51,678 nucleotides of DNA from Candidatus Termititenax persephonae. GTDB lineage: Bacteria; Margulisbacteria; Termititenacia; Termititenacales; Termititenacaceae. The notes beneath the pieces were generated by a model. That model was not told the DNA's origin, made no database searches, and saw nothing but the letters and a program-made list of their open reading frames with translations. The DNA is taken from assembly GCA_003864475.1 (NCBI GenBank), contig BGZO01000007.1, positions 1-51,678 of the forward strand, read 5' to 3'. Below, piece after piece: positions 1 to 51,678 of the stretch; within the stretch, counting starts at the first letter, position 1, and every line of letters starts with the position of its first letter. Made by a program: the position numbers and the translations under genes.

Positions 1-24
1 CCCCCGTTTTTGGCGTAGGTACGC
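1..24 (+). repeat. End of a poly-C tract with conserved downstream tail
   Basis: The window opens with five C followed by a T-rich stretch and GGCGTAGGTACGC. The same arrangement (C run, A/T run, then CGC[G/T]TAGG[T/C]ACGCC) occurs at 23902 and 29860, each time ahead of a lipoprotein gene. Here the tract is cut by the window edge, so its length is unknown. The lipoprotein starting at 198 has its own ribosome binding site and start codon. Confidence 0.6.
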
Positions 25-88
25 TGAGAATCTAGTATTTCCTGTATTTAAACATTCAATAAATTTCTCCTGCGTTACGTAGCAATTG

Positions 89-153
89 GCCTCCCCTTTA
101 CAAGGGGAGGCTGCCGCGTTAGCGGTGGTGGGGTGTCTTGCGATAGCAAGACA
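89..153. repeat. Two adjacent perfect hairpins, REP-like palindromic element
   Basis: Positions 89-98 and 102-111 form a 10-bp stem (GCCTCCCCTT) with a TAC loop. Positions 134-141 and 146-153 form an 8-bp stem (TGTCTTGC) with a GATA loop. The GC-rich stretch between them (GCGTTAGCGGTGGTGGGGTG) is typical of dispersed palindromic repeats. It lies between the poly-C tail and the lipoprotein RBS, so it may have inserted into the leader seen at the other two poly-C loci, where the C-run-to-lipobox distance is much shorter. Confidence 0.6.
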
Positions 154-197
154 TTGCGAGGCTTATCTGTTTACAAAAACCACAAAGGAGAAAAAAT

Positions 198-2063
198 ATG
201 AAAAAAATAATTTTAGCGATTTTCACAATAATAATCGCGCTGGCGATATTCGGTTGCGGCAAGGTACAGCAGGCGAGCGGCGGAGGGGGCGGCGGCGGCT
301 CGTCGGGCGGAGATAGAGGCGGAAACACAGCACAGACTTTTTCGATAAAGGGTAATATCGCTGGCAGTGGCAGTATAGGGACTGCTGCTCTTTCCACAAT
401 GGCTGCTAGCGATATGCAAATTACCCTGTTTAATTTCAATACTGGCGAACAGCAGGGTACATACAATTTTGGCGCGAACACGTCATACAGGATAGACGGT
501 TTGCCGCTGGGCACAGTTTTTGTAGTTGTTGTGGAACGGGGCGATACCAGAATGAAAAATCTGGCCTGGGGTACAAATGCTGATAAAGGACAAACCAAAC
601 AAACAGACCTAACGCCAACCTCGACCGCGACAGTCGAAGTTGTTTCTAAAAACGCGGCGGCCAGAGCAATGCTGGCGGCGTTCGGGGCGGACGCGGACAT
701 CGATGAAGCCGTGCAGACCGTGCAGGACAAAGTCAATGATATTTATGACAGCAACCCTAATGACCTGCCGACCACGAATACAACTGTAGACGAGAGCGCT
801 AAACTAGACGCTATCGAGGCCGCGGCGATACATACCTACACTTTGACTGTGGGCATTTCACCGAATATTGCGGTGTCGGACGGTGTTTCGGTCAATAGAA
901 TTCCCAGCGCGAACGCCTACCTGAAAGATACTAGAGTGAAATTAAGCTTGCTTGGTAGTGGCGGTTGGACTGGAAAGTCTCCGGTATGGTCTGGCATTGG
1001 CAGTTCTATTTATGATACTACTGATACGGCTCATATTGTTATGGATAACAATAAATTCGTTACGGCTAATGTTACCAGACAGGGAGTATTAGAAATACCT
1101 GATGTTCTCCTTTTTTCGAATAGCGAGGTGGCTGGATATTTTAGCGTCTTGCCCAATCCGAACAATAAAACTTTTTACTCCTTGACCGACGGCGGCGGCA
1201 AGAACTTTAAGATTTGGCGGTACTTTTATGATGAAGGTCAGATAGTAGAGCTGACCGTACACGGACAGGCTGGAGTAGGATATGATTTGGGCGTTTGGGA
1301 AAATCCACCGCCGGACCACGATTGGCCTGGCGAAGAAGATGAAGAAGATATTTCCTGGAATGAAATCTACGACGGTAATGTAGTTACGCTTACAATGGCT
1401 TATCCCCAAGCGATATTGAACTTTGAGGACTTCCGCGTGCTTGGCGCAATTCCGTCCAGCACGAAAACCCTAGACGGAAATTCGGACGATTGGTCTGGCG
1501 GCTACGCGGTACTATTTGATGACACTGCGCCACTACTAAATAGGGATAGAAATCCCAACGCTGAATACGCGGGACAGCCCGGACTGAAAATCAAGTTGGT
1601 AAAAATAGCCAGAGATACTGATTATTTATACTTTCTCTGGGAACAGGATGCTGGTTTCAGCGCGGAAGTTTCGCATAATTATACAATCGGTATTCGCCCT
1701 TATCCTTATCACGGTATTGGTGAGAGGACTGTAATGTTACAGTTATGGAGATATGATTCCGCGTTAGTCGATAACCCCGATTATCCGTGGCTGTCGGGGG
1801 GTGATAACAACGGCGATGGTTTTCATAGCCAAATTTTTTATTCTGCTTCTGCTGGACACCCCATCGACACTACGGATACTACCGGTATAGTGGCTGGCAA
1901 TTTTTATGAGGCGCGGGTAACTATAAGCGTTGTGAAAGCTGAATTTCCGTCATTTAGCGGTAATGAGTGGACAATAAAGCCGCAGATTTGGAGAATTCTT
2001 TCTCCTAGTGGGAAGTGGCGTGGGGGAGCCGCAGACCTTGTGCGGACGCGGGTAACGTTTTAA
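198..2063 (+). CDS. Large secreted lipoprotein of unknown function
   Basis: A 621-residue protein with a clear lipoprotein signal peptide: charged MKK start, a hydrophobic segment to about residue 19, and a lipobox ending in FGC. A Gly/Ser-rich linker follows the cysteine, as expected for anchoring to a membrane with the body outside. The start is supported by an AAAGGAG ribosome binding site. The body is rich in Gly, Asp, Trp and Tyr. The C-terminal part (about residues 420-620) has aromatic, beta-strand-like texture that could be a carbohydrate-binding sandwich, but I recognise no family. The signal peptide and linker resemble the lipoproteins at 23.9 and 29.9 kb, while the bodies are unrelated. 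Confidence 0.85.
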   Translation: MKKIILAIFTIIIALAIFGCGKVQQASGGGGGGGSSGGDRGGNTAQTFSIKGNIAGSGSIGTAALSTMAASDMQITLFNFNTGEQQGTYNFGANTSYRIDGLPLGTVFVVVVERGDTRMKNLAWGTNADKGQTKQTDLTPTSTATVEVVSKNAAARAMLAAFGADADIDEAVQTVQDKVNDIYDSNPNDLPTTNTTVDESAKLDAIEAAAIHTYTLTVGISPNIAVSDGVSVNRIPSANAYLKDTRVKLSLLGSGGWTGKSPVWSGIGSSIYDTTDTAHIVMDNNKFVTANVTRQGVLEIPDVLLFSNSEVAGYFSVLPNPNNKTFYSLTDGGGKNFKIWRYFYDEGQIVELTVHGQAGVGYDLGVWENPPPDHDWPGEEDEEDISWNEIYDGNVVTLTMAYPQAILNFEDFRVLGAIPSSTKTLDGNSDDWSGGYAVLFDDTAPLLNRDRNPNAEYAGQPGLKIKLVKIARDTDYLYFLWEQDAGFSAEVSHNYTIGIRPYPYHGIGERTVMLQLWRYDSALVDNPDYPWLSGGDNNGDGFHSQIFYSASAGHPIDTTDTTGIVAGNFYEARVTISVVKAEFPSFSGNEWTIKPQIWRILSPSGKWRGGAADLVRTRVTF

Positions 2064-2095
2064 TTAGAGTATATGCTTCGTTAAGCGCAAGCAAA

Positions 2096-2154
2096 AGGGC
2101 GGTTGGTGAGCCTGCGGTCATCGAGCGAAGTCGAGATGCTGCAACCACCGCCCT
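2096..2154 (+). repeat. Long GC hairpin after the lipoprotein gene
   Basis: AGGGCGGT (2096-2103) pairs with ACCGCCCT (2147-2154), with partial pairing continuing inward. The loop contains a smaller hairpin around TCGAGCGAAGTCGA. No long T run follows, so it looks more like a REP element than a canonical terminator, though it may end the transcript. Confidence 0.5.
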
Positions 2155-2227
2155 CTGCTTCTAAAATATTGAGAGTGTAAATTACACAGTAGTTAGAAAA
2201 AAACCAGTCCGCTGGCCGTAAATATGC

Positions 2228-2239
2228 TATAATTATAAT
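2228..2239 (+). promoter_or_regulatory. Possible -10 region of the 2263-5783 operon
   Basis: Two abutting TATAAT hexamers lie at 2228 and 2234, about 25-30 bases before the start codon at 2263. No good -35 box is visible at 17-bp spacing. A GGGGGAG ribosome binding site sits between this region and the ATG. Confidence 0.35.
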
Positions 2240-2262
2240 AGTATCAACTTGGCGGGGGAGTT

Positions 2263-3513
2263 ATGGCTGAGATAAGCGGCTACAATCCGAATATTAATAA
2301 TAATCCTGCGTCCAGACAGCTGAACAGGCCGGGGGATGTCGCGCAAACTGGCGGCATCAAAGGCTCGCAAAGAGTCCAGAAAGCCCTCGACAATGCCGCC
2401 ATCGAGGATGCCAAACGCCAGCAACAGCAACAACCGTTCCAAACCATTGCCCGGCGCATGACCCCGCGCGATGTCATTAACCAGCTCCTGCAAATGGGCA
2501 TCCGCCCCAGCCAAGAAAACCGTTCGCTGGCCACCAAGATGCTGCTGTCCGGGCTGGAATTGAGCAGTGAAAATTTTGAATCACTGGGGACATTGCTCAG
2601 CGGCCTGCCCAAGACCGCCTCGACCGAACAGGCGGCGATTTTAATGGTAACCAAAGGTTTAAACTCCCGCGCCGGAACGCAAAATTTGGCGGCGTTCTTG
2701 GAGCAAAACCCTGAGCTGAGCAAACAAATGCTGGAAATGTTGCAGGCTTCCGCCACGGCACGCAGCGCTTTGGGGCAGACCAGCGGACTGCTCTCGCCGC
2801 AGCTCAGCAATCAACTGGCGGCGATGCTCTCCGCGCTGGACGGCTATGTGTCCCTACTGCCCAAGGAGTTTAAAGACAAGGTGCAAAAAGGCACCGGAAC
2901 TTTCAGCAACGCGGAAATCCTGACCAACACCCGCGCGGTGCGCGCGCTCATCGACGGCGTGGCACGGCAGGTGCAGGAAGCGACTCCCCACCAAACGTCA
3001 GAAGTTAATAATCTGCTCACCGCGCTGGGGACTTTGAGCAAGTCCGCCCAAAATGTCGCGCAGAACCTCATCGTACAGGCGATACTCTCCCGCCCGGACG
3101 AGCGTGAGGACGCGGCCTTGCAAGAAAAGTTTTCTTATTGGCAGATACCCTACGGTCTCGGCAATCCCGCGCAGACCATCGAACTGCTGCTGGAGCGGGA
3201 CAAAAAAGCCAAGCACCGCAACATCAACCCGCGCCGCACCAAGCTGGTTTTGAAAACCGAGTCCGAGGCTCTGGGCGAGATTTCCGCCGAGGTCGAAGTC
3301 GAGGACGACAATTTGGATTTCCGTTTCAACACCAATGACGAAAACATCCGTAAACTCATCAGCGCCAATGTGGACGAATTGCGCAAAAAGTTGGAAACTT
3401 ACAGTTATAAGACCAAAACCGTCCGCGTGGTTAAGCGCAGCTTGGATGTGAAAAACTTTTTAATCCCGACGCTGGATTTTAACACGCTGACCCGTGTCCA
3501 AACCGAGGTGTAG
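2263..3513 (+). CDS. FliK-like flagellar hook-length control domain protein (YlqG-like)
   Basis: A 416-residue protein without a signal peptide. It has a low-complexity N-terminus (Asn- and Gln-rich to residue 60), a helical middle, and a C-terminal domain (about 290-410) with the alternating pattern of the FliK C-terminal fold: a WQIPYG segment, then charged beta strands and a final helix. The next gene encodes an FlhB C-terminal homologue. In Bacillus the analogous pair is ylqG-ylqH, stand-alone relatives of the hook-length/export-switch proteins. I infer a role with a flagellar-type export apparatus or a relict of it. Only three bases separate it from the next gene. The family call rests on the domain pattern and the neighbour. 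Confidence 0.6.
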   Translation: MAEISGYNPNINNNPASRQLNRPGDVAQTGGIKGSQRVQKALDNAAIEDAKRQQQQQPFQTIARRMTPRDVINQLLQMGIRPSQENRSLATKMLLSGLELSSENFESLGTLLSGLPKTASTEQAAILMVTKGLNSRAGTQNLAAFLEQNPELSKQMLEMLQASATARSALGQTSGLLSPQLSNQLAAMLSALDGYVSLLPKEFKDKVQKGTGTFSNAEILTNTRAVRALIDGVARQVQEATPHQTSEVNNLLTALGTLSKSAQNVAQNLIVQAILSRPDEREDAALQEKFSYWQIPYGLGNPAQTIELLLERDKKAKHRNINPRRTKLVLKTESEALGEISAEVEVEDDNLDFRFNTNDENIRKLISANVDELRKKLETYSYKTKTVRVVKRSLDVKNFLIPTLDFNTLTRVQTEV

Positions 3514-3516
3514 AAA

Positions 3517-3915
3517 ATGCCAAGCCGCCGCGAATTAGAAGAAAAAGAGGCCCAGCACCGCCGGAAAATTAAACGCTCCACGCTGGAGCTGGACAGCCAA
3601 GACAAAAGTACGCGTTCCGCCATCGCCATCCGTTACGACGCGGAACAGGATGCCGCTCCGGTTATTTTGGCGGCAGGCCGCGGCGATTTTGCCGAGGATA
3701 TTTTAAAAATCGCTGAGGACCACAAGATTCCGTTCTATGAGGATAAGGGTTTGGCGGACTTGTTGCTCAAACTGGAAGTTAGCACGGAGGTGCCGCAGGA
3801 AATGTACGCCTTGATTGCCGAGGTGCTGGCTTTCATTTTCCGGCTTGACCAAATGGCCGCCAAGAGGGAAAAATTCTACAAACGCGTGAAAGAGCTGGAC
3901 AATGTTGAAAAATAA
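3517..3915 (+). CDS. FlhB C-terminal domain homologue (YlqH-like)
   Basis: A 132-residue soluble protein. Residues 33-120 match the cytoplasmic C-terminal domain of FlhB/EscU export-switch proteins: AIRYD, an APVILAAGRG-type strand, IPFYED, then EVPQEMYALIAEVLAFIFRLD. It lacks the membrane part and the NPTH self-cleavage motif, as in the stand-alone YlqH/FhlB group. The N-terminal 32 residues are highly charged. It follows the FliK-like gene by three bases and overlaps the FlgG-like gene by 14 bases, so the three are probably co-translated. The pairing of FliK-like and FlhB-C-like proteins is known from Firmicutes; what they do outside a complete flagellum is not clear. Confidence 0.8.
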   Translation: MPSRRELEEKEAQHRRKIKRSTLELDSQDKSTRSAIAIRYDAEQDAAPVILAAGRGDFAEDILKIAEDHKIPFYEDKGLADLLLKLEVSTEVPQEMYALIAEVLAFIFRLDQMAAKREKFYKRVKELDNVEK

Positions 3916-4657
3916 GCTGATTTTATTTTTGGTTTGCGCCTGGGGGCTGTTGTCCGCAGGCAATAAACAGACCACGCAGGCCTTAAACGTTTACGAAAAA
4001 GAGTACGGCGCATTGATGAATAACGTGGTCAATGTCAGCACGCCAGGGTACCGTTCCGCCAAGCTGGCCGTGCGGGAAAAAGACGGCAACCTGGTCGTCG
4101 AAGAATTTGCCACTTCCCTGCAAAACGGGCCGCTGATTTACTCGGGCAATTATCTGCATGTGGGCATTGACGGACCCGGCTTCTTCATGGTGCGCACCCC
4201 CAGCGGAGTGATGTTCACGCGGGACGGACGTTTTACTTTCAACGCCAACAATGAATTGGTTACCTTGTCGGGGCAGTACCCGGTGCAGGGACAGAGCGGC
4301 ACAATCGCCATCCAGCCCGGCAATACTTACTCGACGGAGTTTCAAATCACGGAGACCGGGGCAATTATCCATAACGGACAGCAGGTCAACCGTTTGGCGG
4401 TCGGCGTTATCTCCGGGCAGTCCGAATTAAAGACAGTCAACGGCTCCTTCTTCACTTCCGATGGCGGCGAAGGCTCTTTTATCATCCTGCCCACGCCAAT
4501 GTTGAAACAATATTATTACGAGGGTTCCAACGTCGCGATGAATGAGGAATTGGTCGCCATGCCCGATATTTCCAAAAAATACGATGCCAACGCCAAGGTA
4601 CTGCAGATTATGAAAAAAATCCAAACCACCGGGCGGGAAATGGGCAGCGCCCAATAA
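3902..4657 (+). CDS. FlgF/FlgG-family rod-like protein with Sec-type signal peptide
   Basis: A 251-residue protein with the FlgF/FlgG core: NNVVNVSTPGYR near residue 45 (the NNLANxxTxGFK motif), then GPGFFMVRTPSG, FTRDGRFTFNANNELVT and a C-terminal segment ending in a long helix. Flagellar rod proteins normally leave through the flagellar export channel without a cleaved signal. Here the start overlaps the upstream gene and gives a hydrophobic N-terminus (residues 5-19) that looks like a Sec signal peptide ending in LLSAG. It has no lipobox cysteine. It may be a periplasmic or surface derivative of a rod protein. No other flagellar structural gene is in the window. Confidence 0.75.
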   Translation: MLKNKLILFLVCAWGLLSAGNKQTTQALNVYEKEYGALMNNVVNVSTPGYRSAKLAVREKDGNLVVEEFATSLQNGPLIYSGNYLHVGIDGPGFFMVRTPSGVMFTRDGRFTFNANNELVTLSGQYPVQGQSGTIAIQPGNTYSTEFQITETGAIIHNGQQVNRLAVGVISGQSELKTVNGSFFTSDGGEGSFIILPTPMLKQYYYEGSNVAMNEELVAMPDISKKYDANAKVLQIMKKIQTTGREMGSAQ

Positions 4658-4661
4658 ACCC

Positions 4662-5783
4662 ATGCTCAGCAAAAAAAACCTAGAAAATCGGGAAGCCAAA
4701 CTGCTGGCACGTTACGCCGTGCGGAGCAACCAATCCCAAGGGCGGAAATACGCCGAGCCGCCGCCCGCCTACCGCACGGAATTTCAGCGCGACCGCGACC
4801 GCGTAATTCATTGCAAGGCCTTCCGCCGTCTCAAGCACAAGACCCAGGTCTTCGTAACCACCCAGCAAGGCGACCATTACCGCACCCGCTTGACGCATAC
4901 GCTGGAGGTTACCCAAATCTCGCGGGACCTCGCGCGGACACTGGGCTTGAACGAGGACTTGGCGGAAACCATCGCGCTGGCGCACGACCTCGGGCATACA
5001 CCCTTCGGGCATACTGGCGAGAAAGTCTTAAACGAATTACTGCAGGCCCACGGCGGCTTCGAGCATAATCGGCAGAGCCGCAAAATCGTCGAACATCTGG
5101 AAAAAAAATATCCTGACTTTGACGGCCTCAATCTCTCCTATGAAGTGCTTGACGGCTTGATTAAGCACCGCAGTCCCTACGACAATGGCGGCGCAGTCGC
5201 GGACTGCGCCCCGACGCTCGAAGCACAAATCGTCAATCTCGCGGACGAAGCGGCCTACAACAGCCATGACGTGGATGACGCTATCGCCTCAGGACTGCTG
5301 ACCCCGCAAGATTTACAAAAAGTCCGCCTCTGGTCAGAATTAACCGCGCGGCAGAAAAAACTCCGCCCCGGACTTTCCACCCCCGCCTTGGTCAACCTCA
5401 ATATCCGTGCGCTCATCGGCGGCATGATTAACGACATCCTGCAGGAAACCGAGAACCGTCTGCGGCGGCATAAAATCAAAAACCTGCGTGATGTCCATAA
5501 TGCCCCGACTGAACTCGTCGGCTTCAGCCGCGGCTTTGGCAGTCAAATCGCTGAATTGCGGGATTTTCTCTACCGCAAATTTTATCGGCACCCGCAGGTT
5601 GTCAAACGCAACAAGGCCGCCGAGAAAATCATCGCCCAATTGTTCAAACACTTGGTCAAACATCCGGCCAAGGCTCTGGCCTCGTCAACCTTTCTGCACA
5701 GCGAGCCGATAGAAATAGCGGTCGGCGACTTTATCGCGGGCATGACCGACCAGTACGCGCTAAGCATGGCCAAGGGCGGGTAA
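4662..5783 (+). CDS. dgt: Deoxyguanosinetriphosphate triphosphohydrolase-like protein
   Basis: A 373-residue HD-domain protein of the dGTPase family, which hydrolyses dNTPs to the nucleoside and tripolyphosphate. Visible motifs are YRTEFQRDRDRVIHCKAFRRLKHKTQVF, with THTLEVTQISR (HD-type His), then ALAHDLGHTPFGHTGE (the HD metal site), and a later EAAYNSHDVDDA metal-ligand helix. The length fits the short bacterial Dgt-like group. It begins four bases after the FlgG-like gene and is the last gene of this plus-strand operon. It faces the minus-strand CNNM/CBS gene with 13 bases between the stops. Confidence 0.93.
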   Translation: MLSKKNLENREAKLLARYAVRSNQSQGRKYAEPPPAYRTEFQRDRDRVIHCKAFRRLKHKTQVFVTTQQGDHYRTRLTHTLEVTQISRDLARTLGLNEDLAETIALAHDLGHTPFGHTGEKVLNELLQAHGGFEHNRQSRKIVEHLEKKYPDFDGLNLSYEVLDGLIKHRSPYDNGGAVADCAPTLEAQIVNLADEAAYNSHDVDDAIASGLLTPQDLQKVRLWSELTARQKKLRPGLSTPALVNLNIRALIGGMINDILQETENRLRRHKIKNLRDVHNAPTELVGFSRGFGSQIAELRDFLYRKFYRHPQVVKRNKAAEKIIAQLFKHLVKHPAKALASSTFLHSEPIEIAVGDFIAGMTDQYALSMAKGG

Positions 5784-5796
5784 CTGTCCCTCCCGC

Positions 5797-6825
5797 CTAA
5801 CTCTGCTCATACTCATCCTGAATCTCGCCGATAATCTCCTCCAGCAAATCCTCAAAAGTCAGGATGCCCACTGTTTTTTTATCACGGTTCTGCACGATAG
5901 CGATATGGATATGCTGAAAACGCATATAGCGCATGACTTGCGCGGATTTTTGGTCAATGTAGACAATATAGGGCGGACGGATTAAATCCTGAAATTCCTC
6001 GATTTTTTTTTGCGCATAAGACGGTGTGGTGTGGATTTTCTGCAACAAGTCTTTGAGATACAGCACGCCGATAATATTTCGGCGACCGCCGCGGCACACC
6101 GGGACGCGCGACGGCAAACGCCCTTGGATTTTTTTGAACAAGACCTCAATCGTGTCCGACGCTTCCACCGCAAGCACATTGTCCAGCGGGGTCATCACCT
6201 CGCCGACAAAAGAATCCCCGAAACGAATCACGTCGCGCAGCATATTTTTCTCTTCTTTTTCAATCACCCCGGTCTCCTGCCCCGCGTCAATAATCGAGAG
6301 CAGCTCCTCTTCCGTGATGAGAATGTTCTTGCCGAGATGCTGGCCGCCCAGCAGCGTAATCACCAGATTGGAAAATTTATTGAGCAGGAGAACCAGCGGC
6401 TTAAAAAGGTGTGTAAAAAAAACGATGAGCCGCCCGGAGAACAGCGCAAAATTGCGAGCCTTGCTCAAGCCAATAGTTTTGGGCGTAACCTCGCCGAAAA
6501 CTAAGACCACAAAAGTTACCACACAGGTCGTGATAATCGTCGTCCAAATCTCATTGTCAATGCCCGCCGCCCGCAACAGCTTCAGGACAATCAACGTGCC
6601 GATAGTGGTCAGCATGATATTGACCAAATTATTACCAAGCAAAATAGTCGCCAGCATGATGCCCGGGTTTTGTTTGAGATAGAGTATGTTTTTATAGCCG
6701 CGCACCTTGCGGCTTTTGAGCAGGCTGAGCTGATGCTTGGACAGCGCGGTCAGCGCGGTCTCGGAGCAGGAAAAAAAAGCCGAGACCAAGAGCAGAACAA
6801 AAACTAAGATGGTTTCCGCAAGCAT
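5797..6825 (-). CDS. CNNM/HlyC-CorC family membrane protein with CBS pair
   Basis: A 342-residue protein with an N-terminal DUF21 (CNNM) transmembrane domain (about 1-185). It has the typical SAFFSCSETALTALS start, NNLVN and FGEVTPKTIG motifs. A CBS pair follows (about 205-335) and includes GEVMTPLDNVLAV. Relatives bind or move divalent cations and regulate through the CBS module. The usual C-terminal CorC_HlyC domain is absent: the protein ends just after the second CBS domain at EIIGEIQDEYEQS. It is the last gene of the long minus-strand run and starts three bases after dgkA stops. Confidence 0.88.
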   Translation of the reverse strand: MLAETILVFVLLLVSAFFSCSETALTALSKHQLSLLKSRKVRGYKNILYLKQNPGIMLATILLGNNLVNIMLTTIGTLIVLKLLRAAGIDNEIWTTIITTCVVTFVVLVFGEVTPKTIGLSKARNFALFSGRLIVFFTHLFKPLVLLLNKFSNLVITLLGGQHLGKNILITEEELLSIIDAGQETGVIEKEEKNMLRDVIRFGDSFVGEVMTPLDNVLAVEASDTIEVLFKKIQGRLPSRVPVCRGGRRNIIGVLYLKDLLQKIHTTPSYAQKKIEEFQDLIRPPYIVYIDQKSAQVMRYMRFQHIHIAIVQNRDKKTVGILTFEDLLEEIIGEIQDEYEQS

Positions 6826-6828
6826 GGG

Positions 6829-7200
6829 TTAAAAAACTCCTGGAAAAATTTTGGGGACAAAAATAACCAGACCCACCACAACCGCGTTAGCGGAAGCAAA
6901 CAGCACCGCGCCCGCCGCCACATCCTTGGCCAGCCGGGCTTCTGGCCGGGATTCCTTGGTAACCAAATCCACATTGGCTTCTAGCGCCGTGTTAATCAGC
7001 TCGGCAAAAATTACCAGCGTAATGGTCAGAAACAAAATCAACCATTCGTAAGGCATAATTTTCAGGAAAGCCGCGCCGACCAACGCCAAAGCACCAGCCA
7101 CCAAGTGGACACGCATATTGGCTTCGTACTTAACCGCCCGGCCAATCCCCCGCAGCGCATAGACAAAACTTAACACCAATCGGAGGTTATGAAATTTCAT
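6829..7200 (-). CDS. dgkA: Diacylglycerol/undecaprenol kinase
   Basis: A 123-residue integral membrane kinase of the DgkA family, which phosphorylates diacylglycerol or undecaprenol. Three hydrophobic segments are visible. The family signature is complete: FAELINTALEANVDLV carries the catalytic Glu and the metal-binding region, followed by AKDVAAGAVLFAS. In Gram-positive bacteria dgkA commonly sits next to ybeY and pgpH, as here, which supports undecaprenol kinase activity by analogy. It lies downstream of ybeY with a 111-base gap. A TATAAT within that gap could give it its own promoter. Confidence 0.92.
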   Translation of the reverse strand: MKFHNLRLVLSFVYALRGIGRAVKYEANMRVHLVAGALALVGAAFLKIMPYEWLILFLTITLVIFAELINTALEANVDLVTKESRPEARLAKDVAAGAVLFASANAVVVGLVIFVPKIFPGVF

Positions 7201-7311
7201 ATTGCATTACATTATATAATAGAATTATCCCTTGATGGAATACCCTCTTCTTTATTCAGGCAGGCGGTCGGCCACTCCACGGCACCCCGTGAGCGGGGTA
7301 ATCTCGCCGTA

Positions 7312-7713
7312 TTATATTCGTCCGGTAACGGTTATCTTATATTTTTGCCGGACATAGGTCAGAAGCCGATTTTCCGCTACGTGCATCCGGGCGGCCGCCC
7401 GCGCCCCGGCATGGTCGTGGCCGCACAGGTGGCAGGCGGCATGAACCAATAGATAGAGCAACTCCGCCGCCAAAGAATTGCCGTAGCGCCGCGCGTTCAC
7501 GGCGGCCAGAGCCGGGCAAATGACAATATCGCCAGTCGCAAAAGACAGGACATCGGTTGGCTTATTTTGTCCGCGGAATTTTTTATTGAGTTCCCTAATC
7601 AACTGTTGGGAACAAAAAGTTACCGAAATATCTTGCAGGCCCGCGCGGCGCAAAATGGCCGTGGCGGCGGCGCGGTTAATCTTAGTTTTTACCGCCGTGT
7701 TGAAATAATACAT
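7312..7713 (-). CDS. ybeY: Endoribonuclease YbeY, rRNA maturation factor
   Basis: A 133-residue single-domain metalloprotein. The zinc motif HxxxHxxGxDH is present as HAACHLCGHDH near residues 94-104. The upstream NKKFRGQNKPTDVLSFAT stretch is the family's other hallmark. YbeY acts in 16S rRNA 3' end maturation and ribosome quality control. Gene order 7TM-HD, ybeY, dgkA is the common bacterial arrangement. It starts 20 bases after the 7TM-HD gene stops. Confidence 0.93.
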   Translation of the reverse strand: MYYFNTAVKTKINRAAATAILRRAGLQDISVTFCSQQLIRELNKKFRGQNKPTDVLSFATGDIVICPALAAVNARRYGNSLAAELLYLLVHAACHLCGHDHAGARAAARMHVAENRLLTYVRQKYKITVTGRI

Positions 7714-7733
7714 TCGCCCGCTCCGTAAAAAAC

Positions 7734-9149
7734 CTAGCCTTTGCTTTTGTCATTGTAGGCAATCCGGTTGTGAAACATATTGGCAACAGTCTTTTGCAAA
7801 GAAAGCTGTATCGCCGTCAATTCACGGATGGTCAAAGGGCAGTCCGCCAATTGCCCCGCGTCCAGTTTTTCCTTAATCAGCCGCCCGATAAGATTATTGA
7901 CGCGCGAGGGTGTGGGTTTTTCCAAGGTGCGCACGGCGGCCTCACAGGAGTCCGCCAGCATGATAACCGCCGCCTCTTTAGTCTGCGGTTTCGGTCCCGG
8001 ATAACGGAAATCATTCTCATTGACCAAGGTTCTTTCGCTCTCCGCCGCCTGGGCATTGGCTTCCTTGAACGTGTGCAGAAAATAAGTTACCACGCTGTCC
8101 CCGTGGTGCTGGCGAATAATGTCGATAATCAACTGCGGCAGTTTGTATTCCCGACCCAAGGCCGCGCCGTCCCGCGTGTGCGCGATGATAATCTGCGAAG
8201 ACATGTGCGGATTGAGCTGATTGTGCGGATTGTCAAAAGCGTGCTGGTTTTCCACGAAAAAAAGCGGCCGTTTTATCTTACCGATGTCGTGGTAATACGC
8301 GCCCACTCTTGCCAGCAAAGCGTTGGCCTTGATGCTCTCGGCGGCTGCGTCAGCAAGATTGGCGACAATCAGCGAATGATGGTACGTCCCCGGAGCCTCC
8401 ATCGAGAGCCTTCTGAGCAGTGGATTGGCGGGGCTGGCCAGCTCCAGAAGTTTGGTCGGCGTAATGATATAAAAAATATCCTCAATATAGGGCAACAATC
8501 CGATGATAACCACAATGGAACAAACCGCCGAAAGCAACAACGCCCCGGCATTGGCATAAAAAGAAACAAAACTGCTCTGCCCCAGCAGGCAAAACATGAC
8601 AATCGCCGCGATTCCCGCCAGCGCACTGTACACCGCGGAATAAGCCAGCGAATTGCGCTCCGTGCGGACACTGGAAAAATAGACCATAAAGAGGCCTTGG
8701 ATAGTATGAACGGTAAAGTAAAAAAAGTAATTTTCCGAACCCTGCAAAGCCAGCACAAAAGACAGGTAAATGGTCAAATAAATCGCCACCGAGCGGTTGC
8801 CGTAAACGAGCGCGTAAATCGCCGTCGCCGCGCTCAACGGCACAAGCAACGGATTGAGCGGCAGCAAATAATCAGCGGCAAGCAGCACCGAGCAGGAAAT
8901 CAACGCCAGCAAAAGAAAAATCCGTTTGGTAAAAAAAATACTGCGCGCGTGCATAGTCAGAATCTTATTAATAATCAGACCCAGCCCCGCGCCGTTTAAG
9001 ACGAGCAGGGCCAGCGCACGCCGCCAGTCAGACGGCACGACGATAATCAGCGACGACAGGACAAACCACGCCGCGGCAATTGAAAACTCAATCAAGCCAG
9101 TCCGCTTGAGAAATTCCGCCCAGTCTAATTTATTTTTCTTAAAAACCAT
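7734..9149 (-). CDS. 7TM-HD phosphodiesterase, PgpH-like, short form
   Basis: A 471-residue protein with several membrane helices in residues 1-230, followed by a cytoplasmic HD domain: GTYHHSLIVANLADAAAE, ARVGAYYHDIGKIKRP, NPHNQLNPHMSS and IIRQHHGDSVV. This matches PgpH (YqfF), which degrades c-di-AMP, and the position before ybeY supports it. Typical PgpH is about 700 residues with an extracellular sensor domain between helix 1 and the 7TM block. That domain is missing here, leaving the membrane and HD parts. The start overlaps the murA stop (TAATG). Substrate is inferred from the family. Confidence 0.85.
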   Translation of the reverse strand: MVFKKNKLDWAEFLKRTGLIEFSIAAAWFVLSSLIIVVPSDWRRALALLVLNGAGLGLIINKILTMHARSIFFTKRIFLLLALISCSVLLAADYLLPLNPLLVPLSAATAIYALVYGNRSVAIYLTIYLSFVLALQGSENYFFYFTVHTIQGLFMVYFSSVRTERNSLAYSAVYSALAGIAAIVMFCLLGQSSFVSFYANAGALLLSAVCSIVVIIGLLPYIEDIFYIITPTKLLELASPANPLLRRLSMEAPGTYHHSLIVANLADAAAESIKANALLARVGAYYHDIGKIKRPLFFVENQHAFDNPHNQLNPHMSSQIIIAHTRDGAALGREYKLPQLIIDIIRQHHGDSVVTYFLHTFKEANAQAAESERTLVNENDFRYPGPKPQTKEAAVIMLADSCEAAVRTLEKPTPSRVNNLIGRLIKEKLDAGQLADCPLTIRELTAIQLSLQKTVANMFHNRIAYNDKSKG

Positions 9150-10399
9150 TAGTTTATCCTCTTAATCCGCGCGCCGAGGGCGGAGAGCTTCTCGGTCAAC
9201 TTTTCGTAGCCGCGCTCAATATGCTCCACGCCGTAAATTGTCGTCTCGCCCTGCGCCGCCAGACCCGCCAGCCAAAGCGCCGCTCCGGCGCGCAGGTCAG
9301 TCGCCTTGACTTCCGCGCCGGACAAACCCGCCACACCCTCAATTATAGCAGTACGTTCTTCGGCACGTATGCGCGCACCCATGCGCTGTAACTCGCCGAT
9401 GTGCATAAAACGATTCTCAAAAATCGTCTCCCGCACTGTGCTAGCCCCTTCGGCCAAAGCCAAATAGGCCATCAACTGCGCCTGCATATCGGTGGGAAAA
9501 CCAGGATACGGCTGGGTTACCACTTGGGCGCCGCGCCAGCGCGCGCCGAGGGCGGCGGTGATTGAATTATTCTCTATCTCAAACCGGGCGCCCGTCTCGG
9601 ACAGGACAGACAGGAGCGCGGAGATATCCGCCGGACGAACATTGTTGACGGTAATTTGACCGCGGGTAATCAGCCCCGCTAAAAGCATCGTACCAGCCTC
9701 AATGCGGTCGGGGATTACCGCATGTTTCACGCCGTGCAGGGCAGACACACCGGTAATCACAATGGTCGACGACCCCGCGCCGGAAATATTCGCCCCGGCT
9801 TCATTGAGCAGGTCGGCCAAGTCAACAATCTCCGGCTCACGCGCGGCATTGGCAATCGTCGTTACGCCTTCGGCAAGCGTGGCCGCCATCATAATATTTT
9901 CCGTCGCCCCGACGCTGGGAAAAGGAAAGTTTACCTGACCGCCTTTTAATTTTTTACAACGAATCTCGATAAAACCATGCTCCAGCGAAACCACCGCGCC
10001 CAGAGCCTGAAAACCTTTGAGATGAATGTCCACCGGACGCGAGCCAATCGCACAACCGCCCGGCATCGGCACGCGCACCATGCCGACCTTGGCCAAAATC
10101 GGCCCGGCGATAAAAAACGAGGCACGCATCTTGGTAACCAATTCATAAGGAATCAAATGCTTGACCTGTTTTTTATTGACGATGCGGATTTTCCCGCCGC
10201 TTTGCTCGGCTAAAATATTAATCGAACGCAACATCCGCACCATCGTAGTAATATCGGTCAGTTGCGGTACGTTGGAGATAATGCTCTCGCCGTCCAGCAA
10301 AACCGCAGCCGCCAAAATCGGCAAAGCAGAATTTTTCGCGCCAGAAATATTAATCGCACCGTGCAGGGGCTGTTCGCCGATAATTTTTACTTTCGCCAT
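9149..10399 (-). CDS. murA: UDP-N-acetylglucosamine 1-carboxyvinyltransferase
   Basis: A 416-residue enzyme of normal length for MurA, catalysing the first committed step of peptidoglycan synthesis (enolpyruvyl transfer from PEP to UDP-GlcNAc). Seen motifs are GAKNSALPILAAA near the N-terminus, the loop with the catalytic cysteine in PGGCAIGSRPVDIHLKG, and QPYPGFPTDMQAQLMA near residue 300. The cysteine predicts fosfomycin sensitivity. It lies 14 bases downstream of wecA/tagO and overlaps the 7TM-HD gene, so cell-wall and second-messenger genes share a transcript. Confidence 0.96.
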   Translation of the reverse strand: MAKVKIIGEQPLHGAINISGAKNSALPILAAAVLLDGESIISNVPQLTDITTMVRMLRSINILAEQSGGKIRIVNKKQVKHLIPYELVTKMRASFFIAGPILAKVGMVRVPMPGGCAIGSRPVDIHLKGFQALGAVVSLEHGFIEIRCKKLKGGQVNFPFPSVGATENIMMAATLAEGVTTIANAAREPEIVDLADLLNEAGANISGAGSSTIVITGVSALHGVKHAVIPDRIEAGTMLLAGLITRGQITVNNVRPADISALLSVLSETGARFEIENNSITAALGARWRGAQVVTQPYPGFPTDMQAQLMAYLALAEGASTVRETIFENRFMHIGELQRMGARIRAEERTAIIEGVAGLSGAEVKATDLRAGAALWLAGLAAQGETTIYGVEHIERGYEKLTEKLSALGARIKRIN

Positions 10400-10413
10400 T
10401 TGTACAGAAACCT

Positions 10414-11427
10414 CTATCCCGCGCCGCGCTTCAAGAATTTACGCAGACGCAGGGCCACCAAGGGCAGGATAAATAGTAGCACTAAGCCCAGCAAAACAGA
10501 AGCCAACCCGCTGGTCAGCGACAACAGCACTGCCAAAAAATTGAGTACGGCGGATGCGCCGCACAGCAGCACCACCACCTCGCGCGGGCTGTCGTAAACC
10601 TGTAATAAGCGGTGATGGATATGCTCTTGGTCAGCCCGAAAAATATGCACTTTTTTTTGGAGACGGCGGCAAATCGCCAAGGCGGTGTCCGCCAGCGGCA
10701 CAAACAAAGAGAGGACGGGGATAAGCAAGGCAATGCCCGCGGCGCTTTTCAGCACGCCCTCAATCGAGCAGACCGCCAGCAGGTAGCCCAGCAGGAGCGA
10801 ACCGGTGTCCCCCATAAAAATCGAGGCAGGTGGAAAATTAAATCTGAGAAAACCAAAAACCGCACCGCACAGCGCAAGCAACAAAAAAACCACCTGCAAT
10901 TGCTGGGTAATCAGCGAAATAATAAATAAAGACAAGGCGGAAATCAGCGCGATGCCGGCAGCCAAACCATCCAGCCCGTCAATCAGATTGATAATATTCA
11001 TCACGAGCATAATCCAAAAAACCGAAATGACCTTGCCCCAAAAGCCCAGCTCCAAAACCGCCAGCGAGAACGGGGAGCGGATAAAATCAATGTCAATGCC
11101 GCAGCTGACCACCAAGACGGCAATGGCTAACTGCCCCAGCAGTTTAATCGGCGGCTGGAGCGAGCGTCTGTCATCTAGAAAACCCAAACCCGCCGTCAAG
11201 ACGGCGCCCAGCAAAATAATCAGCGTATGGTTATTGAAAACTCCGCCGTAGAGAAAATGGCTGGCCACCAGAGCCAGCAGAATGCCCGCCAAAATCGCCA
11301 AACCGCCTAGCTTCGGGGTCGCCTGCGTATGCACCTTGCGGCGACCTGGCTGGTCGATAGCCTTGACCGCGGCGGCCAACTTTTTGACCGGACAGACCAA
11401 GGCCAGCGTGGACAAGAGCGCCAGCAA
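10414..11427 (-). CDS. UDP-GlcNAc:undecaprenyl-phosphate GlcNAc-1-phosphate transferase (WecA/TagO family)
   Basis: A polytopic membrane enzyme of about 337 residues in the MraY/WecA superfamily. It loads the lipid carrier for surface polysaccharide or teichoic-acid-like polymers. Motifs include DQPGRRKVHTQATPKLGG, GFLDDR (the DDxxD-type aspartates), NIINLIDGLDGLAAG, FMGDTGSLLLG and a cytoplasmic HIFRADQEHIHHRLL near residue 265. These distinguish WecA/TagO from MraY. The annotated start is a TTG. The frame is open further upstream (YLDTF before it), so the true start may overlap the end of the sigma-factor gene. Confidence 0.9.
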   Translation of the reverse strand: MLALLSTLALVCPVKKLAAAVKAIDQPGRRKVHTQATPKLGGLAILAGILLALVASHFLYGGVFNNHTLIILLGAVLTAGLGFLDDRRSLQPPIKLLGQLAIAVLVVSCGIDIDFIRSPFSLAVLELGFWGKVISVFWIMLVMNIINLIDGLDGLAAGIALISALSLFIISLITQQLQVVFLLLALCGAVFGFLRFNFPPASIFMGDTGSLLLGYLLAVCSIEGVLKSAAGIALLIPVLSLFVPLADTALAICRRLQKKVHIFRADQEHIHHRLLQVYDSPREVVVLLCGASAVLNFLAVLLSLTSGLASVLLGLVLLFILPLVALRLRKFLKRGAG

Positions 11428-11435
11428 GAAGGTGT

Positions 11436-12071
11436 CTAGGTAGGCGATGGGGACGCTCCTTTTTCGGCGATAAGCCGCCGGAGTTTTTCGATGACTTGCT
11501 TGTAAATCCGTGTCGTCTGCGACTCGGAAATGCCGATTACCTCGCCGATTTCCTTAAAAGTCTTGTCATGCTTAAAACGGCTGATGATGAGAAATTTTTC
11601 TTTGCGGTCAAGTTTTTTCAAGGCCTCGTTCAGCACCACCCCGGACTCAATTTTGTTCTCAAAACTATTGTCCTGCTCCACGGCCAGATAGAGCGAGGAA
11701 GCATCCGTAACCCAATTGTAGAGGCGCGTCGGCGAAGCCTTGGTAATATAGCGAATCTGGTCGCGCATCGCGCCGCTAATCCGGGAGTAGGCCAGCGGCC
11801 AAACATCCTCGTTGCGTTCGGGATCCCAGACCTTGATTGTCTCAAAAAACTCAATCCGCGCCACATTGGCAATATCGTCGCCCTCGGTATTGACCACATG
11901 CGTCGGCAAAGAAGAGAAATATTTATTGATTAAATAATTGATTTTGTTGTTGTATTTACGCAAAATCTGGTCAGAGTATCTTTCCGTCATGTGTCTTTTT
12001 ATGTCCTTGTCGACGGTTTTCTTGATTTTGCGCCAAGCCTCCTGCAAACGCGGAGCCGCTTCTTCCATCAT
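11436..12071 (-). CDS. Sigma-70 family RNA polymerase sigma factor, FliA/SigB-type
   Basis: A 211-residue protein with sigma region 2 (about residues 60-112, FFETIKVWDPERNEDVWPLAYSRISGAMRDQIRY) and region 4 (about 150-203, a LDRKEKFLI helix and the helix-turn-helix KEIGEVIGISESQTTRIYKQ). A separate region 3 is not evident, so it is a compact alternative sigma factor. The phrase AYSRISGAMRDQIR resembles the FliA/WhiG/SigB type. It sits directly after an 87-residue unknown gene (stop and start abut) and eight bases before wecA/tagO. The flagellar-type genes and the unusual shared promoters downstream of leuS are possible targets, which is only inference. Confidence 0.87.
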   Translation of the reverse strand: MMEEAAPRLQEAWRKIKKTVDKDIKRHMTERYSDQILRKYNNKINYLINKYFSSLPTHVVNTEGDDIANVARIEFFETIKVWDPERNEDVWPLAYSRISGAMRDQIRYITKASPTRLYNWVTDASSLYLAVEQDNSFENKIESGVVLNEALKKLDRKEKFLIISRFKHDKTFKEIGEVIGISESQTTRIYKQVIEKLRRLIAEKGASPSPT

Positions 12072-12335
12072 TTAAGTTAACTCCCTCTCGATTTTCTTGA
12101 GATAATCATCACCACAGGCTTTCTCCGCATCCTCCGGGTCAAGCAAGGCTTCGGCATAAAAACGGTAGACCTGCCGCCATTTATTGCGAAAATACTCGCG
12201 CTCCTTGGCGGAAAATTTTTTCAAAGTCTTGAGTATGTCCTCCAGCGTCGCGGCGGTGGCCACTTGAGGCATGGTCAAATCCACGTCTCCCCAGCCGGTT
12301 AAATATTTAAAACTTATCGGACTATACTCGGACAT
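12072..12335 (-). CDS. Small protein of unknown function upstream of the sigma factor
   Basis: An 87-residue acidic, helical, soluble protein. I chose the ATG at 12335, which has GAGG six bases upstream, over the in-frame GTG at 12347. A TATAAT -10-like hexamer lies just upstream, which could start a transcript for this gene and the sigma factor. The stop codon abuts the sigma start codon, so translation is likely coupled. A regulatory role toward the sigma factor (for example as an anti-sigma factor) is possible from position only; no family is recognised. Confidence 0.7.
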   Translation of the reverse strand: MSEYSPISFKYLTGWGDVDLTMPQVATAATLEDILKTLKKFSAKEREYFRNKWRQVYRFYAEALLDPEDAEKACGDDYLKKIERELT

Positions 12336-12371
12336 TCTTGACCTCACGGTTATTATAAGTTTTTTTAGCGA

Positions 12372-13145
12372 TTAAGTCGACAGCCTATCGGCGGGAATTT
12401 TCTCCGCACCGGGACTTGGCAACAAGCCAAGATTGGCGCACAAAGAGCTGCGCAAAGAGTCGTGCATTTTTTTGTCCTCATGCATATACAAGATTTTCGC
12501 AACCAAAGAAGTAATTTTTTCCACAGCCAAGCGAATCCGCAACAGCTCCTTGAGCAGGCGGAAATTATACTTGCGGGAATCTACATTTCCCTGGTATTTT
12601 ATAATAATCCGCTGAATCCGCGCCGCCGTCCGCACAAATGAATCTGCGGAGTGTTTAATCTGCCTGGCGACGCTGACGCGGCCATACTGCTCAGCCCGTT
12701 TAGACGCTTCGTCAAGCAAAAAAATTAAATCATTTTTTAAGATATTGTTGGCCGTTTGCAAGCCTGTCAAGGCGCAGCACAGGACCTCGCCTGAATTTAC
12801 AAAAAAAATAGATAACTGGGACAGAACATAGTTAAATGTTCTGCGGAACATTATATCTTGGTCGGCCAGATGATACCAAATGTTATCCTCAATGAAATTA
12901 TTTTCTCCAAAACCCAGCATTAAGGCCGCAACATCTTCCGGCAAAAAAATTCCAGTGTTTTCCAGAAAAAGGCGGGGGACGATTTTGTTCGTTCTGAACT
13001 CTACTTGATAATATTTACCCCTAACATTGTGTAACTTGAAATATTCCCGTAAGTTTTGGTCGCCAAAATAAGCCTTATATTCTTTTTGCTTAGAGATTTT
13101 GACAATTATTTTTCCCGACCGACCGGCTATCAGTTTGCTCTGCAT
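12372..13145 (-). CDS. Protein of unknown function
   Basis: A 257-residue soluble protein. The first 110 residues are basic and beta-rich (GKIIVKISKQKEYKAYFG), and the rest is helical with many Arg, Leu and Ala residues. I see no signal peptide, membrane helix or catalytic motif. It is the first gene of the minus-strand run, 36 bases before the next gene. A TTGCCA box 16 bases from TAGTAT lies upstream on the minus strand as a possible promoter. Base composition is lower in GC than the downstream cell-wall genes. Confidence 0.75.
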   Translation of the reverse strand: MQSKLIAGRSGKIIVKISKQKEYKAYFGDQNLREYFKLHNVRGKYYQVEFRTNKIVPRLFLENTGIFLPEDVAALMLGFGENNFIEDNIWYHLADQDIMFRRTFNYVLSQLSIFFVNSGEVLCCALTGLQTANNILKNDLIFLLDEASKRAEQYGRVSVARQIKHSADSFVRTAARIQRIIIKYQGNVDSRKYNFRLLKELLRIRLAVEKITSLVAKILYMHEDKKMHDSLRSSLCANLGLLPSPGAEKIPADRLST

Positions 13146-13338
13146 GTTTGAATCCCATAACGTATTGGTGCCAGCATACTAAAATACTATTTCCGTTTTG
13201 TACAGTGGCAAACGCTTGGCCGCAGGCAAAATTTATATTCTCACCTAAAGATACTGCCAGCTGTCCGTGTCGGCGGCAGAAATTCCGGCATCAGCTCTTG
13301 CTTGCCTAAACCCCCACAAATTGTTAAGGTTTCAATAT

Positions 13339-15753
13339 ATGGCTGAACGTTATAATCACTTGACGATTGAACCCAAATGGCAGAAAAAATGGGCGGAAGC
13401 CAAACTGTATCAGGTTACGGAAGACGAGGCCTTCCCTCCAGCCAAGCGTTTTTATTGTCTGGACATGTTTCCTTACCCGTCCGGCGCGGGCCTGCACGTC
13501 GGACACCCGGAAGGTTACACGGCTTCGGACATTTTGTGCCGTTACAAGCGCATGAGCGGTTTTAACGTCCTGCACCCGATGGGCTGGGACGCTTTCGGCT
13601 TGCCCGCCGAGAATTATGCCATCAAGACCGGCACGCATCCTGCCGTCGCCACCGCCAAAAATATTGAGAATTTCCGGCGGCAGATTCAGGCGTTCGGTTT
13701 TTGCTATGACTGGAGCAGGGAAATTGACACGACCGACCCTGAATATTTCAAATGGACGCAGTGGATATTTTTACAGCTGTACCGAAAAGGCTTGGCTTAT
13801 GAAGCCAACATGCCAATCAACTGGTGCGAAAATTGCCAGACCGGTATCGCCAATGAAGAAGTAAAAGACGGCTGCTGCGAGCGTTGCGGCGGCACGGTAA
13901 CCAAAAAAGACCTGCGCCAGTGGATGTTGAAAATTACCGCCTATGCCGAGCGTCTGCTCAATGATTTGGCTTTATTGGACTGGCCAGAGCCAATCAAGCT
14001 GATGCAGCGCAACTGGATTGGCAAGAGCCTGGGTGCGGAAGTGGATTTTGAGTTGGTCGCTGGAAGCGTCGCTTCGACTCCGCTCAGCGACCGGAAACTA
14101 AAACTTAAAATTTTCACCACGCGACCGGATACTTTGTACGGGGCGACTTTTATGGTCGTCGCGCCGGAGCATCCTCTGCTGGAGAAAATCACCTCGCCCG
14201 CGCAAGCAACAAAAGTGCGGGAATATGTGCGGCTCTCACGGCTCAAAAGCGATTTGGAGCGCGCGCATCTGGACAAAGACAAGACCGGGGTTTTCACGGG
14301 CGGCTACGCCGTCAATCCGGTCAACGGCGCGAAAATCCCGATTTGGGTTGCGGATTACGTGCTAAGCTCTTACGGCACCGGGGCAATCATGGCCGTGCCG
14401 GCGCATGACGAGCGCGACCTAGCTTTTGCCCAAAAATATAACATTCCGGTCATCACAATCTTTGGCGAGGACGGTAAAGCAACTAACTCCGGCGCATACA
14501 ACGGCCTGACCAGCGCGGAATTTAAGGAAAAAATCACCGCCGATTTGGAGAAAAAAGGCTGGGGAAAAAAGACCGTCAATTACAAATTGCGCGACTGGGT
14601 CTTTGCGCGGCAGAGATATTGGGGCGAGCCGATACCGCTGGTGCATTGCCCGCAATGCGGCGTGGTCGCCGTGCCGGAAAACGAGCTGCCGCTCAAACTG
14701 CCCGCAGTCGACAGGTACGAACCGACCGGCACCGGAGAGTCGCCGCTGGCCAATATCCCAGACTGGGTCAACACCAAGTGTCCGCACTGCGGCGGCGCGG
14801 CTAAACGTGAAACGAACACCATGCCGCAATGGGCCGGCTCGAGCTGGTACTATCTGCGTTACATCGACCCGCGCAACCCCACGGAATTGGCAGACAAAAA
14901 CAAATTGGCTTATTGGCTGCCGGTCGCCCACTATATCGGCGGCGCGGAACACGCGGTGCTGCATTTGCTATACGCGCGTTTCTGGCACAAAGTTCTTTTT
15001 GACCTCGGCGTGGTCGCCACCCCGGAGCCTTTTCAGCGGCTGACCAATCAGGGCTTAATCTTGGCGGAGGACGGTCAAAAAATGTCCAAGTCCAAAGGCA
15101 ATGTCATCAATCCAGACGAGGTTATTCAAGAGTATGGCGCGGACGCGATGCGCCTGTATGAAATGTTCATGGGGCCGCTGGAAATGGCCAAACCTTGGTC
15201 GACCAAAGGTATTCTCGGCGTGCGGCGTTTTCTGGACAGGGTCTGGAATATTTTTGAGCAGAAAAAAATTGGCGAGGCGCAGGCGGACGAGGAATTATTG
15301 AAAATCCTGCATCAGACCATCAAAAAAGTCGGCGAGGACATTAATAATTTGAGTTTTAATACCGGCCTTGCCCAGTTGATGATTTTCATCAACGCCGCGC
15401 AGAGCCGGGAAATTTTGGCCAAGAAAACTGCGGAAGATTTTTTGAAATTACTGGCGCCTTACGCGCCGCATCTGGCCGAGGAACTGTGGGAAAAACTGGG
15501 TCAGCAAACCTCTATTCACCTGGAGCGCTGGCCGGAGTACGATGCCAAATATTTGACAACCGCTGAAGTGGAAATAGTTTTCTCCGTCAACGGCAAGGCG
15601 CGCGGCACGCAAAAAGCGGCCAAGGGTTTGAGCCAGACCGAGCTGGAAAAACTGGCTCTGGCCAATCCCGCGGTGCAAAAATATCTGGCGGGGAAAACAA
15701 TTATTAAGAAAATTATAGTGCTGGATAAGATCGTGAATTTTGTGGTGAAGTAA
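13339..15753 (+). CDS. leuS: Leucyl-tRNA synthetase
   Basis: A class I aminoacyl-tRNA synthetase of 804 residues, charging tRNA-Leu with leucine. It shows the HIGH-type motif as [16 protein letters not shown] near residue 45, a CP1 editing domain containing [12 protein letters not shown] and [14 protein letters not shown], zinc-like Cys pairs (CENCQTG, CERCGG), and [15 protein letters not shown] near residue 580. The start MAERYNHLT is chosen over the upstream in-frame ATG at 13267 because TTAAGG precedes it and homologues begin here. It is divergent from the unknown gene at 13145. Confidence 0.97.
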
Positions 15754-15789
15754 AAGCCGGAATTTTACTTGAAACGGACAGCTAAATAA

Positions 15790-15826
15790 TTGCAACGATT
15801 TTGGCTTTTTGGCGATAAATAGGCAG
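15790..15826 (+). promoter_or_regulatory. Promoter with CGATAnATAGGnAG pattern (copy 1)
   Basis: TTGCAA (15790-15795), a 17-base spacer, then CGATAAATAGGCAG (15813-15826). The stretch from AAATAATTGCA onward matches the promoter at 17808 base for base over the boxed positions. It sits 27 bases before the start of the DUF4116 protein, which has its own AAGGAGG ribosome binding site. Confidence 0.6.
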
Positions 15827-15852
15827 ATACATTTTTATTCAAGGAGGCATTT

Positions 15853-17763
15853 ATGGACATTATCGGCAGTTTGGCTGGCAAGGGATATTTGCTTTATCGC
15901 AATGGCAGACCGGAAAACACCGCAGGCAATGTGGCAATCGATGTTAATGCTGATGGCAAAATTCAGAAACAGGAAATAATCAGCGACCTGAATGATGATA
16001 AAACTATTGCCACAGCTGAACTGCTAGATTTTGTAGTAAATAATGTAACAAGTCTGCCGCTGATAGTAAATATTACTAGAAGCATACAATCCGCGGAAAA
16101 TATCGGGGATTATTTTCAATATAATAAAAAGCTGGCTTTACTGACCATAGAAAAGGCCAGAAGAGAATACGATATTCCCAATATAGTCCGCAGGCTCAGT
16201 CCAGAATTGCTGGACGACAGAGAAGTTGTACTGGCCGCTGTGCAAAACAATGGCTCTGCCTTAAAATACGCCTCGGAAACCTTGCGCGGCGATAAAGAAT
16301 TGGCTTTGCTGGCTATAGAAAAGGCTATTGGCAGTGTTGGCTATTTGGATTTGGTAAGCAGTCTCAGTCCGGAATTGCTGGATGATAAAGAAGTAGTGCT
16401 GGCCGCTGTGAACAGAAATGGCATTGTATTGCGATATGCCTCAGAAACCCTGCGCGGCGATAGAGAAGTAGTACTGGCCGCTGTGAACAAAAATGGCTAT
16501 GCCTTAGAATACGCCTCGGAAACCTTGCGTGGCGATAGAGAAATAGTACTGGCCGCTGTGAACAGAAATGGCACTGTATTGCAATATGCCTCAGAAACCC
16601 TGCGCGGCGATAAGGAATTAGCTTTGCTGGCCATAGAAAAGGTCAGTGAATACGATAGTATTTCCAATCTAGTCCGTAGTCTCAGTCCGGAATTATTGGA
16701 CGATAGAGATGTAATGCTGGCCGCTATGAACATAAATAAAAATGGTTCTCTCTTAAAATACGCCTCGGAAACCCTGCGCGGCGATAAGGAATTGGCTTTG
16801 CTGGCTATAGAAAAGGCTATTGTCTGTGTTGACGATTTAGTAAGCAGTCTCAGTCCAGAATTACGAAACAACAGAGAAGTGATCCTGGCCGCTGTGAGCA
16901 AAGATGGCTATGCCTTAAAATACGCCTCGGAAACCTTGCGCGGCGATAAGGAATTGGCTTTGCTGGCTATAGAAAAAAGTGCAACTACTCCACTTCTGAC
17001 CTTGATAAAAAGCCTCGGGCAAGAATTACGAAACGACAGAGAAATAATGAAACTGGCAATAAGCAAAAATCTAAACAATATTTATTATTTATCGGACAAA
17101 CAGATCAATGACCCAGAGTTTAATAACTGGCTTCATTCTTTATCTTTGACAGATGATATACGCAGCTATCTGGCTTTATTCGGGCAAAAACCGTCTACAG
17201 GGCATATTCCGGCTGATACGGTTATCACTCTGGAGAATTATGCTTCTGTGGCGCTAGCTTTACTGGCGCAGGGTGAGGAGCAGAAAGTGTTGGCGGCCTT
17301 TCTGCGTTTGGGCAGTGAGTCGGTGTTTGTGGCAAATGGAGATAATGGCTGGGGCGGAGAGTCCGGCTATTCATATTATTACCAAACGATTGCCCCGAGA
17401 AATATAGCTTTATTAAGACATTATTATGCCTTATTACCAAATCCAGAAAAATTGCGGCAAATAATTACGGCTGATGTCCAGCCTGTGGAATATAACGCTA
17501 ATATTTATGTCCATAATGCCAGAATACTCACAGAGTTATTGGCTGAAACAAAAATAATATCCCAAAAAGATATTGCGCGGCTTTATTTTGAATATTTAGT
17601 CCTAACGCGTTTGGGTTTTGCTGGAGAAATCGCCTATCAAGAGCTGATAAAAATACATTCCTTGCCGCATAGCGTTGAGGAATTAAAACAGAATTTTAGT
17701 TATCAATATTATCGCTCAGAACGCGAAACTTATACCGGCCAGGAAGTTCAGGACGATTTTTAA
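15853..17763 (+). CDS. EF-hand plus DUF4116-repeat protein
   Basis: A 636-residue protein. Residues 30-41 (DVNADGKIQKQE) form a canonical EF-hand calcium loop, and residues 45-56 (DLNDDKTIATAE) a second, looser one. From about residue 90 to 400 there are tandem units of two alternating types, one ending in YASETLRGD and one with SLSPELLDDREVVLAAV, characteristic of DUF4116 (a domain of unknown function found in protists, viruses and symbionts). The C-terminal 230 residues contain a different helical domain. No signal peptide is visible. It has a strong AAGGAGG site and its own promoter. DUF4116 repeats may mediate protein binding, which is inference. Confidence 0.8.
   Translation: MDIIGSLAGKGYLLYRNGRPENTAGNVAIDVNADGKIQKQEIISDLNDDKTIATAELLDFVVNNVTSLPLIVNITRSIQSAENIGDYFQYNKKLALLTIEKARREYDIPNIVRRLSPELLDDREVVLAAVQNNGSALKYASETLRGDKELALLAIEKAIGSVGYLDLVSSLSPELLDDKEVVLAAVNRNGIVLRYASETLRGDREVVLAAVNKNGYALEYASETLRGDREIVLAAVNRNGTVLQYASETLRGDKELALLAIEKVSEYDSISNLVRSLSPELLDDRDVMLAAMNINKNGSLLKYASETLRGDKELALLAIEKAIVCVDDLVSSLSPELRNNREVILAAVSKDGYALKYASETLRGDKELALLAIEKSATTPLLTLIKSLGQELRNDREIMKLAISKNLNNIYYLSDKQINDPEFNNWLHSLSLTDDIRSYLALFGQKPSTGHIPADTVITLENYASVALALLAQGEEQKVLAAFLRLGSESVFVANGDNGWGGESGYSYYYQTIAPRNIALLRHYYALLPNPEKLRQIITADVQPVEYNANIYVHNARILTELLAETKIISQKDIARLYFEYLVLTRLGFAGEIAYQELIKIHSLPHSVEELKQNFSYQYYRSERETYTGQEVQDDF
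16186..16990 (+). repeat. Tandem intragenic DNA repeats of the DUF4116 region
   Basis: Six near-identical copies of a block encoding YASETLRGD recur here, joined to either an ELALLAIEK or an E[V/I]VLAAV block. Adjacent units match over long stretches at the DNA level, including silent positions. That implies recent duplication or gene conversion and allows copy number change by recombination. Confidence 0.8.
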
Positions 17764-17814
17764 TGATGCCGGCAAGATAATCCGGATAAAATAGTAAATT
17801 TTGTCGTAAAATAA

Positions 17815-17849
17815 TTGCACCGTCATAAGGTTTCTTACGATAGATAGGT
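17815..17849 (+). promoter_or_regulatory. Promoter with CGATAnATAGGnAG pattern (copy 2)
   Basis: TTGCAC (17815-17820), a 17-base spacer, then CGATAGATAGGTAG (17838-17851). The ATG of the DUF89-like gene follows at 17853. The predicted transcript start falls within a few bases of that ATG, so the mRNA may be nearly leaderless unless AGGTAG itself acts as the ribosome binding site. Confidence 0.55.
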
Positions 17850-17852
17850 AGT

Positions 17853-19205
17853 ATGCAGGGCAAAATCGTTAGTTATGTAGAAATACCCGCTATTGCCGAA
17901 TTGGACGCAGTGCTGGTGAAGCAGCCAATCACGGCGGAAGATTATCCCCCCATGAAAGGCATTGTTCCGCAAAAAGATTATGCCGACCTTTTTTTGCCGC
18001 GTATATTTAACGCGACTCCAGCCTTACAACCAGTAGAATTCTTGGCTGAATTTTTTCCGGAACAATCCACAGGCCTAATAACAAATACAGACGCGTTTAC
18101 CTTGGTGAAAAAAGCATTTTACTTAGAAAATTATCGATTTACGGATAATTTAATCTGGTTTTATGCTCAGCCTGCTGAATTAATGTTTAACTGGATGGAT
18201 TCGTCCATGAAAGTCTTTGCCGAAAGAAATGGCCGTGATACAGATAATTCTAAATTAACGCGTTCTATGTATTTATGGTCTGCTTTCGTAAAGATGTATT
18301 CGCCTGCCGGGGACATTGCCTATTTTCTGCGCAATATGGATATTTTAAGTTCAAATTTTATCCGCTTGGTCTGTCTGGCTCAGGGTTTTTCTGAAGAATT
18401 ATCTTTAGCCAATGAGTCTTACCAAAAAGCCGAACTACGCAATCAGGTGTATTTAGAGGTTCTCCGCCGACCAGAATTTTCTGCATTGAGTATTCCAGAA
18501 TTATTGTCTAGGATGATTTTCAGCGGTAATTGCCTAATCGACACAACAAATCTAACCCAAGATAATCTAAAATCATATGCGGAAAATCTGGCAGACAAAA
18601 TAATCAAGGAGTCGGCTGCTGGTTTGCGGATTGATGACAGCCGGGAGTTTTTAATTAAAGCCAGCACAGCGCAACAAATTGTCTATGTCCCTGATGATAA
18701 CGGCGAGGTTGTTTTTGATTTGGCTTTATTACAGCGGATAGTCCTAAGCAATCCAGCCTTACAAATATTTGTGGTAAGCAATAAAGAACAAGTCAGTAAT
18801 AACGTAAACCAGCAGCTTCTGGAAGCTATTCTAAAAACAGAATATTTTGCGGTTTTATCGCGGAAACAAGCGGCTGGAAGTTTTCGATTTATCGAGATAA
18901 ATAGCTTTCTGGATGTCCCCACTGTAGCAGATTTATCCCGGCCAGCGCAGGAAATTGTCAGACAGAGCAATCTCGTTTTGGTCAAAGGACAAATGCTTTA
19001 TGAATATTGTGATATGTATAATTTAAATCCTAATACCTATCATTTTTTTGTCAGCTCTTCCGCGGGCAATAATATGCTTACCGGCGTTAAAAAAAATGAG
19101 GCAATCGTTGTGCGTATTCCGTCTGCCGAGTCTAAATATCTGATTAGAAATAAGAAACACGTGGAAAAAACTTTGCTGGATTTGCGAAACTCTTCTCCAA
19201 GCTAA
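17853..19205 (+). CDS. DUF89/ARMT1-like protein, putative metal-dependent phosphatase
   Basis: A 450-residue protein with features of the DUF89 (damage-control phosphatase/ARMT1) fold in its C-terminal half: DDNGEVVFDLALL near residue 278 (family pattern D-N-x-GE-x-x-x-D), a SNKEQVSNNVN strand-loop near 310, and LVKGQMLYEYC near 375 corresponding to the family's KGQ-x-x-x-E element. The N-terminal 200 residues are helical, as in the family. DUF89 enzymes hydrolyse damaged phosphorylated metabolites; the substrate here is unknown. It follows the DUF4116 gene and shares its promoter pattern. The match is by motif and should be treated as a remote homology. Confidence 0.6.
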   Translation: MQGKIVSYVEIPAIAELDAVLVKQPITAEDYPPMKGIVPQKDYADLFLPRIFNATPALQPVEFLAEFFPEQSTGLITNTDAFTLVKKAFYLENYRFTDNLIWFYAQPAELMFNWMDSSMKVFAERNGRDTDNSKLTRSMYLWSAFVKMYSPAGDIAYFLRNMDILSSNFIRLVCLAQGFSEELSLANESYQKAELRNQVYLEVLRRPEFSALSIPELLSRMIFSGNCLIDTTNLTQDNLKSYAENLADKIIKESAAGLRIDDSREFLIKASTAQQIVYVPDDNGEVVFDLALLQRIVLSNPALQIFVVSNKEQVSNNVNQQLLEAILKTEYFAVLSRKQAAGSFRFIEINSFLDVPTVADLSRPAQEIVRQSNLVLVKGQMLYEYCDMYNLNPNTYHFFVSSSAGNNMLTGVKKNEAIVVRIPSAESKYLIRNKKHVEKTLLDLRNSSPS

Positions 19206-19277
19206 GGATATATCGCCAATCTGCGGCAGGATTGATGGTTCGGTTGCCGCCGGGGAAGAAAAAATATTTAAAAAATC

Positions 19278-19314
19278 CTGCAATTAATTTAAAATACTTG
19301 CGATATCTAGGTAG
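19278..19314 (+). promoter_or_regulatory. Promoter with CGATAnnTAGGnAG pattern (copy 3)
   Basis: CTGCAA (19278-19283), a 17-base spacer, then CGATATCTAGGTAG (19301-19314). Spacing and boxes are the same as at 15790 and 17815. It precedes the small gene at 19373. Confidence 0.55.
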
Positions 19315-19372
19315 AGTTAATTGCCCTAAAGCAGGGGCAGGTCAAACAATCAAATAATAAAGGAGAATTAGT

Positions 19373-19708
19373 GTGTTATGTCGTAAGATAATTCGCTATG
19401 AGTCTACGGCTAAAAACATTCGCCAGTTGGAGAGTAGCTACCGCGCACTTTATAGAGACAATATGGCCTCTAAATATCACTTTTCTCCTCAAGCTGTCCA
19501 TTCGAGCCTACTGTGTGTTTTAGAAAAAAGTAATGATTTGAAGATTGACTTCAAAGAATCAGAAAACGTAAGCATGAAGATAGGTCAGGAAGAATTTTCC
19601 GGGGTCAAAACAGCGCATTTTTGTGATGGAATAGTTTCGTATATAACCAAGGATGACAAAATGCTTCATTTTTACAATGATCGGCTTTATGACATAACTC
19701 CGACATAA
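19373..19708 (+). CDS. Small protein of unknown function
   Basis: A 111-residue soluble protein beginning with GTG, eight bases after an AAGGAG ribosome binding site. It is basic in its first half and acidic in the second, with several Tyr and His residues. I recognise no domain, signal peptide or membrane segment. Its promoter matches those of the two preceding genes, which suggests co-regulation. Confidence 0.65.
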   Translation: MLCRKIIRYESTAKNIRQLESSYRALYRDNMASKYHFSPQAVHSSLLCVLEKSNDLKIDFKESENVSMKIGQEEFSGVKTAHFCDGIVSYITKDDKMLHFYNDRLYDITPT

Positions 19709-19857
19709 CACTTAATGTAATCAGATTCAACTATTTCGGTTATAAATAAGGACTGGCATTTTCGACAAGATTATAAGTTTTATCGGAAAATAAATTTCTG
19801 TTATACTATCGCCAAAGTCGGTATATATTTACAATTATTAATGAGCAAAGGCGTTTG

Positions 19858-21432
19858 ATGAACAAAGTCCTGTTAGAAAAAATAAGCGAAGCTTTCTCTT
19901 CGGTGTTACCTATTACCGCTATCGTTTTGATTGCCAGTATTATCTTGGTCCCGATGCCGGGCAGTGTCATTTTAATGTTTCTCTGCGGGGCGGCCTTGCT
20001 CATTATCGGCATGGGCTTTTTTACCTTGGGCGCGGATATGGCCATGACCCCTATGGGCGAAGGAATCGGCGTTCAGATTACCAAAATGTCGAACCTAATA
20101 TTGGCGCTCAGCATTAGCTTCATAATGGGAGTCATCATCACCATTGCCGAGCCGGATTTGATGGTACTCGCGCTGCAACTTGAGCAGGCGCTTGGTATCT
20201 GGGTACTAATCGTTACGGTAGGAGTCGGGGTGGGGGTATTCCTAGCCATTGCGGTGTTGCGGGTGCTGGTCGGTATTCCCCTGAGAACCTTGTTGTGTTT
20301 TTTCTACTTCATCACTTTTGGCATTGCGGTATATATGTTTGCCACCGGCAATGACGCTTTTATTCCGGTGTCTTTTGACTCCGGCGGCGTAACCACCGGC
20401 CCCATCACTGTGCCATTTATGCTGGCAATGTGCGTGGGTGTCGCGTCCCTGCTCGGCGACAAAGGTTCGCAGGAAGACAGCTTCGGTTTTGTCGCCCTCT
20501 GCAGTATTGGTCCCATACTCGCGGTGCTGATACTCGGCCTGATTAACAATATTACCCATGTCAACGCGGGCGAACTAATCAATGCTCCGGCACTCGCCGC
20601 CTACACGGACAGAGACATCGTGCTGGCTTTTCTCCAGAGATTTCCGCATATGGCCAGAGAGGTTTCAACTGCGCTCGCCGCCATACTCGTGTGCTTCACG
20701 ACCTTTCAGCTAATCACGCGGCGTTACCAAAAGCACCAGCTGTTGCGGATTACAGTCGGCTTTATTTACACATTTATCGGTCTGGTAATGTTCTTGACCG
20801 GGGTCAATGTGGGTTTCATTCCGGTGGGACATTTATTCGGCAGTGAACTGGCCAGCTCGAATCTCAAATGGATGCTGGTGCCAATCGGCGTGCTTATCGG
20901 TTATTTTATTGTTACGGCAGAACCGGCTGTCCACGTGCTAAATAAGCAAGTGGAGGATGTAACCCAAGGGGCGATTACCCGGAAAATGATGTATACCGGT
21001 CTGGCTGTCGGCATGGCACTGGCGCTAGGCATTACCATGATTAGGATTATCACCGGGTTACCCATTATGTTTATCCTGATTCCCAGCTATACCTTTGCTT
21101 TGCTGCTTACCTTTTTTGTGCCGCCTATTTTTACCGGCATTGCGTTCGATTCAGGCGGGGTCTGCTCCGGCCCGATGACCTCGACGTTCCTGCTACCGTT
21201 GGCGCTGGGCGCCTGCGCGGGGGTCGGCGGCGACATGATGCGGGATGCCTTTGGCATTGTCGCTATGGTTGCCATGACCCCGCTCATCGTTATCCAAATG
21301 ATGGGGCTTATCTATAAGCAGAAACAGAAACAAGCCGCGGCTCTCAAGGAAAAACACGCCGGAGTGCTGGCCGCGCTCACTCCTGAAGAAATTGGCCATA
21401 TCACGATATACGAGGAGGCCGCTCATGGCTAA
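19858..21432 (+). CDS. DUF1538 family membrane transporter
   Basis: A polytopic membrane protein of 524 residues with an internal duplication. Each half contains the hallmark FDSGGV-x-x-GP[I/M]T segment: SFDSGGVTTGPITVPF near residue 175 and AFDSGGVCSGPMTSTF near 435. This is the DUF1538 family, predicted transporters often encoded beside PII-like regulators. The start ATG follows a poor Shine-Dalgarno region; a TATACT hexamer at 19802 may be the -10 box. The next gene encodes a tandem PII-like protein and overlaps by eight bases, so the pair is translationally coupled and the PII-like protein probably gates or senses transport. Confidence 0.85.
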   Translation: MNKVLLEKISEAFSSVLPITAIVLIASIILVPMPGSVILMFLCGAALLIIGMGFFTLGADMAMTPMGEGIGVQITKMSNLILALSISFIMGVIITIAEPDLMVLALQLEQALGIWVLIVTVGVGVGVFLAIAVLRVLVGIPLRTLLCFFYFITFGIAVYMFATGNDAFIPVSFDSGGVTTGPITVPFMLAMCVGVASLLGDKGSQEDSFGFVALCSIGPILAVLILGLINNITHVNAGELINAPALAAYTDRDIVLAFLQRFPHMAREVSTALAAILVCFTTFQLITRRYQKHQLLRITVGFIYTFIGLVMFLTGVNVGFIPVGHLFGSELASSNLKWMLVPIGVLIGYFIVTAEPAVHVLNKQVEDVTQGAITRKMMYTGLAVGMALALGITMIRIITGLPIMFILIPSYTFALLLTFFVPPIFTGIAFDSGGVCSGPMTSTFLLPLALGACAGVGGDMMRDAFGIVAMVAMTPLIVIQMMGLIYKQKQKQAAALKEKHAGVLAALTPEEIGHITIYEEAAHG

Positions 21433-22201
21433 AGAAAAATCCTCCGGCCTAAAGGTAAAACTGCCGTTCAGGGTTCCTTTCTTCCACGAGGGAGCAACTG
21501 GTACCGCGCGACACAAAACGGCGCCGCCCGCGCTGAAATTTTGTGTCGTTATCATGAATTGGGACAGGGTTCATCTAATCTCGAAACTGCTCCGAGAAAA
21601 AGAAGTCCTGTTTCACTTCATCAGCAAGGGCAGAGGGACGGCCACCTCCAATATACTCGATATTTTGGGTGTAGGCGCGGAGGACAAAGGGGTGGTAATC
21701 TGCCTGGAACCAGCGGCGCATGCGCTGGAACTTTTGCAGGCAATCCGCGAGGAACTCCATGCGCACGGGCCTGGCGCGGGTATCGCTTTCACGCTGGCTA
21801 TTTCGGCAATCAATACGGTTATCCTAAGAGGGTTTAAGAAAAAGCACCAGAATATAAAAATTTCAACAAACGAAGGAGGAAACAATATGGAAACAACAAG
21901 AAGCGACCTCATTATCTCAATCGTCAATCAAGGCTACAGCGACGAGTTTATGACCGTCGCTAGAGAGGCTGGGGCCCGGGGCGGCACGGTGTTAAGCGCC
22001 CGCGGGCTGGCCAATAAGAATGCGGTGAAATTCTTGGGCGTTTCGGTGCAGGAAGAAAAAGAAATCATCATCATTCTCGTCAAACGGGATAAGAAAGAGG
22101 CCATCATGCAGGCGGTAAGCCGAGCCTACGGCATTGCTTCCAAGGCGGAGGGTGTCATCTTTTCCTTGCCGGTGGACTCGGTGCTGGGGTTAAGCTCATA
22201 A
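21425..22201 (+). CDS. Tandem PII-like signalling protein
   Basis: A 258-residue protein with two PII-like (GlnB fold) halves joined by a linker. The first (about residues 35-130) reads KFCVVIMNWDRVHLISKLL with GRGTATSNILDILG. The second (about 160-255) reads DLIISIVNQGYSDEFMTVAR with GGTVLSARG. Each half has the beta-alpha-beta pattern and the glycine loop where PII proteins bind nucleotides. Members linked to DUF1538 transporters typically occur as such double-domain or paired proteins. Translation start overlaps the transporter stop. The ligand is unknown. Confidence 0.75.
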   Translation: MAKEKSSGLKVKLPFRVPFFHEGATGTARHKTAPPALKFCVVIMNWDRVHLISKLLREKEVLFHFISKGRGTATSNILDILGVGAEDKGVVICLEPAAHALELLQAIREELHAHGPGAGIAFTLAISAINTVILRGFKKKHQNIKISTNEGGNNMETTRSDLIISIVNQGYSDEFMTVAREAGARGGTVLSARGLANKNAVKFLGVSVQEEKEIIIILVKRDKKEAIMQAVSRAYGIASKAEGVIFSLPVDSVLGLSS

Positions 22202-22270
22202 GCGCTGAATCAGCCAAACACTGTAAACCAAAAATAAACCAAAAAAAATGAAACGATTTGGCGTAACTTA

Positions 22271-22378
22271 CGATATCTTAACGTAAGTAGAGCCTCTCCC
22301 CCTTTGGTTTCTGCTTGCCAGTTATGGACAAAAGGGCCAATGCTTCCTCCCTCCCCAAAAAAGCATTGGTCTTTTTTG
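22271..22378 (+). ncRNA. Candidate small RNA ending in a strong terminator
   Basis: A rho-independent terminator is clear: CCAATGCTT (22337-22345) pairs with AAGCATTGG (22361-22369), followed by six T at 22372-22377. Upstream, the inverted repeat CTTACG/CGTAAG (22268-22287 region) contains CGATAT, like the -10 of the three promoters above, but no matching -35 box. The hairpin could simply terminate the DUF1538/PII transcript 130 bases away. The roughly 90 bases between could form a short RNA. No known RNA family is recognised. Confidence 0.35.
22334..22378 (+). terminator. Rho-independent terminator
   Basis: A ten-pair stem built on CCAATGCTT/AAGCATTGG with a pyrimidine-rich loop and a run of six T. 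It lies between the PII-like gene and parA, on the plus strand. Confidence 0.85.
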
Positions 22379-22394
22379 TTTATTCCGGGCAGAT

Positions 22395-22423
22395 TTGTCA
22401 AAAATTTGAAACACTGCTACACT
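22395..22423 (+). promoter_or_regulatory. Sigma-70-type promoter of the parA fusion gene
   Basis: TTGTCA (22395-22400), a 17-base spacer, TACACT (22418-22423). The start codon of the ParA fusion is 60 bases downstream. The hydrogenase promoter at 46875 uses the same TTGTCA box and spacing. Confidence 0.6.
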
Positions 22424-22482
22424 CTATGACCATACGCTCAACTAAAAAATAAAATTCAAAGTGCGCGGGGATAAAAAATTAA

Positions 22483-23550
22483 ATGTCGGTTATCGCAATT
22501 ATCAACCAGAAAGGCGGCTGCGGCAAAACCACCACGACTATCAACTTGGCGGCAGCCTTAACCAAAAAAAAGCAACGAGTTTTGATTGTTGATTTTGATC
22601 CGCAAGGACATTCGTCGCTGGGGCTGGGGATAGACAGTCAGCAGATAAAACACACGGTGCAAAATGTGTTGCTGGACGACACAGCGTTTGCCGAGGCGGT
22701 CATCGCCCTGCCCGAAAATCTGGATTTGTTACCGTCCAATATCACGCTGGCGGCCTTAGAACAGAAACTGTCCGGACTGACCGGGCGCGAATATTATCTG
22801 CGTCAATTGCTGGAAACACAAAAACAAAATTACGACACGATAATTATTGACTGCCCGCCGCACCTCGGTCTCCTGAGCGTCAATGCCTTGCTGGCCGCCG
22901 ACCGTGTTATCGTGCCGGTCGAACCCGGTAAGTTTGGCCTAGATGGCCTGCAAAAACTGGTGGAAACAATCCAAATGCTCTGCCAAAAAACCAACCATCA
23001 GCTGGACATCAAATATCTGCTTTCGCTGTTTGACTTGGAGTCTGAGTTTGCCGAAACATTCGCCCAAAGATTCCGCCGCGATTACGGCGACAGCCTACTA
23101 CACAGCCGCATTCACCGTTCCAGTGTCATTCGCGACGCGGCACAGGCTGGCAAAGCCGTCGTGAATTTTCAAACGCGCTCCCTGCCCTATCTTGACTACA
23201 TGGCCTTGGCCAACGAGGTCATTCTCTGGCAAAACCAAGAAATACTCGCCAAGGTCATCAATAGTCCGGCCGCTCCGCCGCAAAAAACACCGCTGGGCGT
23301 ATGCTTTACCTTGCAGACTGAGGATGCCGAGGCCGTGCATCTCGCCGGGGATTTCAACAACTGGATTCCCGAAGCCGCACCGCTAATCAAGCTGGAACAA
23401 AAAGGCGTATGGTACACTTTCCTGTCGTTGCAGGACGGGCGGTACAATTACCAGTATGTCGTCGACGGCAAATATCAAACCGACCCTGCCAACCCTGAGG
23501 TTGCCGACTCGCCTTTCGGCGTAAAACAATCAGTGCTGGAGATTGGTTAA
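22483..23550 (+). CDS. ParA/Soj-type ATPase fused to a glycogen-binding CBM48 domain
   Basis: A 355-residue protein. Residues 1-255 are a ParA/MinD-type ATPase: deviant Walker A KGGCGKTT at 10-17, DFDPQGHSSLGLG, DCPPHLGLLSVNAL, and a C-terminal region with HRSSVIRDAAQAGK. Residues 270-355 are an AMPK-type glycogen-binding module (CBM48): FTLQTEDAEAVHLAGDFNNW, GVWYTFLSLQDGRYNYQYVVDGKY, ending in the usual DP-N-P region. ParA ATPases form nucleotide-dependent dimers that position chromosomes, plasmids or protein bodies. No parB gene follows. The fusion suggests positioning of glycogen or a polysaccharide-bound cargo, which is inference. The gene is the last host-like gene before the mobile island. 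Confidence 0.9.
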   Translation: MSVIAIINQKGGCGKTTTTINLAAALTKKKQRVLIVDFDPQGHSSLGLGIDSQQIKHTVQNVLLDDTAFAEAVIALPENLDLLPSNITLAALEQKLSGLTGREYYLRQLLETQKQNYDTIIIDCPPHLGLLSVNALLAADRVIVPVEPGKFGLDGLQKLVETIQMLCQKTNHQLDIKYLLSLFDLESEFAETFAQRFRRDYGDSLLHSRIHRSSVIRDAAQAGKAVVNFQTRSLPYLDYMALANEVILWQNQEILAKVINSPAAPPQKTPLGVCFTLQTEDAEAVHLAGDFNNWIPEAAPLIKLEQKGVWYTFLSLQDGRYNYQYVVDGKYQTDPANPEVADSPFGVKQSVLEIG

Positions 23551-23604
23551 ACCGCGCGAGGGCGCAAGCCGTATGCTCCATGTACGGCAATATCAGCGCA
23601 AAGC

Positions 23605-23684
23605 ATTTTAATCCACGTAGCGGAGGTGTCCAGCAACGCACGGGTGTACGGCGTTTCAATCCACGTTCCTGTATGAGGAGCGAC
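23605..23684 (-). CRISPR. Solitary type I-C-like CRISPR repeat with a degenerate neighbour
   Basis: 23653-23684 is a 32-base unit, on the minus strand GTCGCTCCTCATACAGGAAC followed by GTGGATTGAAAC. It has the length, inner palindrome and GTGGATTGAAAC end of subtype I-C repeats and differs at two positions from the copy at 29256. A degenerate copy retaining ACGTGGATTAAAA lies at about 23605-23617, too close for a normal spacer. No cas gene or leader is visible. Taken alone this would be weak; the cleaner copy at 29256 supports it. Confidence 0.5.
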
Positions 23685-23874
23685 CTGTCCCCAAGTCGGC
23701 TGTACAGGCGTTATTCCTGACATATTTAACCTCCAAAAGTGGTGTAAGTCGCGCCCTGCCCAGCGCGTCATCGTATGCCCACATGCGACCATTTTGCCTG
23801 AAATAAATAATTTTTCCATTAGATTTTTGAGTAAAAAACTGGACATTGATTTTTTCAGGGAAAATGCTAGAATT
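23656..23874 (-). pseudogene. C-terminal gene fragment ending inside the repeat
   Basis: An open minus-strand frame of about 72 codons without a proper start. It reads GKIIYFRQNGRMWAYDDALG in the middle and ends in GRSSYRNVD, the last ten codons and stop being encoded by the 32-base repeat. The fragment at 29259 ends in GRSSYRSVD in the same frame. The upstream end is lost near the poly-C tract. I do not recognise the family; the amino-acid texture resembles phage fibre or surface protein fragments. A competing frame starting at 23727 after GGAGG is also open. Confidence 0.4.
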
Positions 23875-23880
23875 TTAGCG

Positions 23881-24539
23881 ATGAGTTATAATAGATTTTC
23901 ACCCCCCCCCCCCCCCCCCCCATTTTTTCGCTTAGGTACGCCAAAAATCTAACATATTATTGCAAGCGATTTGCAACAATAACCCTGCTGTCCCTGTTTG
24001 TTGTCGGCTGCGGGGTAACAAAAGATGCTTCGGGCGGCGGCGGGAGCAGTAGCGGCACCGCGCCGCCAAGCGCTCCGGTGGAGCCTAAGTTTTACACGCT
24101 GACAATATCGAGGCGCAAGGATGTAACCGCACCAACGGTTAATTTTTTCGTGGACACGGTGCTGATTGAGAATACCGATTGCCCGCGCTCCTCAAAAGAA
24201 TACAAGGACCCGAACTACCCATACGACACAAATAATCCCCATTATTGGTTTAAGGACATTTCCTATACCCTGACGGAGAATACAAAAGTTTACGCCGTGT
24301 TAAATACCAATATTGTGGGAGCCGACTGGCAAAAACATAATTATTTTAGTTTTGAGGTCAGTAAAAATATTGGGACAGAGAACACCCTAACAAAATATTA
24401 CGCGCAAGAAAAAGATGCGACGCTGGAGCTCGTAATGACCGCTAATTATATTGTCAGCAGATTTGCTCTTGATTGGTGGTCATATTCCCAGTATGACCCT
24501 GACAGCAAACCGCCGAATATTATTACAAAGCCGGAGTGA
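23881..24539 (+). CDS. Phase-variable-type lipoprotein (currently out of frame)
   Basis: The lipoprotein frame is open from just after the poly-C tract to 24539 and encodes a hydrophobic signal segment (FATITLLSLFVVGCG) with lipobox cysteine at 24009-24011, a Gly/Ser/Pro linker, and a roughly 155-residue body beginning KFYTLTISRRKD. There is no start codon in that frame between the tract and the signal peptide. An ATG at 23881 precedes the tract but is off by one frame; adding one C or losing two would join it. The same design, with identical 87-base spacing from tract to cysteine, occurs at 29842. The body is unrecognised. Start assignment is inference. Confidence 0.6.
23902..23921 (+). repeat. 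Poly-C tract of 20 bases
   Basis: Twenty consecutive C between ATGAGTTATAATAGATTTTCA and an ATTTTTTCGC tail. It lies between a potential ATG (23881) and the lipoprotein reading frame. Such mononucleotide runs slip readily during replication, and also during sequencing, so the exact length is uncertain. Confidence 0.9.
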
Positions 24540-24572
24540 GCGCATGAAAAAACCGCTGGAGAAAAGATAATT

Positions 24573-25124
24573 ATGTGGTCGTTTATAAAAAATATACAGT
24601 CTAATACCGATGTTATTCCTAAAAATGACGCAATGTGGATTATTGGTATTTTTGCAATTATACTAGGATTTCTAATTTATAGTTTTTTCAACGATTTTAT
24701 TGAAGAAAATCGGAAAGCTAATATAAGAATAACATTTAAGAATTTTTTTGAGGGTTTCATTACCCAATGTGTTGGAGTGGTTATTTTCATTATAGTTTTG
24801 TTTTGTATTGTTCTCCTGTTAGATATTGGATATAGAGAAATAACTAAAGAAAAACCCAAGACAGAAGAAAAAGTTAATATCCGTAATTCATCATTGCCAT
24901 ATAAGACTGTAAATGGCTTCCAGATTGAAAGAACTTTTAATGTCGGTAATTATGAAGTTGTTGAAACAATAGATATAGTATCAATGAATAAATATATTGA
25001 CACACCCAATTATTACATAATAATTGACGACAAAGGCAATAAATACACTCTTATCAAAAACAGCAACAATAATGACCCACTAAACTTATTTGAAGATTTA
25101 AGCACAGCAGATTTTGATTTTTGA
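24573..25124 (+). CDS. Membrane protein of unknown function, two helices
   Basis: A 183-residue protein with two transmembrane helices (about 22-40 and 62-86), a short basic loop between them, and a C-terminal soluble part of about 95 residues rich in Asn, Tyr and Asp. No family recognised. It starts 34 bases after the lipoprotein stop. Base composition is markedly AT-rich, like the rest of the island and unlike the parA gene just upstream, which points to recent acquisition. Confidence 0.65.
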   Translation: MWSFIKNIQSNTDVIPKNDAMWIIGIFAIILGFLIYSFFNDFIEENRKANIRITFKNFFEGFITQCVGVVIFIIVLFCIVLLLDIGYREITKEKPKTEEKVNIRNSSLPYKTVNGFQIERTFNVGNYEVVETIDIVSMNKYIDTPNYYIIIDDKGNKYTLIKNSNNNDPLNLFEDLSTADFDF

Positions 25125-25195
25125 CTTATCAATTTGTAATTGGTGTTGTTTTGGCCATAATACTAAGACTAAGATAATAAACGAGGAGTAAGAAA

Positions 25196-25426
25196 ATGCG
25201 AAAACTTAAAATCAACCAAAAGAGAATGTTTAAGCACTCTATATATACCAGTATTGGCTTTGGCGTTGTGGCAACGATTATGGCAGTGTTTAGTGGAGAC
25301 ATTGGAGTATTTTTCGGCTGTTTAATCGGCGTTCCGCTAGCAACGATAATTCCGCTAATAATCATTTGTTTTATCTGGGAGATTATCAGGAATTTTTTAG
25401 AGTTCGAGGAAGACAACAACAAATAG
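25196..25426 (+). CDS. Small membrane protein of unknown function
   Basis: A 76-residue protein with a basic N-terminus and two hydrophobic segments (about 13-36 and 41-62) separated by a short glycine-bearing turn, then an acidic tail. An ACGAGGAG ribosome binding site precedes the ATG. It converges on the retropepsin gene with 16 bases between the stops. It could be cargo of the lipoprotein cassette or a small membrane effector; nothing decides this. Confidence 0.6.
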   Translation: MRKLKINQKRMFKHSIYTSIGFGVVATIMAVFSGDIGVFFGCLIGVPLATIIPLIIICFIWEIIRNFLEFEEDNNK

Positions 25427-25442
25427 GATTTTGGGGCTAAAT

Positions 25443-26000
25443 TTATTTATTAAGCCCGCAACACTTTTTATATTTTTTACCACTCCCACATGGGCATGGT
25501 TCATTTCTTCCAATTCTATCAAAGCCAACTTCTGGCATAACATAAGAATGTTTCATAAAATCAATATGTCCAATTGACGGTATACGGAATGAAAAAACTG
25601 TTTTTTTGTTAAAATTAGAAATTGCAAAATCACCCACCGTAATAATATCCATTCCTATTAACATATCACATCCTTGGGGAGTTCCTTCTACAACCAACAC
25701 ATTGCTTACCTTTACTTTGTTCGGCAAACCTACATTTACATAATAAAGATTACTCGGAACATCTTTTTCACTAGGGGTGCTTATCAATGTTTTTGACACA
25801 ACACTTAAATCAAGTTTCCTTGCTATTTCTGGTCTTATTAAAGAACAACTTGCCCCGGTATCCCACAACGCTTTAACTTTTTGGGTTTTATTCGTATTAT
25901 AAGCATTCTCAATTAAAACTTCTGTTATAAGTCCTCGCAATAACCCATTCTGGGAAACATATGTGAAACTATAACTTTGGCGCTGAGATGTATTTGCCAT
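25443..26000 (-). CDS. Retropepsin-like aspartyl protease with C-terminal SEC-C zinc motif
   Basis: A 185-residue protein. The N-terminal domain has the retroviral-type aspartyl protease signature [12 protein letters not shown] (catalytic Asp near residue 47) and, further on, [18 protein letters not shown], the second conserved hydrophobic-GxD element of the fold. One copy per chain means a homodimer is needed for activity. Residues 163-183 form a SEC-C motif, [18 protein letters not shown], a zinc finger found on SecA and many nuclease or protease proteins. It is coupled to the 87-residue gene upstream (stop TAG abuts ATG). Phage-borne position suggests a maturation protease or a defence/toxin role; substrate unknown. 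Confidence 0.85.
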
Positions 26001-26264
26001 CTATGCAGCTTTACGTTTAGAAATAGCAACGTTACCCTGAAAATGGTTTACGGCTTGTTTTTTATCCTTAAAACATTCTTGGACTAAAAATGTGCCCAGC
26101 TTTTCTGTTGTCAGCGTCGCATCTAAAGCAGATTTGAATGTATCATAATCCCCTAAAACACCTTGGTTTTTAATCACAAGAAACCTATGCCCGTATTTTT
26201 TATAAAAAGCAGGCATATTTTCAATAAAATATTTATAGTCTTTATCAAGCACTGAATTATTCAT
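26001..26264 (-). CDS. Small partner protein of the retropepsin gene (DUF5678-like)
   Basis: An 87-residue soluble protein. The central YGHRFLVIKNQGVLGDYDTF resembles the short DUF5678 family, in which a wVAIkdgkvig-like strand is typical, and members are often encoded just before retropepsin-like proteases. The stop codon abuts the protease start. A promoter with TATAAT lies 17 bases before the ATG inside a perfect inverted repeat. It may be a substrate, inhibitor or antitoxin for the protease; this is inference. Confidence 0.6.
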   Translation of the reverse strand: MNNSVLDKDYKYFIENMPAFYKKYGHRFLVIKNQGVLGDYDTFKSALDATLTTEKLGTFLVQECFKDKKQAVNHFQGNVAISKRKAA

Positions 26265-26278
26265 ATTTAATCACCAGG

Positions 26279-26342
26279 TATATTATACCACATTTCCACC
26301 CATTTCCAGTATTTTTTAACATGCATAATGTGGTATAATATA
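26279..26342. promoter_or_regulatory. Symmetric divergent promoter/operator, 15-bp perfect inverted repeat
   Basis: TATATTATACCACAT (26279-26293) and ATGTGGTATAATATA (26328-26342) are exact reverse complements separated by 34 bases. Each arm contains a TATAAT -10 box, one per strand, and each box is 17 bases from an ATG (26264 on the minus strand, 26357 on the plus). A dimeric repressor binding both arms, or looping between them, would control the protease pair and the small plus-strand gene together. Confidence 0.65.
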
Positions 26343-26356
26343 AACAGGTGGCAAGT

Positions 26357-26506
26357 ATGATAAGAACATTAAAAATAGCATTAAAAGCCTTGAAAAACTG
26401 CATAAAAAAAGAATATGCCAATGAGGTTTTTTTCAGCGATTTGCATGTGTCAGATTTCATTCATTTTGCTTTAGTACAGAAATTAACCAGTTTATTTACT
26501 CATTAG
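26357..26506 (+). CDS. Possible small basic protein divergent from the protease pair
   Basis: A 49-residue frame starting with ATG five bases after AGGTGG, and preceded by a TATAAT box in the inverted repeat. The first 20 residues are lysine-rich and amphipathic (MIRTLKIALKALKNCIKK). It ends five bases before the convergent phage gene. Support comes from the RBS and promoter; there is no recognised family. Confidence 0.4.
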   Translation: MIRTLKIALKALKNCIKKEYANEVFFSDLHVSDFIHFALVQKLTSLFTH

Positions 26507-26511
26507 AGCAA

Positions 26512-27702
26512 TTATTTTGTCTTTCTTTGGCTAATTATAGAATTTAAGGCTAGGCCTCTATTTTTTAATTCAGAGTTTAATAGTTTCTTTCCTAAGCCAA
26601 CTAGTGGCCGTCCAGTTTTTATCGCCACTTTATGTACAATCGGAGAAAACGGAAGTGATAGGGCTGCTATTAACGGATTTTTTACAGCGGCAATACCAGC
26701 GCCAAACCCAGCCGCGCTAGCAACTTGTTTAGAAAAATCGTCAGCATATATTGGAAATAATCTGTTGAACTGCTCTGCCGCCGCGTTTATTTCCTTACCA
26801 AATGTGGATTTAGCCGTATTCAATCCCCTAATAACTCTTTGTCCGGCCTCTGCTTGAGCTGTTTTTAATCCTTCTTTTGTCGCGTTCATTTTTAAGACGG
26901 ATGGGTCATCAATGGCAGCTTTATATAAATCTTTTTTTATGCCAGTAAGCTTTGAGCCAAGTTTAACTATATTATTTTTATTGAAAATATTTTTTGCTAA
27001 TGTTCCTCCACCTAACAATGCCGTATCTAAAATAACAGAAAATTTTGCACTATCTATAGCGTCTTTTAATGCATCCTCATGATTGGCTCTATCTAGTGTT
27101 CTATTTTTAACGTAACTGCCGGTGCCTATCGTACCCGCTCTTGCCATTATTGCTGTGGCATTATTGACCAAAGGTTTAGCTAACGCGCTAGATAATTTTG
27201 CTGACTTGGATATTACTGGCAATGCCCTTAATGCTTGAGGAACTTTACTAGCAGAACCGGCTAAACCCATTATCGCACCCGAAGCAAGAGCTTTGGGTGC
27301 GACTTCCTTTAATACCGATTTTATAACATTAAATTGCTCTTTAATATCTAATCCGGTTTCGTCGTTAGGACTTTTTTTATAAATATCCCTTAGTGCATCT
27401 GTATATTTTGGATACTTTTTATTATATCCGACAAAGCCAGCGGCAAATTTCGCAGTTTTTGGTAGAAAACTTTTGTCATAATTTTCAGCATCTTTTATAT
27501 TTGATAATTGTTTTGGCGTAAAGCGTAATTGTATTGCTAAATCGTTTTTCATTTTTCTCCGCTTCTCTAATAAGTCAGCTCGGTTATTATATATATCCCG
27601 TAAAATCTCATAATCATCGCCTTCAGCATTTGGGTTTAATGCTTTAAATTTATTTATATTTTCCCTATCAAAATTTTCAATATCTGCTGCTACTGTTGTC
27701 AT
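26512..27702 (-). CDS. Phage-type structural or ejection-like protein
   Basis: A 396-residue protein, mostly alpha-helical, rich in Ala, Lys and Asn. It has small hydrophobic stretches with glycine (ALASGAIMGLAGSASKV near residue 138; ASAAGFGAGIAAVKNPLIAALSLPF near 325), a texture common in internal virion, ejection or tail-completion proteins. No catalytic motif is visible. It is monocistronic on the minus strand, between a hairpin-rich intergenic region and the protease operon. The assignment is by composition and context only. Confidence 0.5.
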   Translation of the reverse strand: MTTVAADIENFDRENINKFKALNPNAEGDDYEILRDIYNNRADLLEKRRKMKNDLAIQLRFTPKQLSNIKDAENYDKSFLPKTAKFAAGFVGYNKKYPKYTDALRDIYKKSPNDETGLDIKEQFNVIKSVLKEVAPKALASGAIMGLAGSASKVPQALRALPVISKSAKLSSALAKPLVNNATAIMARAGTIGTGSYVKNRTLDRANHEDALKDAIDSAKFSVILDTALLGGGTLAKNIFNKNNIVKLGSKLTGIKKDLYKAAIDDPSVLKMNATKEGLKTAQAEAGQRVIRGLNTAKSTFGKEINAAAEQFNRLFPIYADDFSKQVASAAGFGAGIAAVKNPLIAALSLPFSPIVHKVAIKTGRPLVGLGKKLLNSELKNRGLALNSIISQRKTK

Positions 27703-28183
27703 ACCCTAACTATACAAAAACATGTAGAAAAGTCTATTAGAATTTTGAGTAAAAAATTAGTGATAGCGTGGTCAGGGCGGAGTTTTTACGCTCCGCCCTG
27801 TTTGGGTTAGCGTATAATGCTGATAAGCTCAACCATTAACGCGACCAAATTAAGAAACCAAATTAAAATTGATACAATTCTCCCTTTCCGGCAAATAAAA
27901 ACCCTTTACCGGCAATTATTCGCCTTTTTAAAAATTGTTGACATTCATATTTGGAGTAGTAAAATAGACTTCGCTGGGAAGTTAGAAAACCTGCTCTCTT
28001 GGAAGCCGATGTTTGCGCATCGGCTTCACTTTTCTGTATAGACTTTCAATTCAACCACGCCCCTTTCATTGCTTTACAAAACAGGCGGGGCTTATCCCCA
28101 CTACAAGATAAGCCCCATGATTTTTGTAGTGGTTTAAAATTGCACCCCCTCTTATTGGTTTAGACCGCAAGAGGTTTTTTTAT
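27703..28183. other. Hairpin-rich intergenic region
   Basis: About 480 bases with no convincing gene. It holds four strong hairpins: 27774-27799 (AGGGCGGAG stem), 28002-28027 (GAAGCCGATG stem, 10 bp), 28087-28116 (GGGGCTTATC stem, 10 bp) and 28148-28181 (terminator). A TATAAT lies at 27813-27818. A 74-codon plus-strand frame at 27817 lacks an RBS and has no protein-like features. The region may encode a structured RNA on the plus strand. Confidence 0.5.
28148..28181 (+). terminator. Rho-independent terminator (plus strand)
   Basis: CCTCTT (28148-28153) pairs with AAGAGG (28169-28174), followed by seven T. It points away from the minus-strand gene at 28184, so it must end a plus-strand transcript from the hairpin-rich region. 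Confidence 0.6.
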
Positions 28184-28480
28184 TTACTCTTTTTTAAATT
28201 CGTTCATATCAATCATTAACTCTTGAATAAAACCATTGCCACCTAGTTTTTTATACGCATCATAAAGAGAGTTAGCGGTGGAAAATTTATATATGCTTAT
28301 CTTCCTATCTGGCTTGCATTGTTCATATATTTGGTATATTTGACTTCTCAATATTGCAATAAAGGCGTTATTGCTGTCAGCAAAAAGCCATTTTTTTAAC
28401 CTGCCGATAACAACAAAAAGGCCGCCTGCGATAGTCATTACGCAGGCAATTATATTTAATATTTGCTGGATATTATCCAT
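28184..28480 (-). CDS. Small phage membrane protein, holin-like
   Basis: A 98-residue protein with an N-terminal transmembrane helix (about residues 7-27), a short basic loop, and a soluble helical C-terminus containing YDAYKKLGGNGFIQELM. This layout and the Y-x-x-YKKLGGNG motif are typical of small membrane proteins in phage lysis modules of Gram-positive and related hosts. It could be a holin or holin-associated protein. The gene is three bases downstream of another one-helix membrane protein. Confidence 0.6.
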   Translation of the reverse strand: MDNIQQILNIIACVMTIAGGLFVVIGRLKKWLFADSNNAFIAILRSQIYQIYEQCKPDRKISIYKFSTANSLYDAYKKLGGNGFIQELMIDMNEFKKE

Positions 28481-28483
28481 TGC

Positions 28484-28630
28484 TTAATCCTGCTCCTTGT
28501 CCAGTTTTTCATTCAGTTTTTTATAATACAAATAACATTCGTTAAAATAACGAACTTGAAAAACGGCAGAAATAACAGCACTAACAACAACAATTAAACC
28601 AGCACCTACAATTAAAAAATCTTCCTGCAT
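28484..28630 (-). CDS. Small single-helix membrane protein
   Basis: A 48-residue protein: ATG at 28630, AAAGGA ribosome binding site, one hydrophobic helix (about 5-24), and a charged tail (KKLNEKLDKEQD). It precedes the holin-like gene by three bases. In phage lysis cassettes such pairs act together, but no family is recognised. Confidence 0.55.
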   Translation of the reverse strand: MQEDFLIVGAGLIVVVSAVISAVFQVRYFNECYLYYKKLNEKLDKEQD

Positions 28631-28683
28631 AATTAATCCTTTCTTGTTTCAGTATTTAGCATCGTCCCGATTTTGGGACAAAG

Positions 28684-29220
28684 TTACATCACTATGAGCC
28701 TGATATTTTGCTTCTGATTCTTTTTTCTTTCTCCCAAATACTTAATACTCGGCTGGGGGGAAGTTTGTGTAGCTTGTTGTTTTTTCTGTGGCACTTTTCC
28801 GCCAAACTCGACAAGGTTCGCTTCATTCGCTTTTCGCGTGGCCTCTATTGCTTCTCTTAAACGCTTTATCGCCCAGCGCACTTCTGATTCAGGGGAGTCA
28901 AGATTACCAAATGCTTTCTCGACCCTTATACCTTCTTTATCTGATATCGCGCCGGGCAGAAATTTCTTTATATTCTCTAAAACGTTAAACGCATTGAAAG
29001 TCTGGATGAAAGCCGCGTCTTCCATCCATTGTTTGTTTTTTTTATTATTTTTATCAAAAAATGGATTTTTATTTCTCATACTGTAAATACTGTTCTGACC
29101 AATTCCCTTGTTGTAGCCAGTATTGAAACGGTCTAACACGTCTTCCATTTTTGTTAAATTTGCTAAATCGTTTTCAGATTTTGGGAGAAAATCATTATAT
29201 GCGGTTAGAGCGAGGAGCGA
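28684..29220 (-). pseudogene. 5'-truncated phage gene
   Basis: About 178 codons of a helical, Lys/Asn-rich phage-like protein, from LLALTAYNDFLPKSENDLAN to the stop at 28684. Its coding texture ends abruptly at about 29211-29221, where the sequence becomes the last bases of a CRISPR-type repeat. Upstream in the same frame the translation is arginine-rich and not protein-like. The gene has therefore lost its start and N-terminus by a rearrangement at the repeat. A central segment reads MEDVLDRFNTGYNKGIGQN. Function unknown. Confidence 0.6.
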
Positions 29221-29287
29221 CCAAAATGGATTAGCAGGTCGGTGCGGTCTGTTTCGTTTCAATCCACGCTCCTGTACGAGGAGCGAC
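29211..29287 (-). CRISPR. Type I-C-like CRISPR remnant: repeat, 34-base spacer, partial repeat
   Basis: 29256-29287 is a 32-base repeat; on the minus strand GTCGCTCCTCGTACAGGAGC then GTGGATTGAAAC. The arms CGCTCCT and AGGAGCG pair perfectly around a CGTAC loop. This is the form of subtype I-C repeats. Next (29255-29222) come exactly 34 bases, a normal I-C spacer length, and then the first 11 bases of another repeat (GTCGCTCCTCG) before the truncated phage gene begins. No cas genes or leader in the window. Confidence 0.65.
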
Positions 29288-29800
29288 CCAGCGCGGACAC
29301 GGCGACCTCCGCGCCCTGAAAAAATATGTACATCTTGCTTGGATTGGCATTCCTTGTGGTGATGACCAGCCCGGACTGGTGGCCGACCGCAAGCGAGCCG
29401 AGTTGCGCACCGTATACGATGCTGTTGTTGGACGAATTTTGGTAAAAAAACCTCAGCCTTATCCTGATGGAATTTACTGTCGCCCCCGTGCCGAGCGCGG
29501 GAAAATCCCGGACTGCGAGTACGTCGGTAAATTTTGGCCGCCGTACCCCCAGAGCCAGAGCTTGTTGGTCGCGTTGTACGCGATGCTGGTGTTCGATGCC
29601 TGCGATATGGTGTACTGCCTCTGCGTGGACATGTCGTCCGACCACGCCGTCGTCCTCGCGCGGCCAAGGATGCCCGTGATTTGCGCCCGCTCCGGCGCAC
29701 CCGCCTGCGAGATGTCCTCCACCCTCGCCGAGGGTATGGGACTCTTGATTGCGTACCATATCGGTCGACAGAAACATTGACACCCTGCGAGGGCGGTAGT
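29259..29800 (-). pseudogene. Frameshifted gene fragment ending inside the repeat
   Basis: Protein-like sequence runs on the minus strand through three frames: VSVDRYGTQSRVPYP, then ARTTAWSDDMSTQRQYTISQ with LWLWGYGGQN, then LGTGATVNSIRIRLRFFYQN to GRSSYRSVD and a stop inside the repeat. The switches (near 29750 and 29495) indicate at least two indels, so it is a decaying gene. GC content is higher than in the surrounding phage genes. The family is not recognised; repeated NG/W/Y-rich texture suggests an extracellular or fibre protein. Confidence 0.5.
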
Positions 29801-29841
29801 ATTCTTGTAGCGTTTTCACTAAAAAGCAACCGGAGCGTAAA

Positions 29842-30452
29842 GTGTTTAGGTTTATTTTACCCCCCCCCCCCCCAATTTTTCGCGTAGGCACGCCAAAAAC
29901 ACAGCACATTATTGCAAATACATCGCAATAATAATCCTGCTGGCGTTCTTCTCCGCAGGTTGCGGTAAGACAGCGGAGCAAACCGACAGCGGAAGCTCTG
30001 TCGCATCGCCCAGTACTCCTACTCCGCCGCCGGAAACGCCTAAGGTTGTAGCCGAGGACTTGCGCGGGGAGTGGTATTCGGAATATGGAATACAAAAATA
30101 TCCAGTAACATACGGGGATATATTAAAATCATATGCTGATATATATTTGTATCGCTTCACAATAACCAGCGCGACAATGAATATGAAGAACGGAAACTCT
30201 TTTAATGCGTATACGACCGAAAATAGAATTGCCATAAAAGAAACAGACGAAACTATTTATACTTTTACCCGTATTCCCTTATCGGAATATCAGCAGGCTT
30301 ACGATGATGCCGTTGTTGAGGGAAACCCTGGGAAAATACTACAAGCGCAGCATAGGCTTGATGCCGCGCTGGTGCATACTCCAATAGATTTTACTAGCAA
30401 TAATGTTACGACCCGACTATGGCGCGAGCCGGAAACATGGCCAGCGGAATAA
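29842..30452 (+). CDS. Phase-variable-type lipoprotein, second copy (currently out of frame)
   Basis: From the end of the poly-C tract the frame is open to 30452. It encodes FSRRHAKN, a hydrophobic segment (IAIIILLAFFSAGCG) with the lipobox cysteine at 29961-29963, a Ser/Pro-rich linker and a body of about 140 residues starting DLRGEWYSEYG. The first 29 codons align codon by codon with the copy at 23922 (FSLRYAKN, lipobox VVGC). Tract-to-cysteine distance is 87 bases in both. The only upstream start, GTG at 29842, is out of frame by the same amount as in the first copy. The body differs from the other lipoproteins; DLRGEWYS could be a lipocalin-like strand but this is speculative. Confidence 0.6.
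29860..29873 (+). repeat. Poly-C tract of 14 bases
   Basis: Fourteen consecutive C, followed by AATTTTTCGCGTAGGCACGCC, matching the tail at 23922 and at the window start. It lies between a possible GTG (29842) and the lipoprotein frame. Confidence 0.9.
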
Positions 30453-30497
30453 AGTGTAGCGCGGACTTTGGTTTGAATAAATTTTAGGAGGCTTATC

Positions 30498-30779
30498 ATG
30501 GCAGAAAAGAATAAGAGTGAACAGGAATCGGAATTACTTGAATGGAGTGCTTGGACTTTTTTTAAAATAACTGGAATGGTAATTTTCATTGGGATAGGAA
30601 TTCATAGAATTTTTGTACCGCCGGAAATTGTGGGCGGAGATGCATATAACTATATAATTGGAACTTTACAAGCCGTTTGCTCTTTCATTCTTGCGCTTAT
30701 TTTAGCTGTTCTGTATAAGGGCACAAATGTAGAGACGATAGTTAAGGCGGAAAAAAGGCCTGAATCTAAAAAAAAATAA
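30498..30779 (+). CDS. Small membrane protein of unknown function
   Basis: A 93-residue protein with two hydrophobic helices (about 21-38 and 54-73), charged ends and a TAGGAGG ribosome binding site. It follows the lipoprotein by 45 bases and precedes the TerB_N-like gene by 45 bases. Membrane topology would put both termini in the cytoplasm. A functional link to the TerB_N membrane protein is possible. Confidence 0.6.
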   Translation: MAEKNKSEQESELLEWSAWTFFKITGMVIFIGIGIHRIFVPPEIVGGDAYNYIIGTLQAVCSFILALILAVLYKGTNVETIVKAEKRPESKKK

Positions 30780-30824
30780 TAAATACGGAAAGAATATTTT
30801 TTGACTAGGGAGTAAGTAGGCTAT

Positions 30825-32243
30825 ATGTCCCAAAATGCCATAATAAAAAGCGGAACAGCCATTGATTATGGGTTTATAAAACTACACCCAGACCTTGAAG
30901 GTTTAATTTGGATTGGCGACGGAAAATATAAAAACTATTCCCCCGATAAAAACCTTGAAAATACTTTTGAACTTAACGGATTTGTATTTTCTTTGGAATT
31001 TAGCAATATGGAAGAGCCGAGTTTAATATATACAAAACTTCCAATAAAAGCGCCAGAAACGCCAGTTGAAAGACCACCATACTGGCCGCGTTATTCTGAT
31101 ATATCGCCGGAACAAAGATTTATGTATCTCCAGCTTTTAACGAACCCATATAATACCAAAACAGATATAGGCTATGTTTTTATTTTGTATTACGGGCTTG
31201 AGCGGCACTTGCTACAGGGAAATTTTGAGCGGGCATATCGTCTTATACTAAAATTAAGAGATGTACACAAAAATAAATCTTTTCAGTATTACACAGCTAA
31301 CGCCCTAATACTTACTGCAAAATTACACAAGCGCGAGGATATGTTGCTTGAATTTTTAGGCTCACTGAATAAAGAATACGAATTGCAATTTTCTGAAAAT
31401 CTTTTACTGTTGTTGTGTTATGAGTTTAATATTTCTATTTCGCCAAAAATAATAATACGCTTGGCTAAAATATTTGAATTTACGAATACAAATTATATAA
31501 AAAAATACCCTGAAATATTCGAGAAAAATTTAAAAGAGACGCTCATAGAAAAATACGGCAATGAGAATTTTTCATTAAATAATGTATTTAATAAAGCGGA
31601 ACTTAAAAAATTGAAATTATCTGACGTAAATATATTTGCAAATATATCTATTTTAAACAAGACATTTCAAGTTCCGCTTATGCGTGAAAACTTTAGGTTG
31701 AAAAACGAACTATATGCAGCCTTGAAACTTGCACACGAAAAAACAAAATCTATGGTTGCTAAAAACAGAAAAAGTGGCAATCCTCTAGCCCCCGTTGCGC
31801 CAAAAAAGAGAAGCCCAAAGAAAAAAGAAGCTCCAGAATTATTGGAGCGGGCGCGGATTCAAGCGGCACGCTCCGCAGGTGAGCGACAAAAAAACATAGT
31901 TAAATCTTCGTCGGTATATACGGGAAAGCTAACATGGGTACGGGATAAATCATGTAATGACAATTGTAAATATTATAATTATTGTGATAAATCCTATGAT
32001 GTAAATGATTCGGAACTTGAAAATTGGCCGCCTCTTGCCTGTTGTGGGCGTTTAAGGCCTGAACTTAAATCAGATGCGGAAATATGGGAACTGACAAGGC
32101 AGGGAAGTGTATCGCCAACTAAAGAGCAAGATAAAACACAGCAAAAAACCGACACCGAATACAAGCCAAACTTTATTTTCGTCCTGATTATAATTTTGGG
32201 ATTTATTTTGCTTGTGTTTACCAAAGTACTGGAAGTATTATAA
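30825..32243 (+). CDS. TerB_N-domain protein with Cys cluster and C-terminal membrane anchor
   Basis: A 472-residue protein. Residues 80-160 carry the TerB N-terminal domain pattern: PPYWPRYSDISPEQRFMYLQ, then ILYYGLERHLLQGNFERAYR. TerB_N occurs in proteins tied to tellurite/phage-resistance type membrane stress systems. Residues 330-365 are basic (KKRSPKKKEAPELLERAR). A cysteine cluster follows (C377, C381, C387, C406, C407), which could bind zinc or an Fe-S cluster. A single hydrophobic helix (about 450-468) at the extreme C-terminus makes it a tail-anchored membrane protein. It sits between a lipoprotein cassette and the phage tail genes, so it is probably cargo (a moron). Confidence 0.65.
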   Translation: MSQNAIIKSGTAIDYGFIKLHPDLEGLIWIGDGKYKNYSPDKNLENTFELNGFVFSLEFSNMEEPSLIYTKLPIKAPETPVERPPYWPRYSDISPEQRFMYLQLLTNPYNTKTDIGYVFILYYGLERHLLQGNFERAYRLILKLRDVHKNKSFQYYTANALILTAKLHKREDMLLEFLGSLNKEYELQFSENLLLLLCYEFNISISPKIIIRLAKIFEFTNTNYIKKYPEIFEKNLKETLIEKYGNENFSLNNVFNKAELKKLKLSDVNIFANISILNKTFQVPLMRENFRLKNELYAALKLAHEKTKSMVAKNRKSGNPLAPVAPKKRSPKKKEAPELLERARIQAARSAGERQKNIVKSSSVYTGKLTWVRDKSCNDNCKYYNYCDKSYDVNDSELENWPPLACCGRLRPELKSDAEIWELTRQGSVSPTKEQDKTQQKTDTEYKPNFIFVLIIILGFILLVFTKVLEVL

Positions 32244-32250
32244 GTTTTTT

Positions 32251-32278
32251 TTGAGAAAAATCCACTTGCCATTAAAAT
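32251..32278 (+). promoter_or_regulatory. Phage tail promoter (copy 1), leaderless start
   Basis: TTGAGA (32251-32256), 16 bases, TAAAAT (32273-32278). The tape measure ATG is six bases after the -10 box, where transcription should begin, and no Shine-Dalgarno sequence precedes it. The block TTTTTGAGAAAAAT...TAAAAT recurs at 37288. Confidence 0.6.
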
Positions 32279-32284
32279 ATATGC

Positions 32285-34354
32285 ATGGCAGAAGATGCAG
32301 GTTATATTTACGCTGGAATTGTTTTCGACACTACGCAACTTGAGCAAGGCGTGGTTAAAGCCCAAGCCTCTGTAGATGCAGTCGAGAAAAAAATTAAAAA
32401 ACAAAACGAAAATATAAGCAATCTTACCCAAAAAAACATAAATGGCTTTTTTAAGGCATGGGAAAAAGGCTTTGCGTCCAGCGGCCAAAGATTGGGGCGA
32501 TTATTGTCCTCGATGTTTAACCCCTTGACGCTTGGTATAGGGGCATTGACTGTAGCCATAGGAAAAGCAACATCTGCAATCTCTGAAGCCATTAAGCGGC
32601 AACGCGATTATAATAAAGCCCTGAAAGATGGCAAGGACATTGCTGCGTCTGCCACAAAAGAAGTTACTAATTATGGAGATAAAGTAAAAACTGCTGGTGA
32701 TAGACAAAAAGTTTTTGTGTCAGCAGTTCAAAAAGCACAAGAGGCGCAACGTAATTACAATCTCGCTATGAAAGAGGCCTCTCGAATAGACGATGGCGAA
32801 AAGCGCAAAGAGGCAGAATTAAATGCCGCAAAGCAACTTAACACCGAAGTTTTTACCAATTTGGAACGGCTCAAGGAATCTCGTGAAAACGGAGAAAAAG
32901 AGCTGGAAGCGGCCCAAAAACGGCTTGAGTTAGCGCAAAAATATGGGGGCTTTTTGGGATACATAAATACCAATGCAAAAAGCGCACTTGATACTATGGA
33001 GATACAGGTAAAAAGCCTGGAAAAACAAAATGCTGAATATGACGAACAGATAAAAACATGGCAAGACCTTGATGCCGAACAACAAAGCTCCATCAAAAAC
33101 TCGGAAACATTGACGCGGACAAAAGAGGAGCAGAAAAAATTAGACGATGAGCGAAAAAAAGTTGAGAGCGCAATAAATGACGCTAATGAAAAAGCGGCCA
33201 TGGAATTGAAACATGCGCAAGAGGATTATAACGCTGGCCACATAACAATCGAGCAGCGCGATGAAAAAATTTTATCCGTAGTAAAGCAACAGCGAGAAAC
33301 GATGCAGGATATACGAGACACGGCTGCCGAATATCCCGACTTGCTAAAAGAAGCCGCGGACAAGGTCGTTGAGCTTGACGGAGCGTTGGGGAAACTCAAC
33401 CAAAAAGGGAAGTCCTGGTTTAATAATTTGCTAGATTGGACGAAAGAAAACGAAAACGCCATTACTGCATCAAAAGATATTTTTGTGGCTATGGTTGATT
33501 TGCAGACCGCCACGATGAATCGCGCACTTGAAGACCAGTTGGCGGTTGTGGAAGAAACATTAGCCGCCCAGCAGGAAATGTTAGATGCGCAATATGAAAT
33601 AACGATGTCTAAACTGGAAGAGGAACGGCAGGCCGCGCTTGAGGCCGCAGGGTTTGTGGCGGCCACTACAGAGGAGAATTTATCCGCGGCGATGGAAGCC
33701 GCTATAGCTTCCGGCGATGAGGGCGTGATATACCGCGAAAAACGCAGGCAGGAAGAACTGAAAATCAATCAGAAATACGACAAGCTGGAAAAACAGGCAG
33801 AACTGGATAAAGAAAAAGCCGAAAAAGAATTACAGGAACAGGCCGCGCGGGAAAAAGCAGACCTTGAGTACCAAATGGCCATGAATACTTGGGAACAGCA
33901 ACTCATACAGGCTCATCTTGATTTGGCCACCGGAATCATAAAATCATGGGCGCAGGGCGGTGGCTTGATTGGTGGAATTCTTGCCGCTCTTACGGCGGCG
34001 GCCGGCGCGATACAAATTCAGACAATTCAGCAAAGTAAACCTAAACAGCCGGCCTTTGCCGCTGGCGGTGTTATAGGTTTGCCGCAAACATACAGTTACG
34101 CAAATGGCGGCATCGTGGACAGCCCGACACCACGCGGCGTGGACGCCGTGCAAGCCACGCTTGCTAACAGAGAGATGATACTTAATGATAGCCAGCAGGC
34201 TAATTTGTTTAATGCTATCAACTCCGGCGCGGTCAATGGCGGAATTAGCCTGACCCTCAACACAATACTGGACAGCGAAATTATTGCCACGAGAACCATT
34301 GAGCTGGTCAATAACGGCATAACCCAAACTATAGATAATCGAATGGTGGTGTAG
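32285..34354 (+). CDS. Phage tail tape measure protein
   Basis: A 689-residue protein, mostly long coiled coil (about 20-530) rich in Lys, Glu, Ala and Gln. It has a hydrophobic segment near residues 75-100 (LTLGIGALTVAIGKA) and a second near 555-580 (GGLIGGILAALTAAAGAIQIQ). A C-terminal glycine-containing region follows (AFAAGGVIGLPQTYSYANGG). This order is characteristic of siphovirus tape measure proteins, which set tail length and help DNA entry. The next two genes match the usual distal tail and tail-tip positions. The gene is relatively short for the family. Start chosen at the ATG following the TAAAAT box. Confidence 0.85.
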   Translation: MAEDAGYIYAGIVFDTTQLEQGVVKAQASVDAVEKKIKKQNENISNLTQKNINGFFKAWEKGFASSGQRLGRLLSSMFNPLTLGIGALTVAIGKATSAISEAIKRQRDYNKALKDGKDIAASATKEVTNYGDKVKTAGDRQKVFVSAVQKAQEAQRNYNLAMKEASRIDDGEKRKEAELNAAKQLNTEVFTNLERLKESRENGEKELEAAQKRLELAQKYGGFLGYINTNAKSALDTMEIQVKSLEKQNAEYDEQIKTWQDLDAEQQSSIKNSETLTRTKEEQKKLDDERKKVESAINDANEKAAMELKHAQEDYNAGHITIEQRDEKILSVVKQQRETMQDIRDTAAEYPDLLKEAADKVVELDGALGKLNQKGKSWFNNLLDWTKENENAITASKDIFVAMVDLQTATMNRALEDQLAVVEETLAAQQEMLDAQYEITMSKLEEERQAALEAAGFVAATTEENLSAAMEAAIASGDEGVIYREKRRQEELKINQKYDKLEKQAELDKEKAEKELQEQAAREKADLEYQMAMNTWEQQLIQAHLDLATGIIKSWAQGGGLIGGILAALTAAAGAIQIQTIQQSKPKQPAFAAGGVIGLPQTYSYANGGIVDSPTPRGVDAVQATLANREMILNDSQQANLFNAINSGAVNGGISLTLNTILDSEIIATRTIELVNNGITQTIDNRMVV

Positions 34355-34355
34355 G

Positions 34356-35276
34356 ATGATTTTTTTGCCGAACGAAACCAAAGAAATGCGCATGTATTCC
34401 GAACACGAATACGCTTTTAACCCAGAGGACTTTTGGGTTTATCAGTACAACGCGCCGAGGATATATGACAGTTATTCCCAGCTTGAAGAAGGCTATGCCA
34501 TGACAGACCTTGACGACACCGCATATCAAAACAACATTTTATTTAAAGGCGACGGAGCGGTAATCACCGGACATTTTTCAGAGCCGACACCGGTCAATAG
34601 TTTGATATTAGGAAACTGCAACGGACACTCTTGTCAGTTGTCGCTTTCCGGTCAGGGCGGGACAGAGGATTTGTGGGGCGGCGTAACGGAACTTCTTACG
34701 GAAAATAATCAATATTTATTGGCGGAAAACGGTTATCGTTTGGCGGCGGACGGGGATAATCCCGAATTGCCAATTAGCAGACAGCTCGCGCCCGGCCAGT
34801 CCCAGCCGTCTAGCCTTGACCAAAAACTATGGATATACCACAACTTGACTACATTTCTGGCAACCGATTTTTCGCTGACTATTTACGGATCAGAACCGGT
34901 AAGCTTATGCTATCTTTACATCGGCATGAGGACGGGCTTGCCGAGGCCGGAGACAATATCCGCGCAAATGGACATCAACAGCACGTATTCGCGCAACGCC
35001 TATGGTCAGGTATCCGGCATGAGACAGAGAAGCTTTAGGAGTGTTGCGGCTAGTTATCCTCTGATGGACGACCGCCAGCGGCGCATAGTAGAGGAGTATG
35101 TAAATAACGTGCAAACTTGCGAGCCGCATGTCATCAACCCAATGCATCACAAACAGGAATATATCCAGCCGATGTACTGCACGCTTGCCGCCAACAAATT
35201 GGGAAATCAGAAAAATAAAAACCTGCGCGGCTGGTGGTGGGAAGGCAACGACTTGAGCTGGTCAGAGGCGGAATAA
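34356..35276 (+). CDS. Distal tail (Dit-like) protein by position
   Basis: A 306-residue protein one base after the tape measure gene. It is beta-rich with many Tyr, Asn and Gly residues: a start with EHEYAFNPEDFWVYQ, a middle with LNG-like turns (SLILGNCNGHSCQLSLSG), and a C-terminal HKQEYIQPMYC. In siphophages the gene after the tape measure is usually the distal tail protein, the hub linking tube and baseplate. No direct family motif is recognised, so the name rests on synteny. Its stop overlaps the next start (TAATG). Confidence 0.55.
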   Translation: MIFLPNETKEMRMYSEHEYAFNPEDFWVYQYNAPRIYDSYSQLEEGYAMTDLDDTAYQNNILFKGDGAVITGHFSEPTPVNSLILGNCNGHSCQLSLSGQGGTEDLWGGVTELLTENNQYLLAENGYRLAADGDNPELPISRQLAPGQSQPSSLDQKLWIYHNLTTFLATDFSLTIYGSEPVSLCYLYIGMRTGLPRPETISAQMDINSTYSRNAYGQVSGMRQRSFRSVAASYPLMDDRQRRIVEEYVNNVQTCEPHVINPMHHKQEYIQPMYCTLAANKLGNQKNKNLRGWWWEGNDLSWSEAE

Positions 35277-37255
35277 TGCAAACGCTTTTGGAAATAAGCT
35301 ATACATCAGAGCTGCTAATATCGACGATATACGACACTCCGGTCTGGCGTATTTTGCTCTGGCGCATAGGAGAAATGCTGGATTTTATGCAGGATACTTA
35401 TAATACCACTCCGATAAAAGTTGACAGCGTGCGTGTGGGTTTGCAGCAGTACTCACTTGCGCTGTCTATCGAAGCGGTCAAGGCCGAAGCGCAAACTTAC
35501 TATATTGAGGATAATTGGTTGTATGTCCACTACAAAGCCCTAGAGGAAAATGCCGAATATGCGTCTGCGCAAGATTGGCGCGTGGACAAAGACTACAATA
35601 CCACGCAAGGCTTTACCGATGGCGACGCTCTGGTGATAAGCGGCTTTAAGTATCAACCTAGGCTTTCCACTCCGGCGGCGCAAAAAATATCTAGCGACTT
35701 ATACAAATACGACAAAATGAAATTCAACACGTCCAAACTGACGTTAAATCGCAAATATAGCCCAGATTATTATTATAATTTTTTTGGCAATAAGAGCGTG
35801 CTGAAAACGCCAGATGGAGAGGTTATCTCTGACCATTTTATCGAAAAAATAAATATCACGGACAGCACGGTAAATTTTGAATTGAAAGACAGCCGCGCCA
35901 GATTGACCGATATGGTAGTCGCGCAACAGCCAGTTTTTTTTAACGAAAACGGAAACAACGTTGTAGACCCGGAAGCCAAAAAACAATATTTGCAAGATGC
36001 TGTCGGATATTGCCGAGGCGTGCCGTGCGTGTGCTTGAATGGTTATGCTTTTGATACGATGAATAAAAGAATTTACCGCGCCTGTTTTGATACATTCGTA
36101 CCCGATAGAAGTCTTATCATGGACGGCAGAGAAATTGCTGTAGAGATTGAGATAGAGAACGGCTGGCTTCCTTTGTCTTTTTCTCCTGCGCCTGACCCAA
36201 GTACAAGTGCGCCAATATACTGGATAGAAACCGTACAGGAAGCCGACGAAAAGGGCGGCAGTCATACCACAACGGTTATCTGCGTGCCTATATATGTCGC
36301 CCACCCACCAGAGGCCGGAACAGCAATTCCAACTTACCATGATACGCCTCGCAGAGTGCGTGTTACCGGCTGGTTTCACGCGGAAAGATTTTCTGTAGCG
36401 GAAAGAGACCATATTACGCGCCCGTACGAAATATTGCGCTACCTCATTGAGCGGTGGTCTAGTCTGCCTTACTCCATGGATAACTGGGACATTGAAGAAT
36501 TAAGCAGCGAACTTGGCTTGCTAAATAATTTTCCCGTTGGAATTTTTATAGAAAAGCCGACTGATTTTTTCAACATCATCGAAAAACTACAGAATGGCTC
36601 GCGATACGGCTGGACATTATGCACCAATAACGCCAAATTGACCGCACGCGTTGACCTGCCACCGCATGACATCTATACGGGGCAAGGACGCCAGATCGCC
36701 AAGACCATAAAATCTACCGATATAATGGCATGGCCGGAACGCAAAATCAGCACCAATGCGGACACATACGCATCGTCCATTGATATAGGATACAGCAGGC
36801 TCTATAGCGCAAGTGATGAAGAAGCAAACGATATTAGATATATAGATTCATCGCTTGAGACTGTTATTTTACGCCAGCGACGTATACCGAAAAGATTGCA
36901 GATAGACACGTTACTTAAAAATGAGATTGACGCAAGAGCGCGTGCGTCTGACTATCTCAATGATTATAAAAATATCAATATCACGGTGGACGGCATTAAA
37001 TTACACGGCAAAAAATGGTTTGGCTTGCGGCAGTATGATTACATAAATATCGACCTTTCGATTAAGGGACTGGACGTGCAAAAATTCTCGCCTGCTCAAC
37101 AGGCGTTCCTGTCCGCACTGGGCGTGGACATATCACCGGATAACGTCGGCGCAGAAAAATACGGCAACGATAATATAATTATGAAAGTTATGCAGGTTCA
37201 AACCGATATATACAACGAAACTGTAACGCTTAATTTGCGTTCGATGAATTTGTAA
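35276..37255 (+). CDS. Tail-tip/baseplate protein (Tal-like by position)
   Basis: A 659-residue protein starting MQTLLEISYTSELL at the TAATG overlap. It is rich in Tyr, Asp and aromatic residues throughout, with strands and short helices as in phage tail-associated hub proteins. Segments such as DSVRVGLQQYSLALSIEA, WRVDKDYNTTQGFTDGDALV and the C-terminal VMQVQTDIYNETVTLNLRS fit the tail hub/endopeptidase-tail group. No lysin domain is obvious. Position third after the tape measure supports a tail-tip role. Confidence 0.6.
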   Translation: MQTLLEISYTSELLISTIYDTPVWRILLWRIGEMLDFMQDTYNTTPIKVDSVRVGLQQYSLALSIEAVKAEAQTYYIEDNWLYVHYKALEENAEYASAQDWRVDKDYNTTQGFTDGDALVISGFKYQPRLSTPAAQKISSDLYKYDKMKFNTSKLTLNRKYSPDYYYNFFGNKSVLKTPDGEVISDHFIEKINITDSTVNFELKDSRARLTDMVVAQQPVFFNENGNNVVDPEAKKQYLQDAVGYCRGVPCVCLNGYAFDTMNKRIYRACFDTFVPDRSLIMDGREIAVEIEIENGWLPLSFSPAPDPSTSAPIYWIETVQEADEKGGSHTTTVICVPIYVAHPPEAGTAIPTYHDTPRRVRVTGWFHAERFSVAERDHITRPYEILRYLIERWSSLPYSMDNWDIEELSSELGLLNNFPVGIFIEKPTDFFNIIEKLQNGSRYGWTLCTNNAKLTARVDLPPHDIYTGQGRQIAKTIKSTDIMAWPERKISTNADTYASSIDIGYSRLYSASDEEANDIRYIDSSLETVILRQRRIPKRLQIDTLLKNEIDARARASDYLNDYKNINITVDGIKLHGKKWFGLRQYDYINIDLSIKGLDVQKFSPAQQAFLSALGVDISPDNVGAEKYGNDNIIMKVMQVQTDIYNETVTLNLRSMNL

Positions 37256-37290
37256 AATTTTTCATTTATGTTTTTTCTCTAAAAACCTTT

Positions 37291-37318
37291 TTGAGAAAAA
37301 TGACTTCCGTAATAAAAT
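37291..37318 (+). promoter_or_regulatory. Phage tail promoter (copy 2)
   Basis: TTGAGA (37291-37296), 16 bases, TAAAAT (37313-37318), the same boxes and spacing as at 32251. Here a leader of about 20 bases with a GAAAGGA ribosome binding site precedes the ATG at 37347. An 8-bp inverted repeat (TTTTTCTC/GAGAAAAA) overlaps the -35 box and may terminate the upstream transcript. Confidence 0.6.
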
Positions 37319-37346
37319 TATAAACAACACGAGAAAGGACAATTCG

Positions 37347-37832
37347 ATGGCCGACGAACAGGCAGTAAAAATCTCCGCTTTACCGGCGCATAGCGGAAAC
37401 ACAATAGCCTCTGGGTCATTATTCCCGATGACTAATATGGCAGGCGAACCGGTTACGGAGAAGCTGACTATTGAGCAGTTGACGGCTGCATTATCGTCAG
37501 TAGGCGGCGTGATACTGACTGCTACGCTTACCACAAGTGGGGAAACCAAGACATTTAATTATGGCACTACGACAACGCTTGTTACCACGGATATAAACGG
37601 GCTTGCATTGCCTAACGGCGCAGGTGTTGCCTTCGCAAATCTCAATGCAGGTAATACGATTTTTCTGTTTCACTCCGATAATAGTTTTGCGGCGGCAATT
37701 ACCGTTAGGGTTAAAGTTACGGTCAGCCAGATAACGGCCAATACTATTTTGCTTGAGCCGCCGGTCAAATCGGTCAACTGGGCAAAGGGCGTGGTCGTCC
37801 TTGACGGCAATAATATCAACGTGGAGTACTAA
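37347..37832 (+). CDS. Phage tail fibre-associated protein
   Basis: A 161-residue protein, Thr/Ala/Gly-rich, beginning MADEQAVKISALPAHSGNTI. This start resembles the N-terminal attachment peptide of many phage fibre or appendage proteins (KISxLPxxSxxT pattern followed by a GSLFPMTN-type strand). The rest is beta-rich. It is one base before the tail fibre gene. Probably a fibre adaptor, short fibre or spike. Confidence 0.55.
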   Translation: MADEQAVKISALPAHSGNTIASGSLFPMTNMAGEPVTEKLTIEQLTAALSSVGGVILTATLTTSGETKTFNYGTTTTLVTTDINGLALPNGAGVAFANLNAGNTIFLFHSDNSFAAAITVRVKVTVSQITANTILLEPPVKSVNWAKGVVVLDGNNINVEY

Positions 37833-37833
37833 C

Positions 37834-39933
37834 ATGGCGCAAATGACACTAAACAATGCTTTGGCAAAAATAAAAACTGATATTGGCGACGACGCGATAG
37901 CATCAGGCGCGCTGACGGCCACGGACATAGCCACGGCTAAAATCGCGCTGACCAAAGGCGATGCGACAGTAATAAATATCTCCCTGTCGGACTTACAAAA
38001 TATCCTGCTCAAACGCTCCGCGACGCACGCCAACGGGTCAACCAATTTAAACAACAATGACAATAACGACGGCTTTTCCGCACTGTCTACCGAAACTGAC
38101 ACCAACTCCATAGGCGGTTTAGAAACCAACTCCGAAGCGGATAATCCAGTAGTGGCCGGAATGTATCTAAAACATAACGTAAATACGGACGACAATGTGC
38201 GGATATTGCTCATGAATAACGGCACGACAAAAGAGGCTTATTTGCTAAAGAATAAAGCCGTACCGACAACAAGAAATGCTATTGCCCCGAACGACAAACT
38301 TGTTAATCTGGGAGAAATAAATACCCTGATCGCTACGGCCTTGTCCACTTTTTCGGACGGCGGTTTGAAAACTCCGGTGTCGCTGGATAAAGAGAGCAAC
38401 CTGCCGGATATAGCGACAGCGGAAAAAGGCGATTATTATGTTATTGCCGACATGGACGTAAAGTCTCCCGACGTGCAGAAACAAGGCCGCGCCTGGTACA
38501 ATCCCGATGAAAGCACCACGGACTGGCAGAAAATAGTTGACTTGGTGCAAGCCCCTGACGACGAAACCATCGTGCTTAACGAGGATAGCCAGTTAGCAAT
38601 TAGCGAAGATTTGGTAGACCTTATCGATGGCGCGGTGCAGGGAAGCCAGATAGACACGTCCGAACCCACCGCAAGCAGCACGGACAATCAACTTACATCG
38701 GCTAAAAGATTATGGGAAATGTTCGGCGCGGCATTATCGACGCTGACCACAACAGCAAAAACGGTGGTGGGTGCGATAAATGAGTTGGTGTCCGGCAAGG
38801 CCGACAAAGTAACTTCTGCCACTTCCGGCAATTTTGCCGGACTGGACAGTAACGGTAATCTTTCGGACAGCGGTAAAAAGACAGCGGACTTCGCCACGGC
38901 ATCGCAAGGAACGAAAGCGGATAACGCGCTTCAGCCAGTAACAAACCCGACAGCAGGTAATTTTGCCTCGTTGACTTCGGGCGGAGCGGTGCAGGACAGC
39001 GGCGCAAAGACATCTGATTTTGCCACCGCCGCGCAGGGGGGGAAGGCCGACACAGCCGTACAGCCTGCGGACTTGGCTTTTAGCCCAATCCCTGCCGCCC
39101 TGCTCACCGCTTTATACGCCGAGGGATTTAACACTTCAGCTTCCGGCAACGCCCTTGCCGCCGCGCTAATCGCGCTGGCCAACAACAGCCAGTATTCAGG
39201 CTATGTGAATTTCGAGACCAAGACCGGCATGAATTTGCCCAACACGACCGGCACGGGATTTACCGGCACGCTCAAATTGTACAAATCCATAACCGGCGCT
39301 TACGTCCGCGCGGAATTATTTATGGAAGGCGACAGAACGACCATATCCATAGCAGGAGCGTGGGAGTGCAAATGGCTGATAACTAGCGGCAACGCTAACC
39401 TGCAAACTTTAAATGCGTATTCCCCTAGAGGCTGGACTAACTTAATGCCGCCAACCAGCATAATAAACCCCTCGATAATTTGGCGCGACGGGACAAAATC
39501 CAATTTATTTACTGTCAGCCAGACAGCGGCTAATGTCGTATCTTTTGCTTACACGGCTGGTTCTGCGTGGGCGATCAATACTGCCGGTACTGCGATTTCC
39601 TTTCCGCTGTTTCAGGCAGGCACTGTAATTTATGATTTGCAGGGCATAAATGATATAACGCTAACCACCTCGACGTTCACTTTTCAACCCCTTTTAATTG
39701 GCGCGGCTATAACAATAGGCGTTCGCATCACACCTACAAATGGCTTGGAGTGGTGTTACAGTATTGACGAGCCAACTGTTTTTAGGAATATTGCGTTTCA
39801 AAAATTTATACCAGTTTGTATTATCGACCAGTCCAGCATATTAGTTCCTTTTGACAATTATGTTAATCGCTGGACGGCAAACGCGGCTCACACTCTGACC
39901 TACTTTTCAGCGCAAGTGAATACCCTGACGTAA
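37834..39933 (+). CDS. Phage tail fibre protein
   Basis: A 699-residue protein, start chosen at the ATG 37834 because the upstream in-frame residues lie within the previous gene. It carries tandem repeats typical of fibre shafts: NFAGLDSNGNLSDSGKKTADFA, NFASLTSGGAVQDSGAKTSDFA, and NAL/AVQP spacers around residues 325-415. The N-terminus (TLNNALAKIKTDIGDDAIA) likely attaches to the tail. The C-terminal 280 residues are a distinct beta-rich, aromatic domain, presumably the receptor-binding tip. No chaperone gene follows. Confidence 0.75.
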   Translation: MAQMTLNNALAKIKTDIGDDAIASGALTATDIATAKIALTKGDATVINISLSDLQNILLKRSATHANGSTNLNNNDNNDGFSALSTETDTNSIGGLETNSEADNPVVAGMYLKHNVNTDDNVRILLMNNGTTKEAYLLKNKAVPTTRNAIAPNDKLVNLGEINTLIATALSTFSDGGLKTPVSLDKESNLPDIATAEKGDYYVIADMDVKSPDVQKQGRAWYNPDESTTDWQKIVDLVQAPDDETIVLNEDSQLAISEDLVDLIDGAVQGSQIDTSEPTASSTDNQLTSAKRLWEMFGAALSTLTTTAKTVVGAINELVSGKADKVTSATSGNFAGLDSNGNLSDSGKKTADFATASQGTKADNALQPVTNPTAGNFASLTSGGAVQDSGAKTSDFATAAQGGKADTAVQPADLAFSPIPAALLTALYAEGFNTSASGNALAAALIALANNSQYSGYVNFETKTGMNLPNTTGTGFTGTLKLYKSITGAYVRAELFMEGDRTTISIAGAWECKWLITSGNANLQTLNAYSPRGWTNLMPPTSIINPSIIWRDGTKSNLFTVSQTAANVVSFAYTAGSAWAINTAGTAISFPLFQAGTVIYDLQGINDITLTTSTFTFQPLLIGAAITIGVRITPTNGLEWCYSIDEPTVFRNIAFQKFIPVCIIDQSSILVPFDNYVNRWTANAAHTLTYFSAQVNTLT

Positions 39934-39943
39934 GGAAAATGAA

Positions 39944-40213
39944 ATGGACATCTCGGACATCATCAATTACATCGTTACCATTGTCGGTCTGGGCGCGTCC
40001 TTTGTCAGCATTGGTGTGTCCTACGGGTCGCTGAAAAACAAAGTTGAGCAGCACGCCGAGGACATCAAAAACCACCGCGAAAATATCGGCAAGCTGTTTG
40101 ATGCGCAGCGCGATGTGTCCACGCTCACCGCGAAGCTGGAAGGGCGGTTGGAAGTTATAGAGACCACGCTCAACCGCATAGCCGAAAAGATTGAGCGCGT
40201 GCTGGAGAGGTAA
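39944..40213 (+). CDS. Small membrane protein with coiled coil (XhlA/holin-like)
   Basis: An 89-residue protein with an N-terminal hydrophobic helix (about residues 4-27, DIINYIVTIVGLGASFVSIG), followed by a long helix with heptads (LKNKVEQHAEDIKNHRENIG...). This is the reverse of the usual XhlA order but matches phage hemolysin/holin-associated helper proteins. It directly precedes the endolysin, consistent with a lysis role. Confidence 0.6.
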   Translation: MDISDIINYIVTIVGLGASFVSIGVSYGSLKNKVEQHAEDIKNHRENIGKLFDAQRDVSTLTAKLEGRLEVIETTLNRIAEKIERVLER

Positions 40214-40216
40214 ATA

Positions 40217-40624
40217 ATGGGCTACAGACCGCAACATTACAAGATACAGGAGCTGGTCAATCCGAAACTCCTATCGGAGTTTGGCGAGGCTAAATGCTGG
40301 GAAATGTTAGATGCTGATTTGCTTTACATGGCCGACGCTATAAGGGATAAGTACGGGGCTATCGGAGTTAATTATGGCGGCCTTGTGGACTGCGGCTTGA
40401 GGGACTGGCGCAACCCGACGACTGGAAGCAGCGCAAGCGCGCACTGCCATGGCAAAGCATTAGATTTACATATCTTAAACATTCCGCAGACAGTAGGGGC
40501 TTATGACAAAGTGCGCGAGGAGTTACTCGACAATGCTATGTTTTTGCGGCTCTGTTTTGAGACCGGCGTTAATTGGCTACACATCGACATAAATAATCGT
40601 GAATACCGGACGTTTAGCGCATGA
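40217..40624 (+). CDS. M15-family peptidase endolysin
   Basis: A 135-residue enzyme of the VanY/M15A peptidase group, cleaving peptidoglycan cross-links. The zinc motifs are visible: SAHCHGKALDLH (S-x-H-x-x-G-x-A-x-D pattern, near residues 72-84) and WLHIDI (the second His and Asp, near 117-122). It has no signal peptide, so it needs the holin for release. It overlaps the following small gene by four bases (ATGA). Confidence 0.85.
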   Translation: MGYRPQHYKIQELVNPKLLSEFGEAKCWEMLDADLLYMADAIRDKYGAIGVNYGGLVDCGLRDWRNPTTGSSASAHCHGKALDLHILNIPQTVGAYDKVREELLDNAMFLRLCFETGVNWLHIDINNREYRTFSA

Positions 40625-40782
40625 GCCAGATGGTGAGCGACTTTATCCGCAAGGAAGCGGAGAAAGACATGACGAAAAAGAAATTATCGGAACTTACGCT
40701 AGCGGATTGTTTGGCGGATAAGGCGGAGCGTCCGAGAAACTGGGAGATAAAAACAACTATTCAAAACGGGGGAAATGAATAG
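40621..40782 (+). CDS. Small protein after the endolysin
   Basis: A 53-residue soluble, charged protein (MSQMVSDFIRKEAEKDMTKK at the start). Its ATG overlaps the endolysin stop. It has no membrane helix or known motif. The overlap and same-strand position make it a plausible gene of the lysis module. Confidence 0.5.
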   Translation: MSQMVSDFIRKEAEKDMTKKKLSELTLADCLADKAERPRNWEIKTTIQNGGNE

Positions 40783-40855
40783 TTTTGTTATGGATTGTGA
40801 ATAATTGGCCGCGTGCCGTGGAACATTGATATAGGGTTTGTGTAATTTGCGTGAA

Positions 40856-40878
40856 ATAACATTATGCTATAATGTTAT
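40856..40878 (+). promoter_or_regulatory. 10-bp perfect palindromic operator over a -10 box
   Basis: ATAACATTAT and ATAATGTTAT flank GCT (40856-40878). The right arm contains TATAAT (40868-40873). The start codon of the next gene is at 40890. This is the layout of an autoregulated small operon, with the encoded protein or complex binding its own promoter. Confidence 0.65.
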
Positions 40879-40889
40879 AGGGGTTTACT

Positions 40890-41129
40890 ATGATAATCAA
40901 AAAAGATGCGCCCAAGGACAAAATGTTGTTAGAGTTTTCCAATGGCGACATTGAAAAGTTCAAAGATGTCATGGGAAAATACAACTTCAAGGATGAGCAG
41001 TCTTTGATAAGATTTGTTTTGAGTGTGCTGTTGGTTACAGAGGATAATGAAGTACAAATAAAAAAAGATGGTGTTTTTACGCCGGTGGTTCCCGCCAACC
41101 ACTCAATAAAAGGCGGCGAACATGTCTAA
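40890..41129 (+). CDS. Small possible DNA-binding/antitoxin-like protein
   Basis: A 79-residue protein starting at ATG shortly after a palindromic operator. The sequence has an N-terminal beta strand (KDKMLLEFSNGDIEKFKDVM), then helices (FKDEQSLIRFVLSVLL), a pattern compatible with a ribbon-helix-helix-like or small antitoxin protein. Its end overlaps the next gene by eight bases. Together they look like a two-gene addiction or immunity unit, by architecture only. Confidence 0.5.
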   Translation: MIIKKDAPKDKMLLEFSNGDIEKFKDVMGKYNFKDEQSLIRFVLSVLLVTEDNEVQIKKDGVFTPVVPANHSIKGGEHV

Positions 41130-41466
41130 AAACCCAAAGGGCGTCGATAATTTTGAGCCCCTCAAAGAAATACAATCTACACTTGATAAAATAGTCCACC
41201 CTGACCAATTTGCTAAAGTATTCTGTAACGCAGCTAGAACGCAATCAAGTATTAAAGATTGTTTGAGTGAAACCATAAGAGACACGCTATTGAAAGACAA
41301 AAAATTTGATAAATATTTTGAAGATGCCGCTAAAAAAGTTATTAAGGAAGACAGGTATTATTTTTGGGTTAATTTAAGCCGCGGGTTTGAAAAGATTTTC
41401 CTAGTTGTTCTTGGAGCGGTTATTACTTTCGTTTTTAATCTGTTTTCTAAAAAACTAGGCGTTTAG
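41122..41466 (+). CDS. Small membrane-anchored partner protein
   Basis: A 114-residue protein. Residues 1-80 are soluble and helical with Lys/Asp. A C-terminal hydrophobic helix (about 91-107, IFLVVLGAVITFVFNLF) with a basic tail anchors it. It overlaps the upstream gene by eight bases, so the two are translated together. It could be a membrane-acting toxin or an exclusion protein; nothing identifies it. Confidence 0.55.
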   Translation: MSKNPKGVDNFEPLKEIQSTLDKIVHPDQFAKVFCNAARTQSSIKDCLSETIRDTLLKDKKFDKYFEDAAKKVIKEDRYYFWVNLSRGFEKIFLVVLGAVITFVFNLFSKKLGV

Positions 41467-41538
41467 TTAATCAAGTTCTATATTTTCTAATAACAATCTC
41501 ACAAACCCTATTCAGTGAAAAAAATATAGGAGCAACTT

Positions 41539-41925
41539 ATGAGCATCTGGGCTTGCCCAAAGTGCAAAGTATTAACAAACACTCCCGTGTGCCAGAAGTG
41601 CGGGAGCGCGACGGAGCGTGTCGAGCAGCAAATATCCAGCGCGGATATAAGCAATTATACGCCCGTGTCGATAACGTACACCGAGCCGCCAAAGCCAGAG
41701 AATACGCAGGAGAAACCGCAAATGCTAAAAAAATACATCGCCGAAAGCCTTGACGAGATGACACCCAATAAGGTTGTTGGCTACATCATTGCCTTGTGTG
41801 GTGTTGTCGGATTTTTCATGCGGTTGGATTCCAGTATAGCGCAGATTTGTATACTTGGCGGCCTTGCGCTGTGCGGCATATCGGACAAAATAGATGCGGA
41901 TTATTACGGCAAAAAGGAGCAATGA
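41539..41925 (+). CDS. Zinc-ribbon membrane protein
   Basis: A 128-residue protein with an N-terminal zinc ribbon (WACPKCKVLTNTPVCQKCG, two CxxC pairs in residues 5-22), a Pro/Glu linker, and a membrane segment near 81-98 (VVGYIIALCGVVGFFMRL) plus a second hydrophobic stretch (about 102-115). It overlaps the next gene at TGATG. It lies between the endolysin and the overlapping small genes, so it may belong to the lysis or cargo group. Confidence 0.6.
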   Translation: MSIWACPKCKVLTNTPVCQKCGSATERVEQQISSADISNYTPVSITYTEPPKPENTQEKPQMLKKYIAESLDEMTPNKVVGYIIALCGVVGFFMRLDSSIAQICILGGLALCGISDKIDADYYGKKEQ

Positions 41926-42152
41926 TGTGGCAGATAATTATTTTAGTAATCCTTGGCGTTGCTGTATTTGTTTACATCAAATGCCGGAAAGGAAGCAAGC
42001 AGCATGATGCGGCAAAAAAGATTATTAGCGAGTTTAATTCTATGTCTGACGCTTCTAAATGGGAACTTGCTCGCGGCCTCGACAGCAGGATTAACGACGG
42101 CGGACGCTACAGAGGGGACACCGCCCAAAAGCCTGATCGAGATGCAACTTGA
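41922..42152 (+). CDS. Inner-membrane spanin-like protein (i-spanin candidate)
   Basis: A 76-residue protein with one N-terminal transmembrane helix (about 4-19, QIIILVILGVAVFVYI) and a charged helical tail. A second gene begins inside it at 42004 in another frame. An N-terminal membrane helix plus a nested partner with a signal peptide is the classic arrangement of phage Rz/Rz1 spanins. The tail is shorter than usual for Rz, so the assignment is tentative. Confidence 0.5.
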   Translation: MMWQIIILVILGVAVFVYIKCRKGSKQHDAAKKIISEFNSMSDASKWELARGLDSRINDGGRYRGDTAQKPDRDAT

Positions 42153-42294
42153 CGCTTATGCGGCGAAAGTAAGGTATGAGACGTTAGAGGAGATACAGGC
42201 GGACCGGATAAAGGATAAAGAAGCGCAAATACAGCGGCAATGGTGGCTGAATATTGCGCTAATTATTGCGCTGGGTTATGCGGCTGGAAAATAA
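42004..42294 (+). CDS. Nested signal-peptide protein with C-terminal helix (spanin-like)
   Basis: A 96-residue protein starting at ATGATG within the preceding gene, in a different frame. It has a signal peptide (MMRQKRLLASLILCLTLL, possible cleavage after NLLAA), a charged helical middle (about 45-77), and a C-terminal hydrophobic helix (WWLNIALIIALGYAAG). That layout resembles a unimolecular spanin, except that no proper lipobox is seen. Overlap of 149 bases with 41922-42152. Confidence 0.5.
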   Translation: MMRQKRLLASLILCLTLLNGNLLAASTAGLTTADATEGTPPKSLIEMQLDAYAAKVRYETLEEIQADRIKDKEAQIQRQWWLNIALIIALGYAAGK

Positions 42295-42310
42295 ATAAAG
42301 GAGTTTAATC

Positions 42311-42677
42311 ATGGCAGAAATAAGAAAGGCAAGATTATCTATATTTACAATGCAGGAGTGGCTTAATCCAACAGGCGCGGCATACAATCTTGATGGATGT
42401 TGGTGATAACGGCATTTACGGCGTGGCTATCGGTATTGATCCTGCTGATAATAACAGAATAGATATTCGCGTCAGTAACGGAGCGCAAAAATTCCGTGAA
42501 TTAAAATCAATGGCTCTTACGCTGGAAAATTTAGCCCCGTTATTAAATGGCGTATATCAGCGTGAACTTGTGGCCGGAAATAATATCACTAAAACAGAAC
42601 AAATACTAGTACAAACGGCAAACGAGGTTGGCCTATACGAGGATTTTGTAGTACAACTAATATCAACACATCAATAA
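42311..42677 (+). pseudogene. Frameshifted small phage gene
   Basis: An ATG at 42311 after AAAGGAG opens MAEIRKARLSIFTMQEWLNP and runs to a stop near 42406. The frame starting near 42390 continues as MDVGDNGIYGVAIGIDPADN to 42677 and lacks its own RBS. The two fit head to tail with a single-base shift near 42388, giving one protein of about 121 residues. Either a one-base indel has broken the gene or the shift is programmed. The domain is not recognised. Confidence 0.5.
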
Positions 42678-42740
42678 TAATCAGTAATATTTGCTAAAAT
42701 ATCCCGCATGGTATAGTATATCGACAGGGAGATAACCATA

Positions 42741-42908
42741 ATGCTTATATGCCCATACTGCAAGCACAAAATCAACAAAGCCGATATAGCCGCTTACCTT
42801 GGATCAATAACTAGCAAGCGCAAATCAAAAGCTAGCCGCGCAAACGGCAAACTTGGCGGTAGGCCAAAAGGCGCAAAAGATAAAGCCCCGCGTTTTCGCG
42901 GCAAATAA
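42741..42908 (+). CDS. Small zinc-finger, basic protein
   Basis: A 55-residue protein: an N-terminal CPYC pair with a following CKHK (zinc-binding-like), then a basic tail with GKLGGRPKGAKDK, an AT-hook-like GRPK core. It is preceded by AGGGAG and by a TTTGCT-16-TATAGT promoter (42697-42724). Likely a small DNA-binding protein of the element. Confidence 0.55.
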   Translation: MLICPYCKHKINKADIAAYLGSITSKRKSKASRANGKLGGRPKGAKDKAPRFRGK

Positions 42909-42970
42909 TTTTAATTTTATTTTCTAATTTTTTTTTGCAAAAAACCTAAGAGCATTTCGGCAAACTTTTC

Positions 42971-43066
42971 TATAATTTACCTACAATGACCCTGGTCATC
43001 TTTACACCCCTTCCCAGGAGTGCTACAATCATTATGCCTATAATGACTGGCACTCCTATTTTTTTT
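42971..43066 (+). ncRNA. Candidate small RNA with compound terminator
   Basis: A TATAAT at 42971-42976 is followed by about 90 bases with no reading frame. They end in a stem AGGAGTGC (43016-43023)/GCACTCCT (43050-43057), which encloses an inner stem TCATTAT/ATAATGA, and then a run of T (43059-43066). This is a strong rho-independent terminator. It may simply terminate the 42741 gene, but the distance and the -10 box allow a short RNA. Confidence 0.35.
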
Positions 43067-43095
43067 AAAAGCCGCTGCTACTAACAGCGGCTTTT
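43067..43095. terminator. Second terminator hairpin, bidirectional form
   Basis: AAAAGCCGCTG (43067-43077) and CAGCGGCTTTT (43085-43095) are exact complements with A and T tails on both sides, so it can terminate transcription from either direction. It directly follows the first terminator. Confidence 0.8.
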
Positions 43096-43347
43096 ACATA
43101 TCACAATATAAGACTTTCAATTTAATCACCTACCTTTCTGCCAGTTAAAACAGAAATTGTCCCAAAAATAAAATTTAGAAAAGCCGGTACTGATAAAATT
43201 TGTGTTGAAATTGTTTGACATCTACACACAACCTTTCGTCGCGAGGCATTAGTCGGTGTAGGTGAAGATATTATATACAGTTAGCACCACAAATTTAACT
43301 TTTTAAAGCATATTATAGTGAACCAAATATAAAAACTTGATAACATA
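43096..43347. other. Intergenic region upstream of the recombinase module
   Basis: No gene seen. It holds a long stem-loop candidate (CATCTACAC near 43222 with GTGTAGGTG near 43257) and a 12-base motif AGACTTTCAATT at 43111 shared with 28042. Confidence 0.4.
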
Positions 43348-43376
43348 TTGACAAATCAAGTTTGTAGTGATAAAAT
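43348..43376 (+). promoter_or_regulatory. Strong consensus promoter of the recombinase operon
   Basis: TTGACA (43348-43353), a 17-base spacer, TAAAAT (43371-43376). The ATG of the small DNA-binding protein is at 43384, about where the transcript should begin, so this mRNA is probably leaderless. No Shine-Dalgarno sequence is present. Confidence 0.7.
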
Positions 43377-43383
43377 TCTCATC

Positions 43384-43542
43384 ATGAAAGCTTGGGGTGG
43401 AAAACGTAGGGGCGCAGGCCGAAAGAGGATAGACAGGGAATTACAAATTCCGAGGTCTATAGCGTTGAGCAACTTTTTATGGGGCAAGTTTAATAAACTC
43501 GGCGGTGTGGTATGGTTAAGAGAGTTTTTGAGAAAACAATAA
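43384..43542 (+). CDS. Small basic protein with GGKRRGAGRK motif
   Basis: A 52-residue basic protein. The N-terminal WGGKRRGAGRKRI is a common motif of small phage and plasmid DNA-binding proteins. The rest (IALSNFLWGKFNKLGGVVWLREFL) could form a helix pair. It sits 18 bases before the recombinase genes under the same promoter, which suggests a directionality factor or repressor. Confidence 0.6.
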   Translation: MKAWGGKRRGAGRKRIDRELQIPRSIALSNFLWGKFNKLGGVVWLREFLRKQ

Positions 43543-43560
43543 AAAAAGAGGTTATGGGTT

Positions 43561-44355
43561 ATGAACGAATTAGAATTATTTGCTGCTTATATGTCCGGCA
43601 AGGGCTGGAAAGAAATAACAAAATATACTTATAAAATTATCATCAAAAATTTCATATCAAATAATCCTGACTATCGATATTTTGACAGCACAAAAGCCAG
43701 AAATTTAGTAAATGCCATACGGCAGACAAAGACACGTAAGACCACAAGGCAAATGGTAATTGTGTTCAAATACTTTTATCACTGTTTAGGACTTGATCCG
43801 CAAATATGGAATATCCGCATTGTGCCGGAGCGAAAAATACCAAAGCATTTATCACAAGAAAAAATCAACTGTATATTAGACAACATACAGGGTGAAGACA
43901 TTTACACAATAAGAGACAAGGCGATATATGAACTTATATATGCTGCAGGATTGAGAACTTCCGAAGTGCGAGACGTAACCATATCCGATATAAATTCAAA
44001 AGAAATGTACATAAAGATCGGCAAGAAACGCGCTTATTTTGGCAATAGGGCAAAAGAAGCAATAATAAAATATCTCAATATTAGAGAACAATTTAACCCT
44101 GTTAGCGAGCAATTATTTTTAAATGTACATGGCAAACCTATAAGCCGCCAAAAAATACTTTCAAGATTAAAAAAATATTCAGGCTCAAGCCCATTGGAGT
44201 TGCGAAATTCTCTAGCCGTGCATCTTTTTGATAATGGCGCGGATGCAAAATCGGTGCAAAAAATAATGCGCTATCGCAGAACTAATCATATAAATCGTTA
44301 TGTAGAATTAAGCAAGCCATTCAAAGACAAAATGTTAGGTTATGCGAGCCTGTAA
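43561..44355 (+). CDS. Tyrosine recombinase, full length but with altered active site
   Basis: A 264-residue XerC/D-type protein: SAM-like core-binding domain (about 1-85) and catalytic domain (90-264). Arg I is present in AGLRTSEV. The box II region reads SPLELRNSLAVHL, where the family has HxLRHSxAxHL, so the first His is replaced by Leu and the second by Asn. The third position (GH) reads RY. The nucleophile Tyr is present in NRYVEL. Loss of both His residues predicts weak or no catalysis alone. It overlaps a second recombinase by 14 bases. Confidence 0.85.
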   Translation: MNELELFAAYMSGKGWKEITKYTYKIIIKNFISNNPDYRYFDSTKARNLVNAIRQTKTRKTTRQMVIVFKYFYHCLGLDPQIWNIRIVPERKIPKHLSQEKINCILDNIQGEDIYTIRDKAIYELIYAAGLRTSEVRDVTISDINSKEMYIKIGKKRAYFGNRAKEAIIKYLNIREQFNPVSEQLFLNVHGKPISRQKILSRLKKYSGSSPLELRNSLAVHLFDNGADAKSVQKIMRYRRTNHINRYVELSKPFKDKMLGYASL

Positions 44356-44800
44356 ACATGAAGAAATAGAAAAAATTTTTAGAGATAGAGACGTGCCATC
44401 GGAAACGTTATACTATCTGGCTTTGTGTTATTACTCTGCTCTACGTGTATCTGAAGCATTAAATTATAACGGATCAGAGATAATAACCGGAAAAGGTGGC
44501 CATGAAAGATATGTTTATTTTAGTGAAAAAGCAGAAAAATATGGCGCAATTAAAAAACAGAAATTAACCAGATATGCTTTATGCAATAGATTATACCGAG
44601 TATCAAAGCGTATTCTCGGCTATAGAATTTCTCCGCATGATCTACGTCGTTCAAGAGCGACAACTCTTTACAAAAAAACTCAAGACATATTAAGCGTGCA
44701 AGCATTATTGGGGCATAAGGATACCGTTACGACCTTTCAATACATTGTTTATTCGGATAATGATGTAGAAAAAACGTACCGGATTTGTTTCAAGAGATAA
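44342..44800 (+). CDS. Tyrosine recombinase, catalytic domain only
   Basis: A 152-residue protein consisting of just the catalytic domain: SALRVSEAL (Arg I), SPHDLRRSRATTLY (HxxR), LLGHKDTVTTFQYI (GH and the nucleophile Tyr). All key residues are intact, but the N-terminal core-binding domain is missing. Its start overlaps the end of the preceding, catalytically altered full-length recombinase, so they are made together. The two may form a mixed complex in which one supplies DNA grip and the other catalysis; this is inference. Confidence 0.85.
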   Translation: MRACKHEEIEKIFRDRDVPSETLYYLALCYYSALRVSEALNYNGSEIITGKGGHERYVYFSEKAEKYGAIKKQKLTRYALCNRLYRVSKRILGYRISPHDLRRSRATTLYKKTQDILSVQALLGHKDTVTTFQYIVYSDNDVEKTYRICFKR

Positions 44801-44815
44801 TTCTTAATTTCACGT

Positions 44816-44838
44816 GAAGCCTTATTTTATATGGCTTC
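44816..44838 (+). terminator. Weak hairpin after the recombinase genes
   Basis: GAAGCC (44816-44821) pairs with GGCTTC (44833-44838); the loop is AT-rich and no T run follows. Possible transcript end. Confidence 0.35.
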
Positions 44839-44860
44839 CAGCGGTATTATAAATCACAAA

Positions 44861-44898
44861 AAAATAACACTTGACAAATGTTTATAATGTGTTATTTT
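44861..44898. other. 10-bp inverted repeat at the right end of the island
   Basis: AAAATAACAC (44861-44870) and GTGTTATTTT (44889-44898) are perfect complements around an 18-base AT-rich centre that contains TTGACA. It lies between the recombinase genes and convergent hydE, where an attachment site or bidirectional terminator would be expected. I found no matching copy near the left end. Confidence 0.4.
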
Positions 44899-44958
44899 AG
44901 ATGCGGAATTTTTGAGAAACACTATCGACCACTCTGACACCTCTCCGTGGAGCGCAAA

Positions 44959-45963
44959 TTATATCACAACTTTTTTCAGCGAATCTCCGCGGCTAAAATC
45001 CACATAACGGTCGATACTTTCTACCAATGATTCCATGCACAGCGCGCATTGGCCGGTTGGCTCGCTGATACAGCGTTTGCCCGGATAAATTTCGTAATTT
45101 TTTTTGTAAGGCTGCGGCGTGAAATTGGGCATAAGCACATTAGCGCCGGCTTGCAGTCCGTCCAGCCGGTAATCTTTGTCCAAACTGCCCAGCGCGGTTG
45201 TGGCCGGCAAATGCGCATTTTGGGTCAGTATCCGCGTCAAAGCGACACAACGCAAAGTCAGGTCTACGCTGCCGCGCGGCAGGTCTTTTAATTCCGTGGC
45301 CTGATGCGGTATGAGCGGCCCGATACCGATCATGTCGAAATCTCTGGAGGCAAAAAATAAAATATCTCCGGCCAGTATTTCCGGCGTCTGGTAGGGCAGG
45401 CCGACAATAATGCCGGAGCCGGTTTGATAGCCGAGTTCTTGCAGATCGCTAAGACAGCGCAGGCGATTGGCGAAACTCATCTTCGGGTGCAGCCGTTCGT
45501 ATAGCGCCGCGTCAGTGGTTTCGATTTTTAGCAAATATCTGTCCGCGCCGGCATCGTGCCAGAGTTTGTAGGTGTCCCGTGTTTTTTCGCCGACGGAGAG
45601 CGTGATCGACAAAGCGTATTTTGTTTTGAGCGCGCGGATTATTTCCGCCAGCCATTCCGGATCAAGCTCCGGGTCTTCGCCGGACTGCAGCACTATAGTC
45701 TGTATACCGCTGGAGCGGATCAGTCCGGCGGCCTGTATTATTTCCGCTTGGGTCATGCGATAGCGCGGCGTGTTTTTATTCTGCTTGTTAAGTCCGCAAT
45801 AAGCGCAGCTGCCCTGGCAATAACTGCTAAACTCTACAATGCCGCGCAGCAGCACGCCGTCGCCGCAGTATTTCCGGCGCGCCGCGTCCGCGCGCGCGAA
45901 AAGCTCCTGTATTTTTAGCCGGTCGTCTGTTTTTAAATATTCTAAAATTTCTGCTTTATTCAT
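44959..45963 (-). CDS. hydE: [FeFe] hydrogenase maturase HydE
   Basis: A 334-residue radical SAM protein. The cluster motif CxxxCxxC is seen as CQGSCAYCG near residue 49, after LLRGIVEFSSYC, with the HydE/BioB-like NKNTPRYRMTQAEI and LQSGEDPELD segments. HydE acts with HydF and HydG to assemble the H-cluster diiron subsite. HydF and HydG are not in the window. The start overlaps the stop of the pseudouridine synthase (ATGA), so the two are co-transcribed. It is near the hydrogenase structural genes it serves, but on the opposite strand. Confidence 0.92.
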   Translation of the reverse strand: MNKAEILEYLKTDDRLKIQELFARADAARRKYCGDGVLLRGIVEFSSYCQGSCAYCGLNKQNKNTPRYRMTQAEIIQAAGLIRSSGIQTIVLQSGEDPELDPEWLAEIIRALKTKYALSITLSVGEKTRDTYKLWHDAGADRYLLKIETTDAALYERLHPKMSFANRLRCLSDLQELGYQTGSGIIVGLPYQTPEILAGDILFFASRDFDMIGIGPLIPHQATELKDLPRGSVDLTLRCVALTRILTQNAHLPATTALGSLDKDYRLDGLQAGANVLMPNFTPQPYKKNYEIYPGKRCISEPTGQCALCMESLVESIDRYVDFSRGDSLKKVVI

Positions 45964-46835
45964 AATTTCAAAGCCCGTAAAGTATTTTGAAAATCCGGCG
46001 GCTCCGGAGCGGCGGCCTGCAAGATTTTGCCGCTGAAAGGATTGATAAAACGAACTGCTGCGGCATGCAGCATTTGACGCGGCGCTTGGCGGTAAACGGC
46101 ATTTTTTAGCGCTGCGGTTTGATAAATATTTTCGCCGAGCAGCGGAAAACCGGCCTGTGCCAGATGCGCGCGGATTTGATGTTTGCGGCCGGTGATGATT
46201 TGCGCTTCAAAATAACTGGCCAGCGCGTTAGTTTTGAGCACGCGTATTCTGGTTTCGGCGGACTGGCCGTCGATTGGCTGGTTGAGCGTAAATTTGGCGG
46301 AAAATTTTCTCAATAAATCGCCCTGCGCGATTCCGCGGTAATATTTCTCCACGCCAAATTTTTGAAAAACTTTGACGATTTCCGCAAACGCCGCTGCATT
46401 TTTGGCAAAAATAACCACGCCGCTGGTGTCTCTGTCGAGACGGTGCGCCGCGCGAATTTGCGGATTTTTTAAATCTTTTTGCAGGAGATTTTCCAGAGAA
46501 TTTGCCTGCGCGTTGACCAGCAGTCCAGCCGGTTTGTTTACTATTATATATTCGCTGTCTTCCGCGGCGACAACATAACGAACGCTTCGATTTCCACCGG
46601 CTGTTCTGCTTAACTGGCGCTGAGCAGCGTGGACATTGAGCGAAGCCGAAATGTCCGCTGTTGTTTCCACCGCATCGCCGGGTTTCAATTTGTATCCCGC
46701 GATCCAGACGCGCTGCTGATTGACAAAAACTTTTTTGGCGTCAAGCAATTTTTTGGCCTGCGTCGCGGAGATGCCCAAACTCTGCGCCAAAAAATCTTTG
46801 AGCAGACCGGCGCGTTTGACTGTAAATCTTGGCAT
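45960..46835 (-). CDS. RluA-family pseudouridine synthase with S4 domain
   Basis: A 291-residue RNA-modifying enzyme. An N-terminal S4-like RNA-binding segment (about 10-60, GISATQAKKLLDAKKVFVN) is followed by the RluA catalytic core with AAHRLDRDTSGVVIFA (catalytic Asp) and later ITGRKHQIRAHLA. It isomerises uridine in rRNA or tRNA; the exact site cannot be told. It is divergent from the hydCBA operon. Confidence 0.92.
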   Translation of the reverse strand: MPRFTVKRAGLLKDFLAQSLGISATQAKKLLDAKKVFVNQQRVWIAGYKLKPGDAVETTADISASLNVHAAQRQLSRTAGGNRSVRYVVAAEDSEYIIVNKPAGLLVNAQANSLENLLQKDLKNPQIRAAHRLDRDTSGVVIFAKNAAAFAEIVKVFQKFGVEKYYRGIAQGDLLRKFSAKFTLNQPIDGQSAETRIRVLKTNALASYFEAQIITGRKHQIRAHLAQAGFPLLGENIYQTAALKNAVYRQAPRQMLHAAAVRFINPFSGKILQAAAPEPPDFQNTLRALKL

Positions 46836-46874
46836 GGCCTGGATTATACCACTGCTGAATTTGCGGCGCGCTGA

Positions 46875-46903
46875 TTGTCATTTTAGAGGAAATATACTAT
46901 ATT
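46875..46903 (+). promoter_or_regulatory. Sigma-70-type promoter of the hydrogenase operon
   Basis: TTGTCA (46875-46880), a 17-base spacer, TATATT (46898-46903). The GTG start of hydC is 43 bases downstream, after a GGAGG at 46930. Confidence 0.65.
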
Positions 46904-46945
46904 ACCAAAACTTAATTGTCCGCAAATCCGGAGGTAATTACAAAA

Positions 46946-47419
46946 GTGTCCAGTGAACTGCAGTTGTCCAAAGACCTGCAAGATTTTATCAAAACATGGA
47001 AAGACAAACCCGGCAATCTCATTATGATCCTGCACCGCGTCCAGCAGGAGTACAAGTATGTGCCGCGTGAAGTGGCTCTCTATCTGTCCAAAGAATTAAA
47101 TGTGCCGCTGGCCAAAATTTACGGCGTAGTAACGTTCTATCATTTTTTTAAACTCAAAAAACCCGGCCGGCACAATATTCAGGTCTGCATCGGCACGGCC
47201 TGCTATCTCAAAGGCGGCGGCGACCTGCTGCTAGAGTTGGAAAATCTGCTCGGCGTGGGCGTGGGCGGTGTGACCGGCGACGGCCTCTTCTCTATCGAAG
47301 GCGTGCGCTGTGTGGGCTGCTGCGGTCTGGCGCCGGTCGCGGTCATTGACGGCGAGGTTTTCGGCAAACTCAAAAAAGACAAACTGCCGGAAATCATTGC
47401 CAAATTTAAAGACAAATAA
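46946..47419 (+). CDS. hydC: NADH dehydrogenase NuoE-like subunit (HydC)
   Basis: A 157-residue thioredoxin-like [2Fe-2S] ferredoxin subunit. The cluster cysteines are in CIGTACYLKG and CVGCCG, with the GVVTFYHFF signature in between. I use the GTG at 46946, which follows CGGAGG, in preference to the TTG at 46916. With the next two genes it forms the soluble trimeric [FeFe] hydrogenase, where it passes electrons between NADH and ferredoxin sites. Eleven bases separate it from the next gene. Confidence 0.92.
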   Translation: MSSELQLSKDLQDFIKTWKDKPGNLIMILHRVQQEYKYVPREVALYLSKELNVPLAKIYGVVTFYHFFKLKKPGRHNIQVCIGTACYLKGGGDLLLELENLLGVGVGGVTGDGLFSIEGVRCVGCCGLAPVAVIDGEVFGKLKKDKLPEIIAKFKDK

Positions 47420-47430
47420 CGGAGCGCAAA

Positions 47431-49272
47431 ATGGCTAAAGCAACAGTTGCAGATTTGCAAAAAATCGCTCAAGAACAAAGCGGCGTGAAGTCCGCGTATC
47501 AAAAAGTCGTGCTGGTCTGCGGCGGCACAGGCTGCGAGTCCAGCAAATCGGACTTGATTTATCAAAATTTGCGGCAGGGCGCGCAGGATGCCGGTTTGAC
47601 TAATGTGCAGGTCATCAAGACCGGCTGTTTCGGTTTTTGCGAGAAAGGGCCTATCGTCAAAGTTCAGCCGGACGAATCTTTTTACGTTGAGGTCAAACCG
47701 GAAGACGCGGCGGAGATTGTCGCCGAGCATCTGGTCAAAGGCCAGGAAGTCGCGCGGCTGCTGTATGACAAAAATAAAAAACCCGGCACGAAAGCCGACG
47801 ACATCGATTTTTACAAAAAGCAGGTGCGCGTGGTTTTGCGCAATTGCGGCATCATCGATCCGGAGAATATCCACGAATACATTGCCCGCGACGGCTATCA
47901 GGCTTTGGCCAAAGTTTTGTTTGAGTTGACGCCGGAACAAGTCATTGAGGAATTGAAAAAATCCGGCCTGCGCGGACGCGGCGGGGCGGGTTTTCCAACC
48001 TGGCGCAAATGGGATTTTAGCAAGGCGGCGCCGGGCGCGCAAAAATATATAGTCTGCAACGCGGACGAAGGCGATCCGGGCGCGTATATGGACCGCAGCA
48101 CGCTGGAAGGCGATCCGCATTCTGTGCTGGAAGCGATGACCATTGCCGGCCGCACTATTGGCGCGAACCGCGGCTTCATCTATATACGCGCGGAATATCC
48201 GCTGGCCATACATCGTTTGGAAATAGCTATTAAACAGTCCCGTGAACTGGGGTTGCTCGGCAAAGGGATTTTGGGCAGTAATTTTGATTTTGATATTGAA
48301 CTGCGTCTGGGCGCGGGGGCGTTTGTCTGCGGTGAGGAAACCGCTCTGCTGGCATCTATCGAAGGCTCGCGCGGCATGCCGAAGCCCCGTCCGCCGTTCC
48401 CGGCGGTGAAAGGTTTGTGGGGACAGCCGACAGTCATCAACAATGTAGAAACTTACGCCAATATCGCGGCAATTATTCTCAAAGGCGGCGAGTGGTTTGC
48501 CGGCATGGGTACGGCGACTTCCAAAGGCACAAAAGTTTTTGCGCTGACCGGCAAGGTGAAAAATTCCGGCCTTATCGAAGTGCCGATGGGCACGACGCTG
48601 CGCGAGATTATTTTTGACATCGGCGGCGGCATCAGCAGCGGCAAAAAATTCAAGGCCGCGCAGTCCGGCGGTCCGTCCGGCGGCGTGATTGCCGAGGAGT
48701 TTTTGGACACGCCGATTGATTATGAAAATCTGGCCAAGATCGGCTCGATCATGGGCTCTGGCGGCCTGATCGTCATGGATGAAGATGACTGCATGGTTGA
48801 CGTCGCGAAATTTTATTTAGAATTTACGGTCGATGAATCCTGCGGCAAATGCTCGCCGTGTCGGATCGGCGGCAAACAAATTCTCGGCCTGCTGGAAAAA
48901 ATCACCAAAGGTCAGGGAGCTCTGGAGGATATTGAGAAAATCAAAAAAATCGGCAAGGCCATGCAGCGGGCTTCGCTTTGCGCGCTGGGCGGCACAGCGG
49001 CCAATCCGGTAATTTCCACGCTCAAATATTTTGAGCAGGAATATTTAGAACACATCAACGCCAAAAAATGCCGTGCCGGAAAATGCAAAGACTTGCTGGC
49101 GTTCAGCATTATCGCCGAGAAATGCAAAGGCTGCGGTTTGTGTCTACGCAAATGTCCGGCTGGCGCGATCAGCGGAGAAAAACTAAAACCGCATGTGATC
49201 GCTGAGAAAAAATGTATCAAATGCGGCGCGTGTCTGGCGAGCTGCAAGTTTGGCGCGATTGTTAGGAAATAA
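47431..49272 (+). CDS. hydB: NuoF-like subunit, flavin/NADH-binding (HydB)
   Basis: A 613-residue protein. Order of parts: N-terminal [2Fe-2S] thioredoxin-like domain (VVLVCGGTGCESS, KTGCFGFC; about 25-110), NuoF core with the NADH/FMN site (GLRGRGGAGFPTWRKW; DEGDPGAYMDR), an SLBB segment, the cluster motif ESCGKCSPCRIGGKQ near residue 470, and two C-terminal [4Fe-4S] sets (CKGCGLCLRKCPAGAI and CIKCGACLASCKFGAI). The C-terminal ferredoxin domain is typical for bifurcating hydrogenases rather than complex I. It transfers electrons from NADH, probably coupled with ferredoxin. Confidence 0.95.
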   Translation: MAKATVADLQKIAQEQSGVKSAYQKVVLVCGGTGCESSKSDLIYQNLRQGAQDAGLTNVQVIKTGCFGFCEKGPIVKVQPDESFYVEVKPEDAAEIVAEHLVKGQEVARLLYDKNKKPGTKADDIDFYKKQVRVVLRNCGIIDPENIHEYIARDGYQALAKVLFELTPEQVIEELKKSGLRGRGGAGFPTWRKWDFSKAAPGAQKYIVCNADEGDPGAYMDRSTLEGDPHSVLEAMTIAGRTIGANRGFIYIRAEYPLAIHRLEIAIKQSRELGLLGKGILGSNFDFDIELRLGAGAFVCGEETALLASIEGSRGMPKPRPPFPAVKGLWGQPTVINNVETYANIAAIILKGGEWFAGMGTATSKGTKVFALTGKVKNSGLIEVPMGTTLREIIFDIGGGISSGKKFKAAQSGGPSGGVIAEEFLDTPIDYENLAKIGSIMGSGGLIVMDEDDCMVDVAKFYLEFTVDESCGKCSPCRIGGKQILGLLEKITKGQGALEDIEKIKKIGKAMQRASLCALGGTAANPVISTLKYFEQEYLEHINAKKCRAGKCKDLLAFSIIAEKCKGCGLCLRKCPAGAISGEKLKPHVIAEKKCIKCGACLASCKFGAIVRK

Positions 49273-49296
49273 CCTCTCCAGTAAAAAGGAGTAAGT

Positions 49297-51051
49297 ATGA
49301 GCAAGCAGGTAAATCTAAAAATCAACGGCAATCCGGTAACTGTGGAACAGGGCACGACAATACTCGACGCCGCGAAAAAGGTCGGCGTGAAAATCCCGAC
49401 GCTTTGTTATCACCCCGACCTGACTTCCTGGGCGGCCTGCGGCATCTGCATAGTCAAAGCCGAAAACTCGCCCAAGACTTTTCGCGCCTGCGCCACGCCT
49501 GTGGAAGAGGACATGAGTATTATCACGCATGACGCGGAAATCGTGGAGATACGCAAAACTGTGCTGGAATTAATTTTGTCCAATCACCCCAATGACTGTC
49601 TGCAATGTCCGCGCAGCGGAAATTGCGAGCTGCAAACTATCGCCGCGGAATTTGGCCTGCGCGAAAGTCCGTACCGGAAAGTTTTGCGCGGCCTGCCGGC
49701 GGATAACAGCTCTCCCTCGATTGTACTCAATCCTGAAAAATGTATTTTGTGCGGACGTTGCGTACATGTCTGCCAGGAAATGCAAAATGTTTGGGCGCTG
49801 GAATTTATCGGCCGCGGCCACAAAGTGCGCATCGCGCCGGCGGCGGACGTTAGCCTCAATGACAGCCCCTGCATCAAATGCGGCCAGTGCAGCGCGCATT
49901 GTCCGGTGGGCGCGATTTACGAAAATGACGAGACCGGCAAAGTCTGGACGGCTCTCGGCGACAAAGAAAAATATCCGGTGGTACAGATCGCTCCTGCGGT
50001 GCGCGTAGCGGTCGGCGAGGCTTTTGGTTACAAGTCAGGAGAATTATTGACCGGCAAACTTTACGCCGCACTGCGCCGTCTGGGTTTCCGGGCGGTCTTT
50101 GACACGAATTTTACAGCTGACCTGACGATCATGGAGGAAGGCAGCGAGTTTGTGAAATTGTTCAAGGAAGAGCCGGACAAACTGCCGCTGGTCACTTCCT
50201 GCTGTCCGGCCTGGGTGGATTATCTGGAAAAATATTATCCCGACCTGATCCCGCATTTTTCCACCGCTAAATCTCCGCAGGCTATGCTCGGCGTTCTGGC
50301 CAAAACTTATTACGCGGAAAAAAATAAAATTGAGCCTAAAAATATTTTTATGGTTTCGATCATGCCCTGCACGGCGAAAAAATACGAGATTTCACGCAGC
50401 GCCGAGATGCGCGCCAGCGGCCAGCAGGACATCGATGTGTCGCTGACCACGCGCGAGCTAGTACGCATGATCAAAGCAGCCGGCATCGACTTCAATAATC
50501 TGCCGGACGACCGGGCGGATTCTGTTCTGGGCGAATACACCGGCGCCGGCACAATATTTGGCGTAACCGGCGGCGTGATGGAAGCGGCTTTACGTACCGG
50601 ATATCATTTACTGACCGGCGAAGAATTGGGCAATGTGGAGTTTCAAGATGTGCGCGGCTTGAGCGGTGTGAAAGAAGCCGCTGTTGACATCAAAGGCACG
50701 AAAATAAATGTAGCGGTGGCGCACGGTGTGGCCAATGTGCAGTATGTGCTGGACAAAGTCAAAGCAGCTAAAACAGCCGGACAACCCAGCCCCTATCATT
50801 TTATAGAAGTCATGGCCTGCCGCGGCGGTTGCGTGTCCGGCGGCGGACAGCCTTACGGCGCGACTGACGAGATTCGCAAATTACGCACCGCAGGGATTTA
50901 TCAGGACGACCAACTAGCCGCCAAACGCTGTTCGCATCAAAATCCGGAAATACAAAAATTGTATAAAGATTTTTTAAGCCAGCCTTTGAGCGAAAAGTCG
51001 CATCATCTCCTGCACACCAAATATAAGGCGAGGCCGCTGTATAATAGGTAG
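49297..51051 (+). CDS. hydA: [FeFe] hydrogenase catalytic subunit (HydA, group A3-like)
   Basis: A 584-residue protein. N-terminal [2Fe-2S] domain (Cys 37, 48, 51, 65), a His-Cys3 [4Fe-4S] site (HPNDCLQCPRSGNC), two [4Fe-4S] clusters (CILCGRCVHVCQ and CIKCGQCSAHCPVGAI), then the H-cluster domain with all three signatures: TSCCPAWVDYLE, MPCTAKKYE, and EVMACRGGCVSGGGQPYG. This matches the trimeric NADH/ferredoxin-linked A3 hydrogenases. Its function is H2 production or use in fermentation. The next gene begins seven bases after the stop and its RBS overlaps the stop codon, so hydrogenase expression also drives a methyltransferase gene. Confidence 0.97.
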   Translation: MSKQVNLKINGNPVTVEQGTTILDAAKKVGVKIPTLCYHPDLTSWAACGICIVKAENSPKTFRACATPVEEDMSIITHDAEIVEIRKTVLELILSNHPNDCLQCPRSGNCELQTIAAEFGLRESPYRKVLRGLPADNSSPSIVLNPEKCILCGRCVHVCQEMQNVWALEFIGRGHKVRIAPAADVSLNDSPCIKCGQCSAHCPVGAIYENDETGKVWTALGDKEKYPVVQIAPAVRVAVGEAFGYKSGELLTGKLYAALRRLGFRAVFDTNFTADLTIMEEGSEFVKLFKEEPDKLPLVTSCCPAWVDYLEKYYPDLIPHFSTAKSPQAMLGVLAKTYYAEKNKIEPKNIFMVSIMPCTAKKYEISRSAEMRASGQQDIDVSLTTRELVRMIKAAGIDFNNLPDDRADSVLGEYTGAGTIFGVTGGVMEAALRTGYHLLTGEELGNVEFQDVRGLSGVKEAAVDIKGTKINVAVAHGVANVQYVLDKVKAAKTAGQPSPYHFIEVMACRGGCVSGGGQPYGATDEIRKLRTAGIYQDDQLAAKRCSHQNPEIQKLYKDFLSQPLSEKSHHLLHTKYKARPLYNR

Positions 51052-51057
51052 GAAAAC

Positions 51058-51678
51058 ATGAACAAACAACAAACAACAAACAACAAACAACAAACAACAA
51101 ACAACAAACAACAAACAACAAACAACAACAAGACACTACTAACTGTTTTATATAAAATATTAAAGAAATTTTCTCGGCCTGTTATAAAACTTATTCCACG
51201 GGTTGTTTATATTCCATTGGCCAGATTAATGTTTGCTAATATTTATGACAAAACACGGTTTTTGTATAAAAACAACAAAAATGTGTTTGAAATTATATAT
51301 ACTAATAATCTCTGGGATTCGAGAGAGTCTCGTTCAGGCGTCGGCTCGGAGATAGATACCACTAAAACGATCAGAATGATATTGCCGAAGCTGTGGAAAA
51401 AGTACAAGATAAAAACTTTTTTAGATATTCCCTGCGGCGATTATAATTGGATGAAAGAAGTAAATAAGGAAACTATTACTTATATTGGCGGAGATGTAGT
51501 CCAAGAAATTATTGCACAAAATAAGCAGAAATATGCCCGCGGCAATATATCGTTTGTTGTGCTGGATATAACGCACGATGTTTTGCCGCAGGTTGATATG
51601 ATTTTTTGCAAAGATTGTTTACAGCATTTATCCTATGAAAGTGTGCGCCGGGCGTTATTAAATTTTCAAAAAAGCAAA
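51058..51678 (+). CDS. SAM-dependent methyltransferase with heptanucleotide tract (partial)
   Basis: The frame opens at ATG 51058 with RBS AGGTAGG overlapping the hydA stop, and is open to the window edge (207 codons, C-terminus missing). The first 21 codons after Met come from nine AACAAAC units and encode repeated NKQQTTN. After a hydrophobic/basic stretch, residues from about 120 form a class I methyltransferase: TFLDIPCGDYNWM (SAM-binding motif I), GGDVVQEIIAQN (motif II), FVVLDITHDVLP and MIFCKDCLQHLS (the post-motif acidic/aromatic site). Similar proteins modify sugars or surface polymers; the target is unknown. Its 7-base repeat unit makes frame switching possible. Confidence 0.85.
   Translation, partial: MNKQQTTNNKQQTTNNKQQTTNNNKTLLTVLYKILKKFSRPVIKLIPRVVYIPLARLMFANIYDKTRFLYKNNKNVFEIIYTNNLWDSRESRSGVGSEIDTTKTIRMILPKLWKKYKIKTFLDIPCGDYNWMKEVNKETITYIGGDVVQEIIAQNKQKYARGNISFVVLDITHDVLPQVDMIFCKDCLQHLSYESVRRALLNFQKSK
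51061..51123 (+). repeat. Nine tandem AACAAAC heptamers within the methyltransferase start
   Basis: Nine exact copies of AACAAAC (63 bases) directly after the start codon, followed by AACAACAAG. Since 7 is not a multiple of 3, gain or loss of one unit shifts the frame; the present number keeps the frame open. Confidence 0.95.

Follow-up and report, generated by a model that had tools for sequence, protein, structure and literature searches.

How did a CRISPR repeat, a single spacer and the first bases of another repeat come to lie between phage genes in a bacterial genome, and does such a unit still act? We examined this question in a window of 51,678 nucleotides, which is the whole of contig BGZO01000007.1 (C7) from Candidatus Termititenax persephonae (genus Ca. 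Termititenax, Ca. Margulisiibacteriota). The assembly, G000, comprises 1.83 Mb in 201 contigs and is 89.9% complete.

Results

Two repeat-spacer units in the window

The unit that raised the question, here called unit B, consists of three parts.

29256-29287, minus strand: intact 32-nt type I-C-like repeat with a 7-bp hairpin; a near-identical repeat occurs in the array of a congener
29222-29255, minus strand: 34-nt spacer, GAAACAGACCGCACCGACCTGCTAATCCATTTTG on the minus strand, matching a prophage gene
29211-29221, minus strand: first 11 nt of a second repeat, recognised by its sequence match to the first; end of the array

Both the coordinates and the anatomy agree exactly with the sequence-only reading of this DNA, which had described a perfect 32-nt repeat, a 34-nt spacer and the 11-nt start of a second repeat. 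The repeat reads GTTTCAATCCACGCTCCTGTACGAGGAGCGAC on the plus strand and GTCGCTCCTCGTACAGGAGCGTGGATTGAAAC on the minus strand, the latter being the usual orientation of type I-C repeats, and its length of about 32 nt and its layout, GTCGC..stem..GTGGATTGAAAC, fit that class. Its 7-bp stem (CGCTCCT/AGGAGCG) gives a fold of -10.8 kcal/mol. Shuffled sequence yields an expected number of 0 chance matches to the repeat at ≤3 mismatches, and the 11-nt stub agrees with it at 11 of 11 bases at the fitting offset (p about 2e-6), a length too short for a hairpin of its own.

A second unit, absent from the sequence-only reading, lies 5.6 kb away in the same orientation.

23653-23684, minus strand: second I-C-like repeat, 30/32 identical to that of unit B, stem broken by one substitution
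23618-23652, minus strand: 35-nt spacer-like stretch between this repeat and a degenerate repeat end
23605-23617, minus strand: degenerate 13-nt 3' end of a repeat (CGTGGATTAAAAT; p about 9e-5), leader-distal

The full repeats of the two units differ by two mismatches, and the predicted fold is -4.6 kcal/mol for unit A, against -10.8 kcal/mol for unit B. Each unit thus holds one full and one partial repeat, with spacers of 34 nt (B) and 35 nt (A); our yardstick for spacer length was the I-C array of a congener, where spacers are mostly 33-35 nt. No third copy of the repeat occurs in the 1.83-Mb assembly. When 90 related genomes were searched for a protospacer of the spacer-like stretch of unit A, allowing ≤3 mismatches of 25, only the stretch itself was returned. 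An open reading frame of 58 codons (23541-23714, minus strand) leaves phage-like sequence, crosses repeat A and reaches the parA side without a stop; its ribosome-binding site is a good one (MSGITPVQPTWGQ, followed by VAPHTGTWIET...). We considered unit A as a genuine phage gene on this basis and rejected it, given that 30 of the 32 bases are those of repeat B and that no relative was found.

A type I-C locus in a congener

In Candidatus Termititenax aidoneus NkOx7-01 (G001), an array of 14 repeats adjoins cas2, cas1, cas4 and the end of a partial cas3. Its repeat, GTTTCAATCCACGCTCCCGCGTGAGGAGCGAC, differs from that of unit B at only 4 positions, all of them in or adjoining the loop. The G001 Cas1 passes the curated I-C model with 516.8 bits (cut-off 385), and the Cas2c and Cas4c models top their tables for its Cas2 and Cas4. 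Csd1/Cas8c was not found in G001, where the contig ends within cas3 and the locus is incomplete. The trailer repeat of this array is degenerate as well, and every G001 copy of the repeat sits inside the array. Judged by its neighbours in the congener, the repeat of unit B is of class I-C, because the same class of repeat stands in an array beside Cas1c there; the genome of the window itself showed no I-C machinery. Copies beyond unit B, on whose existence the sequence-only reading had made its CRISPR remnant depend, were found both in the same genome (unit A) and in the 14-repeat congener array, and this check did not refute that reading.

I-C-like repeats that are solitary or decayed were met in two further genomes of the phylum as well (L076:676-771 and 1502-1533; L077:1501-1532), so such repeat debris is not peculiar to the window. 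One of them adjoins a truncated transposase-like open reading frame, which we take to resemble an IS110-type transposase, and for one repeat the gene start that follows is shared by the two genomes.

The spacer matches a phage gene of Ca. T. aidoneus

The sequence-only reading had proposed looking for a protospacer of the 34-nt spacer in phages. The search led to a lytic-region gene of a prophage on contig BGZN01000027.1 of Ca. T. aidoneus (C27 of G001; L069:7866-7899), which agrees with the spacer at 29/34 bases; a second prophage of that species (BGZN01000025.1) agrees at 25/34, that is, with 9 mismatches. Under a simple equal-base model, about 6e-6 matches of 29/34 are expected in the eight genomes searched. 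A degenerate-codon search of 84,980 genomes for the peptide ETDRTDLLIH found it in only two places, both in Ca. T. aidoneus prophages. The differences between spacer and protospacer fall mostly at synonymous codon positions, as expected if the spacer was derived from another allele of the matched gene. By these comparisons, the spacer of unit B is a real one, taken from foreign DNA. The type I-C remnant proposed earlier is supported by this protospacer in a congener prophage together with the congener I-C locus and its nearly identical repeat.

The PAM side of both known protospacer relatives reads TTT, while the PAM of type I-C is TTC (PMC8406640). At this position TTC would be a synonymous Phe codon of TTT, and the original protospacer allele may have carried a TTC PAM. 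Pfam and PHROG gave no match for the gene that the spacer matches, its protein was not found in GenBank phages or IMG/VR, and blastn of the spacer region against GenBank phages gave chance-level matches only.

The matched gene in the sister prophage adjoins L069:8149-8409, whose product is about 88% identical in amino acids to that of 39944-40213 in the window, a gene with a weak spanin-like PHROG match. The next gene of the window occupies the slot of the matched gene.

40217-40624, plus strand: endolysin-like gene (phrog_894; weak Pfam M15 match below the cut-off), in the slot held by the spacer-matched gene in the sister prophage

This gene is unrelated to the spacer-matched gene, and the prophage of the window therefore lacks the matched gene in its slot.

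These relations bear on the idea that unit B is a prophage-borne mini-array, in which one spacer directed against a related phage would borrow the host I-C Cas proteins for a putative superinfection exclusion. Prophage DNA surrounds or borders both units, the spacer has its match in a prophage with a closely related neighbouring gene, the different gene in the matched slot would spare the carrier from self-targeting, as in the pattern described for archaeal viruses (PMC6858448), and the hairpin of the unit B repeat is intact. A target that is present in a related phage and missing from the carrier is, however, also expected from host immunity, since only a phage without the target could lysogenise. 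Neither an exact nor a degenerate copy of the repeat, nor any such repeat-spacer unit, was found in IMG/VR, and the copies in G001 all belong to its array. The second repeat of only 11 nt without a hairpin leaves the flanking repeats incomplete, the adjoining phage genes are broken, and neither a leader, a promoter nor host I-C cas genes came to light in the searches described below. We consider a prophage-borne mini-array, the main alternative to a host array, rather unlikely on balance, and a little less likely still that unit B is a putative working one-spacer I-C mini-array, supplied with host Cas proteins in trans, that keeps out sister phages in which the gene exists in its other version while the carrier has exchanged it.

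cas genes, leader and promoter

A profile search of G000, a genome about 10% incomplete, found neither Csd1/Cas8c nor Cas1c. The sole Cas1 of this genome, on contig C43, adjoins Csm1 and a different array.

L070 (G000:C43:1-4300): type III-A locus with Csm1, Cas2, a Cas1 whose best score is to type II Cas1, and a 14-repeat array

An I-C locus is thus likely absent from G000, with 10% of the genome missing from the assembly. Spacers of the G001 I-C array and of the G000 III-A array had no match at ≤7 mismatches in the window or in the phage loci fetched for comparison. The flanks of units A and B resemble the G001 leader at shuffle level only, and no promoter was found upstream of unit B on the minus strand.

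A near-solitary, perfect repeat in a prophage also recalls the RNA anti-CRISPRs (Racr), of which type I-C examples are known (PMC10651486); the repeat would then be a putative decoy that titrates the host I-C Cas proteins. A decoy, however, does not need the real phage-matching spacer that follows the repeat, and the stem of unit A is broken. The lack of a promoter upstream of unit B argues against this function too, and no acr gene was recognised beside it. We regard it as highly improbable.

Phage genes on both sides of unit B

Unit B stands between two phage genes, and unit A is found at the margin of the prophage region.

29288-29800, minus strand: silent cassette for a tail-fibre C-terminus, cut off at repeat B and with an apparent frameshift (matched by L071 and L069)
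28684-29210, minus strand: phage gene remnant adjoining the partial repeat (phrog_2534, profile 336-414 of 435, E=3.9e-5)

The cassette begins with a conserved inversion-site segment (WYAIKSPI..SARVEDISQAG) and represents one inversion arm plus a cassette that ends at repeat B and falls short of the 273-aa example. In a G001 prophage (L071:4341-7235), inverted repeats of 85 nt, 84% identical, surround an active C-terminus and a convergent silent cassette; the tail-fibre-like gene there is intact, unlike the cassette in the window. This is the layout of an invertible tail-fibre switch, from which we infer the name tail fibre for a gene that has no PHROG match. We also considered homologous recombination between an array spacer and the matching protospacer in the tail-fibre cassette, and set this model aside, as the sequence 33-36 nt upstream of either repeat, A or B, shows no clear TTC PAM.

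The gene on the other side has probably lost its 5' part, to judge from its profile match. The sequence-only reading had described it as a phage gene without its 5' end, and this finds moderate support only: the phrog_2534 match, on residues 76-160 of the remnant, reaches only the end part of the profile, but no intact relative was found and the genus holds no close one. A candidate relative in IMG/VR (L111) was judged spurious, lying within a terminase-like open reading frame.

A junction inside a repeat, in a genome fragmented into 201 contigs, could also be a short-homology join, by which an assembly or whole-genome-amplification chimera fused phage DNA with a read from an array. Such an artefact would, however, have to arise twice to give two units with diverged repeats, no source array is left in the assembly, and the drift of unit A from the consensus looks like mutation and not like a join. 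An overlap of 11 nt is, moreover, shorter than the usual assembly k-mers, which also counts against a chimera. We therefore hold this explanation to be improbable, if slightly less so than a decoy.

Boundaries of the prophage region

Two features mark the ends of the region.

22483-23550, plus strand: chromosomal ParA-CBM48 fusion gene (Pfam AAA_31 and AMPK1_CBM), on the host side of the boundary beside unit A
43561-44800, plus strand: two tyrosine recombinases (Pfam PF00589; phrog_1), at the right end

Unit A lies about 55 bp past the parA-CBM48 gene, which shows about 70% DNA identity in four congeners with differing downstream neighbours. Its product, which joins a ParA-type ATPase to a glycogen-binding domain (CBM48/AMPK1), is conserved in these four. 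At the right end, hydrogenase-related genes follow directly after the integrases. The two prophage ends share no common word of 10 or more that could mark an attachment site.

Discussion

Our preferred explanation, to which we give a probability of about 0.55, is that phage DNA broke up one host I-C array, of which units A and B are the now inert pieces. A single type I-C array would have lain downstream of the chromosomal parA-CBM48 gene until phage DNA broke it, by prophage insertion together with illegitimate recombination. Unit B would then be a piece with an intact repeat, one phage-derived spacer and the stub of the next repeat on the minus strand, and unit A, leader-distal beside parA, would represent the decayed trailer; G000 would have lost both the leader and the I-C cas genes. 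In a working array, the crRNA of the B spacer would have acted against phages with the matched lytic-region gene; a crRNA from unit B, if processed, would consist of the TGGATTGAAAC 5' handle and the spacer. We infer the single ancestral array and this order of events from the common orientation of the units, their closeness, and the position of the more decayed unit at the leader-distal side beside parA, a gene conserved in the genus. The trailer ends of CRISPR arrays are usually the more degenerate. Both units are most likely inert now, as suggested by the lack of leader similarity, of an upstream promoter and of I-C cas genes and by the second repeat of only 11 nt.

Several observations count against a host array. 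Being inside the prophage or at its margin, the units may have been brought in by the phage; no leader and cas end was found on the far side of the prophage; the repeat and stem of unit B are perfect, more than an old fossil needs; and an I-C locus may be missing from an assembly that is about 10% incomplete. The sequence-only reading had left two origins side by side, recombination between an array and the prophage or a mini-array carried by the element. Recombination is favoured because the phage genes appear broken on both sides, while the mini-array becomes the lesser option for want of a leader, a promoter and a hairpin in the second repeat.

Compared with known systems, the units resemble orphan, cas-less I-C array remnants in their repeat, 7-bp stem, ATTGAAAC end, spacers of 34-35 nt and degenerate distal end, and also in that a matching cas1c/cas4/cas2 locus with its array is present in a congener. 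They differ from such remnants in forming two one-spacer pieces 5.6 kb apart that are split by phage DNA, and in the phage genes truncated at the unit B junctions. Virus-borne mini-CRISPR arrays are known from the Sulfolobales viruses SPV1 and SPV2 (Medvedeva et al. 2019, PMC6858448). Like these, unit B has one spacer, no cas genes and a location in phage DNA, and its spacer matches a related phage while the matched slot is replaced in the carrier. Unlike these, it is bacterial and of type I-C, has no leader or promoter and a truncated second repeat, and no reciprocal array was found. The solitary repeat units known as Racr (Camara-Wilpert et al. 2023, PMC10651486) share with it an I-C array repeat mimic in a prophage, but unit B combines a true spacer, matched by a phage gene, with part of a second repeat, and neither a promoter nor an acr neighbour was seen.

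The case links an orphan CRISPR fragment with both an I-C locus and a phage target that can be identified, all within one uncultured termite-gut genus, and it suggests a route to the loss of an I-C array and its fragmentation by phage DNA. An active unit would be the bacterial counterpart of the archaeal virus-borne mini-arrays; a fossil one would be an ordinary, though well documented, instance of CRISPR loss.

Other features of the window

The prophage region holds a gene for a TerB_N protein (30825-32243) that also matches PADLOC SngA (E=1e-14) and is a possible defence gene. The gene at 25443-26000 encodes a retropepsin-like aspartyl protease domain and, at the C-terminus, a SEC-C motif; it stands beside a small gene, and a similar pair occurs in the sister prophage (L069:3252-4125). 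Tracts of 12-20 C occur at 23902-23921 and 29860-29873 and elsewhere in G000 (C4:26574, C12:31710 and C67:509). They are followed by a conserved TTTTTCGCxTAGGTACGCCAAAAA-like segment and then by lipoprotein-like or short open reading frames; the motif is repeated through the genus, several contigs end at such tracts, and the tracts are possible phase-variable switches. Tandem repeats are found at 16384-16976 (75/168-bp units, coding) and at 51061-51128 (AACAAAC, 9.7 copies).
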